DNA from: Leeuwenhoekiella sp.
GTDB lineage: Bacteria > Bacteroidota > Bacteroidia > Flavobacteriales > Flavobacteriaceae
Assembly: GCA_002708845.1 (NCBI GenBank)
Contig: PAPI01000036.1
Span: forward strand, 88,409 to 152,408
Length of the DNA stretch: 64,000 nucleotides
Direction of reading: 5' to 3'
This document shows, one piece after another, positions 1-64,000 of this stretch. The notes beneath the pieces were generated by a model. The model did no database searches. It was given only the letters and a program-made list of their open reading frames with translations, and was not told the origin of the DNA. Numbering within the stretch: position 1 is the stretch's first letter; each line of letters begins with the position of its first letter. A program made the translations under genes and the position numbers.

Positions 1-549
1 CAACTCGAGCTGGTTGCGATGCATAAAGATAAGGGAACCTTAGAGAGTATACGCGATGCCAAAGTGACCCAGCCCTACATCAGTCTACATACCGATATTT
101 TTAAATCGAGCATTGTACTGTTTCTTTCTGAAATGTTGCGGAATTCGATACAGGAAGAAGAGACCAACCGCCCGCTTTTTGCCTTTTTAGAGCACGCCTT
201 TTTATGGCTCGATCTGCACGGACATTCGGCTAATTTTCATTTGTTGTTTTTGTTGGAATTAACGAAATACCTGGGCTTTTATCCCGATACCTCTGCTACA
301 GCTCACGAATACTTCAATCTTGAGACGGGTTTGTTTGAAACCATAGAAAGCCGCTACAGTGTTTCCGAAGAGAATTTAGAAACGCTCAAAGCCCTATTGG
401 GTACAAATTTTGATGCACTTTCTGAGATTAAACTAAACCAAAAACTAAGAACAAGCTTTGTAAATATGCTGCTCGCATATTATGAATTACATTTGCACGG
501 CTTTAAAAAGCCAAAGTCTTTGGCGGTTTTGAGCAGCTTGTTCAACTAA
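1..549 (+). CDS. recO: DNA repair protein RecO, C-terminal part (5' end outside window)
   Basis: The frame is open from base 1, so the N-terminal OB-fold domain lies outside the window; about 182 C-terminal residues are present. RecO binds single-stranded DNA and helps RecR load RecA in the RecFOR recombination pathway. The alpha-helical C-terminal domain is recognisable by the stretch DIFKSSIVLFLSEMLRNS and by the GFYPDTS...YFNLETGLF block, which is typical of Bacteroidota RecO. The zinc-finger cysteines found in many other RecO proteins are absent, as is common in this phylum. A TonB receptor gene follows 9 bases later in the same direction. Family call is firm. Confidence 0.9.
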   Translation, partial: QLELVAMHKDKGTLESIRDAKVTQPYISLHTDIFKSSIVLFLSEMLRNSIQEEETNRPLFAFLEHAFLWLDLHGHSANFHLLFLLELTKYLGFYPDTSATAHEYFNLETGLFETIESRYSVSEENLETLKALLGTNFDALSEIKLNQKLRTSFVNMLLAYYELHLHGFKKPKSLAVLSSLFN

Positions 550-558
550 AAATCCAAT

Positions 559-2964
559 ATGCGGATTCTTTTTACGCTCCTTTTTTTTATCAACTTCGGT
601 TGTGCAATTTTCGCGCAGCAGATACGCGTTTTAGATCTTCAGACCGGCGAAGCGATTGAAAATGCCAGTCTCTACAATACCGAAAAAAGCCATTCCGCAG
701 TTTCTGATGCAGATGGCCGGGTCGATGTTTCGGCATTTACAAATGGAGAGACGATTTTTATTTCTCACGTTTCTCATCTCACAAAAAAAACAACAAAAGC
801 AGCACTCATTGCCGCAGGTAATGTGGTTTATCTGGCAGATGATGAAAACCTGCTGAATGAGGTGGTGCTTTCGGTATCAAAGTTTGAGCAAAAAGAGCGC
901 GAAGTCGCCCAAAAAATCATTTCGTTGGATGCCGAAGATGTAGAGCTTAAAAATCCACAAACTGCAGCCGATTTGTTAGATCAAAGCGGGCAGGTTTTTG
1001 TTCAAAAAAGTCAGTTGGGTGGCGGTAGCCCGATGATACGTGGTTTTTCTACTAACCGCTTGCTGATCACCGTAGATGGCGTGCGGATGAATACCGCAAT
1101 TTTTCGCTCCGGAAACCTGCAAAACGTGATTAATATAGATCCCTTTAGTGTGGACCAAACTGAAATTATTTTAGGTCCGGGCTCGGTGATTTATGGTAGC
1201 GACGCGGTAGGCGGGGTAATGAATTTTTATACCAAAAGAACGGCTTTTTCTTTTGAAGATAACACCGCTTTAAGCGGAATGGCTTTAACCCGATACGCTA
1301 CCGCAAACAACGAAAAAACGGGTCACGTCGAGCTCAATATCGGCCGAAAAAAATGGGCTTTTTTAAGCAGCATCAGTTATTCGGATTTTGATGATTTACG
1401 TATGGGCGAGCACGGCCCGGACGATTACTTAAGGTCTGAATATGTTGTTACGGAAAATGGTGTGGATCGCGTTGTTGAAAACGACAATCCACTGGTACAG
1501 GTGCCCACCGGATATGATCTGCTCAATCTCACACAAAAAATACGTTTTATGCCTAATGCGATTTGGGATTTTAACCTGGGTCTGCATTACAGCACCACTT
1601 CCGATTATGCCCGTTATGATAGGCTTACCCGCAAGCGCGACCGTCAATTGCGTGCAGCCGAGTGGTATTACGGGCCGCAAACCTGGTTTATGGGTAATTT
1701 TCAGATTGATAAAAAAGGAAATGGCGATTTCTATGATGAAGCTAAGCTGAATGCGGTTATTCAGTATTTTGAAGAAAGCCGAAACGACCGGGATTTTGGA
1801 AAAACAGACTTATTCACCACCCAAGAGCAGGTTAATGCGTATTCGCTAAGTGCCGATTTTACTAAAAAATGGCGGGAACATCGTTTGTTTTACGGCTTAG
1901 AATATGTTTTGAATAAAATCGGTTCATACGGTAAACAAACCGATATCACTACTGGGGAAGAAGCACCCACAGCCAGCCGCTATCCCGATGACTCAAGTTG
2001 GCAATCCCTCGCTGCTTATGTAAGCGGGCAGTTTGATTTAGCTGAAGATTTAACGTTTCAGACCGGACTGCGCTACAACCAGATTTTTCTAAATGCCCGT
2101 TTTGATGATACCTTTTACGATTTTCCGTTTAAAGAGGCTGATTTAAATTTTGGGAATGTCACCGGCTCAGCAGGCTTAAACTGGCAAACCAACGAAACAC
2201 TTAATTTACGCCTCAATCTGGGGACTGCGTTTCGTGCGCCCAACATTGATGATATCGGGAAGATTTTTGACAGCGAACCCGGTTCAGTTGTAGTGCCCAA
2301 TCCCGATTTAAAAGCGGAATATGCATACAATGCCGAAATTGGCGCCGGTTTGCGCGTAGGCGAAAAGTTGCGTTTGGATTTTGCGACCTATTACACCAAA
2401 TTGAATAATGCGCTGGTACGCCGCGATTATAGTTTAAATGGTGAAACCATTATTGATTATCAGGGCGAGCCCAGCACTGTGCAGGCCATACAAAACGCTG
2501 CGAGTGCTGAAGTGTACGGTCTGGAAGCCGGCCTCGAATATTTATTTACTAAAAACTTAAAGCTTACCTCGCAAATCACGATTACTGAAGGCAGTCAGGA
2601 AGAAGATGATGGCAGCAACGCGCCTTTGCGTCATGCGGCTCCCACTTTTGGAAATACCCATATCATTTACCGAATGAAGCGTTGGAAGTTTGATGCTTCT
2701 GCGATCTACAACGGGCAGTTTGATTTTGATGAACTCGCCCCATCTCAGGTAGGCAATGCTTATTTGTACGCGCTTGATGCTAATGGTAATCCCTATTCTC
2801 CGCGCTGGTACACGCTCAATCTCTACAGCGAATACCAGATTGCCAAAAACTGGAAAGCTACCGCTGCTCTGGAAAACATCACCGATCAACGCTATCGCCC
2901 CTATTCTTCAGGTATTTCAGCGCCCGGAAGGAATTTGATTGTGGCGTTGAAATATAGTTTTTAG
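559..2964 (+). CDS. TonB-dependent outer membrane receptor, heme/hemoglobin-type
   Basis: An 801-residue outer membrane receptor using TonB energy for import. It has a signal peptide ending near IFAQQ, a carboxypeptidase-regulatory-like beta-sandwich at about residues 20-90, a plug at about 115-225, and a 22-strand-type barrel ending in the aromatic terminus ALKYSF. The plug contains GGGSPMIRGFSTNRLLI followed by VDGVRMNTAIFRSGNLQNV, which resembles the HmuR/hemoglobin receptor group, so heme or another metal complex is the likely ligand; this is inference. It starts 9 bases after recO and may be co-transcribed. No heme-processing gene is adjacent, which leaves the substrate open. Confidence 0.88.
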   Translation: MRILFTLLFFINFGCAIFAQQIRVLDLQTGEAIENASLYNTEKSHSAVSDADGRVDVSAFTNGETIFISHVSHLTKKTTKAALIAAGNVVYLADDENLLNEVVLSVSKFEQKEREVAQKIISLDAEDVELKNPQTAADLLDQSGQVFVQKSQLGGGSPMIRGFSTNRLLITVDGVRMNTAIFRSGNLQNVINIDPFSVDQTEIILGPGSVIYGSDAVGGVMNFYTKRTAFSFEDNTALSGMALTRYATANNEKTGHVELNIGRKKWAFLSSISYSDFDDLRMGEHGPDDYLRSEYVVTENGVDRVVENDNPLVQVPTGYDLLNLTQKIRFMPNAIWDFNLGLHYSTTSDYARYDRLTRKRDRQLRAAEWYYGPQTWFMGNFQIDKKGNGDFYDEAKLNAVIQYFEESRNDRDFGKTDLFTTQEQVNAYSLSADFTKKWREHRLFYGLEYVLNKIGSYGKQTDITTGEEAPTASRYPDDSSWQSLAAYVSGQFDLAEDLTFQTGLRYNQIFLNARFDDTFYDFPFKEADLNFGNVTGSAGLNWQTNETLNLRLNLGTAFRAPNIDDIGKIFDSEPGSVVVPNPDLKAEYAYNAEIGAGLRVGEKLRLDFATYYTKLNNALVRRDYSLNGETIIDYQGEPSTVQAIQNAASAEVYGLEAGLEYLFTKNLKLTSQITITEGSQEEDDGSNAPLRHAAPTFGNTHIIYRMKRWKFDASAIYNGQFDFDELAPSQVGNAYLYALDANGNPYSPRWYTLNLYSEYQIAKNWKATAALENITDQRYRPYSSGISAPGRNLIVALKYSF

Positions 2965-2998
2965 AAATACACTAACTTCAGCCTAAACTAAAACCGGG

Positions 2999-4321
2999 AT
3001 GAACTTGAAACTACATCACGTTTTCTATTTAGGTTTTGTACTGTTACAGATTATTTCTGTGCAGGCTCAAACCTATTCGCCTAACCGTACTTATAACGAT
3101 ACACTCGATTACCGCCCTGTAAATTCTGATTTTATCATTTCCAAAGTAGATTCCATAATGAATCTGGGAATTGAAAATCAGGCATTTCCCGGAGCGCAAG
3201 TGTTGGTGGCCAAAAACGGCAGTATTATTTTTCACAAAGCATACGGGTTTCATACGTATGACAGTTTGCAGCCGGTTAAAAATGATGATTTATACGATCT
3301 GGCTTCGGTGACCAAAGTGACGGCAGCTTTACCCGCGATTATGAAGCTGGTTGATGCAGGTAAACTCGATCTGGATTCACCTTTTAGCACCTACTGGACC
3401 CCCTGGAAGCGGCGCCGCGATAAACGCGATTTGACCCTTCGCGAAATTCTTGCACATCAGGCCGGTCTGGAACCTTATATTGTTTTTTTAAGCGATGTAC
3501 TTAAAAAAGACGGAAGCTTTAAGCATCGATTTGTACACGATAAAAAATCCCGGCGGTTTTCGGTACAGACGTATAACAACCTGTGGTTAAACAAACGTTT
3601 TGTGCGCAAAATGTATCGTAAAATCAACCGCTCTGAAGTTTCCGAAGAGAAGAAATACACCTATTCGGGGCTTTCGTTTTTGCTCTATCCTCAAATTGTG
3701 GAGAACCTAACAGGTGTGCCGTACGAGCAGTATCTTAAGGAAAACTTTTACGGCCCGCTGGGTGCTAAAACCTTGATGTTTAATCCCGAACAACACGGTT
3801 TTCCGCAGGAACGCATCATTCCCACCGAGGCCGATTCCATCTACCGCAAAGCGGAGGTTTTAGGCTGGGTACACGATGAGAATGCAAGTTTGATGGGCGG
3901 TGTTTCGGGCAATGCAGGCCTGTTTGCGACCGCAGCTGATTTGGCCAAACTGATACAGATGTATATGAATATGGGCATCTATGACGGCAAGCGTTATATT
4001 TCAGAAAAAACCATGCGCGAATTTACACGGGTTCAATATCCGGATAACGATAACCGCCGCGGTTTGGGTTTTGATAAACCTTATTTAAACAATGCCGAAA
4101 AACCACTGGCAGAAGCCTATCCCAATCCTGAAGTGAGCCCTGCAAGCTTTGGGCACAGCGGGTTTACCGGTACTTTTGTGTGGGCAGACCCGGTTAACGA
4201 ATTGGTTTTTGTCTTTCTATCTAACCGGGTTTACCCCAGCCGAACGCATACTGCGATTTACGATCTGAACATCAGGCCGGCACTGATGCAGGTTTTTTAT
4301 CAGGCTCCGGAATTGAATTAG
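2999..4321 (+). CDS. Secreted serine hydrolase, beta-lactamase/penicillin-binding family (class C fold)
   Basis: A 440-residue periplasmic or secreted serine hydrolase with a signal peptide ending near VQAQ. The class C beta-lactamase fold motifs are visible: the nucleophile SxxK as LASVTKVTAAL near residue 103, a Tyr motif at KYTYSGLSF near residue 219, and a C-terminal HSGFTGTFVW that takes the place of the KTG box. Members include esterases, DD-peptidases and amidohydrolases, and the C-terminal domains of some Bacteroidota glycosidases are related. Real beta-lactam hydrolysis is not implied. It follows the TonB receptor after 34 bases; a functional link is possible but unproven. Confidence 0.85.
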   Translation: MNLKLHHVFYLGFVLLQIISVQAQTYSPNRTYNDTLDYRPVNSDFIISKVDSIMNLGIENQAFPGAQVLVAKNGSIIFHKAYGFHTYDSLQPVKNDDLYDLASVTKVTAALPAIMKLVDAGKLDLDSPFSTYWTPWKRRRDKRDLTLREILAHQAGLEPYIVFLSDVLKKDGSFKHRFVHDKKSRRFSVQTYNNLWLNKRFVRKMYRKINRSEVSEEKKYTYSGLSFLLYPQIVENLTGVPYEQYLKENFYGPLGAKTLMFNPEQHGFPQERIIPTEADSIYRKAEVLGWVHDENASLMGGVSGNAGLFATAADLAKLIQMYMNMGIYDGKRYISEKTMREFTRVQYPDNDNRRGLGFDKPYLNNAEKPLAEAYPNPEVSPASFGHSGFTGTFVWADPVNELVFVFLSNRVYPSRTHTAIYDLNIRPALMQVFYQAPELN

Positions 4322-4390
4322 GAATAAATTCTCAGAAAAACTGCTGTTGACAGCTTGCTTTTCCTCATCTGTTTTCTAACCAAAATTGTC

Positions 4391-4398
4391 TAATTTTG
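4391..4398 (+). promoter_or_regulatory. Bacteroidota -7 box upstream of ileS
   Basis: TAATTTTG matches the TAnnTTTG -7 consensus of the Bacteroidota housekeeping sigma factor exactly. It lies 24 bases before the ileS ATG, leaving a leader of about 18 bases. I see no clear TTTG -33 element at the expected distance. Confidence 0.6.
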
Positions 4399-4422
4399 CA
4401 CACTTATTAGAAAACGCATATC

Positions 4423-7400
4423 ATGAGCACAAAGTTCCCTGAATATAAAGGACTTGACCTGCCAAAAGTGGCCGAAGAAATTTTAGCCTACTGGCAGGAA
4501 AACGAAATCTTTGAAAAGAGTATCTCAACCCGCGAAGGTAATGAGCCCTACATCTTTTTTGAAGGTCCGCCATCTGCAAACGGAATGCCCGGTATTCACC
4601 ACGTGATGGCACGTGCGATTAAAGATATTTTCTGTCGTTTTCAAACCCAAAAAGGGAAGCAGGTAAAGCGTAAGGCCGGTTGGGATACTCACGGACTTCC
4701 GGTAGAGTTGGGTGTTGAGAAAGAACTCGGCATTACCAAAGAAGACATCGGTAAAAAAATAAGCGTTTCTGAATACAACGAAGCCTGTAAGAATGCAGTA
4801 ATGCGCTACACCGATGTGTGGAACAACCTTACTGAACAAATGGGGTATTGGGTAGATATGGAAGATCCCTACATTACCTACAAGCCCAAATACATGGAAA
4901 CGGTATGGTGGCTGCTTAAAAACATTTATGATAAAGGCCTTATTTACAAAGGCTACACGATACAACCTTATTCTCCTAAGGCAGGAACTGGTTTAAGTTC
5001 GCACGAACTCAACCAGCCCGGTACCTATCAGGATGTGACTGATACTACAGTAACAGCATTTTTTCCCCTGGCCCCCCAAGGGGGAAATGTGGAACGTTTC
5101 AAAAAGGCTTTCAAAATAAGTAAAAGCTCCCCCTTGGGGGGCGGGGGGGGATTTGGTTTTCTTGCCTGGACGACCACGCCCTGGACTTTGCCTTCTAACA
5201 CCGCGTTGACGGTTGGGAAAAAGATCGATTATGTATTGGTTAAAACCTTTAATCAGTACACGTTTGAGCCTATTCAGGTGGTTTGTGCTAAAGCTTTGGT
5301 GGATAAACAATTCTCTAAAAAATTCTTCGTTGCTGAAAGTGAGGAAGATTTTACCAATTTCAGCGAAAAAGATAAAAAGATCCCATATCAAATCGTAGCT
5401 GAATGCAAAGGCAGCGACCTGCTTGAGTTGCGTTACGAGCCGGTGATTGATTATGTGCAACCGCATGACAATCCGGAAAATGCATTCCGGGTGATTGCCG
5501 GGGATTTTGTAACTACTGAAGATGGTACCGGTATCGTGCATACCTCACCCACTTTTGGTGCAGACGATGCTATGGTAGCCAAACAGGCAGAGCCACCCGT
5601 ACCGCCTATGCTTGTTAAAGATGAGAACGGAAACTTAGTACCGCTTGTAGACCTTCAGGGTCGTTTTCGTCCTGAGTTGAAAGAATTTGGAGGTAAATAC
5701 GTTAAAAACGAGTATTACGACGACGGTGAAGCACCCGAAAAGAGTGTTGACGTTGAGATTGCGATTAAATTAAAGGAAGAAAACAAAGCCTTCAAGGTGG
5801 AAAAATACGTGCACAGTTATCCCAACTGCTGGCGTACCGATAAACCTATTTTATACTATCCGCTAGATTCTTGGTTTATCAAAGTGACCGATGTACGTGA
5901 TCGTATGCACGAGTTAAATTTAGGCATCAACTGGAAACCTAAAGCGACCGGAGAAGGCCGTTTCGGCAACTGGCTGGCTAATGCCAACGACTGGAATTTA
6001 TCACGCTCGCGTTACTGGGGAATTCCGTTGCCAATCTGGAGAACAGAGGATGGCAAAGAGGAAATCATCATTGGTTCGGTTGCCGAACTAAAAGAAAAAA
6101 TCACCGAAGCGATAAATGCCGGAGTGATGGATGCCGATCCGTTTGCAGATTTTGTGCCGGGCGACATGAGTGAAGCGAATTATGATTTAATCGATCTGCA
6201 TAAAAATGTGGTAGATGAGATAAAACTGGTTTCGCAAAGCGGAAAAGTTATGCGTCGCGAAGCAGATCTGATCGATGTGTGGTTTGACAGCGGAAGCATG
6301 CCGTACGCACAATGGCATTACCCGTTTGAAAACAAAGAGAAAGTAGAAAAAACCTGGCGTAAAGCCGATTTTATCGCAGAAGGGGTTGACCAAACCCGTG
6401 GATGGTTTTATACCCTTCACGCGATTGCTACAATGACTTTTGACGATGTAGCGTATAAAAATGTAGTCTCAAACGGACTTGTACTCGACAAAAACGGACA
6501 AAAAATGTCGAAGCGTTTGGGTAATGCAGTAGATCCGTTTACGACGCTTAATACCTTTGGTCCAGATGCGACCCGCTGGTATATGATCAGCAATGCAAAC
6601 CCATGGGATAACCTGAAGTTTGATCTGGACGGGATTACTGAAGTACAACGTAAATTCTTCGGTACCCTTTATAATACCTATTCATTCTTTTCGCTTTATG
6701 CGAATTTGGATAATTTCAGCTATGCTGAAGAAGAAATTGCCTGGAAAGACCGCCCGGAGATTGACCGCTGGATTCTTTCAGAATTAAATACATTGATCGA
6801 TCAGGTAGATGCTTTTTACGCCGATTATGAGCCTACCAAGGCTACGCGTGCGATTTCAGATTTTGTGCAGGAAAACCTGAGTAACTGGTTCGTGCGTTTA
6901 AGTCGCCGCCGTTACTGGAAAGGCGAGTATGCGCACGATAAAATTTCGGCCTATCAAACTTTATATACCTGTTTGATTACGGTTGCAAAACTGGGCGCTC
7001 CGGTAGCTCCATTTTATATGGATCGTTTGTATAAAGACCTGAACGGATTAACCGGTCGCGAAGCTTCAGAAAGTGTACATTTGGCAGATTTTCCGGTGAG
7101 TGATGCTTCACAAATAGACCGCAGTCTGGAACGCAAGATGCAAAAAGCACAGACCATTTCATCGTTAACGCTTTCGCTTCGTGCAAAGGAAAAAATAAAG
7201 GTAAGGCAGCCTTTACAGCGTATTATGATCCCGGTTTTGGATGAGAGTCAGCGGGAAGAAATACTTTCGGTACAGGATTTGATAAAATCTGAGGTAAATG
7301 TCAAGCAAATTGAACTGATTGATGATGCTTCGGGAATCCTGGTGAAGAATATTAAACCCAATTTTAAGGTGTTGGGACCTCGTTTTGGAAAAGATATGAA

Positions 7401-7863
7401 GCTGGTAGCCGGTGCTATAACTGCTATGAGTGCCAAAGATATAGCCACTATTGAAAATGAAGGAAAAATCACGGTGGACATTAATGGAAAAAGTGTTATT
7501 TTGGCGCCCGAAGATGTGGAAATCACCTCTCAGGATATTGAAGGTTGGCTAGTTGCAAGCGGCGGCGGACTCACCGTTGCACTCGATGTAACGCTAACCG
7601 AAGAATTGAAAAATGAAGGTATTGCCCGCGAACTGATTAATCGCATTCAAAACCTGCGTAAAGACAGTGGTTTTGAAGTAACCGATAAGATTGAAGTACA
7701 ATTACAGCGTGACGGAAAGGTCGAGAAAGCCGTTAGCGAGAATTTAGACTATATAAAAATGGAAACGCTCACCGCAAAACTCGACGTTGCAGAGCAGGTT
7801 ACTAACGGAATAGCTATTGCTTTTGATGATGTAGAAACAATATTGGCTATTAAAAAACAGTAA
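4423..7863 (+). CDS. ileS: Isoleucyl-tRNA synthetase, long form, with an embedded repeat
   Basis: Class I aminoacyl-tRNA synthetase that charges tRNA-Ile in the cytoplasm. It has 1146 residues, the long form usual in Bacteroidota. The HIGH-type motif is GMPGIHHVMAR near residue 57 and the KMSKS-type motif is GQKMSKRLGN near residue 694. The CP1 editing domain is marked by WTTTPWTLPSN near residue 248, followed by the anticodon-binding domain and a long C-terminal region. Residues about 215-243 are encoded by a GC-rich inverted repeat (5065-5150) that looks like an in-frame insertion just before the WTTTPWT editing motif. The frame is intact, so the protein is probably active. A -7 box lies 24 bases upstream and the dksA-like gene follows after 6 bases. 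Confidence 0.96.
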   Translation: MSTKFPEYKGLDLPKVAEEILAYWQENEIFEKSISTREGNEPYIFFEGPPSANGMPGIHHVMARAIKDIFCRFQTQKGKQVKRKAGWDTHGLPVELGVEKELGITKEDIGKKISVSEYNEACKNAVMRYTDVWNNLTEQMGYWVDMEDPYITYKPKYMETVWWLLKNIYDKGLIYKGYTIQPYSPKAGTGLSSHELNQPGTYQDVTDTTVTAFFPLAPQGGNVERFKKAFKISKSSPLGGGGGFGFLAWTTTPWTLPSNTALTVGKKIDYVLVKTFNQYTFEPIQVVCAKALVDKQFSKKFFVAESEEDFTNFSEKDKKIPYQIVAECKGSDLLELRYEPVIDYVQPHDNPENAFRVIAGDFVTTEDGTGIVHTSPTFGADDAMVAKQAEPPVPPMLVKDENGNLVPLVDLQGRFRPELKEFGGKYVKNEYYDDGEAPEKSVDVEIAIKLKEENKAFKVEKYVHSYPNCWRTDKPILYYPLDSWFIKVTDVRDRMHELNLGINWKPKATGEGRFGNWLANANDWNLSRSRYWGIPLPIWRTEDGKEEIIIGSVAELKEKITEAINAGVMDADPFADFVPGDMSEANYDLIDLHKNVVDEIKLVSQSGKVMRREADLIDVWFDSGSMPYAQWHYPFENKEKVEKTWRKADFIAEGVDQTRGWFYTLHAIATMTFDDVAYKNVVSNGLVLDKNGQKMSKRLGNAVDPFTTLNTFGPDATRWYMISNANPWDNLKFDLDGITEVQRKFFGTLYNTYSFFSLYANLDNFSYAEEEIAWKDRPEIDRWILSELNTLIDQVDAFYADYEPTKATRAISDFVQENLSNWFVRLSRRRYWKGEYAHDKISAYQTLYTCLITVAKLGAPVAPFYMDRLYKDLNGLTGREASESVHLADFPVSDASQIDRSLERKMQKAQTISSLTLSLRAKEKIKVRQPLQRIMIPVLDESQREEILSVQDLIKSEVNVKQIELIDDASGILVKNIKPNFKVLGPRFGKDMKLVAGAITAMSAKDIATIENEGKITVDINGKSVILAPEDVEITSQDIEGWLVASGGGLTVALDVTLTEELKNEGIARELINRIQNLRKDSGFEVTDKIEVQLQRDGKVEKAVSENLDYIKMETLTAKLDVAEQVTNGIAIAFDDVETILAIKKQ
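5065..5150. repeat. GC-rich inverted-repeat element embedded in the ileS reading frame
   Basis: The left arm GCCCCCCAAGGGGG (5071-5084) is the exact reverse complement of the right arm CCCCCTTGGGGGGC (5129-5142). The arms enclose about 44 bases of AT-rich sequence, and each arm is itself partly palindromic. The right end continues as an eight-base G run. The element has the size and architecture of a small palindromic repeat. It is read through in frame as a Gly/Pro/Lys-rich loop of IleS. A related 92-bp element lies at 32645-32736. Confidence 0.8.
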
Positions 7864-7869
7864 ACAACT

Positions 7870-8253
7870 ATGGCGGCAGACATTAAAGAACGTTACAGCG
7901 ATGCCGAACTCGAAGAGTTCAGAGTATTAATTCAGCAAAAGATTGATAAGGCTCAAAAAGATCTTGACCTTATTAAGAGTGCTTATATGAATGATGGGAA
8001 TAACGGTACAGATGATACTTCACCTACATTTAAAGCTTTTGAGGAAGGTAGCGAGACTATGAGTAAAGAAGCAAATTCTGCTTTGGCCATCCGTCAGGAG
8101 AAGTTTATCCGGGATCTTAGAAACGCGCTTAACCGTATTCAAAATAAGACCTATGGTATATGTCGTGTAACAGGTAAACTGATTAATAAAGAACGTTTGA
8201 AGTTAGTGCCTCACGCTACACTGAGCATCGAAGCAAAAAACATGCAGAAATAA
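7870..8253 (+). CDS. TraR/DksA-family transcription regulator, zinc-site-degenerate
   Basis: A 127-residue DksA/TraR-like protein. This family binds in the secondary channel of RNA polymerase and modulates initiation, often with ppGpp. Residues about 8-75 form the coiled-coil region, with an acidic DDTSP turn near its middle. The C-terminal globular part reads NKTYGICRVTGKLINKERL and has a single cysteine where classical DksA has a four-cysteine zinc finger. This degenerate finger is common in Bacteroidota homologs. It starts 6 bases after ileS, so it is likely co-transcribed, and it is followed by a terminator at 8279-8309. Confidence 0.87.
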   Translation: MAADIKERYSDAELEEFRVLIQQKIDKAQKDLDLIKSAYMNDGNNGTDDTSPTFKAFEEGSETMSKEANSALAIRQEKFIRDLRNALNRIQNKTYGICRVTGKLINKERLKLVPHATLSIEAKNMQK

Positions 8254-8278
8254 ACTTTTAACAAGTATAGATTAAGAG

Positions 8279-8309
8279 ACGCTTCAGATTTTTCTGGAGC
8301 GTTTTTTGT
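8279..8309 (+). terminator. Rho-independent terminator after the ileS-dksA-like pair
   Basis: The stem ACGCTTCAG / CTGGAGCGT has 9 pairs with one G-T wobble and a 6-base loop. It is followed directly by a run of six T. It lies 25 bases after the upstream stop codon and 15 bases before the next start. Confidence 0.8.
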
Positions 8310-8323
8310 TAGTTTAGAGCCCT

Positions 8324-8950
8324 ATGCGGTTACAGAAATTCATTTTGTTAGTTCTTTTTTTGGGAAGCTTTGCCGGTTTTTCGCAGAAAACCATGCTTAA
8401 CACGCTCGATGCGCAATCTGTAAAAGGAATATTTATTGATTCTGATCAGGTTTTTGAGGTGTTTGTAAAAGCTACAAGCAGTTCAGAATTTAGCGTAACA
8501 GCTGAGGTGGAAGGTGAAACCTTTGAAACGCTCAAGTTAGACACTAAAATAGAAAATGGCCTGTGGTATATAAAAACCGGCCGTAGCATAGGATTTAAGA
8601 ATATAGATGATAAGCTGGCGGCGCATAAAGTATTATCAGTAGTATTGTATGTTGAAATGCCTTTAAATAAAGAAGTATGGGTGGATTCGGATCTGGCTTC
8701 GGTGCAATTAACGGGAGCCTTTAATCAAATCAATCTCAATTTGTTAGGAGGAGGCTGTATACTGAATGATTTTCGCGGTAACGGAATTGTAAACACGCTG
8801 CGCGGAAATATCAAGGCGAAAGTGAATGATACGCGAGTGCTGGCTGAAAGCCGCAATGGCATTGTTAATATTAAAGAAACCGGTTTCGGAAGCTTTCTGC
8901 TTAGCCTAAAAACGATTGATGGCGATATAAGCGTAAGCCAATCTGAATAA
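8324..8950 (+). CDS. Secreted beta-strand-repeat protein of unknown function (DUF4097/DUF2807-like)
   Basis: A 208-residue exported protein with a signal peptide (charged start, hydrophobic core, cleavage near GFSQK). The mature part is dominated by short alternating hydrophobic strands, such as VWVDSDLASVQLTGAFNQI, which suggests a beta-helix or beta-solenoid like the DUF4097/DUF2807 adhesin-like proteins. I see no catalytic motif. It sits between the dksA-like terminator and lspA. The function is unknown and the family assignment is tentative. Confidence 0.6.
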   Translation: MRLQKFILLVLFLGSFAGFSQKTMLNTLDAQSVKGIFIDSDQVFEVFVKATSSSEFSVTAEVEGETFETLKLDTKIENGLWYIKTGRSIGFKNIDDKLAAHKVLSVVLYVEMPLNKEVWVDSDLASVQLTGAFNQINLNLLGGGCILNDFRGNGIVNTLRGNIKAKVNDTRVLAESRNGIVNIKETGFGSFLLSLKTIDGDISVSQSE

Positions 8951-9066
8951 ATTAAGTATTTTTACGCGCCTTTACCGCTATATATCCTTAGTTGAAATGC
9001 GGGAAAGGTGTCAGGAATTGAAGAACCTGCGATTTAAAAATCGCGTTCGGCTATTAAAAGAAGTAC

Positions 9067-9693
9067 ATGTCATTAAAGAAATCTATAGGGATTATTGTCC
9101 TGATTTTGCTGGTGGACCAAATCAGTAAAATTTATATTAAAACACATTTTCAACTTCAGGAGGAAGTTGTTGTTTTTGACTGGTTCCGTATTTTATTTGT
9201 AGAGAATGAAGGTATGGCCTGGGGAGCACAAATCCCCGGTAATTACGGTAAAATTATCCTGACGCTTTTTAGAATAGGTATTCTGCCTTTAATTGGTTAC
9301 TGGTTGTATGACAGTGTCAGGAAAGGAGCTTCCAAAATATTAATTACCGGTATCGCGCTCATATTTGCGGGAGCTTTTGGTAACATTATAGATTCTGTTT
9401 TTTACGGGGTGATCTTTGACAGCAGTGCAGGTCAGTTGGCAAGCTTTATGCCCGAAGATGGCGGCTATGCCACACTTTTTCATGGCAGGGTAGTAGATAT
9501 GTTGTATTTCCCAATGTGGAAAGGCTATTTGCCCGAGTGGTTACCTGTGTGGGGCGGCAAGTACTTTACATTTTTTAATGCGGTTTTCAACATCGCCGAT
9601 ATGGCTATTAGTACGGGCGTTGGGTTGCTTTTGGTATTTAATAAGCGTGCTTTTGCAAAAGGCAAGAACGAAGAGCAAGAAACTACAGCATAA
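9067..9693 (+). CDS. lspA: Lipoprotein signal peptidase (signal peptidase II)
   Basis: Inner-membrane aspartyl protease that removes the signal peptide of diacylated prolipoproteins. It has four membrane segments in 208 residues. Conserved blocks are DQISKIYIK near the N-terminus, the NEGMAWG motif, GNIIDS with the first catalytic Asp, and FNIADMAIS with the second. It is about 40 residues longer than E. coli LspA because of an insertion between GNIIDS and GRVVDML (about residues 120-150), as is common in Bacteroidota. The window encodes several lipoproteins that would be its substrates. Its 3' end overlaps the convergent histidine kinase gene by 11 bases. Confidence 0.95.
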   Translation: MSLKKSIGIIVLILLVDQISKIYIKTHFQLQEEVVVFDWFRILFVENEGMAWGAQIPGNYGKIILTLFRIGILPLIGYWLYDSVRKGASKILITGIALIFAGAFGNIIDSVFYGVIFDSSAGQLASFMPEDGGYATLFHGRVVDMLYFPMWKGYLPEWLPVWGGKYFTFFNAVFNIADMAISTGVGLLLVFNKRAFAKGKNEEQETTA

Positions 9694-10825
9694 TTATAAA
9701 CTTGGTGCCGTAGCCCAGCTTGCTGGTGACGTCAATTTTTCCGCCTAAAGCTTCAACTTCATTCTTTACAATAAACAATCCTACATTCTGACTGGTGTCT
9801 GAATTGCTGGTTTCGTTAGAAGACATTTGAAATATCTTATCTGTATTGCCCTGCAAATCATAACCCCTTCCGTTATCTTCAACAATTAAAGACAGCTTCT
9901 TTTTATTTTCAAGACAATAGGCCTTGATTTCGGGTTTGCGATCTGGACTTTTATTAACGATGCCGTTTTTTATAAGCGTACAAAAAATATTGTGTAAAAA
10001 CTCCGGATTATATTTGATTACGGGTGTTTCTGAAAAGTCGGAATACAGATACGCTTCTTCCATTTCAATTAGGGACCGCAACTCTTCCTTGCTTTTTTCA
10101 AAAGCTTCTTCTAGGCTAATTGCTACCAAAGGATCTGAAGCTTTGTTTTGTATTGATACTACTTCTTTAAGCCTCGAAACCGTTTTGTTAAGACTATTTG
10201 CAATCTCTTTGTAATTTACAAACAACTCTTTTTGATCGGCCGGAAGTTTAGTGGTGTCTACGAGTTGGCTGGTAAGTTCCAGGTTGTTTACGTGAGACTT
10301 GATATTATGTGACACATAATTGGCAAAAGTAAACAGGCGCGAATTATTAGCCTCTACCACCTCAATGGCTTTTTGAAGCATGAGTTCGCGTTCTTTCTTC
10401 TCATTGATGTTGATCAATATCCCTTTAATACCGATTACACGACCTCTGGAATTGACAATGGGTTTTGCTATGCCGTGCGCCCAAAAGGCCTTATTGGAGT
10501 AGGTAACCATCTTAACAACCCCATCAAATTCAGACTGTCCTTCCGCCAGCTCCTGAAAGGTTTTAATAATAAGGTCGTGGTACTCCATGTCAAAAAAATG
10601 AAGCCCATGTTTAAGAGAAGGATTGTAATTATCAGGAGTTTCCAGGATATCCTGAAGCTGTTTATCAAACCATGTTTTCTTTTCGGTAAAATTGATACTC
10701 CAGCCTCCAGCTTCGGTAACTTTGGCGACCTGCTCGTAATAAAAGCTGTCCTGCTTCTCTTTTGAAGCTTCAACTTCAGGTCTAGATAAAAATGAGAAAA
10801 ATCCGGTATTAGACGATTTTGACAT
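9683..10825 (-). CDS. PAS-domain sensor histidine kinase
   Basis: A 380-residue protein with a PAS fold at about residues 35-145 (GGWSINF through GIKGILININ), a dimerisation/phosphoacceptor helix containing NYVSHNIKSHVNN with His173 as the likely phosphorylated residue, and a HATPase domain. The ATP-site boxes are VEDNGRGYD (G1) and a G2-like GLFIVKNEVEALGGKI. No transmembrane segment is visible, so it is probably cytoplasmic and senses an internal signal. No response regulator is adjacent. A promoter with a perfect -7 box lies 34 bases upstream. The gene converges on lspA. Confidence 0.88.
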   Translation of the reverse strand: MSKSSNTGFFSFLSRPEVEASKEKQDSFYYEQVAKVTEAGGWSINFTEKKTWFDKQLQDILETPDNYNPSLKHGLHFFDMEYHDLIIKTFQELAEGQSEFDGVVKMVTYSNKAFWAHGIAKPIVNSRGRVIGIKGILININEKKERELMLQKAIEVVEANNSRLFTFANYVSHNIKSHVNNLELTSQLVDTTKLPADQKELFVNYKEIANSLNKTVSRLKEVVSIQNKASDPLVAISLEEAFEKSKEELRSLIEMEEAYLYSDFSETPVIKYNPEFLHNIFCTLIKNGIVNKSPDRKPEIKAYCLENKKKLSLIVEDNGRGYDLQGNTDKIFQMSSNETSNSDTSQNVGLFIVKNEVEALGGKIDVTSKLGYGTKFIIML

Positions 10826-10858
10826 CTTGTTTGGAGATTAAAATAAAGTTGAAGATAA

Positions 10859-10887
10859 CAAAAATATCGGTGTTCTGTTAAAAGCAA
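10859..10887 (-). promoter_or_regulatory. Promoter of the PAS histidine kinase gene
   Basis: Read on the minus strand this is TTG (10887-10885), an 18-base spacer and TATTTTTG (10866-10859), a perfect -7 box. The upstream element falls inside the 3' end of the 5-formyl-THF cyclo-ligase gene. It implies a leader of about 28 bases and separate transcription of the kinase. Confidence 0.6.
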
Positions 10888-11441
10888 TATGTGTTCTGGG
10901 GTGTAATGCAGTGTGTTAAGGGGATATCTTCAGTATTATGAGGTAATGAAATTTCGGGTTCAAAATAATTTAAACCAATTTTCAGAGCCCCGGGTTTGCA
11001 ATTTGCCAGAAACCGGTCGTAAAAACCCTTGCCATAGCCCAGGCGATTACCGTTTAGATCACAGGCTAACAATGGGATAAAGATAACATCTAATTGCTGG
11101 GCTTTTATCTCTAAACCGTTTTGAGGCTCCGGGATTCCCCAGGCGTTAGGTTTTATTACCAGATTATCGGTAAGCAGGTAATGCGTCATGCTTAATTGCT
11201 CAAAATTGCTTTTAGAAAGCACTACATTTTTATCTTTTCCACTTAAAATATTTAGTGTGTATTCTGTATTGATCTCGCCAAGTTTAATAATGGGTAAAAA
11301 TATATGGTAAAACTCGTGCTGCCAGATGTCAAGGGAAAGCAATTGATTTGCGATTTGCAAACTGGCCTCCTCGCGTTCTTCTGAAGTAAGTTGCTTGCGA
11401 AGGTCCTTATACTTTTTTCGATATTCGGCTTTACTCGTCAT
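10878..11441 (-). CDS. 5-formyltetrahydrofolate cyclo-ligase
   Basis: Converts 5-formyl-THF to 5,10-methenyl-THF using ATP in cytoplasmic one-carbon metabolism. The 187-residue form starting at MTSKAEYRKKYKDLRKQL is preferred over an upstream Met at 11480. It begins right at the basic N-terminal helix used to bind ATP, and it gives only an 11-base overlap with the upstream gene. The diagnostic C-terminal motif is GYGKGFYDRFLA. It is the last gene of the leftward retropepsin / RimK / desuccinylase operon. Confidence 0.93.
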   Translation of the reverse strand: MTSKAEYRKKYKDLRKQLTSEEREEASLQIANQLLSLDIWQHEFYHIFLPIIKLGEINTEYTLNILSGKDKNVVLSKSNFEQLSMTHYLLTDNLVIKPNAWGIPEPQNGLEIKAQQLDVIFIPLLACDLNGNRLGYGKGFYDRFLANCKPGALKIGLNYFEPEISLPHNTEDIPLTHCITPQNTYCF

Positions 11442-12423
11442 CTTCTGCCAATGCTGTTGATATGTGAAAGATCGCATCACCCTGATACACTAAAGAGGCT
11501 TCGTTCGTGTTGATAATATAACCATCATTTGGCGCTTTTACTTTATGCCTAAAGGAACCATACGGGTCTGTAATGGTCGCGATGACTTCGTTTTTTTCTA
11601 CGAAATCGCCACAGGTGATTTTAAGGTGCAATAAGCCGCTATACTTGGCGCGTAACCATGTACTGGTTTTAATAGTCACTACCTTACTGGGGCTGATCGT
11701 ATCTTGTAAGTTGTGCTCCTTTGAAAGCATTTTAAAATGATCAAGAATACGCATTACTCCGTGTACGCCTGTGCGTGCGATATCTTTATCACTTATCTGA
11801 GATTTTCCGCCTTCAAAAAGGAGAATAGGGATATTCATCTTTTCACAGGTAGAGCGATAGGATTTTGTAATATTTTTAGAGTACACAATAAATGGAGCGC
11901 CAAAAATCTGCGCATATTGCAATAATTCCTCTTTCTCGGGGTCAACCCGGATTTGAGCGACATTAAAACGGCTGCCACCGCCGGTGTGAAAATCAAGGCA
12001 GAAATCGGCAATGGGTAAAATCTTATTGGTAAACTGGTATGCAAATCTGCTGGCCAGAGAACCGTTACGCGTACCCGGAAATACCCGGTTGAGGTCTCTG
12101 CCATCTGGAAACGCCCGGTCCATATTTAGAAAACCAAAAACGTTGATAACCGGAATGCATACGATAGTACCCCGAGTGGGTTTGTTTATTTTCTTTGAAA
12201 TGACCTGACGTACAATTTCTACCCCGTTGATTTCGTCGCCATGAATTCCTGCAGTAATCAGGATGCAGGGCCCTGGTTTTTTTGACCGTTGAATTATTAT
12301 AGGAACCTCAACAGAAGTGGTTGTGTAAAGTTTGGCAAGATTAAAATTGAGTGTACGCTTAACTCCGGGCGGAATTTTTTCGCCCAAAATATGCAACACA
12401 TTTTTCTCATCAATTCCCGTCAT
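11431..12423 (-). CDS. Succinylglutamate desuccinylase / aspartoacylase family zinc hydrolase
   Basis: A 330-residue M14-like zinc carboxypeptidase-fold hydrolase. The zinc-binding motif is AGIHGDEINGVEIV (His and Glu), and a conserved DFHTGG block supplies the second His. The C-terminal third (about residues 245-330) resembles a barrel-sandwich lipoyl-like domain, seen in KNEVIATITDPYG. Family members remove acyl groups from N-acyl amino acids or trim C-terminal residues. The gene starts 3 bases after rimK, and rimB lies just upstream, so it probably acts on a glutamate-bearing peptide or metabolite. This is inference from context; a function in arginine catabolism (AstE) is unlikely because no other ast gene is present. 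Confidence 0.85.
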   Translation of the reverse strand: MTGIDEKNVLHILGEKIPPGVKRTLNFNLAKLYTTTSVEVPIIIQRSKKPGPCILITAGIHGDEINGVEIVRQVISKKINKPTRGTIVCIPVINVFGFLNMDRAFPDGRDLNRVFPGTRNGSLASRFAYQFTNKILPIADFCLDFHTGGGSRFNVAQIRVDPEKEELLQYAQIFGAPFIVYSKNITKSYRSTCEKMNIPILLFEGGKSQISDKDIARTGVHGVMRILDHFKMLSKEHNLQDTISPSKVVTIKTSTWLRAKYSGLLHLKITCGDFVEKNEVIATITDPYGSFRHKVKAPNDGYIINTNEASLVYQGDAIFHISTALAEDDE

Positions 12424-12426
12424 AGG

Positions 12427-13299
12427 CTATACTCCGCGTTCGATGTATCTAATGACGCTTTTGGCAATATCCTTTCCTGTTGCTTTCTCAATACCTTCAA
12501 GACCGGGAGAAGAATTTACTTCCAAAATAAGCGGTCCACGGGCACTTTGAAGCATATCAACTCCGGCAACGCCAAGACCCATAGCCTTAGCCGCTTTTAT
12601 GGCCGCATTTTCTTCATCGTCGCTAAGTTGTATAACTTCGGCGGTGCCGCCGCGATGCAAATTAGATCTGAATTCACCTTCTTTTCCCTGGCGTTTCATC
12701 GCGCCGACAACCTGACCGTCAATTACAAAAGCCCTGATGTCAGCACCTTTGGCCTCCTTAATAAATTCCTGAACAATTACGCGCGCTTCGAGACCGTTAA
12801 AGGCTTCGATTACAGATTCAGCCGCATTTTTAGTCTCTGCAAGAACAACTCCCAACCCTTGTGTACCTTCAAGAAGTTTAATAATGAGTGGAGCTCCTCC
12901 TACGTGATCTATAACCTCAGCTACGTCTCTGCTGTAGTTGGTAAATACCGTTTTAGGAAGTCCCAAACGAGCACGTGAGAGGATTTGCAAACTGCGCAAC
13001 TTGTCGCGACTGCGCACCAGAGCTTGAGATTCGGTTGTGGTAAAGCAGCCCATCATTTCAAATTGACGTACCACAGCGGTACCATAATACGTTATCGAAG
13101 CGCCAATACGCGGTACAATGGCATCTGTTTCAGAAAGATACCTGCCTTTATAATAGACCGAAGGTTTTTTCTTTTCAATAATGAGATCACATTTCAAGGG
13201 ATCAATAACCTCGACATCGTGTTTACGCTTCTTGGCAGCCTCAACAAGGCGGGCTGTAGAATATAATCCAGAGTTTCTGGAAAGAATTTTTATGTTCAT
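12427..13299 (-). CDS. rimK: RimK-type ATP-grasp alpha-L-glutamate ligase
   Basis: ATP-grasp ligase that adds glutamate residues to a protein or peptide C-terminus; the E. coli enzyme modifies ribosomal protein S6. It has 290 residues. The N-terminal domain begins [18 protein letters not shown] and is typical of RimK. The ATP-grasp region includes [32 protein letters not shown] and the magnesium site [15 protein letters not shown]. Its start overlaps the stop of the retropepsin gene by 4 bases (ATGA) and the desuccinylase-like gene follows after 3 bases, so the three are clearly co-translated. The target in this organism is not shown by the sequence. Confidence 0.93.
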
Positions 13300-13721
13300 A
13301 GTTGCTTTTGTGAGTAGGAAACATCGGTTAGCTCCGTGTCTACTACAAATTTTTTGGTCAGAAATTTTCGACCTATCAAAACCGGAAAACGCATGTCTTC
13401 ACGGGAGCTCAGTGTAAGCGAAATTTTATGGACTTTATTAAAAAGCCGGATGTTGCTTTGCACTACATAGCGGTATTGAATCTCGCCATTACTGCTTTTG
13501 ACAGCTGTGATATCATAAGATTCAAAGCGCATTTCTTTCCCGTTATATTCCGGGTGTTTGGGATCTAAAAAAGTACAGCACAGGATGTTGTCTTCTTCGC
13601 GAATGTGATTGCAATGTATAGATGAGGTATAGGCACCCGTATCGATTTTAATATCGATATCTGATAATCCCAGTGCGGGGAAGTCTGCCTGGTCGGTACG
13701 ACCTATTACCTTCTTTTCCAT
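13296..13721 (-). CDS. rimB: Retropepsin-like aspartic protease (RimB / ATP-dependent zinc protease family)
   Basis: A 141-residue protein with the single aspartic-protease motif [13 protein letters not shown] near residues 24-36. This identifies the PF05618 family, still often labelled putative zinc protease. In Pseudomonas the homolog RimB works with RimK. The start METs at 13721 ([14 protein letters not shown]) are preferred to a Met 60 bases upstream because family members begin with a short KxxIGRxD-type strand. It is the first gene of the operon and overlaps rimK by 4 bases. The symbol rests on family and neighbourhood and should be treated as provisional. Confidence 0.8.
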
Positions 13722-13868
13722 GGCTTGCAAAATACGAAAAGCATGTTTGATTTGCATGAAACGATGTTTAAAACAATCCAAAATTCTTAAAAGTCATTTT
13801 AGCAAATAACTATTTAAATTTTGGTTTCCGGCTGGCCGGTATTTCTTTTTTTAGCGACCAATAAGCCG

Positions 13869-13876
13869 TAATTTTG
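13869..13876 (+). promoter_or_regulatory. -7 box directly before uvrC
   Basis: TAATTTTG is a perfect TAnnTTTG -7 box ending only 6 bases before the uvrC ATG at 13883. If used, transcription would start at or within a few bases of the initiation codon. The box overlaps a TTG that would otherwise be a possible upstream start codon, which argues for the ATG start. Confidence 0.55.
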
Positions 13877-13882
13877 AGAGGT

Positions 13883-15679
13883 ATGGAAACCCCAGATTTA
13901 GAAATTCAACTCAAGACCTTGCCCTCCAGCCCCGGAGTCTATCAATACTACGATAAGAAGGGTAAGCTGCTCTACGTAGGCAAAGCCAAAAACCTGAAGA
14001 AACGGGTGTCGTCGTACTTTAATAAAAAGCACGACAACGCCCGTACGCATATGCTGGTGCGCAAAATTGTGCAAATAAAACATATTGTTGTAGAAAGCGA
14101 GACCGATGCTTTGCTGCTTGAAAACAATATGATCAAAAATTACCAGCCACGGTATAATGTCATGCTTAAGGATGACAAGAGTTACCCGTGGATTTGCATC
14201 AAGAATGAGCGTTTTCCCAGAGTGTTTCCTACGCGGCGGTTGATTAAAGACGGGAGTGAGTATTATGGACCATACACAAGCATGAAAACCGTGCACACCT
14301 TGCTTGATTTGATCAAAGGCCTTTACCCATTACGCACCTGTAACTACGATCTTTCAAAAGAAAAAATTGAGTCGGGTAAATACAAAGTCTGCCTGGAGTA
14401 TCATTTGGGAAATTGCCTGGGTCCCTGTGAGGATAAAATTTCTGCGGAAACCTATCACGATAATATTGAAGCGATTCGGGATATTGTGAAAGGTAATTTT
14501 AAAGATTCTTTGCATCGCTTTCGCTCTAAAATGAAAGCCCACGCAGAGGCGATGGAGTTTGAAGATGCCCAACGCATCAAGGAAAAAATTGAAATTCTGG
14601 AAGGTTATCAGGCAAAAAGTACGGTTGTGAACCCATCAATTAATAATGTTGATGTGTTTAGCATTGTTTCAGATGAAGGTTATGGCTATGTGAACTTTTT
14701 ACAGCTTTCGCACGGCGCGATTATACGTTCGCATACCCTTGAATTAAAAAAGAAATTAGACGAGTCTGATCAGGAACTTTTAGAAATAGGTATCATCGAG
14801 ATCCGGCAGCGGTTTAACTCGCAGTCTCTTGAAATTTATACACCTTTTGAGGTTGATCTGGGCGAAAAATTTAAAGTTACCGTACCAAAACTGGGCGATA
14901 AAAAGCGTATCGTGGAACTCTCTGAACGTAATGCAAAATACTTCAGAATGGAGCGGTTTAAACAAACTAAGATTGTTGATCCTGATCGACACGTTAATCG
15001 CCTGATGGCGCAGATGAAAGCCGATTTAAGACTCTCTGTCGAGCCACGGCACATTGAGTGTTTTGATAATTCAAATATTCAGGGAACCAATCCGGTTGCG
15101 GCTTGTGTGGTTTTTAAAGATGGAAAACCGAGCAAGAAAGATTATCGTAAATTTAATATCAAGACTGTAACGGGGCCTGATGATTTTGCGTCTATGGAAG
15201 AAGTGGTTTTTAGACGTTATCGTCGTTTACTTAATGAAGACGAACCCTTACCGCAGCTCATCATTGTTGATGGGGGAAAAGGGCAGTTGTCATCTGGAGT
15301 AAAAGCACTTGAGGCACTAGGGCTTCGCGGCAAAATTGCTATAATAGGTATTGCCAAAAGACTTGAGGAGTTGTTTTATCCCGGTGATTCCATTCCGCTT
15401 TATCTGGATAAAAAGAGCGAAACATTAAAAGTAATACAGCAACTGCGTAATGAAGCGCACCGTTTTGGTATTACCTTTCATAGAAATAAGCGTAGCAGCA
15501 GCGCCTTAAATACAGAACTTGAAACCATTAGTGGTATAGGTGAAAAGACCGTAGTTGAGTTGCTGAGGCATTTTAGATCAGTAAGTAAAGTTAAAGCTGC
15601 TTCAGAAAAAAACCTTGCCGAAGTGATAGGTCCGGCAAAGGCCAAAATTATTTACAAGCATTATCAACAAAGCGAATGA
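13883..15679 (+). CDS. uvrC: Excinuclease ABC subunit C
   Basis: Makes the dual incisions of nucleotide excision repair with UvrA and UvrB. The domains are in order: GIY-YIG nuclease (PGVYQYYDKKGKLLYVGKAK, about residues 15-95), a cysteine cluster at CNYDL...CLEYHLGNCLGPC, a UVR UvrB-binding motif (MEFEDAQRIKEKIEILE), an RNase H-like endonuclease (IECFDNSNIQGTNPVAA) and tandem helix-hairpin-helix (ISGIGEKTVVELL). The length, 598 residues, is normal. The ATG start gives METPDLEIQL; a TTG three codons upstream overlaps the -7 box and is unlikely. It overlaps the next gene by 4 bases. Confidence 0.96.
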   Translation: METPDLEIQLKTLPSSPGVYQYYDKKGKLLYVGKAKNLKKRVSSYFNKKHDNARTHMLVRKIVQIKHIVVESETDALLLENNMIKNYQPRYNVMLKDDKSYPWICIKNERFPRVFPTRRLIKDGSEYYGPYTSMKTVHTLLDLIKGLYPLRTCNYDLSKEKIESGKYKVCLEYHLGNCLGPCEDKISAETYHDNIEAIRDIVKGNFKDSLHRFRSKMKAHAEAMEFEDAQRIKEKIEILEGYQAKSTVVNPSINNVDVFSIVSDEGYGYVNFLQLSHGAIIRSHTLELKKKLDESDQELLEIGIIEIRQRFNSQSLEIYTPFEVDLGEKFKVTVPKLGDKKRIVELSERNAKYFRMERFKQTKIVDPDRHVNRLMAQMKADLRLSVEPRHIECFDNSNIQGTNPVAACVVFKDGKPSKKDYRKFNIKTVTGPDDFASMEEVVFRRYRRLLNEDEPLPQLIIVDGGKGQLSSGVKALEALGLRGKIAIIGIAKRLEELFYPGDSIPLYLDKKSETLKVIQQLRNEAHRFGITFHRNKRSSSALNTELETISGIGEKTVVELLRHFRSVSKVKAASEKNLAEVIGPAKAKIIYKHYQQSE

Positions 15680-17937
15680 AAAAAGTCATACTCTTCTTAT
15701 TGTCTTGTCTTACGTATACATCCTACGCTCAGGACAGTACGAGTATTGATTTCAGAAAATTGCCCAGAGGTAATGATTTAAAAGTGGGTCTGGTGCTCAG
15801 TGGAGGCGGTGCAAAAGGTCTGGCGCATATAGGAGTGCTTAAAGAACTGGAAGAAGCCGGTATTAAAATAGATTTTATAGGTGGTACCAGTATGGGGGCG
15901 ATTGTGGGTGGTCTCTATGCAGCCGGATACAACGCACATCAGTTAGACTCCATTTTTAAAGTCGTTAATTTCGAGAAACTCATTCAGGATGATATACCGC
16001 GTAGCGCACAGTCCTTTCAGGAACGTACCGATGCTGAAAAGTTTGCTTTAAGTCTACCTTTTGATCATTTTAAAGTTTCTTTTCCTTCCGCTTTATCAAA
16101 GGGACAAAATGTCTATAACCTATTCATCAGGCTCACGCATCACGTTGAGGAAGTTGATGATTTTAGCAAACTGGAAATTCCATTTTTTTGCGTTGCGACA
16201 GATGCTGAAAAAGGAGAGGCAATTCTACTGGACAACGGTTGTCTGGCAGAAGCAATCTCTGCCAGCGGTGCTTTACCATCTATTTTTAGTCCCGTGATTT
16301 TAGATGGTCAATTACTCATAGATGGAGGGGTAGTTAACAACTATCCGGTAGAAGAATTGCGCCGCCGTGGCGCTAACTTTATTATAGGTGTTGACGTGCA
16401 AGATGATCTTAGAGATAAGGAGGAGCTGAAAACCGCACCTGAGATGCTGGTGCAAATAAATAATTACCGCACTATCAATGCGATGAAAGAAAAGGCTGAA
16501 CTTACAGACATCTACATCAAACCAAACATCGAAGGCTATACGGTGATGGATTTTGAAAAGGGAGCCGCAATTATTGAAGAGGGAAATAAAAAAGCGCAGG
16601 AATTTGCCGGGGATCTAAAAAAACTGGCTGCTTTACAAGATACACTTTACCGTAAGCCACCGGCTTTGATAAATCAGGGCGATACCTTACGCATTCGTAG
16701 CGTGGCGATTAACGGAAATACCTACTATACACGTAGTTATATTCTTGGGAAACTCAAAATCAAATTACCTGCAGAGATCACATACGACAAGCTCTTTGAA
16801 GGGATAAATAACCTTGCGGCAACCAATAATTTTGAACGTATAAATCACCGCTTGGAGAAATACGACAGTGGTCAGTATCATTTGGTGCTTAACCTTAATG
16901 AGAGCGAATCAACCACCTATCTAAAAGCAGGATTGCACTATGACGATATTTATAAAAGTGCAGCTATCATAAACATCACTAAGAAACGGGCGCTATTCAA
17001 AAATGACATCGCTTCACTGAGCGTGGGTTTGGGAGACAACATTCGCTATGATTTTGATTACTATAGCGATAATGGTTTTTATTTGGGGTTTGGGCTCAAA
17101 TCACGGTATAACAGTTTTGAAACACGGGTGGATGCTCGTTTTATTGAGCAGTTGAGTGATCTGCCTCTGGAGAGCTTTAATAGTCTTACGGTTGATTATA
17201 TGGATATAACCAACCAAATTTACCTGCAAACGTTGTTTCAGAAACAGTTTGCATTGCGAATAGGAATTGAGCATAAGTTTTTAGAAATAGACACCGAAAG
17301 TGTTAGGTTAGAAGAAAATCCAGACAGTAAGGTCTATTTTGATAACAGCCATTATTTTAGCGCTTACGGCAATTTGTTACTTGATACTTTTGATAATAAA
17401 TACTTCCCAACCAGTGGCTGGTATTTTAACGGGGACTTTAATTTATACCTGTTTTCGTCAGATTACAATAACAATTTTGAAGAGTTTTCACTGGGAAGTG
17501 CGCAGCTTAAGTATGCGGCAAGCCTGAGTTCACGTGTTGCTATGGTTTTTGGGGTAGAAGGCGGTTTTAAAATAGGAGGTACATCTGTAAACACACTAGA
17601 CTACGTGTTGGGCGGCTGGGGAAATGATTTCATAAATAACATTGTTTCATTCTACGGCTACGATTACGTGAGTCTTACCGGTGATGGTCTGGTAAAATCT
17701 GAGATTACCTTCGATTACAATTTTTACAAAAAGCACCACCTCAATGTCGGAGCCAATATTGCCAATATTGAAAATGACCTTTTTACAACCGGTAACTGGC
17801 TTTCTGCGCCCAACAACACAGGATATTTTCTAGGCTATGGCCTGGAAACTTTGGTGGGGCCTTTACAAACCAAACTCTCCTATTCTCCAGAAATCGATAA
17901 GGTCTTTTGGAACTTCAGTTTGGGTTTTTGGTTTTAA
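15676..17937 (+). CDS. Patatin-like phospholipase fused to a BamA/Omp85-type barrel
   Basis: A 753-residue outer membrane protein with a signal peptide (cleavage near SYAQ). The patatin lipase domain spans about residues 35-310. It has the oxyanion loop SGGGAKGLAHIGVL, the nucleophile elbow GGTSMGAIVG with the catalytic Ser, and IDGGVVNNYPV with the catalytic Asp. A single POTRA-like segment follows (about 330-420), then a 16-strand-type barrel ending in SLGFWF. This is the PlpD/FplA-like type Vd arrangement. The lipase may stay surface-exposed or be released. It overlaps uvrC by 4 bases (ATGA). Confidence 0.92.
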   Translation: MKKVILFLLSCLTYTSYAQDSTSIDFRKLPRGNDLKVGLVLSGGGAKGLAHIGVLKELEEAGIKIDFIGGTSMGAIVGGLYAAGYNAHQLDSIFKVVNFEKLIQDDIPRSAQSFQERTDAEKFALSLPFDHFKVSFPSALSKGQNVYNLFIRLTHHVEEVDDFSKLEIPFFCVATDAEKGEAILLDNGCLAEAISASGALPSIFSPVILDGQLLIDGGVVNNYPVEELRRRGANFIIGVDVQDDLRDKEELKTAPEMLVQINNYRTINAMKEKAELTDIYIKPNIEGYTVMDFEKGAAIIEEGNKKAQEFAGDLKKLAALQDTLYRKPPALINQGDTLRIRSVAINGNTYYTRSYILGKLKIKLPAEITYDKLFEGINNLAATNNFERINHRLEKYDSGQYHLVLNLNESESTTYLKAGLHYDDIYKSAAIINITKKRALFKNDIASLSVGLGDNIRYDFDYYSDNGFYLGFGLKSRYNSFETRVDARFIEQLSDLPLESFNSLTVDYMDITNQIYLQTLFQKQFALRIGIEHKFLEIDTESVRLEENPDSKVYFDNSHYFSAYGNLLLDTFDNKYFPTSGWYFNGDFNLYLFSSDYNNNFEEFSLGSAQLKYAASLSSRVAMVFGVEGGFKIGGTSVNTLDYVLGGWGNDFINNIVSFYGYDYVSLTGDGLVKSEITFDYNFYKKHHLNVGANIANIENDLFTTGNWLSAPNNTGYFLGYGLETLVGPLQTKLSYSPEIDKVFWNFSLGFWF

Positions 17938-18015
17938 GAAAATATTAGCCCAAAACGCTTCTGATTTTACGATATTTGTAAACAACGATAACGTTTTCGA
18001 AGAAAAATATAAATT

Positions 18016-19176
18016 ATGCCTTTTTATCATAAACTTGGCGAAATACCCCCTAAACGCCACACGCAATTTAGAAAGCCAGACGGTAGCCTGTATTACGAGC
18101 AGCTTTTTGGCACTATTGGCTTTGACGGGATGTACTGCAATATGTATCACGAGCAGCGCCCCACTCAGGTTAAGGAAATTAAGGGAAGTAAAAACATAAA
18201 GCCTAAGATCGCTAAGGCAAATCACATTCAATCGTATCGCTTCAGAGGTTTTGAGATCAAGCCTGAAGGCGATTATCTCGAAAGTCGTAAACCGGTACTA
18301 ACCAATAGCGACTGCACCATCATTCTGGCAGCCCCGCAAAACAAAACACAGGATTATTTTTACAAAAACAGCGATGCAGACGAACTCATTTTTGTGCATC
18401 GCGGGAGTGGTAAATTCCGCAGTCATTTAGGAAATCTCGATTTCAAATACGGCGATTATATCGTAGTGCCACGCGGCACAATCTATAAAATGGACTTTGA
18501 CGACAGCGACAACCGCCTGTTTATTGTAGAGTCAAGACATCCCATTTATACACCCAAGCGCTACCGCAACTGGTTTGGTCAATTGCTGGAGCATTCTCCT
18601 TTTTGCGAACGGGATTTGCGCAGACCGCATGAATTGGAAACTAACAATGAAACCGGAGATTTCCTGATGAAAATCAAGAAGCAGGACGATTTGTTTGAGA
18701 TGATTTATGCCACACACCCGTTTGATGTGGTGGGCTATGATGGGTATAATTACCCGTACGCATTCTCCATTCACGATTTTGAGCCCATTACCGGGCGCAT
18801 ACATCAACCACCACCGGTGCACCAGACTTTTGAGACCAGCGCTTTTGTAGTGTGTAGTTTTTGTCCGCGCAAATACGATTACCACCCTAAAAGTATTCCG
18901 GCACCCTATAATCACAGCAATATTGACAGCGATGAGGTGCTGTATTATGTAGATGGTGATTTTATGAGTCGCAATGATATTGAGGCCGGGCACATTTCGC
19001 TGCATCCTGCGGGAATCCCTCACGGGCCGCATCCGGGAGCAACTGAGCGCAGCATTGGCAAAACCGAAACCGAAGAATTAGCGGTAATGGTAGACACTTT
19101 TAAACCTTTGCAAATTTGCGAAGATGCGATGCCTATAGCAGATGAGAGCTATTATAAATCATGGTTGCCTCACTAG
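18016..19176 (+). CDS. hmgA: Homogentisate 1,2-dioxygenase
   Basis: Opens the aromatic ring of homogentisate to maleylacetoacetate in tyrosine and phenylalanine degradation. It has 386 residues, shorter than the roughly 430 of Pseudomonas enzymes but usual in Bacteroidota. Visible signatures are the cupin strands HRGSGKFRSHLGNLDFKYGD, HQPPPVHQTFET near residue 265, YNHSNIDSDEVLYYVDGDF and the C-terminal HPAGIPHGPHPGATE, which supply the iron-binding His and Glu residues. A weak -7-like GATATTTG lies at 17971-17978. hppD, the preceding step in the pathway, follows after a repeat-containing gap. Confidence 0.95.
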   Translation: MPFYHKLGEIPPKRHTQFRKPDGSLYYEQLFGTIGFDGMYCNMYHEQRPTQVKEIKGSKNIKPKIAKANHIQSYRFRGFEIKPEGDYLESRKPVLTNSDCTIILAAPQNKTQDYFYKNSDADELIFVHRGSGKFRSHLGNLDFKYGDYIVVPRGTIYKMDFDDSDNRLFIVESRHPIYTPKRYRNWFGQLLEHSPFCERDLRRPHELETNNETGDFLMKIKKQDDLFEMIYATHPFDVVGYDGYNYPYAFSIHDFEPITGRIHQPPPVHQTFETSAFVVCSFCPRKYDYHPKSIPAPYNHSNIDSDEVLYYVDGDFMSRNDIEAGHISLHPAGIPHGPHPGATERSIGKTETEELAVMVDTFKPLQICEDAMPIADESYYKSWLPH

Positions 19177-19182
19177 ATTTTT

Positions 19183-19311
19183 CAGGAGCTGATACCTGCT
19201 TTCCGCTATATCTTTTTAAGTGCTCCTTCGATAGTTGAATAATTTGCTTCAAGCAAATTGTATCGAAGCGGGAGCACTTAAAAAGGATGCCGCTGCAATC
19301 AGGGCTAGGTT
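19183..19311. repeat. Long interrupted inverted repeat between hmgA and hppD
   Basis: CTTTTTAAGTGCTCC (19211-19225) is mirrored exactly by its reverse complement starting at 19271. The flanks keep partial complementarity, and TTCGATA / TATCGAA lies inside the arms. The centre holds a second near-perfect palindrome, AATTTGCTT C AAGCAAATT. The outer segments (GCTGATACCTGCTTTCCGCT on the left and the AGGATGCCGCTGCAATCAGG side on the right) resemble a dispersed repeat I recall from other Flavobacteriia genomes. It may also work as a transcript-folding or terminating structure between the two genes. Confidence 0.75.
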
Positions 19312-19353
19312 TAATTACGAGTACAGAATAAGAAATATAGAATATAGAACATC

Positions 19354-20514
19354 ATGAGTAAAGAATTAAAATCCGTTGATTACGGACTCGAAAAAATATT
19401 TGAAGGAGCGCAGGATTTTCTCCCGCTTCTAGGTACAGACTACGTTGAATTTTATGTAGGGAACGCCAAGCAGGCGGCACATTTCTATAAAACCGCTTTT
19501 GGTTTTCAATCATTTGCCTACAGCGGTCTGGAAACCGGTCAAAAAGATCGGGTGAGTTATGTTTTAAAGCAGGATAAAATACGTCTGGTGCTTACGTCCC
19601 CTCTTAATAGTGACTCGCCGATTAATGACCATATTGTAAAACACGGTGACGGAGTTAAAGTAGTTGCGCTCTGGGTAGAAGATGCGCGTAGCGCTTTTGA
19701 AGAAACCACAAAACGCGGTGCAAAACCCTTTATGGAACCGAAAGTAGAAACTGATGAGCACGGGGAAGTCGTGCGCTCCGGGATTTATACCTACGGTGAG
19801 ACGGTGCATATGTTTGTAGAGCGCAAAAACTACGACGGTCAGTTTATGCCCGGCTTTAGAAAATGGGAATCTGATTACAACCCGGAGCCTACCGGCTTAA
19901 AATACATTGACCATATGGTGGGTAATGTAGGCTGGGGTGAAATGAATACCTGGGTAAAATGGTATGAAGAGGTAATGGGCTTTGTAAACTTTCTAACTTT
20001 TGATGATAAGCAAATCACCACCGAATATTCAGCCTTGATGAGTAAAGTGATGAGTAACGGCAATGGGCGCATTAAGTTTCCTATCAACGAACCGGCAGAA
20101 GGCATTAAAAAATCACAGATTGAAGAATATTTGGACTTTTACGAAGGTCCTGGTGTACAACATCTTGCCGTGGCAACAGATGATATTGTGAAGACAGTTT
20201 CGGCATTAAAGGCCAGAGGTGTCGAATTTTTACCACCACCTCCACAAGCCTATTATGATGATATCCCACGCAGGTTGGGTGCACATATGGATACCATGAA
20301 AGAAGATCTTAACAAATTGCAGGAACTTTCGATACTGGTAGACGCCGATGAAGAAGGCTATTTACTTCAGATTTTTACCAAGCCGCTACAGGATCGCCCG
20401 ACTTTGTTTTTTGAAATCATTCAGCGTATGGGGGCAAAAGGTTTTGGTGCCGGTAATTTTAAAGCGCTTTTTGAATCTATTGAGCGCGAGCAGGCTCAGC
20501 GTGGAACACTTTAA
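19354..20514 (+). CDS. hppD: 4-hydroxyphenylpyruvate dioxygenase
   Basis: Converts 4-hydroxyphenylpyruvate to homogentisate, the substrate of hmgA just upstream. It has 386 residues and two vicinal-oxygen-chelate domains. The Fe(II) ligands are His in KYIDHMVGNVG (about residue 188), His in GPGVQHLAVATDD (about 270), and Glu in TLFFEIIQRMG (about 350). The C-terminal block GFGAGNFKALFESIEREQ is a strong family signature. A repeat separates it from hmgA, and a good terminator follows at 20540. Confidence 0.97.
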   Translation: MSKELKSVDYGLEKIFEGAQDFLPLLGTDYVEFYVGNAKQAAHFYKTAFGFQSFAYSGLETGQKDRVSYVLKQDKIRLVLTSPLNSDSPINDHIVKHGDGVKVVALWVEDARSAFEETTKRGAKPFMEPKVETDEHGEVVRSGIYTYGETVHMFVERKNYDGQFMPGFRKWESDYNPEPTGLKYIDHMVGNVGWGEMNTWVKWYEEVMGFVNFLTFDDKQITTEYSALMSKVMSNGNGRIKFPINEPAEGIKKSQIEEYLDFYEGPGVQHLAVATDDIVKTVSALKARGVEFLPPPPQAYYDDIPRRLGAHMDTMKEDLNKLQELSILVDADEEGYLLQIFTKPLQDRPTLFFEIIQRMGAKGFGAGNFKALFESIEREQAQRGTL

Positions 20515-20539
20515 ACCACTTGAAGTATACTAATAATGT

Positions 20540-20569
20540 AAAATCCCTGTTGTATCAACGGGGATTTTT
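20540..20569 (+). terminator. Terminator after hppD
   Basis: The stem AAAATCCCTGTTG pairs with the run starting CAACGGGGATTTT around a three-base TAT loop, with one T-G wobble, and ends in a T run. It lies 26 bases after the hppD stop. Confidence 0.85.
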
Positions 20570-20611
20570 CATTTTAATGAATGCATAACCTGTGAATAAT
20601 ACACTTTTGGC

Positions 20612-20619
20612 TACTTTTG
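20612..20619 (+). promoter_or_regulatory. -7 box upstream of the DUF3108 gene
   Basis: TACTTTTG is a perfect TAnnTTTG match 47 bases before the ATG at 20666 and after the hppD terminator. No clear -33 TTTG is seen at the usual spacing. Confidence 0.5.
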
Positions 20620-20665
20620 GAACAACTCTTGTAAAAGCATAGGTATATGCTTCAAATATAAGATT

Positions 20666-21442
20666 ATGAAAAAGATTATTATACTTGCAATACTGCTCAT
20701 TATGGGCGGTTCTACCTATGCACAGGATCCTGCTTTTGAGGATGGGGAGTGGTTTCGGTTCCGCATAAGCTACAGTGGCTGGTGGAAGGCAGGAGAAGCA
20801 ACTCTGGGCGTTGTAAACGATACCTACAAGGGTAAGCCGGTATATCACGTCAAAGGAAAAGGAGTTACCACAGGGATGACCAAATTATTTTTTGGCGTTG
20901 AAGACTATTATGAGACCTATGTAGATAAGCAAACCACGCTGCCCTATCGTTTTATCCGTAAAATTGATGAAGGCGGTCACACTAAAGACAAGGTAATAGA
21001 CTTTGATCAGCAGGCTCGTGTGGCTACAGTAAATGATAAAAAGCATAACAATACCAGTACGTATAAAACAGAGCCTTCTATTCACGATATGGTAAGTAGT
21101 TTTTACTACCTGCGTAATTCAATAGATACGAAGACCTTAAAAGAAGGAGACGAGACGGTGATCAATATGTTTTTTGATCAGGAAAACTTCAAGTTTAAGC
21201 TTAAGTTTTTGGGGCGTGAGGTGATTAAGACCAAATTCGGAAAGGTAAACAGCCTAATTTTTAGACCATACGTTCAGGCGGGACGGGTTTTTAAAGAAAA
21301 AGAAAGTCTTACGGTTTGGATTAGTGATGATCAAAATAAAATACCTTTGCAAATCAAAGCAGATTTAGCGGTAGGCTCTTTAAAAGCAGACATTGAAGCT
21401 TATAAGGGCTTAAAGCATCCATTCTACATTATACAAGATTAA
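20666..21442 (+). CDS. DUF3108 domain-containing exported protein
   Basis: A 258-residue exported protein with a signal peptide ending near STYAQ. The mature part begins with a conserved EDGEWFRFRISYSGWWKAGEA stretch and is rich in beta strands, matching the DUF3108 family. That family has no established function and probably adopts an outer-membrane-associated beta fold. Its stop codon shares one base with the start of the tryptophan dioxygenase gene, so the two are translationally coupled. A role in amino-acid degradation is not evident. Confidence 0.75.
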   Translation: MKKIIILAILLIMGGSTYAQDPAFEDGEWFRFRISYSGWWKAGEATLGVVNDTYKGKPVYHVKGKGVTTGMTKLFFGVEDYYETYVDKQTTLPYRFIRKIDEGGHTKDKVIDFDQQARVATVNDKKHNNTSTYKTEPSIHDMVSSFYYLRNSIDTKTLKEGDETVINMFFDQENFKFKLKFLGREVIKTKFGKVNSLIFRPYVQAGRVFKEKESLTVWISDDQNKIPLQIKADLAVGSLKADIEAYKGLKHPFYIIQD

Positions 21443-22395
21443 TGACGCATACGAGCAGTCCTGAAACTCAAGAACAATTAGAAGCGCTACAAGAGAAGTT
21501 TGATGCAATGGGTCAAAATCTGGATCATCAGCTTGAAGGTTTTGTTCACAGTAAACCTATAAATTACTGGGATTACATTCAGGTTGACACCTTGCTCAGT
21601 TTGCAAAACCAGCGTACGCTCGTTCCTGATGAGATGGTGTTTATTATGTACCATCAGATCAATGAACTGCTTTTTAAAATGAGCCTTTGGGAAATAGAGC
21701 AGGTAGCCAATGCGAATGAACTCACAGTTCAATTATTCAGCGAAAAATTAGATCGAATAAGCAGGTATTTTGATATGCTTACCACTTCATTCACGATCAT
21801 GCGCGAAGGAATGCAGATGGAGCAGTATCTTAAATTCAGAAGAACGTTGAGTCCGGCAAGTGGTTTTCAAAGTGCTCAGTATCGCCTTATAGAATTTGCT
21901 TCCACAGAATACATCAATCTCATTGATGCTCGCTTTCGCGAAAGCTTTAAAACCAAAAATAACCAAGACCCCCAGTATTATGATGAGGTTTTAGAGCACC
22001 TGTACTGGCAGGCTGCCGGTAAAGACTATACTACCGGTAAAAAAAGCTACACTTTAAAAGACTTCGAATTGAAATATAAGGAAGACTTTATACGTTTTCT
22101 AAAAGCTTACAAAAACTTAAATTTGTGGTCAAAGTTTAAAATGTTGCCCGCCGAAGATCAAAAGGATGCAACGCTCGTAGCAGCTATGCGTCATTATGAC
22201 CATACGGTAAATATTAACTGGGTGATGTCTCATTACCATACTGCGGTTCATTATTTAAATCAGGGTAAAGAGCCCCTGGAAGCCACAGGTGGTAGTGACT
22301 GGGTCAAATACATGCATCCCAAATATCAAAAACGTATATTTTTTCCTGATTTGTGGTCTGAACAAGAGCGCGCAGATTGGGGTAAAGACATTTAA
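21442..22395 (+). CDS. kynA: Tryptophan 2,3-dioxygenase family protein
   Basis: Heme dioxygenase that oxidises L-tryptophan to N-formylkynurenine, the first step of the kynurenine pathway. It has 317 residues, all-helical. The N-terminal INYWDYIQVDTLLSLQ, the distal-pocket MVFIMYHQINELLFKMSLWE, and SPASGFQSAQYRLIEF are family signatures. The heme-ligand His is expected in VMSHYHTAVHYL near residue 265. The C-terminal substrate loop differs from the classical GTGGTSG motif (here EATGGSDWVKYM). No kynureninase or formamidase gene is adjacent. It contains the 14-base palindrome GCTTTCGCGAAAGC at 21932-21945. Confidence 0.9.
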   Translation: MTHTSSPETQEQLEALQEKFDAMGQNLDHQLEGFVHSKPINYWDYIQVDTLLSLQNQRTLVPDEMVFIMYHQINELLFKMSLWEIEQVANANELTVQLFSEKLDRISRYFDMLTTSFTIMREGMQMEQYLKFRRTLSPASGFQSAQYRLIEFASTEYINLIDARFRESFKTKNNQDPQYYDEVLEHLYWQAAGKDYTTGKKSYTLKDFELKYKEDFIRFLKAYKNLNLWSKFKMLPAEDQKDATLVAAMRHYDHTVNINWVMSHYHTAVHYLNQGKEPLEATGGSDWVKYMHPKYQKRIFFPDLWSEQERADWGKDI

Positions 22396-22425
22396 TCGTA
22401 ATCCTTAACTATCAAAAGTCCAAAA

Positions 22426-23664
22426 TTGAAAAAATTAAGTCTCATACTTATGGCTATGCTTACCCTGATAGGCTGTGCCGACGATGAAACAAAAGAAAAA
22501 GAACCAGTAGTACAGGAGGTTAAAAAACCGAAAGTAAAAAAGTTTGGTTACACACTAGAGGATTATGAAGTTGTTTCAGACACCATACAGCCCGGTGATA
22601 GTTTTGGGCAGATTCTCTTCGAAAATGGGATTGATTACGGCACGATTCAGCAGATTACCGATTCGGTGGCTTCAGTGTTTGATACCCGAAAGATCGTTGC
22701 GGGTAAACCCTACACACTTTTAAAAAGTAAGGATTCTACCGGCCAGGCTCAGGTGTTTATCTACGAGCAAAATAAGATTGACTACGTAGTGCTCGATTTT
22801 AAGGATGAGGTTGTAAAAGCAGATGCAAAAAAGCGACCGGTAACCGTTAAGGAGCGCATTGCCTATGGCGTGATAGAAGATAACCTTTCAACTACCTTTG
22901 ATGACTTAGGTCTTAATATTCTTGTGGCTTACGGGATGGCAGATATTTATGCCTGGACCATCGACTTCTTTAAGCTTCAACCCGGAGATAAGTTTAAAGT
23001 TATTTATACTGAAAAGTATATCAACGACACCATTCCGGCAGGTTTTGGTAAGATTAAAGCCAGTTGGTTTGAACATAAGGGGAAACCCATTTATGCTTTT
23101 GGTTTTGTAAGTGACAGTATTAAAGGCAAGCCAGACTATTATGATGAGAATGCAGACAATTTAAGACGTGCTTTTTTAAAGAGTCCGCTTAAGTTTGGCC
23201 GTATATCTTCACGTTATAACCTGAAACGACGTATTGCATACTATGGCAATCGTGTGCGCCCTCATAAAGGAACTGATTTTGCTGCACCTGTTGGCACACC
23301 TATTATGGCCACTTCAGACGGTACCGTGATTGCTTCAGAATATAGGGGTGGTAACGGGAACTATGTAAAATTACGCCATAACGGCACTTACGACACTCAG
23401 TATCTACATATGAGTAAGCGCGCTGTAAGTCGCGGAGATTATGTGCGTCAGGGTGAGGTAATTGGTTATATTGGTATGACCGGAAATACAAGTGGGCCAC
23501 ATGTATGTTACCGCTTTTGGAAAAATGGCAAACAGGTAGACCCATTTAATATTGACTTGCCTACTTCAGAGCCGCTTGTAAAAGAGCTTCAGCCTGAATA
23601 TTTTGAATATATAGCTCCTTTAAGAGCACAACTAGATGAAATAACCTTCGAAAAATCAACCTAA
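22426..23664 (+). CDS. M23-family peptidoglycan endopeptidase, lipoprotein
   Basis: A 412-residue envelope lipoprotein. The TTG start is preferred because it restores the basic MKKLS n-region ahead of the lipobox LIGC (Cys17). An OapA/LysM-like segment around [18 protein letters not shown] precedes the M23 domain at about residues 275-385. Catalytic motifs are HKGTDFAAP (HxxxD) and YLHMS. The last motif reads GPHVCYRFW where most M23 enzymes have GPHxHxE, so one zinc ligand would be Cys. Family members cut peptide cross-links in the cell wall. pgi starts 1 base after the stop. Confidence 0.9.
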
Positions 23665-23665
23665 G

Positions 23666-25309
23666 ATGAAAAAAATCAATCCCACACAGACCAAAGCCTG
23701 GAAGGCACTTCAATCGCATTTTGAAAACGTGAAAAATCTTCAAATGAAAGATTTATTTGAGGATGCCGGCCGCGCAGAAGCGTTTACCTTAAAATGGGAT
23801 GATTTTTTCGTGGATTACAGTAAAAACCGGATGACATCAGAAACCAAATCACTGTTGCTTGATTTGGCTAAAGAAATGAATCTGGAAGAAGCACGCGCAG
23901 CTTATTTTGGCGGAGCTGAAATCAACGAGACCGAAGGTCGTGCTGTTATGCACACCGCTCTACGCCAGCCTAAAAGTGCGCACGTAAAGATTGACGGTGA
24001 AGATGTGATCCCAGAAGTAAATGAAGTAAAGGAAAAGATCAAAGGTTTTTGTGATAGCGTTATTAGCGGAAGCCACAAGGGTTATACGGGTAAAGCCATT
24101 ACCGATGTGGTGAATATAGGGATTGGAGGATCAGATTTAGGCCCGGTGATGGTTGCAGAAGCTTTAGCGTATTACCATAACCATTTAAAGGTTCACTTTA
24201 TTTCTAATGTTGATGGAGATCACGTTCACGAGTCTTTAAAGAATTTAAATCCCGAGACCACACTTTTTGTTGTTGTGTCTAAATCTTTTACTACGCAGGA
24301 AACCCTTTCTAATGCGAATACAGCACGCAAATGGTTTCTTGGTAAAGTGGCGGGTGCTTCGGCTGAAGGAGAAGCCGTGGCTAAACACTTTGTGGCTGTT
24401 TCTACAAATGAGAAGGCTGTAAAAGAGTTTGGGATAGACCCCAATAACATGTTTACGATGTGGGATTGGGTTGGTGGCCGTTTTTCACTATGGAGTTCAG
24501 TTGGCCTTTCTATAGCACTGGCTGTAGGATATAGCAATTTTGAGAGTATGCTTGCAGGTGCCCATAAAGCTGACGAGCATTTTAAAAATGCTGATTTAGG
24601 CGAAAATATCCCGGTTATGATGGCGCTTACCACGGTTTGGTACAATAACTTTTTTGGCGCCGAAAGCGAAGCGATTATACCCTACACACAGTACCTGCAC
24701 CGTTTTCCCGCCTATTTGCAACAGGCAATTATGGAGAGCAATGGTAAAAGTGTAGACCGCAATGGGGAACATGTAGATTATCAAACCGGACAAATTGTTT
24801 GGGGCGAACCGGGAACCAACTCGCAACACGCATTTTTTCAGTTAATACACCAGGGGACTAAAATCATACCGACCCATTTTATTGGTTACAAACATTCCCT
24901 TCACGGCGATACCGATCATCACAATAAATTGATGGCCAACTTTTTTGCTCAGACCGAAGCTTTGATGAATGGTAAAACCCAAGCAGAAGCCCGGGAGGAG
25001 TTAAAATCTTCAGGTATGGATGCAGCTGCCATTGATAAGCTGGTTCCGTTTAAAGTATTTGATGGTAACAAGCCCACAACAACGCTTCTTATTGATAAAC
25101 TAACGCCCGAAAGTCTAGGTGCGCTAATCGCTTTGTACGAACACAAAATATTTACAGAGGGTATCCTTTGGAACATCTACAGTTACGATCAATGGGGTGT
25201 TGAACTGGGCAAGCAATTGGCAAAAAACGTGTTAAAAGATTTAAATTCAGACCAGATTGCCGCTCATGATTCTTCTACAACTCAATTGATTAAACAGTTT
25301 AAGAGTTAA
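23666..25309 (+). CDS. pgi: Glucose-6-phosphate isomerase
   Basis: Interconverts glucose-6-phosphate and fructose-6-phosphate in cytoplasmic glycolysis and gluconeogenesis. It has 547 residues, standard for the long bacterial form. Signatures include [19 protein letters not shown] (sugar-phosphate site), [32 protein letters not shown] and the C-terminal [15 protein letters not shown] with the catalytic Lys. It follows the M23 gene after a single base and is probably the last gene of that transcript. The 175-base gap after it holds the promoter region of the next receptor. Confidence 0.97.
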
Positions 25310-25411
25310 TTAACGCTTGTTGATAAGTTTTAGATTTAATTCAACGAACTGGCTTTTAGGTAGTTGTTTGTTGCGTTATTTTTAGCAGAAGTTAAAAAAG
25401 AGAAAATAATC

Positions 25412-25457
25412 CTTAACGTTCTCTTAATATTTAATTTAGTCTTTTATAAGACTTTTG
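25412..25457 (+). promoter_or_regulatory. Candidate pho box and promoter of the SusC-like receptor gene
   Basis: Two half-sites CTTAACG (25412-25418) and CTTAATA (25423-25429) are spaced 11 bases apart, and a weaker third (ATTTAGT) follows at the same period. This is the direct-repeat geometry of PhoB binding sites. They lie where a -33 element would be, ahead of a -7-like GACTTTTG at 25450-25457 that misses the first consensus base. The likely leader is about 22 bases. Regulation by phosphate is inference from motif geometry. Confidence 0.4.
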
Positions 25458-25484
25458 CGCAAAATCTAAACTTAAACAAGCACA

Positions 25485-28040
25485 ATGAAAAAAATTACAA
25501 GTTTACTTACACTTGTGTTTCTTTTGCTAACTGCTGCGGCACAGGCTCAAGGGACTATTCGTGGAACTGTTGTAGATGGTGAGAATGGTACACCCCTACC
25601 CGGAGTTAACGTTGTTATTGAAGGCACTACTAACGGTGTTTCTACAGACTTTGACGGTAAATTCACCATTCAGGTTGTAGAGAATACCGGTTCTGTACGT
25701 ATATCTTACGTCGGCTTTGCTCCACAAACACTTCCTTTTAATCTTGCAGGTCAAAAAGTAATTGATTTAGGTACGATTAAATTGGAAATGGACTCTGACG
25801 CTCTTGACGAAGTTATCGTAAAAGCATATTCATTAGCTATTGATCGTAAAACACCTGTTGCTGTTTCTACAATTAAAGCTGAAACCATTGAGAACGAATT
25901 GGGTTCTCAGGAATTCCCAGAAATTCTTAAAACGACTCCGGGTGTATATGTAACCCGTGGTGGTGGTGGTTTTGGAGATGCAGAACTACGTATACGTGGT
26001 TTCAACTCTCAAAACGTTGCGGTGATGATAAATGGTATTCCGGTTAATGATATGGAGAACGGGAATGTATACTGGAGTAACTGGGCTGGACTTTCTGATG
26101 TAACCAGCTCTATGCAGGTTCAAAGAGGTCTTGGTGCCGCAATGATAGGACTTCCTTCAATTGGAGGTACGGTAAACATTGTTACCAAATCAACAGATCT
26201 TGCTAAGGGCGGTAATGTTATGATGGCGACCGGTAATGATGGGTATACCAAATACGGTTTCACACTTTCTACTGGTATGTTAGAAAATGATTGGGCGGCT
26301 ACAGTAAGTCTTTCAAGAACGACGGGAGAGCAGTTTGTTGATGCAACCACTATTGATGCGTATTCGTATTTTTTAAATGTAGCTAAAAAAATAGGTGAAA
26401 ATCACGAACTATCATTTACAGCTTTTGGAGCTCCACAACGACACGGGCAACGTCAAAACAGATTGTTAATTGATGATTTTAGAAGAAGTCCGCGTGGTAT
26501 TCGTACAAATACTGACTATGGTTATAAAAATGGTCAGTTAGTTAATTATGAAGATAATTTCTATCATAAACCACAGATTTCGTTGAATCATTACTGGACT
26601 ATTAATGAAATATCTTCACTTACGACATCAGTTTATGCATCGTTTGGTACTGGTGGTGGTGGTGGAACAGCTGGGGTTAATAAATTTGGTAAATACAACA
26701 CAGACTACAGAGATGAAGAATTTGCACCTGTAAACTTTGATCAGATTGTTGCCGAAAATAAAGCTCTAGGTGCAGCCACAAGTGCAGAAACAGTTTTGAG
26801 GGCTTCACGTAACAATCATCAGTGGTATGGAGCTTTGTCAACTTACAGCACCGAGCTTTCTGAATATATCGATTTGACTGCCGGTGTAGACGTGCGTATT
26901 TACAAAGGGGATCACTATACAGAACTTACGGATTTATTAGGTGGAGCTTTCTTCTTAGATAATAATGATGAAAATAATCCTAATAAGATTGTAAGAGAAG
27001 GTGATAAATACAATTATTATGATTCTGGCTATACTAACTGGGCTGGTCTTTTCGCACAGGCAGAATATAATAAAGATGCTTTGTCAGCAGTACTTTCTGT
27101 TGCAGCAAATACCACGTACTATAAGCGTAAAGATTATTTTAACTATCTAGACACAGATCCTGCCCGTGAGACAGACTGGATTGATTTCCCTGCTTTCAGT
27201 ACTAAAGGTGGTGTGAACTACAGATTGGATGATGTGAACAACGTATTTGCTAATATTGGTTATTTTGAAAGAGCACCATTTAATGATGCAGTATTCCTTA
27301 ACTTTCAGAATGATGTAAATGCTGATGCTAAAAATCAAAAGATTTTTAGTGCTGAAGTTGGTTACGGTTTCAGAGGTGACAATTTTAGAGCAGACTTAAA
27401 CGTTTATCGTACGAAATGGAGTGACAGAACGTATACAATTACTCGTACTGATCAAGAAGGGAACCAGCAAATTGCTAATATTTTAGGTCTGAATCAGTTG
27501 CACCAAGGTATTGAATTGGAAATGTCATATCGTCCTATAGAAACACTTACCTTAACTGGTATGGCGTCTATTGGAGACTGGAAGTTTGCAAACGACATTA
27601 ACAACGTTCAGGTTTTTGACGATCAGCAAAATCCAATAGGAGATCCAATTGATGTATATTTGGATGGAGTAAAAGTGGGTAACTCTGCACAAACAACATT
27701 TGCATTAGGAGCGGACTATTTGGTTCTAGCTTCAACAACCGTAAGAGCCTCATTTAACTATGCTGCAGATTATTTTGCAAGTTATGACCCAACAGGTCGT
27801 TTACAACCTGATCTTCCACAAACTTGGGAAATGCCGGCTTTTGGTTTATTAGACCTTGGTTTGACCCATCGCTTTGAGTTTGGTGGTTTTAATGCGCAAA
27901 TCAATGCAAACGTGTTCAACGTATTAGATACAGAATATATTTCTGATGCTCAAGATGGTAATAATTCCGTTGCAGAAACTGCTTTGGTATATTATGGAGC
28001 TGGTAGAACTTACACAGTAGGAGCTAAAATTAATTTTTAA
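25485..28040 (+). CDS. SusC-like TonB-dependent receptor
   Basis: An 851-residue outer membrane receptor. It has a signal peptide (cleavage near AQAQ), a carboxypeptidase-regulatory-like domain at about residues 22-105 (GTIRGTVVDGENGTPLPGVN), a plug with LRIRGFNSQNVAVMINGIPV, and a barrel ending RTYTVGAKINF. Next to it lies a lipoprotein gene 11 bases downstream, which could be the substrate-binding partner although it is not a classical SusD. A secreted endonuclease follows. With the possible pho box upstream, uptake of a phosphorus compound such as nucleic-acid fragments is a reasonable but unproven idea. Confidence 0.9.
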   Translation: MKKITSLLTLVFLLLTAAAQAQGTIRGTVVDGENGTPLPGVNVVIEGTTNGVSTDFDGKFTIQVVENTGSVRISYVGFAPQTLPFNLAGQKVIDLGTIKLEMDSDALDEVIVKAYSLAIDRKTPVAVSTIKAETIENELGSQEFPEILKTTPGVYVTRGGGGFGDAELRIRGFNSQNVAVMINGIPVNDMENGNVYWSNWAGLSDVTSSMQVQRGLGAAMIGLPSIGGTVNIVTKSTDLAKGGNVMMATGNDGYTKYGFTLSTGMLENDWAATVSLSRTTGEQFVDATTIDAYSYFLNVAKKIGENHELSFTAFGAPQRHGQRQNRLLIDDFRRSPRGIRTNTDYGYKNGQLVNYEDNFYHKPQISLNHYWTINEISSLTTSVYASFGTGGGGGTAGVNKFGKYNTDYRDEEFAPVNFDQIVAENKALGAATSAETVLRASRNNHQWYGALSTYSTELSEYIDLTAGVDVRIYKGDHYTELTDLLGGAFFLDNNDENNPNKIVREGDKYNYYDSGYTNWAGLFAQAEYNKDALSAVLSVAANTTYYKRKDYFNYLDTDPARETDWIDFPAFSTKGGVNYRLDDVNNVFANIGYFERAPFNDAVFLNFQNDVNADAKNQKIFSAEVGYGFRGDNFRADLNVYRTKWSDRTYTITRTDQEGNQQIANILGLNQLHQGIELEMSYRPIETLTLTGMASIGDWKFANDINNVQVFDDQQNPIGDPIDVYLDGVKVGNSAQTTFALGADYLVLASTTVRASFNYAADYFASYDPTGRLQPDLPQTWEMPAFGLLDLGLTHRFEFGGFNAQINANVFNVLDTEYISDAQDGNNSVAETALVYYGAGRTYTVGAKINF

Positions 28041-28051
28041 TAAAAATTGAA

Positions 28052-29212
28052 ATGAAAAAATTACTTTATTTATTCACAGTAGCCATTTTGGGCTATTCAG
28101 CTACAGGATGTGATCCTGTAGAAGACATCAACGATGAGTTGGCAGCAAATGAAGAAGGTATAGTTGATGAATTTGACTATACATTAACTGAAGATGATTA
28201 TACTGAAATACTTGAATTGAGTTTTCCTAATTTCAATAGTATTGATGATGCTAAGGAATTAATTCCTCAGGTGTTAACAGCAAACTTTCCATATTTGGGA
28301 GCAAATTCTTTAGCATTTGTCTCGTATGATTTATATCAACCTGTACAAACTGAACGATCATTAATCGTTTACACCGTTACAACTGAAGATTATGATGCAT
28401 ATCCAGACACCGCCGAGTATAATAACTTTGACGATGAAGATCAGATCTATACTTTTTTAGATGATAAATTTGGAGACGTCGCAAACAGGACTCTTGTTTC
28501 TCTAACATATAAATTTTACAATGGTTCAGCGCAAACCCTGAATAATGGATTTCTTAGAGTAAATGGTAGTTGGCAATTTGCATTAGGGCTTACAAATTCA
28601 GAATATAATGCTGTAGGACAGGGGTTTGCTAATTTCAACACCGAGGATGAGGCATTAAGAAAGCTTCCTATTTTCCTAAAAGATAAATTCAAGTATGATG
28701 ATATTCAAGAGGGAGATGTAAAATCAGTCATGTATAAATTATATACCACTGATGTTGATGATCTTGATGAAGATGGTAGAGTAGATGATAATGCAACTTA
28801 CAGCTTTATTGCTAATTTTATATTTCAGGGATCGGAATGGGTTGAATATAATAACGTAGTTTCACAAACTCTTCAATTTGGGAATGATGGCACCAACTGG
28901 ATTCCAGATAACACCATTTCTTATTCTTTAACTGCTGCAGATTACAATCTCATAGGTACATCCTTAGAATCAAAATATCCTGCGCAAACCGCAAGTATGC
29001 TTCGCTACGGAAATCTTGATCGTCGTAATGGGAATGATGCTTTTTGGAGTGATGATATGATTTTAGAAGCTCTAAATTTACTTTTAGATAATCTTGACCC
29101 TAACGCTGAGGAAGGTCAGAAATATGCTGTAACTTTTGATATCTACAATGGTTCGAATACAACAGAAACTGACTTTGTAATCAAAACTGATGGAATTTGG
29201 GTAAGACAATAA
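28052..29212 (+). CDS. Lipoprotein with three internal repeats, partner of the upstream TonB receptor
   Basis: A 386-residue lipoprotein with lipobox SATGC (Cys20). The mature protein consists of three related modules. They open with YTLTEDDYTEIL (about residue 43), LGLTNSEYNAVG (about 177) and YSLTAADYNLIG (about 292). Each ends in a beta-rich segment, such as YKFYNGSAQTL and FDIYNGSNTTETDF, with a GSWQ/GIWV-type close. I do not recognise a named domain. It starts 11 bases after the receptor gene and ends at a terminator, so the two form one operon. It is probably anchored in the outer membrane, as are SusD proteins, but has no SusD-like TPR helices. Confidence 0.75.
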   Translation: MKKLLYLFTVAILGYSATGCDPVEDINDELAANEEGIVDEFDYTLTEDDYTEILELSFPNFNSIDDAKELIPQVLTANFPYLGANSLAFVSYDLYQPVQTERSLIVYTVTTEDYDAYPDTAEYNNFDDEDQIYTFLDDKFGDVANRTLVSLTYKFYNGSAQTLNNGFLRVNGSWQFALGLTNSEYNAVGQGFANFNTEDEALRKLPIFLKDKFKYDDIQEGDVKSVMYKLYTTDVDDLDEDGRVDDNATYSFIANFIFQGSEWVEYNNVVSQTLQFGNDGTNWIPDNTISYSLTAADYNLIGTSLESKYPAQTASMLRYGNLDRRNGNDAFWSDDMILEALNLLLDNLDPNAEEGQKYAVTFDIYNGSNTTETDFVIKTDGIWVRQ

Positions 29213-29230
29213 CCCTTTGAATAATTTTAA

Positions 29231-29270
29231 AAAACCTCCTGTTCTTGTTGAATAAGGGGGTTTTGTTTTT
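29231..29270 (+). terminator. Terminator after the receptor-lipoprotein operon
   Basis: AAAACCTCCT pairs with AGGGGGTTTT (one T-G wobble) across a 14-base loop, and a T-rich tract follows. It ends 15 bases before the next start codon. Confidence 0.75.
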
Positions 29271-29284
29271 TATAAATAAAAGAT

Positions 29285-30643
29285 ATGAAATTGAATTTTA
29301 AATATGTTTTTGGTTTTCTCACGTTATTTTTGATGGCGTGTTCTGAATCTGAAGACCCAATAGTTGAAACAGAACCGGAGATCGAATTAGAGGAACCTGT
29401 CGCTGTTGACGATGAATTTTCTGGGGTAGAAAATCAGGATTTAATTCTTGATGATTTAATTGGTAATGATGATCTGGCTGATGGTGCGCGTATAACATCC
29501 GTTACTTCTACTACAACTCAAGGCGGTGCTATTACAGATAATCGCAATGGCTCATATACGTATGTTGCTCCAGAAAATTTCGTTGGTCAGGATAACTTTA
29601 CTTATGAATTATGTTTGAATGCAGACACGAATATTTGCTCAACAGGTAATGTTCTGATAACGATTGAAGATGCTGGTACGGCGGTGGCTAATGATGATGA
29701 AGTTGGCACGGGTAAAAATCGCAGTTTGGTAATTGATGACCTGTTAGAAAATGATGACCTGGTTGATGGAGCTATTATTGCTTCGGTAGATGCGTCGGCA
29801 TCTACTGGTCAAGCTGTTCTTAACACCGATGGAACGGTCACCTATACGCCAACTTCAGATTTCGTTGGTCAGGATAGTTTCACATACACCCTTTGTGATA
29901 ATGATACTCCTGCAACTTGCGTTACTGCTACAGTTACCGTAAATGTAATAGAGGCACTTAGCTTTAATATTCCTTCAGAATTAGTTTCGTATTACAGCAC
30001 AGCAAGTTTTTTTGAAGACGAAGATTTGACATTTGATGCACTTTCTAATCTTACCCAAAATAAGCATACTACCATTCTCACATATTTTCAAAGACACGAA
30101 TATTTATACGACGCAGACGAAGACCCTTCAAATCCCGCAAATGTGATTTTGATGTACACCGGTGAAAGTCGTGATCGCAGGGAATATACTTCGGGTAGCA
30201 ATCCACATTCTCCTCAGACGTTTAATACCGAACACATTTTCCCACAATCTTTACTGTCAACCGAAGATGCGGTGACTGACTTGCATCATTTAAGATCTGC
30301 AGATGATGCGATTAATTCATTGCGGCTTAATTACCCGTTTGTAGACGGAAGCGGAATTTACAAACTGGTAAACAACAATTCGTGGTATCCAGGAGATGAG
30401 TGGAAAGGGGATGTAGCACGTATGGTGCTTTATCTAAATATTCGCTATGGCGAAGATTTTAATAAAGTAGGCAATCTTGACCTATTCCTAAAGTGGAACC
30501 GCGAAGATCCGGTGTCTGAATTTGAGATACAACGCAACAACGTAATTCAGGGTGCTCAGGGCAACCGTAACCCCTTTATTGATAACCCGTATTTAATTAC
30601 ACTTATTTGGGGTGGAACACCTGCTGAAAATACCTGGGAGTAA
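29285..30643 (+). CDS. Surface lipoprotein endonuclease I with two Ig-like cadherin-type repeats
   Basis: A 452-residue lipoprotein with lipobox LMAC (Cys19). The acidic residues after it (SESED) resemble the Bacteroidota surface-export signal. Two tandem Ig/cadherin-like modules span about residues 38-130 and 135-225 (for example ENFVGQDNFTYELC and SDFVGQDSFTYTLC). The C-terminal domain, about residues 230-452, is an endonuclease I (His-Me finger) fold with NTEHIFPQSLL and DLHHLRSADDAINSLR. It probably degrades extracellular DNA or RNA for nutrients. It lies just after the TonB receptor operon and is closed by a strong terminator. Confidence 0.88.
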   Translation: MKLNFKYVFGFLTLFLMACSESEDPIVETEPEIELEEPVAVDDEFSGVENQDLILDDLIGNDDLADGARITSVTSTTTQGGAITDNRNGSYTYVAPENFVGQDNFTYELCLNADTNICSTGNVLITIEDAGTAVANDDEVGTGKNRSLVIDDLLENDDLVDGAIIASVDASASTGQAVLNTDGTVTYTPTSDFVGQDSFTYTLCDNDTPATCVTATVTVNVIEALSFNIPSELVSYYSTASFFEDEDLTFDALSNLTQNKHTTILTYFQRHEYLYDADEDPSNPANVILMYTGESRDRREYTSGSNPHSPQTFNTEHIFPQSLLSTEDAVTDLHHLRSADDAINSLRLNYPFVDGSGIYKLVNNNSWYPGDEWKGDVARMVLYLNIRYGEDFNKVGNLDLFLKWNREDPVSEFEIQRNNVIQGAQGNRNPFIDNPYLITLIWGGTPAENTWE

Positions 30644-30662
30644 ATAACATCCCTTTAAATCT

Positions 30663-30693
30663 AAAAACCCTTTCATCCTGAAAGGGTTTTTTG
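30663..30693 (+). terminator. Terminator after the endonuclease gene
   Basis: A perfect 13-base stem AAAAACCCTTTCA / TGAAAGGGTTTTT with a TCC loop and a T run. It lies 20 bases after the stop codon. Confidence 0.92.
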
Positions 30694-30715
30694 CTTTCTG
30701 TTCTTTAGTTTTCGA

Positions 30716-30743
30716 TTGTTTTCGACCCAAAAAGTTATCTTTG
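30716..30743 (+). promoter_or_regulatory. Promoter of the small cytochrome-b-like membrane protein gene
   Basis: TTG (30716-30718), a 17-base spacer and a perfect -7 box TATCTTTG (30736-30743) lie just after the upstream terminator. The ATG at 30762 gives a leader of about 12 bases. The box overlaps a TTG that would add seven residues, which supports the ATG start. Confidence 0.65.
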
Positions 30744-30761
30744 AATTTCAAAAATTACACT

Positions 30762-31202
30762 ATGTATAATACGATTCAATTTGTACACTCCTACTGGGCT
30801 TATTTGGTCCTCATTGTACTTACTATAACTGTTATCAATTCACTGGTCTCTTATTTTGGAAACAAAGAATTTGGTGCCCGTGATTTTAGACTGGCTTTAT
30901 TTACGCTGATTGTCACGCACATTCAGTTGTTGATAGGAATTGTGCTCTATTTTGTTTCACCACTCGGAGCTAAAGCAATTGCTTCTGAAGGAATGAGCGC
31001 AGCGATGAAAGATCCCAATTTGCGATTGTATGTGGTAGAGCATCCTCTTGCGATGATCATAACTGTTGTGTTGATAACTGTAGGCTACAGCAAGCATAAA
31101 AAGAAATTGACATCTAAGCCTAAATTTAAGCTTCTGGCTATTTTTTATACCCTTGGACTTTTAGTGATGCTTACGCGTATTCCGTGGTCTAACTGGTTTT
31201 AA
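30762..31202 (+). CDS. Four-helix membrane protein, cytochrome-b-like, function unknown
   Basis: A 146-residue integral membrane protein with four hydrophobic segments (about residues 10-30, 45-65, 95-112 and 122-140). It has histidines within or beside helices (FVHSYWAYL, VTHIQLLIG, VEHPLAMII), a pattern that would suit heme binding. Flavobacterial homologs are, to my knowledge, often labelled cytochrome b-like. The ATG start is supported by the position of the -7 box. It stands alone between two terminators, so it is a single-gene unit. Confidence 0.6.
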   Translation: MYNTIQFVHSYWAYLVLIVLTITVINSLVSYFGNKEFGARDFRLALFTLIVTHIQLLIGIVLYFVSPLGAKAIASEGMSAAMKDPNLRLYVVEHPLAMIITVVLITVGYSKHKKKLTSKPKFKLLAIFYTLGLLVMLTRIPWSNWF

Positions 31203-31240
31203 AATAGACTTGAGATTTTATACCTCAGAATTTTAGATTT

Positions 31241-31278
31241 AAAAACCCTTTGAATAGCAAGCTACTCAAAGGGTTTTT
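31241..31278. terminator. Bidirectional terminator between the membrane protein and pepP genes
   Basis: A perfect 13-base stem AAAAACCCTTTGA / TCAAAGGGTTTTT with a 12-base loop. A-rich and T-rich flanks let it act on both converging transcripts. Confidence 0.9.
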
Positions 31279-31284
31279 AATTTT

Positions 31285-31313
31285 GTCTAACGTCTAACGT
31301 CTAACGTCTAACG
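31285..31313. repeat. Tandem heptamer (GTCTAAC) x4
   Basis: Four exact head-to-tail copies of GTCTAAC plus one base. The last copy includes the stop codon of the leftward aminopeptidase gene (31308-31310), so copy-number change would affect only the 3' untranslated region. Confidence 0.9.
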
Positions 31314-32600
31314 ATTCATCCAATCTTCAATCTCTTCCACTTCAAGGGGAATGTTGCGCATCAGATTAAACGGCTCTCCGTTTTCCTGAATTACGACATC
31401 ATCTTCCAGACGAATACCGAAACCTTCATCCGGTAAATAAATTCCAGGTTCTACAGTAAACACGTTATTGGCCTGCATCGGTTCGTGTAAAAGTCCGTAA
31501 TCGTGGGTGTCCAAACCAATATGGTGCGAGGTGCCGTGCATAAAGTACTTTTTATACGCCGGCCAGTCTTTATTTTCGTTTTGAACATCTGCTTTATCAA
31601 GCAGGCCAAGACCTAATAATTCGGAAGTCATCAATTTACCGACTTCTTCATGATATGGTCCCCATAAGTTTCCGGGAGTAAGCATTTTTGTGGCTTCTTT
31701 TTTAACCCGTAATACCGCATTGTAAACGTCTTTCTGACGATCTGTAAACTTTCCGCTCACCGGGATGGTTCTGGTCATATCGCTGCTGTAGTTGGCATAC
31801 TCAGCACCAATATCAAGCAGTATCAATTCACCGGCTTTACATTCTGAATTGTTGACCACATAATGCAACACATTGGCGTTGTTTCCGCTTGCGACAATAG
31901 GTGTATAGGCAAATCCGCGTGAACGATTCCTTAAAAACTCGTGCATAAATTCCGCTTCAATCTCGTACTCCATCACGCCGGGCTTTACGAATTGCAAAAC
32001 ACGCTTGAAGCCTTTTTCGGTAATATCACAGGCCTTTTGCAACAAGTCCAGCTCAATAGGATCTTTTACAGACCTGAGGCGGTGTAAAATAGGATTACTC
32101 TTAGCCACACTATGTGCAGGGTACTGTTCTTTTACTTTTTTGTTGAAACGAGCTTCCCGGGTTTCGGTCTCCATATTTGCGCGATAATGCTCATTGGTAT
32201 TGATGTAAATGGTTTCCGCCTGGGTCATCAATTCGTAAAAAATCTTGTCCCATTCTTTAAGCCAATAAACAGTCTCCACTCCACTTACTTCAAGGGCTTT
32301 TTCTTTGGTCAACTTTTCACCTTCCCAAACAGCAATGTGGTCATTGGTTTCTTTCAGAAATAAAATTTCGCGGTGCTTCGCTTTTGGACAATCAGGGAAT
32401 AAAACCAAAATGCTTTCTTCCTGATCTACTCCGCTTAAAAAGAATAAATCCCGGTTTTGCTGAAAAGGCATGGTGCTGTCTGCACCTATGGGGTAAATGT
32501 CATTACTGTTGAAAACGGCAAGGCTATTTGGCTTCATTGCAGCCATGAAGTCTTTGCGGTTTTTTATAAAAAGATTACGGTCTATTAAGTCGTATTTCAT
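31308..32600 (-). CDS. pepP: Aminopeptidase P family protein (M24, Xaa-Pro)
   Basis: Cytoplasmic metallopeptidase that removes an N-terminal residue ahead of proline. It has 430 residues. The N-terminal creatinase-like domain (about 1-165) is followed by the pita-bread catalytic domain. The metal-ligand blocks are LLDIGAEYANYSSDMTRT (two Asp), HGTSHHIGLDTHD (His), FTVEPGIYLP (Glu) and GIRLEDDVVI (Glu). All five ligands appear present. The promoter has a -7 box at 32620-32627. The stop codon lies in a tandem heptamer repeat. Confidence 0.93.
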   Translation of the reverse strand: MKYDLIDRNLFIKNRKDFMAAMKPNSLAVFNSNDIYPIGADSTMPFQQNRDLFFLSGVDQEESILVLFPDCPKAKHREILFLKETNDHIAVWEGEKLTKEKALEVSGVETVYWLKEWDKIFYELMTQAETIYINTNEHYRANMETETREARFNKKVKEQYPAHSVAKSNPILHRLRSVKDPIELDLLQKACDITEKGFKRVLQFVKPGVMEYEIEAEFMHEFLRNRSRGFAYTPIVASGNNANVLHYVVNNSECKAGELILLDIGAEYANYSSDMTRTIPVSGKFTDRQKDVYNAVLRVKKEATKMLTPGNLWGPYHEEVGKLMTSELLGLGLLDKADVQNENKDWPAYKKYFMHGTSHHIGLDTHDYGLLHEPMQANNVFTVEPGIYLPDEGFGIRLEDDVVIQENGEPFNLMRNIPLEVEEIEDWMNR

Positions 32601-32619
32601 AGTAGTATTTAAATTTTTT

Positions 32620-32627
32620 CAAAGGTA
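32620..32627 (-). promoter_or_regulatory. -7 box of the pepP gene
   Basis: On the minus strand this reads TACCTTTG, a perfect TAnnTTTG. It lies 19 bases before the start codon. No convincing -33 element is seen. Confidence 0.5.
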
Positions 32628-32644
32628 CAGGAAATTGGATAGAC

Positions 32645-32736
32645 ATCCCCCTCCAAACTCTTTCCCGATCCTTCGGAGCGAAGGGAAGGTTGAGAATCAA
32701 GCTCCCTGCCTTTGAAGGGAGGGCTAGGGAGGGATG
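32645..32736. repeat. 92-bp palindromic repeat element between pepP and the propeller gene
   Basis: The terminal arms CATCCCCCTCC and AGGGAGGGATG are inverted copies with small differences. Inside are a second hairpin, CCTTCG GAG CGAAGG (32670-32684), and the block CTCCCTGCCTTTGAAGGGAG followed by GGCTAGGGAGGG. The latter has the same layout as the copies at 53533-53561 and 54580-54608 (C-rich arm, short spacer, G-rich arm with a TAG or CAG step). It occupies most of the 200-base gap between the divergent genes. Confidence 0.75.
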
Positions 32737-32801
32737 TTTTTAGTTAGGTCATTCTTTTTAAAAACGGTATTTTAGAGCTTCTTAATTTTATACACTTATT
32801 T

Positions 32802-35645
32802 ATGCGTCCGTTTTTTGTAGTTCTTTCTTTATTGGTTTTTTTATGCAGTACTGCTCAGGAATCCATCGTAAAAAATATTCCGTTTAAAAATATAGGTCCG
32901 ACCATTATGAGTGGCCGCGTGGTTGATATCGATGTAAATCCGCAAAACCCAGCCGAGTTTTATGTGGGTTACGCCACAGGCGGAGTCTGGCACACGGTCA
33001 ACAACGGGATTACCTTTGAGTCGGTTTTTGATACAGCGCCAACCCAAAACGTAGGCGATATCGCCATTAATTGGGACGAAAACATAATTTGGGTAGGAAC
33101 TGGCGAGACAATTTCTTCACGTTCGTCGTATGCCGGTGTTGGGCTTCTAAAAAGTGCCGACGGTGGTAAAACCTGGGAACAGAAAGGACTTTTAGACTCG
33201 CACCACATCAGCGATATCATTCTGGACGAAAACAACCCGGAGGTGGTAGTCGTCGCCTCTTTAGGACATTTGTATTCACCTAACGAAGAGCGCGGAGTTT
33301 TCAAAACCACTGATGGTGGCGATAGCTGGAGCAAAACACTGTTTGTAAGCGATGATGCCGGAATCATTAGTCTTGTAGCAGCACCCGAAAATCCCAATGT
33401 TATGTATGCCGCATCCTGGGATCGCGAGCGTGCTGCCTGGAATTTTAGAGGTGCAGGTGTTAATTCTGGTATCTATAAATCAACAGACGCAGGCGATACC
33501 TGGCAACTGGTGACTGCGGATACCGCATTTCCGCAGGGCGAAGGTACAGGCCGCATAGGTCTTGCCGTGGTTGATGCCAATACCGTCTATGCGGTACACG
33601 ACAATCAAAATTACCGCGATGAAGAGGAAAAGAAAGATTCTAAAAAGAAAGACGAGCTGGAGCCTGAACAATTTCAGGGAATGACCAAAGCTGAATTTTT
33701 GGCTCTAGAAGAAGCAAAGCTGAAAGACTATCTGCAAAACAAACGTTTCCCCAGAGAATACGATGTGGAAAAGGTAAAAGAGTTGGTCAAAAATGACGAA
33801 CTCAAACCGATTGACTTTTACAAATACACCTACGACCGTAATGCACCTGATGAAGAAGGTGAAGTCATAGGTGCCGAAGTATTCAAAACGACTGACGGCG
33901 GTAAGACCTGGAATCGAACTCATGAAGGTTATATTGATGATTTTTTCTTTTCGTACGGATACGTTTTTGCTGAAATGACGGTAAATCCACAAAACCCGGA
34001 TGAGTTTTATATGGTGGGTGTGCCTATTGTTAAGTCAGAAGATGGCGGAAAGACCTTCAGCTATATCGATGAACCCAATCTGCATGTAGATCACCACGTG
34101 GTATGGATTGATCCTAAAATGCCTAATCACCTCATTAACGGTAACGACGGCGGACTCAACATGTCGTACGATGGTGGTAAAACCTGGTCCAAGCTTAACT
34201 CGATGCCTTTGGGTCAGTTTTATGCAATCAATGTCGATTATGAAAAACCCTATAATGTGTATGGTGGATTGCAGGATAACGGTACCTGGAAAGGGCCTAG
34301 CACCTATGAAGCTTCCACTTCCTGGGAGGCCGAAGGTAAATACCCTTACGAGCGCGTAGGCGGCGGCGATGGCATGCAGGTGCAAATAGATCGTAGAAAC
34401 AGCGATATCATTTATGTAGGTTCTCAGTTTGGGTATTACAACCGCATCAATCTGGAAACCGGCGATCGCAAATTTATACGCCCCAGTCACGATTTGGGTG
34501 AAGAACCCTATCGTTTCAACTGGGAGACACCTATTTTACTTTCGTCGCATAACCAGGATATTTTATATCTGGGCGGAAACAAACTGATGCGCTCTATGAA
34601 TCAGGGAGATGACTGGACGGCTATTTCTCCAGATTTGACAACAGGCGGCAAGAAGGGAAATGTGCCTTATGGTACGTTAACAACTATTAGCGAATCTCCT
34701 TTTCAGTTTGGACTTTTGTACACGGGTAGTGACGACGGACTCATTCAGGTGACTCAGGATGCGGGTGGAAGCTGGGATGTGATCTCTCAAAATCTTCCGC
34801 AGGAATTATGGATCAGCACGGTTTTGGCTTCTAAACATAAAAAAAGTCGGGTTTACACATCGCTCAACGGGTATCGGTACGATGATTTCAAGCCTTACGT
34901 TTACGTGAGTGACGACTATGGAACAACCTGGAAAGACATCAGTGCTAATCTGCCCAATTCTCCAGTCAATGTGATTATCGAAGATCCCGTTAAAGAAAAT
35001 ATCCTGTATTTGGGAACCGACGAGGCTTCTTATGTTTCTTTTGACAGCGGAAAATCCTGGGAATTATTTAAGGGAAGTATGCCCGCCGTGGCCGTGCACG
35101 ATATGGTTGTGCAGACCGAAGCAAACGACCTGGTTGTAGGAACACACGGGCGATCTATTTTTATTTCTAACTTAAATGATATTCAAAGTTTTGATCCCGG
35201 TAAGAACGAAGCCTTACAGCTTTTTAAAATAGAGGATGTTGATTTTTCGACCAATTGGGGCCGAAGCTGGAGCGCCTGGAGCGAGGCTTATACTCCTGAA
35301 ATCCAAATTGGTTTTTACGCGCCGGTTGCAGGAACTGCAATGCTTGAAATACAGTCTGAAACCGGAAAAACACTTAAATCCTGGGAGGTAGCGGTAGATA
35401 AAGGCTTTAATTATGTGCCATACGACCTGAGTATCACCGAAAAAGGAAAAGACCAACTCGAGAAAGCAACTAAAGATTTAAAGTTAAAGAAAGCCGACAA
35501 CGGCGTGTATTACCTGCCCGCCGGGAAATATACTTTAGAGGTTAATTTGGGCGGAAATTCTAAAACTATTACTCTCGAGGTAAAAGAAGGCAGTCGTCGC
35601 AGAGATGCTGCGCAGGCTGCTGCTAACAGTCCGGAAGAGGATTAG
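32802..35645 (+). CDS. Secreted ten-Asp-box beta-propeller protein (BNR/sortilin-like)
   Basis: A 947-residue exported protein with a signal peptide ending near CSTAQ. I count ten Asp-box turns of the SxDxGxTW type, among them KSADGGKTWEQ, KTTDGGDSWSK, KTTDGGKTWNR, MSYDGGKTWSK and VSDDYGTTWKD. They imply two propellers like those of VPS10/sortilin and BNR glycosidase-like proteins. A highly charged segment (about residues 270-345, starting EEEKKDSKKKDEL) interrupts the array. The C-terminal 120 residues form a beta-sandwich-like part and a basic/Ala tail. Many homologs are called glycosyl hydrolases, but no catalytic residues are evident. A DUF2721 gene follows after 14 bases. Confidence 0.85.
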   Translation: MRPFFVVLSLLVFLCSTAQESIVKNIPFKNIGPTIMSGRVVDIDVNPQNPAEFYVGYATGGVWHTVNNGITFESVFDTAPTQNVGDIAINWDENIIWVGTGETISSRSSYAGVGLLKSADGGKTWEQKGLLDSHHISDIILDENNPEVVVVASLGHLYSPNEERGVFKTTDGGDSWSKTLFVSDDAGIISLVAAPENPNVMYAASWDRERAAWNFRGAGVNSGIYKSTDAGDTWQLVTADTAFPQGEGTGRIGLAVVDANTVYAVHDNQNYRDEEEKKDSKKKDELEPEQFQGMTKAEFLALEEAKLKDYLQNKRFPREYDVEKVKELVKNDELKPIDFYKYTYDRNAPDEEGEVIGAEVFKTTDGGKTWNRTHEGYIDDFFFSYGYVFAEMTVNPQNPDEFYMVGVPIVKSEDGGKTFSYIDEPNLHVDHHVVWIDPKMPNHLINGNDGGLNMSYDGGKTWSKLNSMPLGQFYAINVDYEKPYNVYGGLQDNGTWKGPSTYEASTSWEAEGKYPYERVGGGDGMQVQIDRRNSDIIYVGSQFGYYNRINLETGDRKFIRPSHDLGEEPYRFNWETPILLSSHNQDILYLGGNKLMRSMNQGDDWTAISPDLTTGGKKGNVPYGTLTTISESPFQFGLLYTGSDDGLIQVTQDAGGSWDVISQNLPQELWISTVLASKHKKSRVYTSLNGYRYDDFKPYVYVSDDYGTTWKDISANLPNSPVNVIIEDPVKENILYLGTDEASYVSFDSGKSWELFKGSMPAVAVHDMVVQTEANDLVVGTHGRSIFISNLNDIQSFDPGKNEALQLFKIEDVDFSTNWGRSWSAWSEAYTPEIQIGFYAPVAGTAMLEIQSETGKTLKSWEVAVDKGFNYVPYDLSITEKGKDQLEKATKDLKLKKADNGVYYLPAGKYTLEVNLGGNSKTITLEVKEGSRRRDAAQAAANSPEED

Positions 35646-35659
35646 CCAGAAGCCAAATT

Positions 35660-36049
35660 ATGGAATTGAGTCTTAGCATACCGGCCTTGTTATTTCCAGC
35701 GATATCCTTAACGATGTTGGCGTACAATGCCCGGTATCTGGCTATTGCGGCACTTATACGTGATTTGCATAAACAATATCAGGATCATTCTTCAAGTCCG
35801 GTAAAAAAGCAAATCAAGCAACTGCGTAAACGCCTTGGGATTATCAAAGCAATGCAGGCGATGGCTATAGCGAGCTTTATTTTGGCAGTGGTGACGATGT
35901 TTTTAATCTATATCGAAATGAAAATGATAGCCAATCTATTTTTTGGGATCAGTCTGGTTGCGCTAATGATTTCCCTCACGCTGTCTTTCATAGAAGTTCA
36001 GTTAAGTACTAAAGCATTAGGGATACAACTCAACGATATGGAAGATTGA
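35660..36049 (+). CDS. DUF2721 membrane protein
   Basis: A 129-residue inner-membrane protein with three hydrophobic segments (about 5-28, 68-92 and 97-120). A basic cytoplasmic loop (KKQIKQLRKRLGIIKAMQAM) precedes the second. The N-terminal LSIPALLFPAISLTMLAYNA and the RYLAIAALIRDLH motif are typical of DUF2721. The function is unknown. It lies 14 bases after the propeller gene, probably in the same transcript. The 248-base gap that follows contains the sdh promoter and no other gene I can support. Confidence 0.8.
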   Translation: MELSLSIPALLFPAISLTMLAYNARYLAIAALIRDLHKQYQDHSSSPVKKQIKQLRKRLGIIKAMQAMAIASFILAVVTMFLIYIEMKMIANLFFGISLVALMISLTLSFIEVQLSTKALGIQLNDMED

Positions 36050-36239
36050 TGTTGAACGCACGAATTTTTTCGGCTAAGTGTTTCTGCTGAATAGTCCTCA
36101 ATGTTTTGAGTTTCAGCATCAATTTTTAGATTATTTTAAAATTCTGTGTTTAACGAAAGGCCCATATTTCAAAGGTTTTCGGAAGAAATCTTAAACAGTT
36201 TTCATATTATTTAAAACCATTCCAAAAGCGTGCTCAAAG

Positions 36240-36271
36240 TTTGTGAAAACAAGCGCTGAGCCGTATTTTTG
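36240..36271 (+). promoter_or_regulatory. Promoter of the sdhCAB operon
   Basis: TTTG (36240-36243), a 20-base spacer and TATTTTTG (36264-36271) give a full match to the Bacteroidota consensus TTTG-N19/20-TAnnTTTG. The leader would be about 20 bases. This is the best complete promoter in the window. Confidence 0.75.
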
Positions 36272-36297
36272 CATCACTAAATTAAAAACGTAAATAA

Positions 36298-36954
36298 ATG
36301 GGAATCATTTCCTCTTCTATCGCCCGAAAAGTTGCTATGGCACTTTCAGGTTTATTCCTTGTACTGTTTTTAGGACAGCATTTTACCATCAACGTAACCT
36401 CTACTTTTAGTCCGGAAACCTTCAATTCCTGGTCTCATTTTATGGGAACCAATTTTTTAGTACAGGCGATCTTACAGCCCGTTCTAATTTTTGGGGTGAT
36501 TTTTCACTTTGTGATGGGCTTTATTCTTGAGGCACGCAACCGTTCGGCTCGTAAGATCAGCTATGTGAGTTACAAAGGGAATACCAATTCAAGCTGGGTA
36601 AGTCGCAATATGATTTATACCGGTCTTGTGGTTTTGGCATTCTTAGGATTGCACTTTTATGATTTCTGGTTTCCGGAGATCGTACACAAATATGTAGAGT
36701 CTAATCCGGAAGACGCTACGCGTTATTATGGTGAGTTGGTAGAGAAATTTCACGATCCGCTTCGCACCGGTTTTTACGTGATTTCATTTATATTCCTGGC
36801 TTTGCACCTGTTTCACGGCTTTGCATCTTCCTTTCAGTCAGTGGGCTTTAATAACAAATACGCGACCGGCTTAAAGAAATTTGCTAAGGTTTACGCAATT
36901 GCTATTCCTGCAGGTTTCATCTTTATCGCGTTGTTTCACCATTTTAATCACTAG
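36298..36954 (+). CDS. sdhC: Succinate dehydrogenase / fumarate reductase cytochrome b subunit
   Basis: A 218-residue membrane anchor with five helices that binds diheme b and passes electrons between the quinone pool and the SdhAB head. The five-helix single-anchor form (type B, no separate sdhD) is usual in Bacteroidota. Conserved histidines for heme lie in FLGQHFTIN, FGVIFHFVMGF, LGLHFYDF and ALHLFHGFASSF. sdhA starts 3 bases later. A clear promoter precedes it. Confidence 0.94.
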   Translation: MGIISSSIARKVAMALSGLFLVLFLGQHFTINVTSTFSPETFNSWSHFMGTNFLVQAILQPVLIFGVIFHFVMGFILEARNRSARKISYVSYKGNTNSSWVSRNMIYTGLVVLAFLGLHFYDFWFPEIVHKYVESNPEDATRYYGELVEKFHDPLRTGFYVISFIFLALHLFHGFASSFQSVGFNNKYATGLKKFAKVYAIAIPAGFIFIALFHHFNH

Positions 36955-36957
36955 ACC

Positions 36958-38961
36958 ATGTCAGAATTAAAATCAAATATACCAGAAGGACCACTTGCAG
37001 ATAAGTGGACTAAACATAAAAACGATATTAATCTCGTTAACCCGGCAAACAAGCGTAACATTGATGTTATTGTAGTAGGTACGGGTCTTGCGGGAGGTAG
37101 TGCTGCTGCTACACTGGCAGAATTGGGCTACAACGTAAAAACTTTTTGCTATCAGGATTCTCCGCGTCGTGCGCACTCTATTGCTGCACAGGGAGGGATC
37201 AACGCAGCAAAAAACTATCAGGGAGACGGGGATTCTAACTACCGCTTATTTTACGATACCGTAAAGGGGGGTGACTACCGTTCGCGTGAAGCAAATGTGT
37301 ATCGCCTTGCTGAAGTTTCTTCAAATATTATCGACCAGTGTGTGGCTCAGGGTGTTCCTTTTGCACGTGAATACGGTGGGTTACTTGACAACCGTTCTTT
37401 TGGTGGGGTTTTGGTTTCCAGAACCTTTTATGCGAAAGGACAAACGGGACAGCAGTTGCTTTTAGGCGCTTATTCTGCAATGAACCGTCAAATCAACCGT
37501 GGTAAGATACAGCCATTTAACCGTCACGAGATGCTAGATTTGGTGTTGGTAGATGGTAAAGCGCGTGGCATTATTGCCCGTGACCTGGTTACCGGGGAAA
37601 TTGAAAGACATTCGGCTCACGCAGTAGTGTTAGCCAGTGGTGGTTACGGGAACGTATTTTTTCTTTCTACCAACGCAATGGGAAGTAATGTGATGGCAGC
37701 GTGGAGAGCGCACCGTCGTGGAGCATATTTCGCAAACCCATGCTATACGCAGATTCACCCTACCTGTATTCCGGTTTCGGGAGATCATCAGTCTAAATTA
37801 ACCTTAATGTCTGAGTCGTTACGTAACGATGGGCGTATTTGGGTTCCGAAGAAAAAAGAAGATGCCGAAGCGATACGTGCCGGTAAATTAAAACCAACTG
37901 AACTTAAAGAAGAAGATCGCGATTACTATTTAGAGCGTCGCTATCCTGCTTTTGGTAACCTGGTTCCTCGTGATGTGGCTTCCAGAGCTGCAAAAGAGCG
38001 TTGTGATGCTGGATTCGGAGTAAATAAAACCGGAGAAGCAGTTTACTTGGATTTCAAGAGCGCGATCATTCGCTACGGAAAAGAAGAAGCCCTGATTCAC
38101 GGTAACCACAATCCTACCGATCAGGAAGTGTATGATTATGGTAAAAAAGTAGTAGAAAATAAATACGGAAACCTCTTCCAGATGTACGAGAAGATCGTAG
38201 ATGAAGATCCATACAAAACCCCAATGATGATTTATCCTGCTGTGCATTACACAATGGGAGGTCTTTGGGTAGATTATAACTTGCAAACAACTATTCCGGG
38301 CTGCTACGCTGCAGGGGAAGCGAATTTCTCTGATCACGGAGCTAACCGCCTTGGTGCTTCGGCATTGATGCAGGGTCTTGCTGATGGGTATTTTGTATTG
38401 CCATACACCATTGGCGATTATCTTTCTAAAGATATTCGTACTGGTAAAATACCAACCGACTCTCCAGAGTTTGATCAGGCTGAGAAGGATGTACGTGATC
38501 GTATGACCAAGCTGATGAGCGGTAAAGGCACGCATTCTGTTGATTATTACCACAAGCGTTTAGGTAAAATCATGTGGAATAAATGTGGAATGTCTCGTAA
38601 TGCTAAAGAATTGCAGGAAGCAATGGATGAAATTGCTGAGTTGCGTAAAGATTTCTGGGAAAATGTAAAAGTACCCGGAACGATAGATTCTAAAAACGCA
38701 GAGCTGGAAAAAGCCGGAAGGGTAGCCGATTTCCTAGAATTAGGTGAGCTTTTTGCGAAAGACGCTTTAACCAGAAATGAATCTTGTGGCGGTCACTTTA
38801 GAGAAGAGTACCAGACACCTGAAGGTGAGGCATTACGTGATGATGAAAACTTCAGTTTTGTTTCAGCCTGGGAATACAATGCTAACCCACGTGAGGCCAA
38901 ATTGCATAAAGAACAATTGACCTTTGAGAATATTGAAGTTAAGACACGTTCGTACAAATAA
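36958..38961 (+). CDS. sdhA: Succinate dehydrogenase / fumarate reductase flavoprotein subunit
   Basis: The catalytic subunit (667 residues) oxidises succinate to fumarate in the TCA cycle. The FAD site is [20 protein letters not shown]. The covalent flavin is expected on His in [19 protein letters not shown]. The active-site region includes [16 protein letters not shown], and the conserved capping-domain block is [19 protein letters not shown]. The start lies 3 bases after sdhC, and sdhB follows after 22 bases. The long form matches other type-B SdhA proteins. Confidence 0.96.
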
Positions 38962-38983
38962 TAATTAATAGATAACTTTTACT

Positions 38984-39730
38984 ATGAAGTTAACACTCAA
39001 AATATGGCGTCAGGAAAACGCTAAGGCAAAAGGAGCAATGAAGACCTATCAAATTGATGGGATTGACGGAGATATGTCTTTTCTCGAAATGCTTGACGTG
39101 CTTAATGAAGATTTGATTAATAAAGGGGAAGTTCCGGTTGAGTTTGATCACGATTGTCGCGAAGGTATCTGCGGGAGCTGTTCGTTGCAAATCAATGGCG
39201 AGCCACACGGGCCAGACCGTTTGGTAACTACTTGCCAGCTTCACATGCGTAAGTTTAACGATGGCGATACCATTACTATCGAGCCGTTTAGAGCGACTGC
39301 TTTTCCGGTTATTACCGACCTGATTGTAGACCGAACCGCTTTTGATCGTATTCAACAAGCTGGAGGATATATTTCTGTAAATACCTCAGGAAACACGGTT
39401 GACGCAAACGCTATTCCTATTGAGAAGCAAAACGCAGACGACTCGTTCTACGCAGCGACTTGTATAGGTTGTGGAGCTTGTGTGGCGGCGTGTAAAAACG
39501 CAAGTGCGATGCTATTTACATCGGCTAAAGTTTCTCAGTTTGCGCTCTTGCCACAAGGTGAAGTAGAAGCGACTGAGCGTGTGCAAAATATGGTACGTCA
39601 GATGGACCTTGAAGGCTTTGGTAATTGTACCAATACCGGTGCCTGTGAGATCGAATGTCCTAAAGGAATTTCTTTAGAAAACATCGCTCGTATGAACCGG
39701 GAGTATTTAAGCGCGGTTAGTAAAGGATAA
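38984..39730 (+). CDS. sdhB: Succinate dehydrogenase / fumarate reductase iron-sulfur subunit
   Basis: A 248-residue electron-transfer subunit. The 2Fe-2S cluster site is [15 protein letters not shown] with a downstream Cys in TTCQLH. The 4Fe-4S motif is [15 protein letters not shown], and the 3Fe-4S ligands lie in [15 protein letters not shown]. It closes the sdhCAB operon and is followed by a bidirectional terminator. Confidence 0.96.
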
Positions 39731-39760
39731 TTTCGCCTTCACAAAAAATTATAATTATAT

Positions 39761-39797
39761 AAACCTCACCCGTTTTTTAAACGGGTGAGGTTTTTTT
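39761..39797. terminator. Bidirectional terminator between sdhB and radA
   Basis: AAACCTCACCCGTTT pairs with AAACGGGTGAGGTTT around a short T/A loop, and seven T follow. It serves sdhB on the plus strand and radA on the minus strand. Confidence 0.93.
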
Positions 39798-39809
39798 ATT
39801 TACTTAAAC

Positions 39810-41171
39810 CTATCCAAACAACCACTCGACCACATCATTCATCTTCGCAACTTTCACGATGTTGATACCATAGTTGTTTTTTGGAATTTTACAGTATTTC
39901 GAAATCATAATCGTACCGAAGCCTAACTTTTCAGCTTCCAAAATGCGCTGTTCGACGCGGGTTACCGGCCGTATTTCTCCCGCAAGGCCAATTTCTGCAG
40001 CAAAGCAAATATCTTTTGCTACAGCGATGTCTTCATTGCTTGATAAGATGGCTGCAACCACCGCCAGGTCAATCGCCGTATCATCTACGGATATTCCACC
40101 GGTGATGTTTAAAAACACATCTTTAGCCCCCAATCTGAAACCGGCGCGTTTTTCAAGCACCGCCAGAATCATATTGAGTCGTTTGGCATTGTAACCTGTT
40201 GCGCTGCGTTGAGGCGTACCGTATACCGCGGTACTCACTAAAGCCTGGATTTCTATCATTAACGGGCGCATGCCTTCTAAGGTGGCCGCTATGGCGGTTC
40301 CGCTTAGTTCTTCATCATTTTTTGAGATTAAAATTTCTGAAGGATTCGAAACTTCTCTAAGTCCGCTGCCCTGCATCTCATAAATACCCAGTTCATTGGT
40401 GGATCCAAAACGGTTTTTATGCGCTCTAAGTATCCGGTAGACGTGGTTGCGATCACCTTCAAATTGTAAAACCGTATCAACCATATGCTCTAGAATTTTA
40501 GGTCCGGCGATGTTTCCATCTTTGGTGATATGACCAATCAATATGACAGGTGTAGCGGTTTCTTTAGCAAATTTGATGAGCTCTGTAGTGGTTTCCCGTA
40601 TCTGGGAGATGCTTCCGGCACCACTTTCTATATAATCGCTGTGCAGGGTTTGAATGGAGTCAATGATTACAATATCGGGCTCAACCGCTTCAATCTGCTT
40701 AAAAATATTTTGAGTTTTGGTTTCCGTCAGGATAAAGCAATTTTCAGCATCGGCATTGATGCGTTCTGCCCGCATTTTGATTTGCTGTGCACTTTCTTCC
40801 CCCGAAACATAAAGCGTTTTATAGGGCAACATCAAAGCAATCTGGAGCATCAGCGTACTTTTACCTATGCCCGGCTCTCCGCCCAGCAATGTGAGTGAAC
40901 CTGGCACCAGACCGCCGCCCAGTACGCGATTGAGTTCGTTGTTTTTGGTGTTTAAACGCGCATCTTTCGTCGTGTCAATCTCCTGAATGCGTTGCGGTTT
41001 TGCCACCCGTTTTGCTGTGGGTGTTTCTGTTTTCCAGCTTGTTTTTTCAGCTTTTTGTACAACTTCTTCTGCGATGGTGTTCCACTCCTTACATGAGTTG
41101 CATTGCCCTTGCCATTTAGCGTATTGAGCACCGCAGTTTTGACAGAAAAAGGTAGTTTTTACTTTTGCCAT
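39810..41171 (-). CDS. radA: DNA repair protein RadA (Sms)
   Basis: A RecA-like helicase that drives branch migration in recombinational repair. It has 453 residues. The N-terminal zinc finger is CQNCGAQYAKWQGQCNSC, the Walker A motif is GGEPGIGKSTLML (about residues 91-103), the RadA-specific KNRFG motif is HKNRFGSTNE, and the C-terminal Lon-like domain is marked by LNITGGISVDDTAIDLA. It shares one base with the end of the upstream esterase-like gene. Confidence 0.96.
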   Translation of the reverse strand: MAKVKTTFFCQNCGAQYAKWQGQCNSCKEWNTIAEEVVQKAEKTSWKTETPTAKRVAKPQRIQEIDTTKDARLNTKNNELNRVLGGGLVPGSLTLLGGEPGIGKSTLMLQIALMLPYKTLYVSGEESAQQIKMRAERINADAENCFILTETKTQNIFKQIEAVEPDIVIIDSIQTLHSDYIESGAGSISQIRETTTELIKFAKETATPVILIGHITKDGNIAGPKILEHMVDTVLQFEGDRNHVYRILRAHKNRFGSTNELGIYEMQGSGLREVSNPSEILISKNDEELSGTAIAATLEGMRPLMIEIQALVSTAVYGTPQRSATGYNAKRLNMILAVLEKRAGFRLGAKDVFLNITGGISVDDTAIDLAVVAAILSSNEDIAVAKDICFAAEIGLAGEIRPVTRVEQRILEAEKLGFGTIMISKYCKIPKNNYGINIVKVAKMNDVVEWLFG

Positions 41172-42307
41172 TAATATCCAAAATCATCTTTAATGCGCTG
41201 TGCACGCATCATCAGTAAGTCCTTATTTATATTCGCCACATCCTTAAGCATCAACGCTCCTTCATAAGTGCGCAACGCTTTTTTAGGTTCACCCTGACCC
41301 TCAAGTGCACGACCCAGATAGTAAGCGCCCAGGACTGATTCAGGGTATTCCTTACGGGCGAGTTTCCCTAGATTTTCAAAACCTTCCCAGTCTGCTTTTT
41401 TTTCCAGCGCAGCTGCAATGGCTATAAAATCGTTGATGCGTATCTGATCTTCAAGGCCAAAAAGTTTATGTACGGTTTCGTATTTAGTAACCAGGTATTC
41501 ATACGGGGATTCGGTTTTTAGAACCACTTCATTGAACTCTTTTTTACTAATGGGCCTATATACCGAAAATACTTTTTCAAGAGCATTGGGAACAGCCCTT
41601 CCGGCTAACGAATAATGCGAGGCGTTTTCAAAATCGTCAAAGTAATAATGAAATTTTTCATTATTGATTCCTTTTAGGTCAGTGTCAAAAGCGAGAATGC
41701 TTTCGCGTAAGGCTTCAATGTCTTCAGAGCCTGTAGCCTGATAGTAAAAAAGTTGATTTTCGGTATTTTGAAAAACAGGCAGAAGGCGGTTAGTCATTTC
41801 AGGAGCGAAATCTGGACTTAACGAAATATAGGCATTAAAGAGTGGTGGACTTTTCATCAAATAATAATTGCTGAAAGCTGCGGTAACATCGTGACCAACC
41901 ACCACGTTAAAGGGTGCAAGGCGGTATTTTTTGCTTAGCCAGGGAAAAAGATCTATCCCTATAAATTCAAAGAAAGCCGCGCCGGTCTCTGCAGGTAAAA
42001 AGTTCTCGTCACTGTAATAGGTGTCAATCATACGATCGGGCTGCATAATGCCCACCACGATTGCTTGTGGCATATCTCCCCAATAACTGTAATAGTCTAC
42101 ACTGCCTGCGACGGGTTCAAAGAGATAATCCCCGTCCATCACAACGATTACAGGATAGCTTTTATCTTCATTTGATTCGTAATTACGCGGAAGCTGAATT
42201 TTAATATTGCGCGGCTCACTGAGTGAGGTGGAAGGCACGGTCTCATAAAGAACCTGTGCCTGACTACTGCAAACCAGAAGTAGTAGTAAGAGGGTAAAAT
42301 TTTTCAT
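41171..42307 (-). CDS. Esterase-fold exported protein with apparent loss of the nucleophile Ser, plus TPR
   Basis: A 378-residue protein with a signal peptide (LLLLLLVCSSQAQ). The fold looks like esterase D / alpha-beta hydrolase (PF00756-like): the N-terminal strand KSYPVIVVMDGDYLF, and the nucleophile-elbow position VVVGHDVTAAFSNYYL. In active esterases this reads GHSxG; here Asp replaces Ser and the following Gly is lost. A His at ENASHYSLAG remains. The last 80 residues look like TPR helices (GAYYLGRALEGQGEPKKALR). It may be a binding protein and not an enzyme. Its end overlaps radA by one base. Confidence 0.75.
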   Translation of the reverse strand: MKNFTLLLLLLVCSSQAQVLYETVPSTSLSEPRNIKIQLPRNYESNEDKSYPVIVVMDGDYLFEPVAGSVDYYSYWGDMPQAIVVGIMQPDRMIDTYYSDENFLPAETGAAFFEFIGIDLFPWLSKKYRLAPFNVVVGHDVTAAFSNYYLMKSPPLFNAYISLSPDFAPEMTNRLLPVFQNTENQLFYYQATGSEDIEALRESILAFDTDLKGINNEKFHYYFDDFENASHYSLAGRAVPNALEKVFSVYRPISKKEFNEVVLKTESPYEYLVTKYETVHKLFGLEDQIRINDFIAIAAALEKKADWEGFENLGKLARKEYPESVLGAYYLGRALEGQGEPKKALRTYEGALMLKDVANINKDLLMMRAQRIKDDFGY

Positions 42308-42381
42308 TTGAGGTAGATTTTAGGTAACGTGAATTTAGCGATAAAAACTGAAGGGATTTTTAAAGTTTTAATCCCAAAGAA

Positions 42382-43350
42382 TTACCGGTTTCGATTCAGT
42401 AGTGGAAGCAGTAGAAATGAAAGTGCTCCAAATAAAACAACCAGAAGTGTTTGGGATCCCCAGATAATCCAGCCAAAAGCTTCACCTCCCTGCTTACTGA
42501 AGCCAAAAAACACAAACAAGGCTCCAATAGCTACAGGATAAACCCCGATACCCCCATTAGTGACCGAAATGGAAAAAGAACCAATGATAAATGCCGCGAG
42601 AATAACGCTAAACGGTGCAATTGCTATTTCTGGGATGGTAAATTTAATGACCCAAAACATGGCAACATACATCAGCCAGATAAATAGTGTGTGGCCAATA
42701 AATGCCCATTTATGTTTCATTTGCAGGATGCTCAGCATGCCTTCTACAAGTCCGGCGGCAAAGATTTTAATTTTCAGTAAAAACCCGCTTTTTGCACGTT
42801 TGATAATTTTAAAACCTACAAAGATCATCGCAATAACAGCAACTAGAAAAATTAGGGTATACAGCGGATTTATATTCTGCTCTGCGAAATACTCCAGTAG
42901 TAAGTCGGTTTGAAGCCCTATTGCAAGGGCAACAAGTGAAAGAAGCATTATAAAATCTGCGAGACGCTCAGAAATGATGGTGCCAAATGCCTTTTCAAAA
43001 GGTACTTCTTCATAAGTCGTCATCAAAGCCCCCCGTAGGAACTCCCCACTGCGCGGGATTCCTAAATTAGCAAGGTATGCCGCCATCACGGCCATAAATC
43101 GATTTGCCAAACCGGTTCTGTAGCCCATAGGCTCTAGCAAATACTTCCAGCGGTAAGCTCTTGAAAGATGGCTCAAAACTCCAAAAACCAGAGAAAGTAA
43201 AACATACCAGGGATTGGCGAGCTTGATGTTTTCCCAAAGCGTAGCACGTTCCTCTGGAGTGGAAGAACTTAATGAGTAATAAATCAGAAAAACTCCAATC
43301 CCAAGCGGGATAATGATTTTTAAAAGCTTAATCAGGGATTTTTTGCTCAA
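42382..43350 (-). CDS. Flippase-like / lysylphosphatidylglycerol synthase TM-region family membrane protein (YbhN-like)
   Basis: A 322-residue integral membrane protein with about eight hydrophobic helices and the family motifs LSHLSRAYRWKYLLEP, GIPRSGEFLRGALM and SISVTNGGIGVYPVAIG. These place it in the YbhN/UPF0104 group of proposed lipid flippases. A TTG start (43350) is the only possible one because an in-frame stop lies five codons upstream. It follows panD after 17 bases, so it is the third gene of the panC-panD operon. The substrate is unknown. Confidence 0.82.
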   Translation of the reverse strand: MSKKSLIKLLKIIIPLGIGVFLIYYSLSSSTPEERATLWENIKLANPWYVLLSLVFGVLSHLSRAYRWKYLLEPMGYRTGLANRFMAVMAAYLANLGIPRSGEFLRGALMTTYEEVPFEKAFGTIISERLADFIMLLSLVALAIGLQTDLLLEYFAEQNINPLYTLIFLVAVIAMIFVGFKIIKRAKSGFLLKIKIFAAGLVEGMLSILQMKHKWAFIGHTLFIWLMYVAMFWVIKFTIPEIAIAPFSVILAAFIIGSFSISVTNGGIGVYPVAIGALFVFFGFSKQGGEAFGWIIWGSQTLLVVLFGALSFLLLPLLNRNR

Positions 43351-43367
43351 TTTGAAAAGAAGTCAGG

Positions 43368-43718
43368 TTATTTCAACAAATTGGTCTCCTCGTCAGGAAA
43401 TACCAAAGAAGGTTTGAAAGCTTTAGCTTCTTCAAGCTCCATAAAAGCGTAAACAATTAAGATAAGGGTATCCCCTTTTGCAACTTTGCGAGCCGCCGCC
43501 CCATTGAGGGTAACTTCACCGCTTTTACGAGGTCCGGGTATGGCATAGGTTTCAAGACGCTCTCCATTGGTGACGTTTACAATTTGCACACGTTCTCCTT
43601 CAATAATGCCTGCGGCATCCATAAGGTCTTCATCTATGGTGATGCTGCCTATGTAGTGCAACTCGGCACCGGTTACTTTGACGCGGTGAATTTTTGACTT
43701 TACAACGTTAACTAACAT
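43368..43718 (-). CDS. panD: Aspartate 1-decarboxylase
   Basis: Makes beta-alanine for pantothenate. The 116-residue proenzyme cleaves itself between Gly and Ser in [12 protein letters not shown], leaving a pyruvoyl group. Other conserved parts are [18 protein letters not shown] at the N-terminus and [20 protein letters not shown]. It sits between panC (18 bases upstream) and the flippase-like gene, so both precursors of pantothenate condensation are made from one transcript. Confidence 0.96.
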
Positions 43719-43736
43719 GGTGTAAAAATAGGGTTT

Positions 43737-44585
43737 TTAATTTAGGGCGATGTTGTCAATCAGACGTACATCATCTGCAAAAGCAGCGATAAAAGCGCGG
43801 TAGTGCTCGTTTTCTCTTTTTTCTGAAGCGTGAGCGAGACTCCCTGAATTAGCGATTTCAAAGTATTCAAGCTTAAATAGCGCGTTATCTTTAAATTCAT
43901 TTTCAACAAAAGCTTCTACTTCGCTTGTGCTTTTGTCGTTAAACAGCGCTTTAGCTTGCATTAAGGTTTTGTAGATAAAAGGTGCGGCCTCACGATGTTC
44001 TTTAGAAAGTCGCTGATTGCGCGAACTTTCGGCAAGACCGTCTTCGTGGCGGCTAATGGGGCAGCCTATAATTTCTACCGGAAGTTTTTCAAGCTCAACC
44101 AGTTTTTTGATGATTTGCAATTGTTGATAGTCTTTTTCACCAAAAAAGGCCAGATCAGGCTGAACAATTTCAAACAAATACTTGAGAACGGTCGCTACTC
44201 CTTCAAAATGCCCGGGTCTGAATGCTCCTTCCATCACCGAATCCAATCCTTCAAAATCAAAATCAAGAGCCGTTACGTTTTCGCCATAAATCGTTGTAGT
44301 TGAGGGCGCAAAAACAAGAATATCAGAGTTGATACCTTCTAAAAACTCTAAATCAGCCTGTAAATCTCTGGGATAGGTTTCTAAATCTTTAGGGTTATTG
44401 AACTGAGTGGGGTTTACAAAGATGCTTACAACGACCACATCACAGTTTTTATGAGCGAAATCAAAAAGGCTCGCATGCCCGCGATGCAAGGCTCCCATGG
44501 TAGGTACAAAACCTATTTTAAGGCCTTTTTTTTTAAAGTTTGCAACAGCCGCAGAAATTTGCGGTCTATGTGTATATACGTGCAT
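43737..44585 (-). CDS. panC: Pantothenate synthetase (pantoate--beta-alanine ligase)
   Basis: ATP-dependent ligase joining pantoate and beta-alanine. It has 282 residues with the start at MHVYTHRPQ (44585); an upstream Met at 44636 would place the start before the -7 box and is rejected. ATP-site motifs are GFVPTMGALHRGH (HIGH-like) and the KMSKS-like SSRNQRLSKEHR. The pantoate-site block FVNPTQFNNPKDLETYPRD is intact. It is the first gene of the leftward pan operon and diverges from the glycogen-synthase-like gene. Confidence 0.96.
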   Translation of the reverse strand: MHVYTHRPQISAAVANFKKKGLKIGFVPTMGALHRGHASLFDFAHKNCDVVVVSIFVNPTQFNNPKDLETYPRDLQADLEFLEGINSDILVFAPSTTTIYGENVTALDFDFEGLDSVMEGAFRPGHFEGVATVLKYLFEIVQPDLAFFGEKDYQQLQIIKKLVELEKLPVEIIGCPISRHEDGLAESSRNQRLSKEHREAAPFIYKTLMQAKALFNDKSTSEVEAFVENEFKDNALFKLEYFEIANSGSLAHASEKRENEHYRAFIAAFADDVRLIDNIALN

Positions 44586-44606
44586 CCGGACTAATTTAAC
44601 AGGCGG

Positions 44607-44614
44607 CAAAATTA
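44607..44614 (-). promoter_or_regulatory. -7 box of the panC operon
   Basis: On the minus strand this reads TAATTTTG, a perfect TAnnTTTG. It lies 21 bases before the panC ATG. It is back to back with the plus-strand box at 44646-44653, so the 107-base gap holds two divergent promoters. Confidence 0.6.
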
Positions 44615-44645
44615 CTATATTACTGGCAATCTGCATAAATTTTCG

Positions 44646-44653
44646 TAATTTTG
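44646..44653 (+). promoter_or_regulatory. -7 box of the glycogen-synthase-like / DUF4270 / glmS operon
   Basis: TAATTTTG is a perfect match. It lies 39 bases before the ATG at 44693, giving a leader of about 33 bases. Confidence 0.6.
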
Positions 44654-44692
44654 CGTGTTTTTTAGCCGTAACAGAAACTTAGAAGCACATTT

Positions 44693-45502
44693 ATGAAAGA
44701 TAAGAGGATATTGTACGTATCATCTGAAGTTATACCGTATTTACCCGAGACTGAGATCGCATCGATGTCTTTCGAAGTACCGCAAATGGTAAACAGCAAA
44801 GGAGGGCAAATACGTATTTTTATGCCCCGATACGGCAATATTAATGAAAGACGACACCAGTTACACGAGGTGATCAGACTTTCAGGGATGAACCTGGTCA
44901 TAAATGATTTTGACATGCCGCTTATTATTAAAGTAGCCTCTATACCTAAAGAGCGTATTCAGGTATACTTTATAGATAATGAGGAGTATTTTAAGCGCAA
45001 GGCAACGTTTACAGATGAAGATGGAAATTTATTTCCAGACAATGATGAGCGTGCGATCTTTTTTGCCAAAGGTGTGGTAGAAACGGTTAAAAAACTCAAC
45101 TGGGCACCAGATATCATTCACGTTCATGGCTGGCTGGCATCATTGCTTCCGTTATATCTGAAGCAATATTATGCAAGTGAGCCCCTCTTTAAACAAAGCA
45201 AGATTGTGACTTCGGTTTACAATACAGGTTTTGATGACACGTTAAATGAGCAGCTTATAGACAAGATCGCATTTGATGGGATCAACAAGGATGACATTGC
45301 AGAATTGGAGAAGCCTACTTATGACAATCTCATGAAGGTGGCTGTTAAAAATTCGGATGCTGCAATTATTGGTTCTGCAGATCTTAACGAAGAGCTGAGC
45401 AAATATTTAAACGTGACAAAAATCCCGGTGCTTCCCTACAAGAAAAAAGAGGAGTTTGCCCCGGCTTATGAAGAATTCTACACGACTAAAGTGCTAGATT
45501 AA
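44693..45502 (+). CDS. Half-length glycogen/starch synthase-like protein (GT5 N-terminal domain only)
   Basis: A 269-residue protein matching only the N-terminal Rossmann domain of GlgA (usually about 480 residues). The region IIHVHGWLASLLPLYLKQYY is clearly GlgA-like. The ADP-glucose-binding KxGGL-type motif expected near the N-terminus is absent (SSEVIPYLPETEIASMSFEV is found instead) and the C-terminal GT-B domain is missing. It is therefore unlikely to synthesise glycogen by itself. It is followed after 11 bases by a DUF4270 lipoprotein gene and then glmS, which suggests a role in envelope-sugar metabolism. That role is inference. Confidence 0.82.
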   Translation: MKDKRILYVSSEVIPYLPETEIASMSFEVPQMVNSKGGQIRIFMPRYGNINERRHQLHEVIRLSGMNLVINDFDMPLIIKVASIPKERIQVYFIDNEEYFKRKATFTDEDGNLFPDNDERAIFFAKGVVETVKKLNWAPDIIHVHGWLASLLPLYLKQYYASEPLFKQSKIVTSVYNTGFDDTLNEQLIDKIAFDGINKDDIAELEKPTYDNLMKVAVKNSDAAIIGSADLNEELSKYLNVTKIPVLPYKKKEEFAPAYEEFYTTKVLD

Positions 45503-45513
45503 AAAAAAAACGA

Positions 45514-47109
45514 ATGAAATTGAATACCCTGCTGTCTAAAACATTAGGCTCCCTAATGTTTATATTTTTATTGGTTTCTTGTCAGGATGATTTTCAGGAA
45601 GTAGGTAATGGTCTTGTAAATGCTTCCAATTTTACTTCCGAAAGCTCAGAATTAGATGTAGTGGCCTATAACCGGCCGTTTTTTACCGGTACTGGTGTTC
45701 AAACTAATGGGCTATCTGCAGGTGCTTTGGGTGTTTATCAGGATACACTTTTTGGAAACACAACCGCTTCCTACCTCACTCAGGCAGGTTTAAGCGCTTA
45801 CAACCCCAGCTTTGATGAAAACCCAGTGATTGACACGGTAATAGTGGACATCACTTATTTTAGCACCTCTAGCGTTACTGCAGAAAATGTAACTCAATAC
45901 ACTTTAGATTCAGTTTATGGTGATAATCCTATTAAACTTTCCGGATATCGCTCTAGCTATTTCTTAAGTCAAACTGCTCCACCTGATTTTACAGAGAATG
46001 CGGTTTATTATTCAAACGATTTACAGCAATTTTCAGGTATTGAGGGAGACAAAATATTTGAGGTGAATAATCTCATTCCTTCTGATGAAGGCGTGTCAAA
46101 TGTTAATGTAAGTGCTTCAGGCGTTGTTGATACAACTATCGTTAGCCCGCGTATGCGCCTAAAACTTACTGATGATAACACCAAAACCTTTTGGCAACAA
46201 GCACTTTTTGATCAGGAAGGGAGCGATGCTCTGTTCAACGCAAACAGCTTTGCAAATTATTTTAGAGGAATATACATTAAGGCAGAATCTATAGATGGAA
46301 CCGGAAATTATTTTCTCTTTGACAGGGCTAATTCGGGTATTACCATTAAGTATACGTCAGGCCCTGAGGACGATCGAAGCGTATCATCTATTCGGGTAAC
46401 GTTTAGTGGAACTTCGGTAATAGGCTATCAAAACGATTTTAAAACTGAAATTGTAGATGAAGTAAGTACGGTTGATGAGGTTGTAGGAGATGATAACTTA
46501 CTATTAAAAGGCGGTCAGGGCAGTATGGCTGTGATCGAATTGTATGGAGGTCCTGACTCTAATAATGACGGGATATCAGACGCTCTTGAGGCTGATCGGG
46601 AAAAACAGCGCATCATAAGGGAGGCCAATATCGTGTTTTTTGTGAATGATGACTTTGTTCAGGCAACCGCGGGTTCGGAAGTACAACTGGCACCCCGTAT
46701 TTATATTTATAATTTGGAGACTAATCAACGACTTGCAGATTATGATTTTGACGCTGCAATAAGTGGTCAGGGGGCGGTTACTGCTGTAGGAACTTCGCAT
46801 TTAGGCCCGTTAAGTGAAACCGAAAGCGGTGCAAGAAGTTATACCATACGTATAACTGAACACATCAAGGGACTGATGAATTCTGCTAACGAAAACCCGG
46901 CGACCAAATTGGGTATTGTAGTTAGTCAAAATTTGATTTTAACAGGAACCGGAATGATCGAGAACACTACGGCCGAAGATAGACCTAATCGCCTGCCTTT
47001 CACATCGATAATTTCGCAGCAGGGAACGGTTTTATATGGTACCGGGGATAACGTACCTGAGGATAAAAAACCCAAGCTTAGAATTTTCTATTCAGAAATT
47101 TCAAATTAA
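45514..47109 (+). CDS. DUF4270 family lipoprotein
   Basis: A 531-residue lipoprotein with lipobox LVSC (Cys23) followed by acidic residues (QDDF). It has a long beta-rich body, for example NPVIDTVIVDITYFSTSS, FWQQALFDQEGSDALFN and FRGIYIKAES. This pattern matches the DUF4270 proteins of Bacteroidota, whose function is unknown. It lies 11 bases after the GlgA-like gene and 6 bases before glmS, so the three form one operon driven from 44646. Confidence 0.85.
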   Translation: MKLNTLLSKTLGSLMFIFLLVSCQDDFQEVGNGLVNASNFTSESSELDVVAYNRPFFTGTGVQTNGLSAGALGVYQDTLFGNTTASYLTQAGLSAYNPSFDENPVIDTVIVDITYFSTSSVTAENVTQYTLDSVYGDNPIKLSGYRSSYFLSQTAPPDFTENAVYYSNDLQQFSGIEGDKIFEVNNLIPSDEGVSNVNVSASGVVDTTIVSPRMRLKLTDDNTKTFWQQALFDQEGSDALFNANSFANYFRGIYIKAESIDGTGNYFLFDRANSGITIKYTSGPEDDRSVSSIRVTFSGTSVIGYQNDFKTEIVDEVSTVDEVVGDDNLLLKGGQGSMAVIELYGGPDSNNDGISDALEADREKQRIIREANIVFFVNDDFVQATAGSEVQLAPRIYIYNLETNQRLADYDFDAAISGQGAVTAVGTSHLGPLSETESGARSYTIRITEHIKGLMNSANENPATKLGIVVSQNLILTGTGMIENTTAEDRPNRLPFTSIISQQGTVLYGTGDNVPEDKKPKLRIFYSEISN

Positions 47110-47115
47110 GAGTTT

Positions 47116-48966
47116 ATGTGTGGTATCGTAGGTTACATTGGTCACAGGCAGGCATATCCAATAATCTTAAAGGGGCTGCAGCGCCTGGAATATAGAGGTT
47201 ATGATAGTGCTGGTATTGCCATATATGACGGAGAAGATATTTCGCTTTGCAAAACAAAAGGTAAAGTCGAAGATTTAAGAAAAAAGGCAGAGCAGGCCGG
47301 TAATACCGAAGGCACCCTGGGGATAGGCCACACCCGTTGGGCAACCCATGGTGTTCCAAACGATGTTAACTCGCATCCTCATTACTCCAATTCGGGAGAC
47401 CTGGTGATAATTCACAATGGGATCATAGAGAATTACGATGCCATTAAAAAAGAACTTACCAAGCGCGGTTATACGTTTACTTCTGAAACCGATACCGAAG
47501 TTTTAGTTAATCTCATTGAAGACGTTCAGCTTAAACAAAATGTGAAGCTGGGTAAGGCTGTACAAATTGCTCTAAACGAAACGGTGGGTGCTTATGCTAT
47601 CGCTGTTTTTGATAAGAAAAAGCCTAACGAGATTGTGGTTGCCCGTTTGGGTAGTCCGCTTGCGATAGGTATTGGCGAAGGAGAATTTTTTATCGCTTCT
47701 GATGCATCCCCTTTTATTGAGTATACACAAAACGCCCTCTATCTTGAAGATGGTGAGATGGCCATAGTACGCCGTGACCGGGATGTGAAGGTATTCAACA
47801 TTCAGGACGATGCACTCGTGAGCCAGCCCTATATTCAGGAGCTAAAGCTCAATTTAGAGCAGATAGAAAAAGGCGGCTATCCGCATTTTATGCTCAAAGA
47901 AATTTACGAGCAACCTCAGGCTATACGTGATACTTTTAGAGGACGTATGCGTGAGCACAAAGGCATTATTAAAATGGCCGGTGTTGACGATCATATCGAT
48001 AAATTTCTCAACGCAAAACGCCTGGTCATTCTGGCATGCGGTACATCATGGCACGCGGGCCTGGTAGCCGAATATATTATTGAAGAACTGGTGCGCGTTC
48101 CTGTTGAGGTAGAATATGCCTCAGAGTTTAGATACCGAAATCCGGTAATTGATAAAGATGATGTAGTTATCGCAATTTCTCAAAGTGGAGAAACGGCTGA
48201 TACCATGGCTGCAATGAAATTGGCTAAGAAAAACGGAGCATTTGTATTTGGCGTATGTAACGTTGTAGGTTCATCTATATCCAGAGAGGCACACGCCGGG
48301 GCATATACTCATGCCGGTCCTGAAATTGGGGTAGCTTCCACTAAAGCATTCACCACTCAGATTACCGTTCTAACGCTTTTAGGGCTGAAAATTGCCAAAG
48401 CCAAAGGCAAAATTTCTACTTCAGACTTTCATATGCATCTTGAAGAATTGCGTTTGATTCCTGAAAAAGTAGAAGAAGCACTGAAGAATAACGAACACGT
48501 TAAGAAGATTGCTGAAGTTTATAAGGATGCCTCAAACTGCCTTTATCTGGGACGCGGTTTTAACTTCCCGGTTGCTTTAGAAGGTGCTCTTAAGCTTAAA
48601 GAAATTTCTTATATCCACGCAGAGGGCTATCCTGCTGCCGAAATGAAGCATGGTCCGATTGCGCTTATCGATGAGCAAATGCCGGTTATAGTTATAGCTA
48701 CACGCCGCGGCCATTACGATAAAATTGTAAGCAATATTCAGGAGATCAAAAGTCGTAAAGGTAAAATCATTGCCGTTGTGACTAAAGGTGATGTTACGGT
48801 AAAGGAATTGGCCGATCATGTGATTGAAGTGCCCGAAGTGATGGATTCTATGTCACCATTATTAACTACCATACCGCTGCAGTTGCTGTCGTATCATATT
48901 GCGGTAATGCTGGGTAAAAATGTTGATCAGCCGCGTAATTTGGCTAAATCAGTCACTGTAGAGTAA
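47116..48966 (+). CDS. glmS: Glutamine--fructose-6-phosphate aminotransferase (isomerising)
   Basis: Makes glucosamine-6-phosphate, the first step to UDP-GlcNAc for peptidoglycan. It has 616 residues. The N-terminal glutaminase starts MCGIVGYIG with catalytic Cys2 and includes HTRWATHGVPNDVNSHPH. Two SIS sugar-isomerase domains follow (ACGTSWHAGLVAEYIIEEL and YLGRGFNFPVALEGALKLKE), ending in the conserved C-terminus DQPRNLAKSVTVE. The 214-base gap after it contains no gene and carries the atpD promoter. Confidence 0.97.
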   Translation: MCGIVGYIGHRQAYPIILKGLQRLEYRGYDSAGIAIYDGEDISLCKTKGKVEDLRKKAEQAGNTEGTLGIGHTRWATHGVPNDVNSHPHYSNSGDLVIIHNGIIENYDAIKKELTKRGYTFTSETDTEVLVNLIEDVQLKQNVKLGKAVQIALNETVGAYAIAVFDKKKPNEIVVARLGSPLAIGIGEGEFFIASDASPFIEYTQNALYLEDGEMAIVRRDRDVKVFNIQDDALVSQPYIQELKLNLEQIEKGGYPHFMLKEIYEQPQAIRDTFRGRMREHKGIIKMAGVDDHIDKFLNAKRLVILACGTSWHAGLVAEYIIEELVRVPVEVEYASEFRYRNPVIDKDDVVIAISQSGETADTMAAMKLAKKNGAFVFGVCNVVGSSISREAHAGAYTHAGPEIGVASTKAFTTQITVLTLLGLKIAKAKGKISTSDFHMHLEELRLIPEKVEEALKNNEHVKKIAEVYKDASNCLYLGRGFNFPVALEGALKLKEISYIHAEGYPAAEMKHGPIALIDEQMPVIVIATRRGHYDKIVSNIQEIKSRKGKIIAVVTKGDVTVKELADHVIEVPEVMDSMSPLLTTIPLQLLSYHIAVMLGKNVDQPRNLAKSVTVE

Positions 48967-49091
48967 GTACTCTACGTGTTTTGACTATATTCAAAGTCGA
49001 ATTTTAGGACGGTTTAAACGATCCCATTTTCTTCTATAACAGACCTGATTAAATTCACTAAAAGTCTTTTAGGTTTTTAAAGATTAAAAAC

Positions 49092-49099
49092 TATCTTTG
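49092..49099 (+). promoter_or_regulatory. -7 box of atpD
   Basis: TATCTTTG is a perfect TAnnTTTG. It lies 81 bases before the atpD ATG, giving a comparatively long leader of about 75 bases. No clear -33 element. Confidence 0.55.
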
Positions 49100-49174
49100 C
49101 ACGACGAAAAAAAGCAGATTAATTTATACTGATTTTGTTTTTTTCGGCTACATATTTCGCTAAACATTAAATAG

Positions 49175-50689
<1,515 letters not shown>

Positions 50690-50706
50690 AAAGAGATATT
50701 GATTTC

Positions 50707-50767
50707 ATTTCCGCGAAGGCGGAAATCTCATCAGTCATTTTAAATAGTTTTCCGCCTGCGCGGAAAA
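50707..50767. repeat. Inverted pair of ATTTCCGC palindromes between atpD and atpC
   Basis: ATTTCCGCGAAGGCGGAAAT (50707-50726) and TTTTCCGCCTGCGCGGAAAA (50748-50767) are each self-complementary and lie in opposite orientation 21 bases apart. The first is the exact 20-base reverse complement of 60854-60873 inside the ketosynthase gene. They may fold the atpD-atpC transcript. Confidence 0.85.
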
Positions 50768-50783
50768 GATAAATGAACATTTT

Positions 50784-51062
50784 ATGCATTTAGAAATTGT
50801 AAGTCCTGAAGCAACTTTGTATAGCGGTGAAGCCACTTCGGTTACCGTTCCCGGTACAGATGGAGCTTTTCAGCTTTTAGACAATCACGCTCCTATAGTT
50901 TCTCTTTTAAATGAAGGTGTTGTGCGCGTCAAAGGAGCGAAGCTTTCAGATAAAGCAAAAAAATATTTCGCAGGCGGAAAGGAAGCGGATGAAATCACGC
51001 TTTCAATCAAATCTGGAACTGTCGAAATGAAGGATAATAAAGTAATTGTTTTGGCCGATTAA
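50784..51062 (+). CDS. atpC: ATP synthase F1 subunit epsilon, short form
   Basis: A 92-residue central-stalk subunit. The N-terminal beta-sandwich is complete (EIVSPEATLYSGEATSVTVP, DGAFQLLDNHAPIVSLLNEG). The C-terminal helical hairpin that gives E. coli epsilon its inhibitory function is missing, as is common in Bacteroidota. It forms a unit with atpD and is closed by a strong terminator. Confidence 0.92.
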   Translation: MHLEIVSPEATLYSGEATSVTVPGTDGAFQLLDNHAPIVSLLNEGVVRVKGAKLSDKAKKYFAGGKEADEITLSIKSGTVEMKDNKVIVLAD

Positions 51063-51081
51063 AGCTGAAATATTTCAAAAT

Positions 51082-51126
51082 AAAAAAAGCGCTTAATTCT
51101 AATGAACTAAGCGCTTTTTTTATTTT
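51082..51126 (+). terminator. Terminator after atpC
   Basis: AAAAAAAGCGCTTA pairs perfectly with TAAGCGCTTTTTTT (14 bases) around a 12-base loop. Confidence 0.93.
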
Positions 51127-51133
51127 AGACCTT

Positions 51134-51664
51134 ATGGAAGCGAAAGATGTAAAAATAATCAAGCAGTATGATAGGCATTTAATCATAAAGATCATTGCTG
51201 CTCTTTTATTTACCATAGGCTTTGCTCTGGTGTATTTTGCATTTTTAATAAACTTTGAAATGGATATCGATTGGACGAGAGATAAACAGGTAGCCAAATG
51301 GGGAAAGGGTATGTCGGGTTTTCTATTTTTCAGTGTAATTGCCTTTGGATTAGGAATAAATCTTATGAAGCGAAAGCTGATCATTTTTGATCTTTCAAAA
51401 AAGCGATATAAAAGTGAGTTTTACATAGGACCTTTTCATTGGGGTAATTGGTATAGTTTTTCAGATTTAAAACGAATCGGAATATTTAAAAACACAAAAG
51501 ACATTTTTGAGTTAAATATTTGGTTTACCAATAAACGTTACGTTCAATTTGAAAAATTTCACGATTATGAGGATGCCCTGGCAGAAGCGCGTTATGTCGC
51601 GGAAATTCTGGAACTTGAGATACTAGATGCCTCCGATCCCAGAAATCCGGTACTCTTAGAGTAA
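51134..51664 (+). CDS. Hypothetical membrane protein with two transmembrane segments
   Basis: A 176-residue protein with hydrophobic segments at about 20-42 (IIKIIAALLFTIGFALVYFA) and 58-75. The latter is followed by a cytoplasmic-type C-terminal half rich in basic and aromatic residues (FDLSKKRYKSEFYIGPFHW). The arrangement resembles PH-like membrane proteins, but I cannot name a family. It starts only about 8 bases after the atpC terminator, so its promoter must overlap the terminator or atpC, or it depends on read-through. Confidence 0.65.
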   Translation: MEAKDVKIIKQYDRHLIIKIIAALLFTIGFALVYFAFLINFEMDIDWTRDKQVAKWGKGMSGFLFFSVIAFGLGINLMKRKLIIFDLSKKRYKSEFYIGPFHWGNWYSFSDLKRIGIFKNTKDIFELNIWFTNKRYVQFEKFHDYEDALAEARYVAEILELEILDASDPRNPVLLE

Positions 51665-51695
51665 CTGATTTACACGATTATAAAATTGACTCGTA

Positions 51696-53468
51696 CTATT
51701 TTTTTGCCAGCCAGGCATCCCGGGCTTTTACAACTTCTTTTTTAGCTTTTTTATCAATACTAATGGTATAATTAGGATCTGCAGCCAGACGTACGGTAGT
51801 CTCCAATTCATTCCCAAAACGGGTAAATTTGACTTCCAGCATATCATCTATATTCTTTCCGTTAAGCAACTGGTTAAAAGCTTCAATTGAAGTCATTTCA
51901 ATGCCGTCAATAGCTGTAATGACATCTCCTTTGTCAAGCTCGGCTTCGTAAGCCGGACTTCCTTTAAACGTGTTCCTGCTGATTTCCAGACCTGATGCGG
52001 TCTCTTTAAAGGAGGCCCCAAAATAGGGCTTCATAGTATCCTGTTCCAGCTTTAGGCCAACTGAGGCCAGCAGGTTTTCATAATCTGGCATCTTGCTGTC
52101 GTAGATATACTTTTCAAAGAAGTTTTGGGCGAAATCTTTTCCGGCATAATCAGCAAGCGTGGTTTCAATATCAGCAACCGTATAGGAAACTTCAGTTTTA
52201 CCGAAATGCTTCCACATCAATTGCATAAAATCATCCAGATTCAGACCTTTTTCGCGTAAGCTTAAATCTAAAGCAAGACCCAAAACGCTTCCGTAGGAAT
52301 AATACGAGATAAACATATTCTCGCGGTTTACGGGATCAACCGAAGTTGCAGCATCTACAAAAGGCGCCTGATTGCTCATCTCAATAGGATTGAAATACTG
52401 CAGTGCCGGTGAATTCCACACATAATTAAAGGTGCCGTTGAGACTTTTGACGTAGTCTTCAGCGCTAATGATTCCGGCACGTTCTAAGATTAGGTTGGTG
52501 TAATAACTGGTAAATCCTTCGGCAAACCAAAGACTGTTGCTCATATTGGCTTTATCAAAATGAAAAGGCTCTAAATCTGCGGGGCGAATGCGCTCCACAT
52601 TCCAGCTGTGAAAATATTCGTGTGAGACGGTACCGATATTGCCCTTCATTCCGCCATTGGCGAGCGTTTCGGTATCGGTAAGAATGGTGCTGTTGCGGTG
52701 TTCCATCCCATCCCCGGAAACATTGGGCATATAACAGGCGAGAAACGTATAGGTGCCGTAATCGTATTTGGGTAATTCGCCATAAACGGCTTTTTCCTGC
52801 AAGACAATTTCTTTAACCTTATCCCAGTATTCATCAAACTCAGCTTCGGTACCCGGATCGTGCAATATAAACTTTATCGTCTGACCGTCTACGTCAAATT
52901 CGCGCTCTTTGTAGTCGCTTATTTCGGTCGGGCTGTCCATAAAATAGTACAGGTTTGGGGCGTAAAAAGTATTTCCTTCCTCGTATTTGAGTTGGGTGGC
53001 GACCTTCCAACCCAAATCTTTCCGTGCATCAAAAGTTATTTCGATAGGACGTTCCTGTAAGTCTTTAGCATAGATAAAAGTCGCAGGCATATTCAGATGC
53101 GCGTGCGTTTGATCAATCTGAGAATAGGTGCCTCCGCCCCGATTGGCAAAGAGCATGTATTCTATATTTATTGTGCCATCTGTATTGGTGATGATCCAAC
53201 TATACGGGTTGTCTCGTTCTACCTCAAGCGGTTCTCCGGCTCCGTTGGTTGCCTTAAAACCGTAAACGTTTTTGGCAAACTCGTGAATGGCGTAACGACC
53301 CGGCGAGGACCTGCTCATTTCAACGCGTAATGTTTTTGATTTAATATCCGGAAATGTTGCTTTTACTACCGTCTCGTGGTGCACGGCATTATCAAAAGAA
53401 ATTTCATAGGTATTGGTCTGAGCCTGAAGCGAAAGGCTTACAAGTAGGAAAGCAATCCAAAGTTTCAT
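51696..53468 (-). CDS. M61 family metallopeptidase with C-terminal PDZ domain
   Basis: A 590-residue exported zinc peptidase (signal peptide ending near LSLQAQ). An N-terminal beta domain (about 20-195) precedes the thermolysin-like domain. This has the HExxH motif SHEYFHSWNVERIRP and the downstream Glu in LWFAEGFTSYYTNL. A PDZ domain follows at about 480-570 (KGSPAYEAELDKGDVITAIDG). The family is called glycyl aminopeptidase. The gene is followed to the left by the unrelated plus-strand gene ending at 51664. Confidence 0.93.
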   Translation of the reverse strand: MKLWIAFLLVSLSLQAQTNTYEISFDNAVHHETVVKATFPDIKSKTLRVEMSRSSPGRYAIHEFAKNVYGFKATNGAGEPLEVERDNPYSWIITNTDGTINIEYMLFANRGGGTYSQIDQTHAHLNMPATFIYAKDLQERPIEITFDARKDLGWKVATQLKYEEGNTFYAPNLYYFMDSPTEISDYKEREFDVDGQTIKFILHDPGTEAEFDEYWDKVKEIVLQEKAVYGELPKYDYGTYTFLACYMPNVSGDGMEHRNSTILTDTETLANGGMKGNIGTVSHEYFHSWNVERIRPADLEPFHFDKANMSNSLWFAEGFTSYYTNLILERAGIISAEDYVKSLNGTFNYVWNSPALQYFNPIEMSNQAPFVDAATSVDPVNRENMFISYYSYGSVLGLALDLSLREKGLNLDDFMQLMWKHFGKTEVSYTVADIETTLADYAGKDFAQNFFEKYIYDSKMPDYENLLASVGLKLEQDTMKPYFGASFKETASGLEISRNTFKGSPAYEAELDKGDVITAIDGIEMTSIEAFNQLLNGKNIDDMLEVKFTRFGNELETTVRLAADPNYTISIDKKAKKEVVKARDAWLAKK

Positions 53469-53523
53469 AAATAATAAGGTGTTTAAAAAGTAAAGATAAG
53501 GATATCACGCTACTTAAAAATCC

Positions 53524-53757
53524 TTAATTACGTTCCCCTCCGTGGGAGGGGTCAGGGGAGGAAAAGGCTAAAATATCTCCCGGCTGACAGTCTAGTGCCT
53601 TACAAATCGCTTCCAGCGTTGAAAAGCGTACGGCTTTGGCTTTACCTGATTTCAGGATCGAAAGATTGGCTTCGGTAATGCCTACGATTTCCGCCAGCTC
53701 TTTGCTTTTCATATTGCGGTCTGTCAATACCTGATCTAAGTTGATGATGATGGGCAT
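53524..53757 (-). CDS. Small Cro/C1-type HTH regulator (YozG-like), C-terminus encoded by a repeat
   Basis: A 77-residue XRE-type DNA-binding protein. The helix-turn-helix is ELAEIVGITEANLSILKSGK, followed by the conserved RFSTLEAICKALDCQPGDIL that normally ends such proteins. The extra C-terminal residues SSPDPSHGGERN are encoded by a palindromic repeat copy (53533-53561), so the natural end was probably near residue 64. It starts 2 bases after the DUF2975 gene; HTH/DUF2975 pairs are a recurrent arrangement. It is the likely ligand of the palindromic operator at 54399-54415. Confidence 0.85.
   Translation of the reverse strand: MPIIINLDQVLTDRNMKSKELAEIVGITEANLSILKSGKAKAVRFSTLEAICKALDCQPGDILAFSSPDPSHGGERN
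53533..53561. repeat. TCCCCTCC...GGGGAGG repeat inside the HTH regulator gene
   Basis: TTCCCCTCC, a short spacer and GGGTCAGGGGAGG form an interrupted inverted repeat. It matches 54580-54608 in layout and in most positions. It encodes residues 66-75 of the regulator. Confidence 0.8.
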
Positions 53758-53759
53758 AG

Positions 53760-54275
53760 TTAGACGGTTAAATCGTTTTCTTCTTTTAAAGCCAAGGCTT
53801 TTCTAAACGCATCACTGAGTAATAGAAATAGGACCCCCACAATCAGCAGAAACAAGAGCAAATTAAAATTAGACGAACCAAAAGTGATACTGAATCTTCC
53901 CGAGTTTGTTAGTATAGCATTCACGCTAACAAAAAGAAACGAACCCAGGGCGCAAGCGGTAAAAAAGCGTCCGGCTTTGCGTGTGCATAAAACCACTTCT
54001 TTAGAGAACAGCTTTCCCTTTAGCAGCAGTCCAGCGAATTTGCGCAGCTGATAAAATCCGAAGAAGAACAGTAGAAACAATGCGAAAAATGCAAGGGTAA
54101 AGAGCAAGGCTTTCCCTCCAAAACCGCTTTCGGTAAAGGGGATATTTACATTAATGATGCTTTGCTCGGGAAAAATCAGGATGTACAAAATAGTTCCGGG
54201 AAAAAAGACCACAATAGGAATCATCAGAAAGAAAGCCAGGTCAATAAGCAGCTTAAAGAGTTTGTTGAGATTCAT
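53760..54275 (-). CDS. DUF2975 membrane protein
   Basis: A 171-residue protein with four hydrophobic segments (about 10-30, 52-75, 103-122 and 135-155), matching the DUF2975 architecture. A FGFYQLRKFAGLLLKGKLF stretch lies between the second and third helices. In many bacteria it is paired with a YozG-like HTH gene, as here. A 35-residue membrane peptide gene lies 4 bases upstream. The function is unknown. Confidence 0.83.
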   Translation of the reverse strand: MNLNKLFKLLIDLAFFLMIPIVVFFPGTILYILIFPEQSIINVNIPFTESGFGGKALLFTLAFFALFLLFFFGFYQLRKFAGLLLKGKLFSKEVVLCTRKAGRFFTACALGSFLFVSVNAILTNSGRFSITFGSSNFNLLLFLLIVGVLFLLLSDAFRKALALKEENDLTV

Positions 54276-54279
54276 AGCT

Positions 54280-54387
54280 CTAGTGATGAATTACGCCAAT
54301 AACAACCTGATCTGCAATAAAAGCCATGATTGTAAAGAGAATTACAACTGAAGCGGCTACAATAAATAATACATTTTTAGTTTTCAT
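54280..54387 (-). CDS. Small membrane protein, 35 residues, first gene of the DUF2975/HTH operon
   Basis: A short open frame begins MKTKNVLFIVAASVVILFT and ends VIGVIHH. It encodes a basic N-terminus followed by one hydrophobic helix. It starts 29 bases after a perfect -7 box (TATATTTG on the minus strand) and ends 4 bases before the DUF2975 start, exactly where a first operon gene should be. No other frame fills this space. It could be a regulator or a subunit of the DUF2975 protein. Conservation would need to be tested. Confidence 0.6.
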   Translation of the reverse strand: MKTKNVLFIVAASVVILFTIMAFIADQVVIGVIHH

Positions 54388-54398
54388 ACGTTTAAATA

Positions 54399-54443
54399 TT
54401 ATCGTTTTACGATAACAAATATAGTTTAATTATTGAAAAACAA
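54399..54443 (-). promoter_or_regulatory. Promoter and palindromic operator of the small-protein/DUF2975/HTH operon
   Basis: On the minus strand: TTG (54443-54441), a 17-base spacer, and the -7 box TATATTTG (54423-54416). Immediately after it comes the perfect palindrome TTATCGT AAA ACGATAA (54415-54399). The palindrome covers the expected transcription start, an ideal position for repression by the operon's own HTH protein. Confidence 0.65.
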
Positions 54444-54499
54444 TAATTTTTAGTGAAATATTTTTCATTTGCATCTTTCGAAGAGGTCTGGGTAGGATG

Positions 54500-54507
54500 T
54501 ATCTTTG
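54500..54507 (+). promoter_or_regulatory. -7 box directly before bioF
   Basis: TATCTTTG is a perfect match ending 4 bases before the ATG at 54512. A TTTC at 54476-54479 lies 20 bases upstream as a weak -33. The box overlaps the codons that follow the alternative ATG at 54497, which speaks against that start. Confidence 0.5.
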
Positions 54508-54511
54508 TGGG

Positions 54512-55726
54512 ATGCTGCCCAAAAAATTACAGGACAAACTCGATACGCGTAAAGAGAATTACGCCCTGCGCGAATTAGGTTCCCCTCCACTGGATGGGTT
54601 AGGGGAGGTCATTGATTTTTCTTCAAACGATTACCTGGGTTTTTCTAAAAACGAGACCGTTTTTCTTCGTGCCAGCGAAATCTTAGAAGAACAAAACCTG
54701 AAACATAATGGAGCTACCGGTTCGCGTTTGCTTTCGGGGAATCACAAAATTTACGATCTGACCGAAGAGTATATCGCAAAAATACACGGAGTTGAAGCGG
54801 CTTTGATTTTTAACTCGGGTTATGATGCGAATGTGGGTTTTTTCAGCTGTGTGCCTCAGCGGGGTGATGTGATTTTGTATGATGAATTTATACACGCTAG
54901 CATTCGTGATGGGATTCAGATGAGCCATGCAAAGGCCTATAAATTCAAGCATAACGATTTGGAAGATCTGGTGTCGAAATTGTCACATCGAGCGCAGTCG
55001 AGAAGTCAAGTAAGTACAGATCAAAGCGAAATTTACGTAGTCACCGAATCGGTGTTTTCTATGGATGGTGATAGTCCCGATCTTAAAGCCATGAGCGATT
55101 TATGCGAAAATTACGGGGCCTATTTTGTAGTTGATGAGGCCCACGCCCTCGGTGTGTTTGGTTCAGGGCTGCTTGATGAACTGGCTCTTGGTCCTCAAGT
55201 TTTCGCCAGGTTGGTGACTTTTGGGAAAGCCATGGGCTGTCACGGAGCCGCTATTTTGGGCTCTTACCAACTCAAGTCTTATCTGATTAATTTCGCCCGC
55301 AGCTTGATTTATACAACGGGTTTGCCGCCGCATAGTGTAGCAACCATCTTAGCTTCTTATAAACAGCTTACAAATGTCACCCCGAGCGCAGTAGAGGGGC
55401 TTTCCGACGAAGTGAAAAAGCTTAATGAAATTATTCAATTTTTCCGTAAAGAAATCAAAATTAAAAAGCTTCAGCCGTATTTTATTGCCAGCGATTCAGC
55501 GATTCAATCGGCAATAATTTCCGGAAATGAGCGGGTTAAAGCCATTTCGCGGAAGCTTATAGAAAGCGGTTTTGATGTCAAAGCAATTCTTTCGCCCACG
55601 GTGCCTGCGGGACAGGAGCGCTTGCGGTTTTGCTTGCACAGTTACAATACGCAGAGCGAAATAAAAAGCGTTCTGGAGCTTCTGGAAGAATTCTTAGAAA
55701 ACTTGTCTGCTGAGAAGGAGAAGTGA
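54512..55726 (+). CDS. bioF: 8-amino-7-oxononanoate synthase, with three embedded repeats
   Basis: PLP enzyme that joins pimeloyl-CoA or pimeloyl-ACP with alanine in biotin synthesis. It has 404 residues from MLPKKLQDKL; an ATG at 54497 would add five residues. Signatures are DFSSNDYLGFS, HNGATGSRLLSGNH, DEAHALGVFG and the Schiff-base Lys in TFGKAMGCHGAAILGS (about residue 239). Three segments encoded by genomic repeats interrupt the normal sequence: residues 23-33, 157-167 and 288-298. All are in frame and lie between core motifs, so function is probably kept. It heads the biotin region. Confidence 0.94.
   Translation: MLPKKLQDKLDTRKENYALRELGSPPLDGLGEVIDFSSNDYLGFSKNETVFLRASEILEEQNLKHNGATGSRLLSGNHKIYDLTEEYIAKIHGVEAALIFNSGYDANVGFFSCVPQRGDVILYDEFIHASIRDGIQMSHAKAYKFKHNDLEDLVSKLSHRAQSRSQVSTDQSEIYVVTESVFSMDGDSPDLKAMSDLCENYGAYFVVDEAHALGVFGSGLLDELALGPQVFARLVTFGKAMGCHGAAILGSYQLKSYLINFARSLIYTTGLPPHSVATILASYKQLTNVTPSAVEGLSDEVKKLNEIIQFFRKEIKIKKLQPYFIASDSAIQSAIISGNERVKAISRKLIESGFDVKAILSPTVPAGQERLRFCLHSYNTQSEIKSVLELLEEFLENLSAEKEK
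54580..54608. repeat. TCCCCTCC...GGGGAGG repeat inside bioF
   Basis: TTCCCCTCC, a short spacer and GGGTTAGGGGAGG have the same layout as the copy at 53533-53561. It encodes the stretch GSPPLDGLGE just before the conserved IDFSSNDYLG motif of BioF. Confidence 0.8.
54981..55010. repeat. TGTCACNNCGAGCGCAGT repeat, copy 1 in bioF
   Basis: TGTCACATCGAGCGCAGTCG, then AGAAGTCAAG. The TCGA...TCGA arms flank a GCGCAG centre. It encodes a Ser/Arg/Gln-rich stretch (SHRAQSRSQVST) that looks inserted between the FKHNDLEDL and EIYVVTESVFSMDG parts of BioF. Confidence 0.75.
55375..55403. repeat. TGTCACNNCGAGCGCAGT repeat, copy 2 in bioF
   Basis: TGTCACCCCGAGCGCAGTAG, then AGGGGCTTT. CCCC/GGGG arms flank GAGCGCAGTAGA. 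It shares TGTCAC--CGAGCGCAGT with copy 1. It encodes VTPSAVEGLS in the BioF C-terminal half. Confidence 0.75.
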
Positions 55727-55739
55727 AGTCTTGGCATTG

Positions 55740-55747
55740 TACTTTTG
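55740..55747 (+). promoter_or_regulatory. -7 box of the DUF2007-bioD-bioA transcript
   Basis: TACTTTTG is a perfect TAnnTTTG. It lies 113 bases before the DUF2007 ATG. No -33 element is clear. The leader would contain the palindrome at 55812-55827. Confidence 0.45.
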
Positions 55748-55811
55748 CAGCTAAGAAATGGCTACAAGGGAGAATTGCATACCAGCCGAAATGATAATTA
55801 GACATTAAACC

Positions 55812-55827
55812 TGCCTGCCGGCAGGCA
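55812..55827. repeat. Perfect 16-base palindrome TGCCTGCCGGCAGGCA
   Basis: A fully self-complementary site in the leader of the DUF2007 gene, 32 bases before the ATG. Similar CTGCCGGCCGG sequence appears upstream of bioB (61268-61278). It may be another dispersed repeat. Confidence 0.85.
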
Positions 55828-55859
55828 AGTCTGACCTCTAAAAACAATACAGATACCTG

Positions 55860-56276
55860 ATGAAATCGGAACTCAAAGTGATCGCGCGATTTACCTATTC
55901 TGCTGAAGCGCAAATTATAAAGGGCAGATTGGAGGCAGACGGGATTGAATCTTTTCTAAAAGACGAATATACTATTGATACCGACCCGTTAATCAGCAAT
56001 GCAATAGGTGGGGTGAAGCTTGCAGTCTGGGATGAAGATGTGTTGCGGGCAAAGAAAATTTTAGATAGTGTTGAAGAATTTTCTGTAGACGATGCGGGAG
56101 AACCCTTGCATTGCCCGCGCTGCGACAGTACACACGTAAAATATTATACCACGGTAAACAGTTTTAAAGCCTTTGCTTCGTTTTTGGTGACGGCTCTTGT
56201 TTCCGTTTTACCCTTTTATACCAAATACGAATACCGTTGCGAAAACTGTAAAAATCAATTCAATCTCCATGAGTAA
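55860..56276 (+). CDS. DUF2007-domain protein with C-terminal zinc ribbon
   Basis: A 138-residue protein. Residues about 1-75 match the ferredoxin-like DUF2007 domain (ARFTYSAEAQIIKGRLEADG, FLKDEYTIDTDPLISNAIGG), thought to be a signal-transducing module. A two-part zinc ribbon follows, CPRCDSTHV and YRCENCKNQF, separated by a hydrophobic stretch (FASFLVTALVSVLPF) that may span the membrane. It overlaps the start of bioD by 8 bases, so the two are coupled, yet it has no known role in biotin synthesis. Confidence 0.8.
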   Translation: MKSELKVIARFTYSAEAQIIKGRLEADGIESFLKDEYTIDTDPLISNAIGGVKLAVWDEDVLRAKKILDSVEEFSVDDAGEPLHCPRCDSTHVKYYTTVNSFKAFASFLVTALVSVLPFYTKYEYRCENCKNQFNLHE

Positions 56277-56895
56277 GAACACCTATTTTATTACCGGAAT
56301 TTCTACAGAAGTGGGCAAAACCGTGGCTTCGGCAATTGTGACGGAAGCTCTGGAAGCCGATTACTGGAAACCCATACAGGCAGGTGATTTGGGGCATTCA
56401 GACACGCATAAGGTCAGGAGTTTGGTATCAAACACCAGGACACAGTTTCATCCCAATGCTTTCAGTTTAAATACGCCTATGAGTCCGCATGCAGCGGCAG
56501 ATATTGACGGAGTTACTATTAAAGCTTCAGAAATAAAGCGACCCAAAACCAAAAATAATCTGGTGATTGAAGGAGCTGGGGGTTTATTGGTTCCTATAAA
56601 TGATGCGGAAACGATATTAGATTTGATTGCACCGGAAGATCGGGTAATTATAGTCTCACGGCATTATCTGGGCAGTATCAATCATACCCTGCTCACGGTG
56701 GACAAACTGAAACAGGCTGGAAAAACGATATTTGGAATTTTGTTTAGTGGCGATGAGCACCCCACAACCGAAGCTGTTATTGAAAAAATGAGCGGCGTTC
56801 CTGTTTTAGGCCGAATTGATGAAGAACCTTACTTTGATAAAATGGTAGTCAAAGAATATGCAGAGCTGTTGAAGGAAATTCTTAGTAAACAATAA
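56269..56895 (+). CDS. bioD: Dethiobiotin synthetase
   Basis: Closes the ureido ring of dethiobiotin from 7,8-diaminononanoate, CO2 and ATP. It has 208 residues from MSKNTYFITG; longer upstream frames would read through the DUF2007 gene. The P-loop is GISTEVGKTVASAI, the conserved KPIQAG is present near residue 35, and VIEGAGGLLVP marks the substrate-phosphate region. bioA follows after 29 bases. Confidence 0.94.
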   Translation: MSKNTYFITGISTEVGKTVASAIVTEALEADYWKPIQAGDLGHSDTHKVRSLVSNTRTQFHPNAFSLNTPMSPHAAADIDGVTIKASEIKRPKTKNNLVIEGAGGLLVPINDAETILDLIAPEDRVIIVSRHYLGSINHTLLTVDKLKQAGKTIFGILFSGDEHPTTEAVIEKMSGVPVLGRIDEEPYFDKMVVKEYAELLKEILSKQ

Positions 56896-56924
56896 GCAGT
56901 CAAGCCAATTTTAAACTTTAAATT

Positions 56925-58190
56925 TTGAATTTAACCGAACGCGACAAAAAACACATTTGGCATCCGCTTACCCAGCATAAGCTGCACCCTGAAGCAAAGC
57001 CCATTATTAAAGCAAAAGGCGCGTTGTTATACGATGAGGCAGGCAAAGATTATGTAGATGCAATTTCCTCATGGTATACGGCGATGTACGGGCATTGCAA
57101 CGATTTTATTACCGAACGTGCTCATAAGCAAATGCAGCAGCTGGATCAGATTATTTTTAGTGGTTTTACCCACGAGCCCGCGGTAGAATTGTCTGAAAAA
57201 TTGATGGCCATTCTTCCTGATAATCAGCAGAAGTTGATGTTTAACGACAACGGCTCTACGGCAACCGAAATCGGGATTAAAATGGCGTTGCAATACCATC
57301 ACAATAAGGGCGAGAACCGAAAAACTCTTCTCGCTTTTGAAGAGGGTTTTCACGGTGATACATTGGGTGCAATGTCCGTAAGTGGCTTATCGGTTTATAA
57401 CGGGCCGTTTGAGGAATTTTTTATAGATGTTAAACGCATTCCATTGCCTAACGGCGAAAACATTGAAGAGGTTTTAAAAACTATTGAAGACGTCCATAAG
57501 GCGAGTCCGCTTGCGGGTTTTATCTATGAGCCACTTGTTCAGGGCGCCGCCGGAATGAAAATGTATCAGGCACAACATCTTGAACCGATTTTACAAAAAT
57601 GCAAAGAGCTTGGGATAATCACAGTGGCTGACGAGGTGATGACCGGCTTTGGCAAAACCGGAAGCTTTTTTGCGTCAGATCATATCTCTATTAAACCTGA
57701 TGTGATGTGTCTGTCCAAAGCGCTTACTGCCGGGCTTGTTCCTATGGGAATTACTACCTGCACGCAGGAGATTTACGATGCGTTTTATGATGATGATATT
57801 GGTAAGGGCTTGTTTCACGCGCATACGTATTCGGCAAATCCCATCGCCTGCGCTACGGCTATTGCCGGGATTGACTTGTTGCAATCTGAAGAAATTCAGC
57901 AAAATATTAAAACGATTCAAAGCTGGCATCAGGAATTTTCAAACGAAATCAAGGATCATTCTAAAGTTAAAACCACCCGTCAACAAGGGGTTATTTTTGC
58001 GTTGGAGCTCGATATTGCGATGGAGCGTTACGGCGATCTTCGGTATAGAATTTATGAGTTTTGTATGGCGGAAGGCGTGTATTTACGGCCTCTGGGTGCG
58101 ACCATTTATATTTTGGCACCATACATTACCACGCGCGACCAGATGGAACGGGTGTATGCGGCGATCAGGAAAGTATTGGATGCGTTTTGA
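56925..58190 (+). CDS. bioA: Adenosylmethionine--8-amino-7-oxononanoate aminotransferase
   Basis: Transaminates the BioF product to 7,8-diaminononanoate, in most organisms with S-adenosylmethionine as amino donor. It has 421 residues. A TTG start (MNLTERDKKHIWHPLTQH) is the only plausible one. The PLP motifs are NDNGSTATEIGIKMALQ, VADEVMTGFGKTGSFF and MCLSKALTAGLVPMG with the Schiff-base Lys. The N-terminal block HIWHPLTQHKL and SSWYTAMYGHCN are typical of BioA. Confidence 0.95.
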   Translation: MNLTERDKKHIWHPLTQHKLHPEAKPIIKAKGALLYDEAGKDYVDAISSWYTAMYGHCNDFITERAHKQMQQLDQIIFSGFTHEPAVELSEKLMAILPDNQQKLMFNDNGSTATEIGIKMALQYHHNKGENRKTLLAFEEGFHGDTLGAMSVSGLSVYNGPFEEFFIDVKRIPLPNGENIEEVLKTIEDVHKASPLAGFIYEPLVQGAAGMKMYQAQHLEPILQKCKELGIITVADEVMTGFGKTGSFFASDHISIKPDVMCLSKALTAGLVPMGITTCTQEIYDAFYDDDIGKGLFHAHTYSANPIACATAIAGIDLLQSEEIQQNIKTIQSWHQEFSNEIKDHSKVKTTRQQGVIFALELDIAMERYGDLRYRIYEFCMAEGVYLRPLGATIYILAPYITTRDQMERVYAAIRKVLDAF

Positions 58191-58257
58191 TGTACTGTTC
58201 ACAAGTTCAGTTTTTTATGGCATAAATCGTGATTAAAAATACCCCTAAATCCGTTTT

Positions 58258-59379
58258 ATGAAAAAACTACTACTCTTCAGTCTTTTTATCTTCAGCTTTT
58301 ATTCCTGCAAAAAAGATCAGTCTAAAGTCGAACTTACCAATCTGCTCAGTGAACTTGGTGATGAAAAGCAAAAATTCACTATTTCTTCAGATTCCATCAC
58401 TGAAATCACAGGCGAGTACGGCACACGTATACTCGTAAATCCGGCTGATTTGGTTTTGGAAAATGGCCGTTCTGCTAGGGGCAAAATTAGATTAGAACTT
58501 ACCGAATTAACCACTAAAGAAGCTTTGATAAGGCACAACGCTCAGACCCGTTCTGGTGATGACTGGCTTATTTCTGGTGGTGCGTATAATATTCAGTTGT
58601 TTGGTGATTCCGGTGAAGAATTGAAACTTCGTGAAGGCAAAAGTCTGGAAGTTCAATTCCCAAAATTTGCTGATGAACCGATGCAGCTTTTTTCAGGTAC
58701 CAGGAATGAAGAAACTATGATGAATTGGGAGTTGAAGGATGAAGTTCTTCAAGAACAAACTTTTAACGGGGTATTAGTTGAGAGAAGATTAGTCATTGAT
58801 GAAGAAAGTACCAGAGCATATAGGGTTGATACTGCGAGGGAAATTGAATCGAGGAGAGATTTAGGGAAAATTTCTACAATTCAACTGGAGGAGTATAAAA
58901 ATTCTAATAAAACAGATTCAATCTTTTTTCAGAATGATACTGTTTATATTCTTGAAAAGACAATTTTTGATTTTTTGGAAGGTACTATGGATTGTCTTGG
59001 TGATCGCGAGAAAAACAACTTATGGCGAACGGAAAAAATACTGTATGAAAACATTCAGCTAGCAAAACTAGGCTGGATTAATGTAGATCGTCTGTATCCC
59101 GATATTGAAGAACGCATTGAATTGCAGATCAGTAATGGCGATCAGTTTACATTACTTTACGTCATTGATGAGTCAAACAATACGGTTTTAAATTTGTATG
59201 CTTATGAGGGTTATAAAATTTCCTTACCAAAAGGCAGGCAATTTAAGCTATTGGGATTTTTTCTGGAAGATGAGCAACTATTTGCAGCAAAGAAAGCGAT
59301 ACGACTTATTGAAGATCGCAAGCTAGAGCTAAAAATGAAAGCTATTGATCTGGAAGATATTGACAAATACCTTAATTAG
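58258..59379 (+). CDS. Hypothetical lipoprotein in the biotin region
   Basis: A 373-residue lipoprotein with lipobox YSCKK (Cys17). The first 150 residues contain a beta-rich segment, ITEIT through QLFSGTRNEETMM, that resembles domains of other Bacteroidota outer-membrane-anchored proteins, but I cannot name a family. The rest is mixed alpha/beta with many charged residues. It overlaps the convergent Coa1-like gene by 8 bases. No link to biotin metabolism is evident; it may simply be intercalated. Confidence 0.65.
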   Translation: MKKLLLFSLFIFSFYSCKKDQSKVELTNLLSELGDEKQKFTISSDSITEITGEYGTRILVNPADLVLENGRSARGKIRLELTELTTKEALIRHNAQTRSGDDWLISGGAYNIQLFGDSGEELKLREGKSLEVQFPKFADEPMQLFSGTRNEETMMNWELKDEVLQEQTFNGVLVERRLVIDEESTRAYRVDTAREIESRRDLGKISTIQLEEYKNSNKTDSIFFQNDTVYILEKTIFDFLEGTMDCLGDREKNNLWRTEKILYENIQLAKLGWINVDRLYPDIEERIELQISNGDQFTLLYVIDESNNTVLNLYAYEGYKISLPKGRQFKLLGFFLEDEQLFAAKKAIRLIEDRKLELKMKAIDLEDIDKYLN

Positions 59380-59815
59380 CGCCTTCCTCAATCTCATTAT
59401 CCCGAAGATCAATAGTTTCTCCGGTTTCATCAACATAAATTTCAAAAACTTCGTAAACGCGATTATCATCTTCTCCCGAACTTTTGACATTTAAAGTAGC
59501 GCTGCTCTTGGGGCCACTTATAGGCAAAGTAACTTCGCTGGTTTTATGTCCGTTGTTTATTTTAACCGAATAACTGCCGATACCGTCTTCTTCAATAGGT
59601 TCGCCCAATGCTTCAATAACTTGCGGATTGGTCTGTGCCATTAAAAGGATTTCGTCAGCGCCCGTACTTGACTTTACAGAGCTGAAAAACCCAAAAATCG
59701 CCGTTCCTAAGAGTAAAATTCCGCCAATAATAATCGTAAAGCAGCCGCCTAAAGGCACTACCCATTTCCAGTTTCGGGACCACCAGCTGCGTGGTTCAGT
59801 TTCCAGTTCGTTCAT
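59372..59815 (-). CDS. Coa1-like (cytochrome c oxidase assembly factor 1 family) membrane protein
   Basis: A 147-residue protein with a short cytoplasmic N-terminus, one transmembrane helix (VVPLGGCFTIIIGGILLLGT, about residues 18-45) and a small soluble domain with ALGEPIEEDGIGSYSVKINN. This matches the Coa1 family (PF08695), known from mitochondria and present in many bacteria. No oxidase gene is nearby, so a role in cytochrome oxidase assembly is only a family-level guess. It converges on the hypothetical lipoprotein gene. Confidence 0.75.
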   Translation of the reverse strand: MNELETEPRSWWSRNWKWVVPLGGCFTIIIGGILLLGTAIFGFFSSVKSSTGADEILLMAQTNPQVIEALGEPIEEDGIGSYSVKINNGHKTSEVTLPISGPKSSATLNVKSSGEDDNRVYEVFEIYVDETGETIDLRDNEIEEGAN

Positions 59816-59942
59816 AAGTGTTTGGTTTTTTGATTGGCACCGCCAATGGGTTTAATACCCTGAGGCTTGTCTTTAAATTGAAAATAATTCCTCTTGGACT
59901 TGCCCCGAGGTCCATACTGATACTGCTAAACTAATGGTTTTA

Positions 59943-59964
59943 ATTGAAAAAGTACTTTTTCAAT
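59943..59964. promoter_or_regulatory. Perfect 22-base palindrome, operator candidate upstream of the ketosynthase gene
   Basis: ATTGAAAAAGTAC followed by its mirror image forms an unbroken 22-base palindrome centred between 59953 and 59954. It ends 21 bases before the -7 box TATTTTTG at 59985-59992, i.e. over the expected -33 region. This is the classical position for a repressor or activator site. Confidence 0.6.
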
Positions 59965-59984
59965 GCGCTCCGATGTGTAAATGC

Positions 59985-59992
59985 TATTTTTG
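59985..59992 (+). promoter_or_regulatory. -7 box of the ketosynthase gene
   Basis: TATTTTTG is a perfect match 18 bases before the ATG at 60011, giving a leader of about 12 bases. The alternative ATG at 59981 lies before the box and is not usable by this promoter. Confidence 0.65.
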
Positions 59993-60010
59993 CATCAAAT
60001 TTTTTATGTG

Positions 60011-61225
60011 ATGCAACCTATTGCAATTACCGGTTCCGCTTCTATTTCTGCCGCTGGCGAAAATGCTCTGACTCCAAGATCAGGCAAGCATTTCCTGACT
60101 TTTGATGAGCAGCTTGATGCCTGGGTGGGGAAACTTCCGGAAGTATTGAAAACGCAAATTGAAGAGATACGCGACGAAAATCGCAATTACAACGCTTTGG
60201 ATGCTTCGGTACTCTATGCGATGTATGTTTCACGAGCAGCAGCACAGCAAGCGGGTTGGCAAAAAGGAGCTGCTTTTGGGATTAATATCGGTTCGTCACG
60301 GGGAGCAACCCAACTTTTCGAGCAGTATTATGATGCCTTTTCTAAAACCGGAAAGGCCGAAACTCTGGCTTCGCCAACCACTACGCTCGGTAATATTTCA
60401 TCCTGGGTCGCGCAGGACTTACAAAATGACGGTCCTGATATCTCCCACTCTATTACCTGCTCAACGGCTTTGCATGCATTGCTTAATGGGGTCGCCTGGC
60501 TACAGGCCGGGATGTGTGATAAATTTCTCGTTGGCGGGAGCGAGGCGGCCTTAACGCTCTTTACGATTGCGCAGATGAAAGCGCTAAAAACCTACAGCCG
60601 TGCCGGAGAAAATACAGATTTCCCCTGTTTGGCTTTTGATTTGAAAAAGAACGAAAATACCATGGTTTTGGGTGAAGGTGCGGCTTCTATTTGTTTGGAA
60701 AAAGGGAAGCACGAGAATGCTTTAGCCTATATAATCGGCGTAGGTTATGCTACCGAACCTTTAAAACACGCAGTTTCGGTTTCTGCGGAAGCGACCTGCT
60801 TTCAAAAATCGATGCGCATGGCTGTTGAGAGCGCGTTTGGGAGTGAGGATGAGATTTCCGCCTTCGCGGAAATGCAAAAAAATAGTCAGATTCCGACCTT
60901 CTCGGAAATGACGAAAAATGTAGATGCGGTTGTGATGCACGCCCCGGGAACCATATTAGGTGATACTTCTGAATATAAAGCGATTAAAAAAATATTTGGT
61001 AAAAATCTTCCGTTATTAACAACAAATAAATGGAAAATAGGCCACACCTTCGGTGCCAGCGGACTTTTGAGTTTAGATACTGCAATTCAGATGCTTCAGA
61101 CCCAGGAATGGGAGGAAACGCCATTTTTTTCGCCGCAGGCTAAACCGAAAGAATTAAAAAACATACTGGTAAATGCGGTAGGTTTTGGAGGAAATGCTGT
61201 GAGTATTTTAGTGAGTAGGGCTTAG
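60011..61225 (+). CDS. Beta-ketoacyl synthase (FabF-like) in the biotin region, with embedded repeats
   Basis: A 404-residue thiolase-fold condensing enzyme. The Cys-His-His triad of decarboxylating ketosynthases is present: Cys150 in SITCSTALHALLNG, His310 in VMHAPGTILGDTSEY and His345 in KIGHTFGASGLLSLD. The start is at MQPIAITGSA. Residues about 282-300 are encoded by two palindromic repeats. It lies between bioA and bioB with its own promoter. Because bioC, bioH, bioW and bioZ are absent from the window, it may help build the pimeloyl chain; this is inference. It could instead act in an unrelated lipid pathway. Confidence 0.87.
   Translation: MQPIAITGSASISAAGENALTPRSGKHFLTFDEQLDAWVGKLPEVLKTQIEEIRDENRNYNALDASVLYAMYVSRAAAQQAGWQKGAAFGINIGSSRGATQLFEQYYDAFSKTGKAETLASPTTTLGNISSWVAQDLQNDGPDISHSITCSTALHALLNGVAWLQAGMCDKFLVGGSEAALTLFTIAQMKALKTYSRAGENTDFPCLAFDLKKNENTMVLGEGAASICLEKGKHENALAYIIGVGYATEPLKHAVSVSAEATCFQKSMRMAVESAFGSEDEISAFAEMQKNSQIPTFSEMTKNVDAVVMHAPGTILGDTSEYKAIKKIFGKNLPLLTTNKWKIGHTFGASGLLSLDTAIQMLQTQEWEETPFFSPQAKPKELKNILVNAVGFGGNAVSILVSRA
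60854..60909. repeat. Two ATTTCCGC-type palindromic repeats inside the ketosynthase gene
   Basis: ATTTCCGCCTTCGCGGAAAT (60854-60873) and ATTCCGACCTTCTCGGAAAT (60890-60909) are related palindromes 16 bases apart. The first matches 50707-50726 exactly in reverse complement. They encode ISAFAEM and IPTFSEM stretches of the enzyme in a loop before the conserved VVMHAPGT strand. Confidence 0.85.
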
Positions 61226-61254
61226 TTTTTCAACTTTATAAAAATCAGATTTAG

Positions 61255-61262
61255 TATTTTTG
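61255..61262 (+). promoter_or_regulatory. -7 box of bioB
   Basis: TATTTTTG is a perfect match 68 bases before the bioB ATG. The leader carries a CCTGCCGGCCGG sequence at 61267-61278 that resembles the palindrome at 55812. Confidence 0.55.
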
Positions 61263-61330
61263 AACCATCTCCTGCCGGCCGGAAAAGTTGCTATGGCTTT
61301 TTAAGGCACTAAAGATTTAAAAACAGACCC

Positions 61331-62410
61331 ATGAAACACAATTGGACTCGCGAGGAAATCCTCGATATTTATAACAAACCCTTGATGGAACTGCTTTATG
61401 AAGCGGCAACGGTGCATCGCCAACATCACGATCCCAATACGGTACAGGTTTCCACGTTGTTGTCTATTAAAACCGGAGGTTGTCCTGAAGATTGTGGCTA
61501 TTGTCCCCAGGCAGCGCGCTACCATACCGATATTGAAGGTAATGATTTGATGGGCGTACAGCAGGTAAAAGCGCAGGCTTTACGTGCAAAAGCAGCCGGA
61601 AGTTCACGGGTGTGTATGGGTGCCGCCTGGAGAAATGTAAAAGACGGGGAAGAATTTGATCAGGTTTTGGAGATGGTGCGTACCATCAACAAACTGGATA
61701 TGGAAGTTTGCTGTACCTTGGGTATGATTACCGAAAATCAGGCGCAACGCCTTGCTGAAGCCGGTTTATATGCCTACAATCATAACTTAGATACGTCTGA
61801 AGATTATTATAAAGATGTGATTTCTACGCGTGCTTTTCAGGACCGTCTGGATACAATAGGAAACGTGCGTAAAACCAATGTTACCGTGTGTAGCGGTGGT
61901 ATTATTGGTATGGGTGAAAAGGTTGAAGACCGCGCTGGAATGCTGGTTGCGCTGGCTACTTTAGATCCACAACCTGAGAGTGTGCCTATCAACGCTTTAG
62001 TTGCTGTTGAAGGCACCCCGATGGAAGATATAGAGCCCATTTCGATTTGGGAAATGGTGCGTATGGTAGCTACCACCCGTATTGTAATGCCACAAACGCA
62101 AGTACGACTAAGTGCTGGTCGTACACAAATGAGCAGAGAAGGGCAGGCGATGTGCTTTTTTGCAGGTGCAAACTCCATTTTTGCGGGAGACAAGTTATTG
62201 ACTACTCCTAATCCTGATGTAAATGAGGATATGGAAATGTTTAAACTGCTGGGCTTAAATCCGCAGGCGCCATTTGTTAAAAAAGCACAGCCTGAAACGG
62301 TAGAAGCGGCTGAATCAAAACATTTGCCTAAAGGCGAAAAACCAAAATGGTCAAGACCCGGGCATACCATTCCACGGAATGAGGAGGCGAAAGCCAAAGC
62401 AAAGGCCTAA
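61331..62410 (+). CDS. bioB: Biotin synthase
   Basis: Radical SAM enzyme that inserts sulfur into dethiobiotin. It has 359 residues. The 4Fe-4S SAM cluster motif is GGCPEDCGYCPQAARYHT (CxxxCxxC). Further signatures are CMGAAWRNVKDG, ETDLDT-type YNHNLDTSEDYY, CSGGIIGMGE and the 2Fe-2S region ending SAGRTQMSREGQAMCFFAGAN. The C-terminal tail is a short Lys/Ala-rich segment. It is the last recognisable bio gene here. Confidence 0.97.
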   Translation: MKHNWTREEILDIYNKPLMELLYEAATVHRQHHDPNTVQVSTLLSIKTGGCPEDCGYCPQAARYHTDIEGNDLMGVQQVKAQALRAKAAGSSRVCMGAAWRNVKDGEEFDQVLEMVRTINKLDMEVCCTLGMITENQAQRLAEAGLYAYNHNLDTSEDYYKDVISTRAFQDRLDTIGNVRKTNVTVCSGGIIGMGEKVEDRAGMLVALATLDPQPESVPINALVAVEGTPMEDIEPISIWEMVRMVATTRIVMPQTQVRLSAGRTQMSREGQAMCFFAGANSIFAGDKLLTTPNPDVNEDMEMFKLLGLNPQAPFVKKAQPETVEAAESKHLPKGEKPKWSRPGHTIPRNEEAKAKAKA

Positions 62411-62428
62411 TTTAATTTTATAGCATAC

Positions 62429-63295
62429 TTGAAACTTACCGAAATACATAGGGTAAAAACCATCACCAAAGCAGATTTTGTAAAACATTATCTCAAGCCA
62501 CAACGTCCGGTTGTGATTGAAAATCTTATCGAGGATTGGCCGGCTTACGAGAAGTGGCATTTAGAGTACATCAAAGAAGTTGCCGGTGATAAAGAAGTGC
62601 CATTGTATGATGACAGACCGGTAACGCACGAGGATGGTTTTAACCAGGCGCACGCTAAAATGAAAATGGCAGATTATATCGATTTGCTAAAACGGGAGCC
62701 TACCAATTACCGTATTTTCCTGTATAATATTATGAAGGAAGTGCCTTCATTAAAGAAGGATTTAAAATTTCCGAAGATTGGATTGCGGCTTATAAAGCAA
62801 ATCCCAATGGTGTTCTTTGGGGGTGAAAACTCCAAAGTTTTTATGCACCACGATATCGACTGGGCAAATATTTTGCATTTTCATTTTCACGGAAAAAAGC
62901 AGTGCATTCTTTTTCCTCCTGATCAGACTGAAAACCTCTACAAAGTACCGCACTCGCTGATTACCCGTGAGGATATTGACTTTGATCATCCCGATTACAA
63001 GAAATTCCCTGTGTTGAAAAAAGCCGAAGGCTTTATCTGCGAACTCAACCACGGCGAGACGCTTTATATGCCTGAAGGATACTGGCATTATATGAAGTAT
63101 ATAACGCCTGGTTTTAGTATGAGCCTGCGTGCATTACCCCGAAAGCCAAAGCATCTTTTACAGGCCGTTTATAACGTTTTTATCATGCGTCATTTTGATA
63201 ACCTGATGCGCCGCCGTAAAGGACAGGCGTGGATTGATGAGAAAAACGAGCGAGCCATTGCTGAAACTCACGAAAAGCATGGACTTGCAAGCTAA
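62429..63295 (+). CDS. Cupin-like JmjC-domain protein
   Basis: A 288-residue protein of the cupin_8/JmjC type (FIH-like Fe(II)/2-oxoglutarate dioxygenases). It begins with the family block VIENLIEDWPAYEKWHLEYI. The iron triad is visible as HHDIDWANILHFHFHG (HxD) and the distal His in YMPEGYWHYMKYI. The TTG start (MKLTEIHRVKTITKADF) is the only suitable one. It follows bioB after 18 bases, so it may be co-transcribed. Family members hydroxylate proteins; the target here is unknown. It overlaps convergent recX by 4 bases. Confidence 0.85.
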   Translation: MKLTEIHRVKTITKADFVKHYLKPQRPVVIENLIEDWPAYEKWHLEYIKEVAGDKEVPLYDDRPVTHEDGFNQAHAKMKMADYIDLLKREPTNYRIFLYNIMKEVPSLKKDLKFPKIGLRLIKQIPMVFFGGENSKVFMHHDIDWANILHFHFHGKKQCILFPPDQTENLYKVPHSLITREDIDFDHPDYKKFPVLKKAEGFICELNHGETLYMPEGYWHYMKYITPGFSMSLRALPRKPKHLLQAVYNVFIMRHFDNLMRRRKGQAWIDEKNERAIAETHEKHGLAS

Positions 63296-63771
63296 GGAAT
63301 CAACTCCTTCGCTTTTTCATAAATCCAATCTCCGGGCCAGCCTCTGTAAGCCAGATAATCGGCTAATTTTTTGCGCTTTTTGTATTTGTCTTTTTCGGTG
63401 AGTTGATCCAAACGTTTTTGAGCAAGTTTATCAAAAGTATTGCGGTACTCGTTTTCAGGGATTTCGGTTAAGGCTTTATTGATGAGATACGTACCTATTT
63501 CGCGTTGCTTCAATTCCTGTTTGATTCGGTTTTTACCCCATTTTTTATGACGAAATTTTCCACGCGCAAAACTTCGGGCAAAGCGCTCCTCGTCTAAAAA
63601 TTTGTGCTGCAGTAAATGATAGATAATCTCATCCGCAGCTTCCGGGATCATGCGCATTTCGTATAACTTATTCCGCACTTCCTGGTGACAACGATCCTGA
63701 TAGGCGCAGTACTTTTCCAGCTTTCGCTTTGCTTCTTCTACGGTATAGGTTTTTACGGAGTGTTGATTCAA
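63292..63771 (-). CDS. recX: Regulatory protein RecX
   Basis: A 159-residue modulator of RecA filaments. It is an all-helical repeat protein with the typical pattern YCAYQDRCHQEVRNKLYEM near the N-terminus, EERFARSFARGKFRHKKWG in the middle, and a C-terminal YLAYRGWPGDWIYEKAKEL. A TTG start is used, since an in-frame stop lies just upstream and no ATG is available. It stands at the end of the leftward strand and overlaps the JmjC gene by 4 bases. recA is not in the window. Confidence 0.9.
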   Translation of the reverse strand: MNQHSVKTYTVEEAKRKLEKYCAYQDRCHQEVRNKLYEMRMIPEAADEIIYHLLQHKFLDEERFARSFARGKFRHKKWGKNRIKQELKQREIGTYLINKALTEIPENEYRNTFDKLAQKRLDQLTEKDKYKKRKKLADYLAYRGWPGDWIYEKAKELIP

Positions 63772-63846
63772 AATTCAAGGTTTAAAATTCAAATTTACTG
63801 TCTTTTTAATCCACCACAGACTGATCTAATTGAAAGCTTGTATTTT

Positions 63847-63888
63847 TTCTCCCTTTGGGAGAAATGCCCGTCAGGGCAATGGGGGGGC
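63847..63888. repeat. Double-hairpin repeat near the window end
   Basis: TTCTCCC TTT GGGAGAA (63847-63863) and TGCCC GTCA GGGCA (63865-63878) are two adjacent hairpins, followed by a G run. The layout resembles the C-rich / G-rich repeat family at 32645 and 53533. Confidence 0.7.
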
Positions 63889-63890
63889 AA

Positions 63891-63923
63891 TAAAAAACCC
63901 CCACCGTTTGCACGATGGGGGTT
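63891..63923 (-). terminator. Terminator of the leftward gene entering at the window end
   Basis: AACCCCCA pairs with TGGGGGTT around a partly paired loop. On the minus strand the stem is followed by a run of T (63897-63892), so it ends the leftward gene at 63932-64000. Confidence 0.8.
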
Positions 63924-63931
63924 GTTTCAGT

Positions 63932-64000
63932 TTATCTAATTTCTTTCCCGTCTTTTGTAAAACGGTACTCGAGATACGTGTAAGCATCTCTGGGCATTAT
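63932..64000 (-). CDS. C-terminal fragment of a leftward gene (start outside window)
   Basis: On the minus strand the frame reads IMPRDAYTYLEYRFTKDGK, then EIR and a TAA stop, with no interruption to the window edge. A terminator follows at 63923-63891, which supports a real gene end. Too little is visible to name the product. Confidence 0.6.
   Translation of the reverse strand: MMPRDAYTYLEYRFTKDGKEIR

Follow-up and report, generated by a model that had tools for sequence, protein, structure and literature searches.

The window analyzed here is a stretch of 64,000 nucleotides from Leeuwenhoekiella sp. (assembly GCA_002708845.1, contig PAPI01000036.1). It carries ileS, the gene for isoleucyl-tRNA synthetase, at 4423–7863 on the forward strand as a frame of 1146 aa that is open throughout and whose product matches TIGR00392 with 982 bits (cut-off 621). 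Within this frame lie two palindromes in inverted order. The left one (5065–5085, reverse orientation, minus strand) is a CCCCC-TT-GGGGGG hairpin with a G-rich tail to its left and is read as PLAPQGG; the right one (5128–5154, forward orientation, plus strand) is a CCCCC-TT-GGGGG hairpin followed by a G tail and is read as SPLGGGGG. The spacer that separates them (5086–5127, plus strand) is read as NVERFKKAFKISKS and was classed by eye as KAF-type. Each arm forms a small CCCCC-TT-GGGGG hairpin by itself with the G-rich tails facing outward, and the two arms (5065–5085 and 5128–5148, with 42 nt between them) are also complementary to each other at 19 of 21 bases, with 15 bases exact. The insert as a whole is translated as FPLAPQGG-NVERFKKAFKIS-KSSPLGGGGGFGFL and ends, in the CP1 loop, four residues before the editing motif AWTTTPWT (A248–T255; 5164–5187, plus strand), which lies just 3′ of it and is invariant in 38 aligned IleS sequences. 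The original prediction had described an inverted-repeat element with exact 14-base arms inside the ileS frame; the element is indeed there, bounded by inverted repeats, and its arms are exact over 15 bases rather than 14. The run of eight G that had been pointed out is real as well. That this segment of ileS is a short hairpin-shaped DNA insert, carried in frame and read as protein, is well supported by its sequence.

The strong RNA hairpin that had been suggested for the element agrees with the predicted fold of 5040–5175, which came to −59.4 kcal/mol compared with −44.9 (sd 4.2) in shuffles, none of the 200 shuffles being as low; in the corresponding DNA fold of the insert region, 1 of 200 shuffles was as low. 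A scan for a hairpin plus G tail gave no matches when run on 10 base-shuffled versions of the window. This was a loosened form of the scan, the stricter first version having missed the window's own ileS pair. Among the ileS rows compared, an inverted partner upstream was found at p≤0.01 in 16 of the 42 element-bearing rows and in none of the 45 rows that lack the element (two of the 44 element rows, L082 and L084, were too near contig ends and were left out). An AF2 model of IleS (38 sequences, mean pLDDT 83) places residues 217–242 between two strands (202–216 and 243–250), with a short helix at 222–229 within the insert loop and the sole segment of pLDDT below 50 at residues 237–240. The loop expected of a structure prediction was thus obtained, albeit at low confidence.

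The ileS site in related genomes

The ileS gene was found in all 60 genomes searched, including that of the window, and the insertion site was read in 50 of them. Within the genus, the site could be read in 12 of 13 genomes, all but G012, whose ileS match is partial. Presence of the insert is patchy among these 12: three of them carry it, namely the window, G003 (with a single palindrome) and G007 (with an inverted pair), and it is absent from nine of the 11 congeners. A clean gap at residues 215–243 had been anticipated for relatives, but the nine insert-free congeners have a different, native loop of about 20 residues there, such as KVVEDETYKASPLATFEGTKYLM. Because ileS measures 3438 nt in the window and 3408 nt in eight of the insert-free congeners (3414 nt in the ninth), and because the native loop is present in these genomes, the insert replaces that loop, with indistinct borders and a net gain of 10 residues relative to the eight. 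The claim that about 29 residues had been added beside WTTTPWT was therefore right about the position and not about the amount. Since most congeners lack the insert and related copies lie elsewhere in the genome (see below), the residues are neither common to all relatives nor confined to this gene, and the view that an essential gene absorbed a palindromic element in frame has held up.

Across the 50 sites read, palindromes were found at the CP1 loop in five (four by scan and one, L044, by eye only), and one further ileS (L112) carries a palindrome at another place. When GTDB genomes were scanned more broadly for the hairpin core at 5–35 nt before DNA for WTTTPW, 53 stretches were recovered, of which 40 are Bacteroidota-type IleS, assigned by record titles to Flavobacteriales, Chitinophagales, Cytophagales and Bacteroidales; the other 13, all from other phyla, look like chance matches. 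With respect to individual rows, L092 duplicates L017 and was dropped, L068 is doubtful, L073 and L084 come from one assembly, and L074 (Flavobacterium davisii), whose frame is broken in the record, was counted at the DNA level only. The contig of L109 is filed as a Limnohabitans MAG, yet its IleS is Flavobacterium-like, and it is probably misbinned. The strict ileS pattern is rare (three of 397 genomes of the window's family), and the sequence of the insert varies widely between species. Spacers of KAF type also separate the palindromes in other Flavobacteriaceae-type IleS (L026, L058, L061, L063, L077, L081, L097 and L099).

Related palindromes in the same genome

The 13-base core of the palindrome has two exact occurrences in the genome, both in the ileS insert, and seven more with one mismatch, at least one of which (C5) is probably due to chance. 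Copies had been expected elsewhere in the genome, and related palindromes were found in intergenic positions, in frame in leuS and, likewise in frame, close to the N-terminal end encoded by a HemN-like radical-SAM gene. Backwards-pattern controls on this genome gave no matches in two scans and four, as against ten real ones, where one mismatch was allowed, so some of these ten matches are due to chance; with a broader pattern, the genome and the control yielded one match each.

In leuS (C9), two palindromes in the same inverted order as in ileS lie in frame about 375 nt apart, on either side of a DUF559 domain (PF04480, 131.9 bits) and immediately ahead of TTRPDT in the CP1 loop. A third in-frame palindrome of the same gene, NLSPVGGDREGD, is located in its second loop, and a second DUF559 of this genome is fused to hemD, again with related palindromes. 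The CP1 loops at WTTTPW in IleS and at TTRPDT in LeuS are presumably homologous; a profile comparison of IleS with LeuS aligned over the N-terminal part only. An AF2 model of LeuS with its DUF559 had a mean pLDDT of 43, with values mostly of 71–87 in the DUF559 part (about 311–420), and was not used for the host part.

Several further repeats were observed along the way. Within the window, an HTH regulator (PF13443) encoded at 53524–53757 on the minus strand ends in SSPDPSHGGERN, a C-terminal tail read from a palindrome of the same type (hairpin 53535–53565). The bioF-like gene at 54497–55726 (plus strand, PF00155) reads SPPLDGLGEV before DFSSNDYLGF, perhaps a decayed palindrome, and also holds an in-frame copy (54982–55007) of another dispersed repeat, GTCACATCGAGCGCAGTCGAGAAGTC. 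At G000:C14 45662 and 53008, like palindromes lie 3′ of two genes, and the similarity of the flanking sequence at both suggests a duplicated unit.

DUF559 domains embedded in proteins of Bacteroidota

DUF559 was present in 43 of 99 genomes comprising that of the window and its relatives. The domain itself is widespread, with a match in two of 14 named control genomes. Of 296 genomes sampled from the phylum, 126 had a match to a profile of the embedded forms, and open frames of at least 800 aa with DUF559 gave at least 33 matches in at least 31 of the 296. From 30 loci fetched, the 22 with frames over 400 aa were read. Their hosts were MetH (4), the CP1 loop (4) and second loop (2) of LeuS, RecG (3), HsdR (3), methylmalonyl-CoA mutase (2), UvrD-type helicase (2), an Eco57I-type protein (1) and an M23 peptidase (1). 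Each of these kinds is confirmed by Pfam for at least one locus, and the remaining loci were named by motif. With HisD, HemD and IleS, which come from other loci, the Pfam-confirmed hosts are IleS, LeuS, MetH, RecG, HisD, HemD, HsdR, two UvrD-type helicases, the mutase, Eco57I and M23.

The palindromes are concentrated around these domains. One was found within 260 nt of DUF559 for 30 of 43 domains (13 of 24 for stand-alone frames), and density near DUF559 was about 21-fold higher than further off (63 palindromes in 22,360 nt vs 14 in 107,087 nt). The expression used to locate DUF559 succeeded at 43 of 52 loci and missed the domain in L163, L171, L176, L178, L182–L185 and L193, of which L163, L178 and L182–L185 were read separately. 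Among 39 embedded elements examined, the scan identified a right palindrome in 25, and 23 of these have a chosen host motif, which starts no more than nine residues from the palindrome in 18. The centres of the right palindromes fall on the first, second and third codon positions in 9, 16 and 0 cases (n=25, rows not independent), while those of the left palindromes do so in 6, 15 and 4 cases (n=25); left palindromes are thus read in all three phases and lend no support to a fixed frame at that end.

The sites in MetH, RecG and LeuS are each reused across genera and families. Moreover, inserts consisting of palindromes only occupy sites that hold DUF559 elsewhere, as in the CP1 loop of ileS, the CP1 loop of leuS (L141, by eye) and the second loop of leuS, where seven of 11 aligned leuS have the palindrome only and L219 and L221 have DUF559. 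At the exact ileS site of the window, a Bacteroidales MAG (UBA5266; L062) carries a whole palindrome-DUF559-palindrome element, its left palindrome recognized by eye. The leuS of G014 (L182) contains an in-frame DUF559 remnant (44 bits) that has lost the IIEVDGxxH-type motif and at which no palindrome was seen; domestication or decay are both possible. No protein-splicing (Hint) domain was detected by Pfam in the 15 hosts scanned that have a PF04480 match. At L179 (G062), an array of alternating palindromes spaced about 70–110 nt apart adjoins a DUF559 gene, and six phage records have a DUF559 match, the best at 44% identity. The existence in Bacteroidota of a family of DUF559 elements that are in frame and bounded by palindromes is well supported by these comparisons of sequences. 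The original prediction makes no mention of it: in the sequences, palindromes like those of ileS bound in-frame DUF559 both in the leuS of this same genome and in further core genes of Bacteroidota.

Phylogeny and divergence of the embedded domains

A tree built from 47 DUF559 rows groups together the 17 domains embedded in LeuS, MetH, RecG, HisD and IleS (branch support 99/93) and leaves 24 stand-alone and six HemD-type forms outside the embedded group; on this tree, the 10 LeuS copies may have one origin or several. In Leeuwenhoekiella, the leuS site is occupied in eight of 13 genomes, that of the window included, and empty in five, and alignment of four full-length empty congeners revealed an in-frame gap at the site. 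On a tree of the leuS tail, the occupancy label needs five changes compared with a mean of 4.8 for shuffled labels, and only two changes are forced by well-supported branches. Other repeats were noted in the leuS loops of this genus. Where the CP1 loop is free of DUF559, it contains an unrelated repeat, GTCACTTCGAGCGCAGTCGAGAAGTC, in G002 (L138) and an unrelated AATTCAGAATTC-type repeat in G007, G010 and G003 (L137, L139 and L140), and the second loop of G006 and G012 (L135 and L166) contains a further in-frame type, QVQHDE..RHSELDSESH, which we take to be known from other genomes. Because the CP1 loop of the four empty congeners holds two unrelated repeats, tolerance of this loop could cause part of the recurrence.

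Silent sites were compared in the four of 15 leuS pairs that have closely related inserts. In three of the four, silent divergence of the insert was below that of every equal-length window of the host gene (insert vs host: 0.164 vs 0.438 for G000–G009, 0.301 vs 0.634 for G004–G001 and 0.458 vs 0.588 for G001–G005). The fourth pair, G004–G005, had no excess similarity (0.547 vs 0.594, with 216 of 815 host windows as low). In the flanks of the insert in these four pairs, no clear co-conversion tract was observed. The dN/dS of the insert was 0.08–0.11, which indicates that the leuS DUF559 domain is under constraint. For the other 11 pairs, insert dN (0.38–0.53) was far above that of the host (0.09–0.18), which means that different element lineages lie at one leuS site.

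A possible origin of the ileS insert

The reading we lean toward, with restrained confidence, is that ileS 5065–5150 represents a stub, lacking the nuclease, of a family of homing-like elements of Bacteroidota that are embedded in proteins. A full element consists of a reverse palindrome, an open DUF559 frame without a stop of its own and a forward palindrome; it is placed in frame in a host gene, in many cases with only a few codons between it and a conserved motif that follows, and is seemingly translated with the host protein. The nuclease may cut unoccupied alleles in or close to this motif, and repair from the occupied allele would then copy the element in, a homing-like process that could carry it to the corresponding site of other species. 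Hosts would tolerate the element since the frame is kept and the insertion lies in a loop. Because no protein-splicing domain was found, the element would stay in the mature protein, unlike an intein. Later the nuclease may decay or go, leaving a palindrome-bounded stub such as the insert in ileS. Homing of the DUF559 elements is something we infer from these patterns. Descent of the ileS insert from a nuclease-bearing copy is likely, although its spacer does not resemble DUF559 and the full ileS element is a single case in a MAG of another order. A further point against the reading as a whole is that the scan detected no palindrome for 13 of the 43 DUF559 domains. More tentatively, and as a proposal that we hold possible without yet counting it probable, selfish elements may home without splicing throughout the phylum, as an in-frame palindrome-bounded DUF559 cassette that inserts before conserved catalytic motifs of essential enzymes and is translated as a domain they permanently gain. 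Such a cassette would pass from species to species at identical sites and eventually break down to palindromic stubs like the one in ileS.

Other explanations have to be weighed against this one. We think it rather unlikely, but by no means negligible, that REP/RPE-like repeats are scattered by another enzyme and survive only as in-frame copies in harmless loops of essential genes, with DUF559 as a passenger or another user of the palindromes and no homing. The occurrence of palindromes between genes fits such a process, as does the unrelated content of the leuS CP1 loop in empty congeners (GTCACTTCGAGCGCAGTCGAGAAGTC in G002, AATTCAGAATTC-type in G003, G007 and G010), and the core of GTCACTTCGAGCGCAGTCGAGAAGTC is found at eight places in the genome with up to one mismatch, one of them in frame in the bioF-like gene. 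It is harder to reconcile with the dense clustering of palindromes at DUF559, the grouping of the domains from five host genes in the tree, the use of the same MetH, RecG and LeuS sites across genera and families, and leuS inserts that are younger than the host gene in three of four close pairs; nor did PF01797 have a match in the genome of the window. An improbable alternative is that palindrome, KAF spacer and palindrome make up an independent short element that spread among Flavobacteriaceae ileS alleles by homologous recombination and does not descend from DUF559 elements. KAF-type spacers are found in the IleS of the window, of G007 and of several Flavobacterium-type and Confluentibacter genomes and not in DUF559 elements, and there is weak mosaicism in the window's ileS, 5173–5472 being nearest to L021 or L018 and the far end to L016 or L017. 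The DUF559 element of L062, however, shares the palindrome kind, the orientation, the site and the right-hand reading phase (SPLGG) with the insert of the window.

Retention for a function, either as an RNA hairpin that tunes ileS translation or as a loop that alters CP1 editing, would suit the strong predicted hairpin and the adjoining editing motif, but we consider it very unlikely given that the insert is present in only three of the 12 readable genomes of the genus, that its sequence is very different between species and that it includes the one segment of the IleS model with pLDDT below 50. The least probable account, to which we give almost no weight and which was already disfavoured, is chance or artefact, the loop being just variable and Gly/Pro-rich or the assembly being wrong. 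The length of the loop is naturally variable and chance matches to the core do occur outside Bacteroidota (13 of 53 stretches), but an inverted partner at p≤0.01 was seen in element-bearing rows only, independent genomes carry the element, and the frame is open.

To our knowledge, how protein-coding palindromes move has been an open question since their description in Rickettsia. Inserts that share their end type and some of their sites with an embedded nuclease provide a candidate enzyme for this movement and render the question testable. If the preferred reading of the ileS insert as a stub is correct, a selfish gene could reside within an essential protein and never be spliced from it, the element family would shape loops in core enzymes, tRNA synthetases among them, and DUF559 fusions in annotation would be explained. 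Among the best-ranked open-access search results, no title described DUF559 embedded in core genes or these palindromes; because most subscription papers and bioRxiv preprints fall outside that coverage, novelty is provisional.

Comparison with known systems

In a comparison with structures, DUF559 matched 3hrl (4.3e-19) and, weakly, 3r3p, a 'Mobile intron protein' (phmmer E 3.3e-4), which we take to be I-Bth0305I. I-Bth0305I is carried by a phage intron. It is an EDxHD/Vsr-like enzyme with weak sequence likeness to DUF559, and it differs in being intron-borne, whereas the DUF559 described here forms part of the host protein and has palindromes on either side. The DUF559 residues E20, D48, E59, D61 and H65 are invariant in 13 of 13 sequences, and a DUF559 gene is placed in the EDxHD/Vsr-like homing endonuclease family in one report (PMC9403480). 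Inteins with homing endonucleases likewise put a nuclease in frame near catalytic motifs of conserved genes, and inteins and homing genes coexist in empty, full and decayed states, as is the case here, where a palindrome-only state is found in addition; unlike inteins, the elements described here have no detected splicing domain, and the insert is apparently kept in the protein.

REP/REPIN sequences with RAYT likewise form hairpins in inverted pairs, some of them inside genes. By eye, however, neither GTAG nor CTAC, the REP/RAYT tag, occurs within 5060–5155, and the elements are associated with DUF559 rather than with RAYT. A Y1/RAYT transposase was rejected as the mover, since PF01797 had no match in the genome of the window (assembly 98% complete) and control matches in five of 14 named genomes. 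MITEs are similar in being short, with inverted-repeat ends and without a mobility enzyme of their own, but here the part of a putative autonomous partner falls to a DUF559 nuclease frame, with similar ends in leuS, and not to a transposase. The closest parallel drawn in the original prediction was to the Rickettsia palindromic elements, which according to two papers are short palindromic DNAs in frame in unrelated protein genes (PMC10969869, PMC3733652) and have a CGTC tag at one end (PMC3733652). The comparison is apt insofar as palindromes are likewise in frame in unrelated protein genes of one genome, and it does not extend to plain membership, neither CGTC nor GACG being seen by eye within 5060–5155. 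The elements described here belong to another phylum, have GC-rich arms and a G tail, and include a long form that bears a nuclease inside the host frame.
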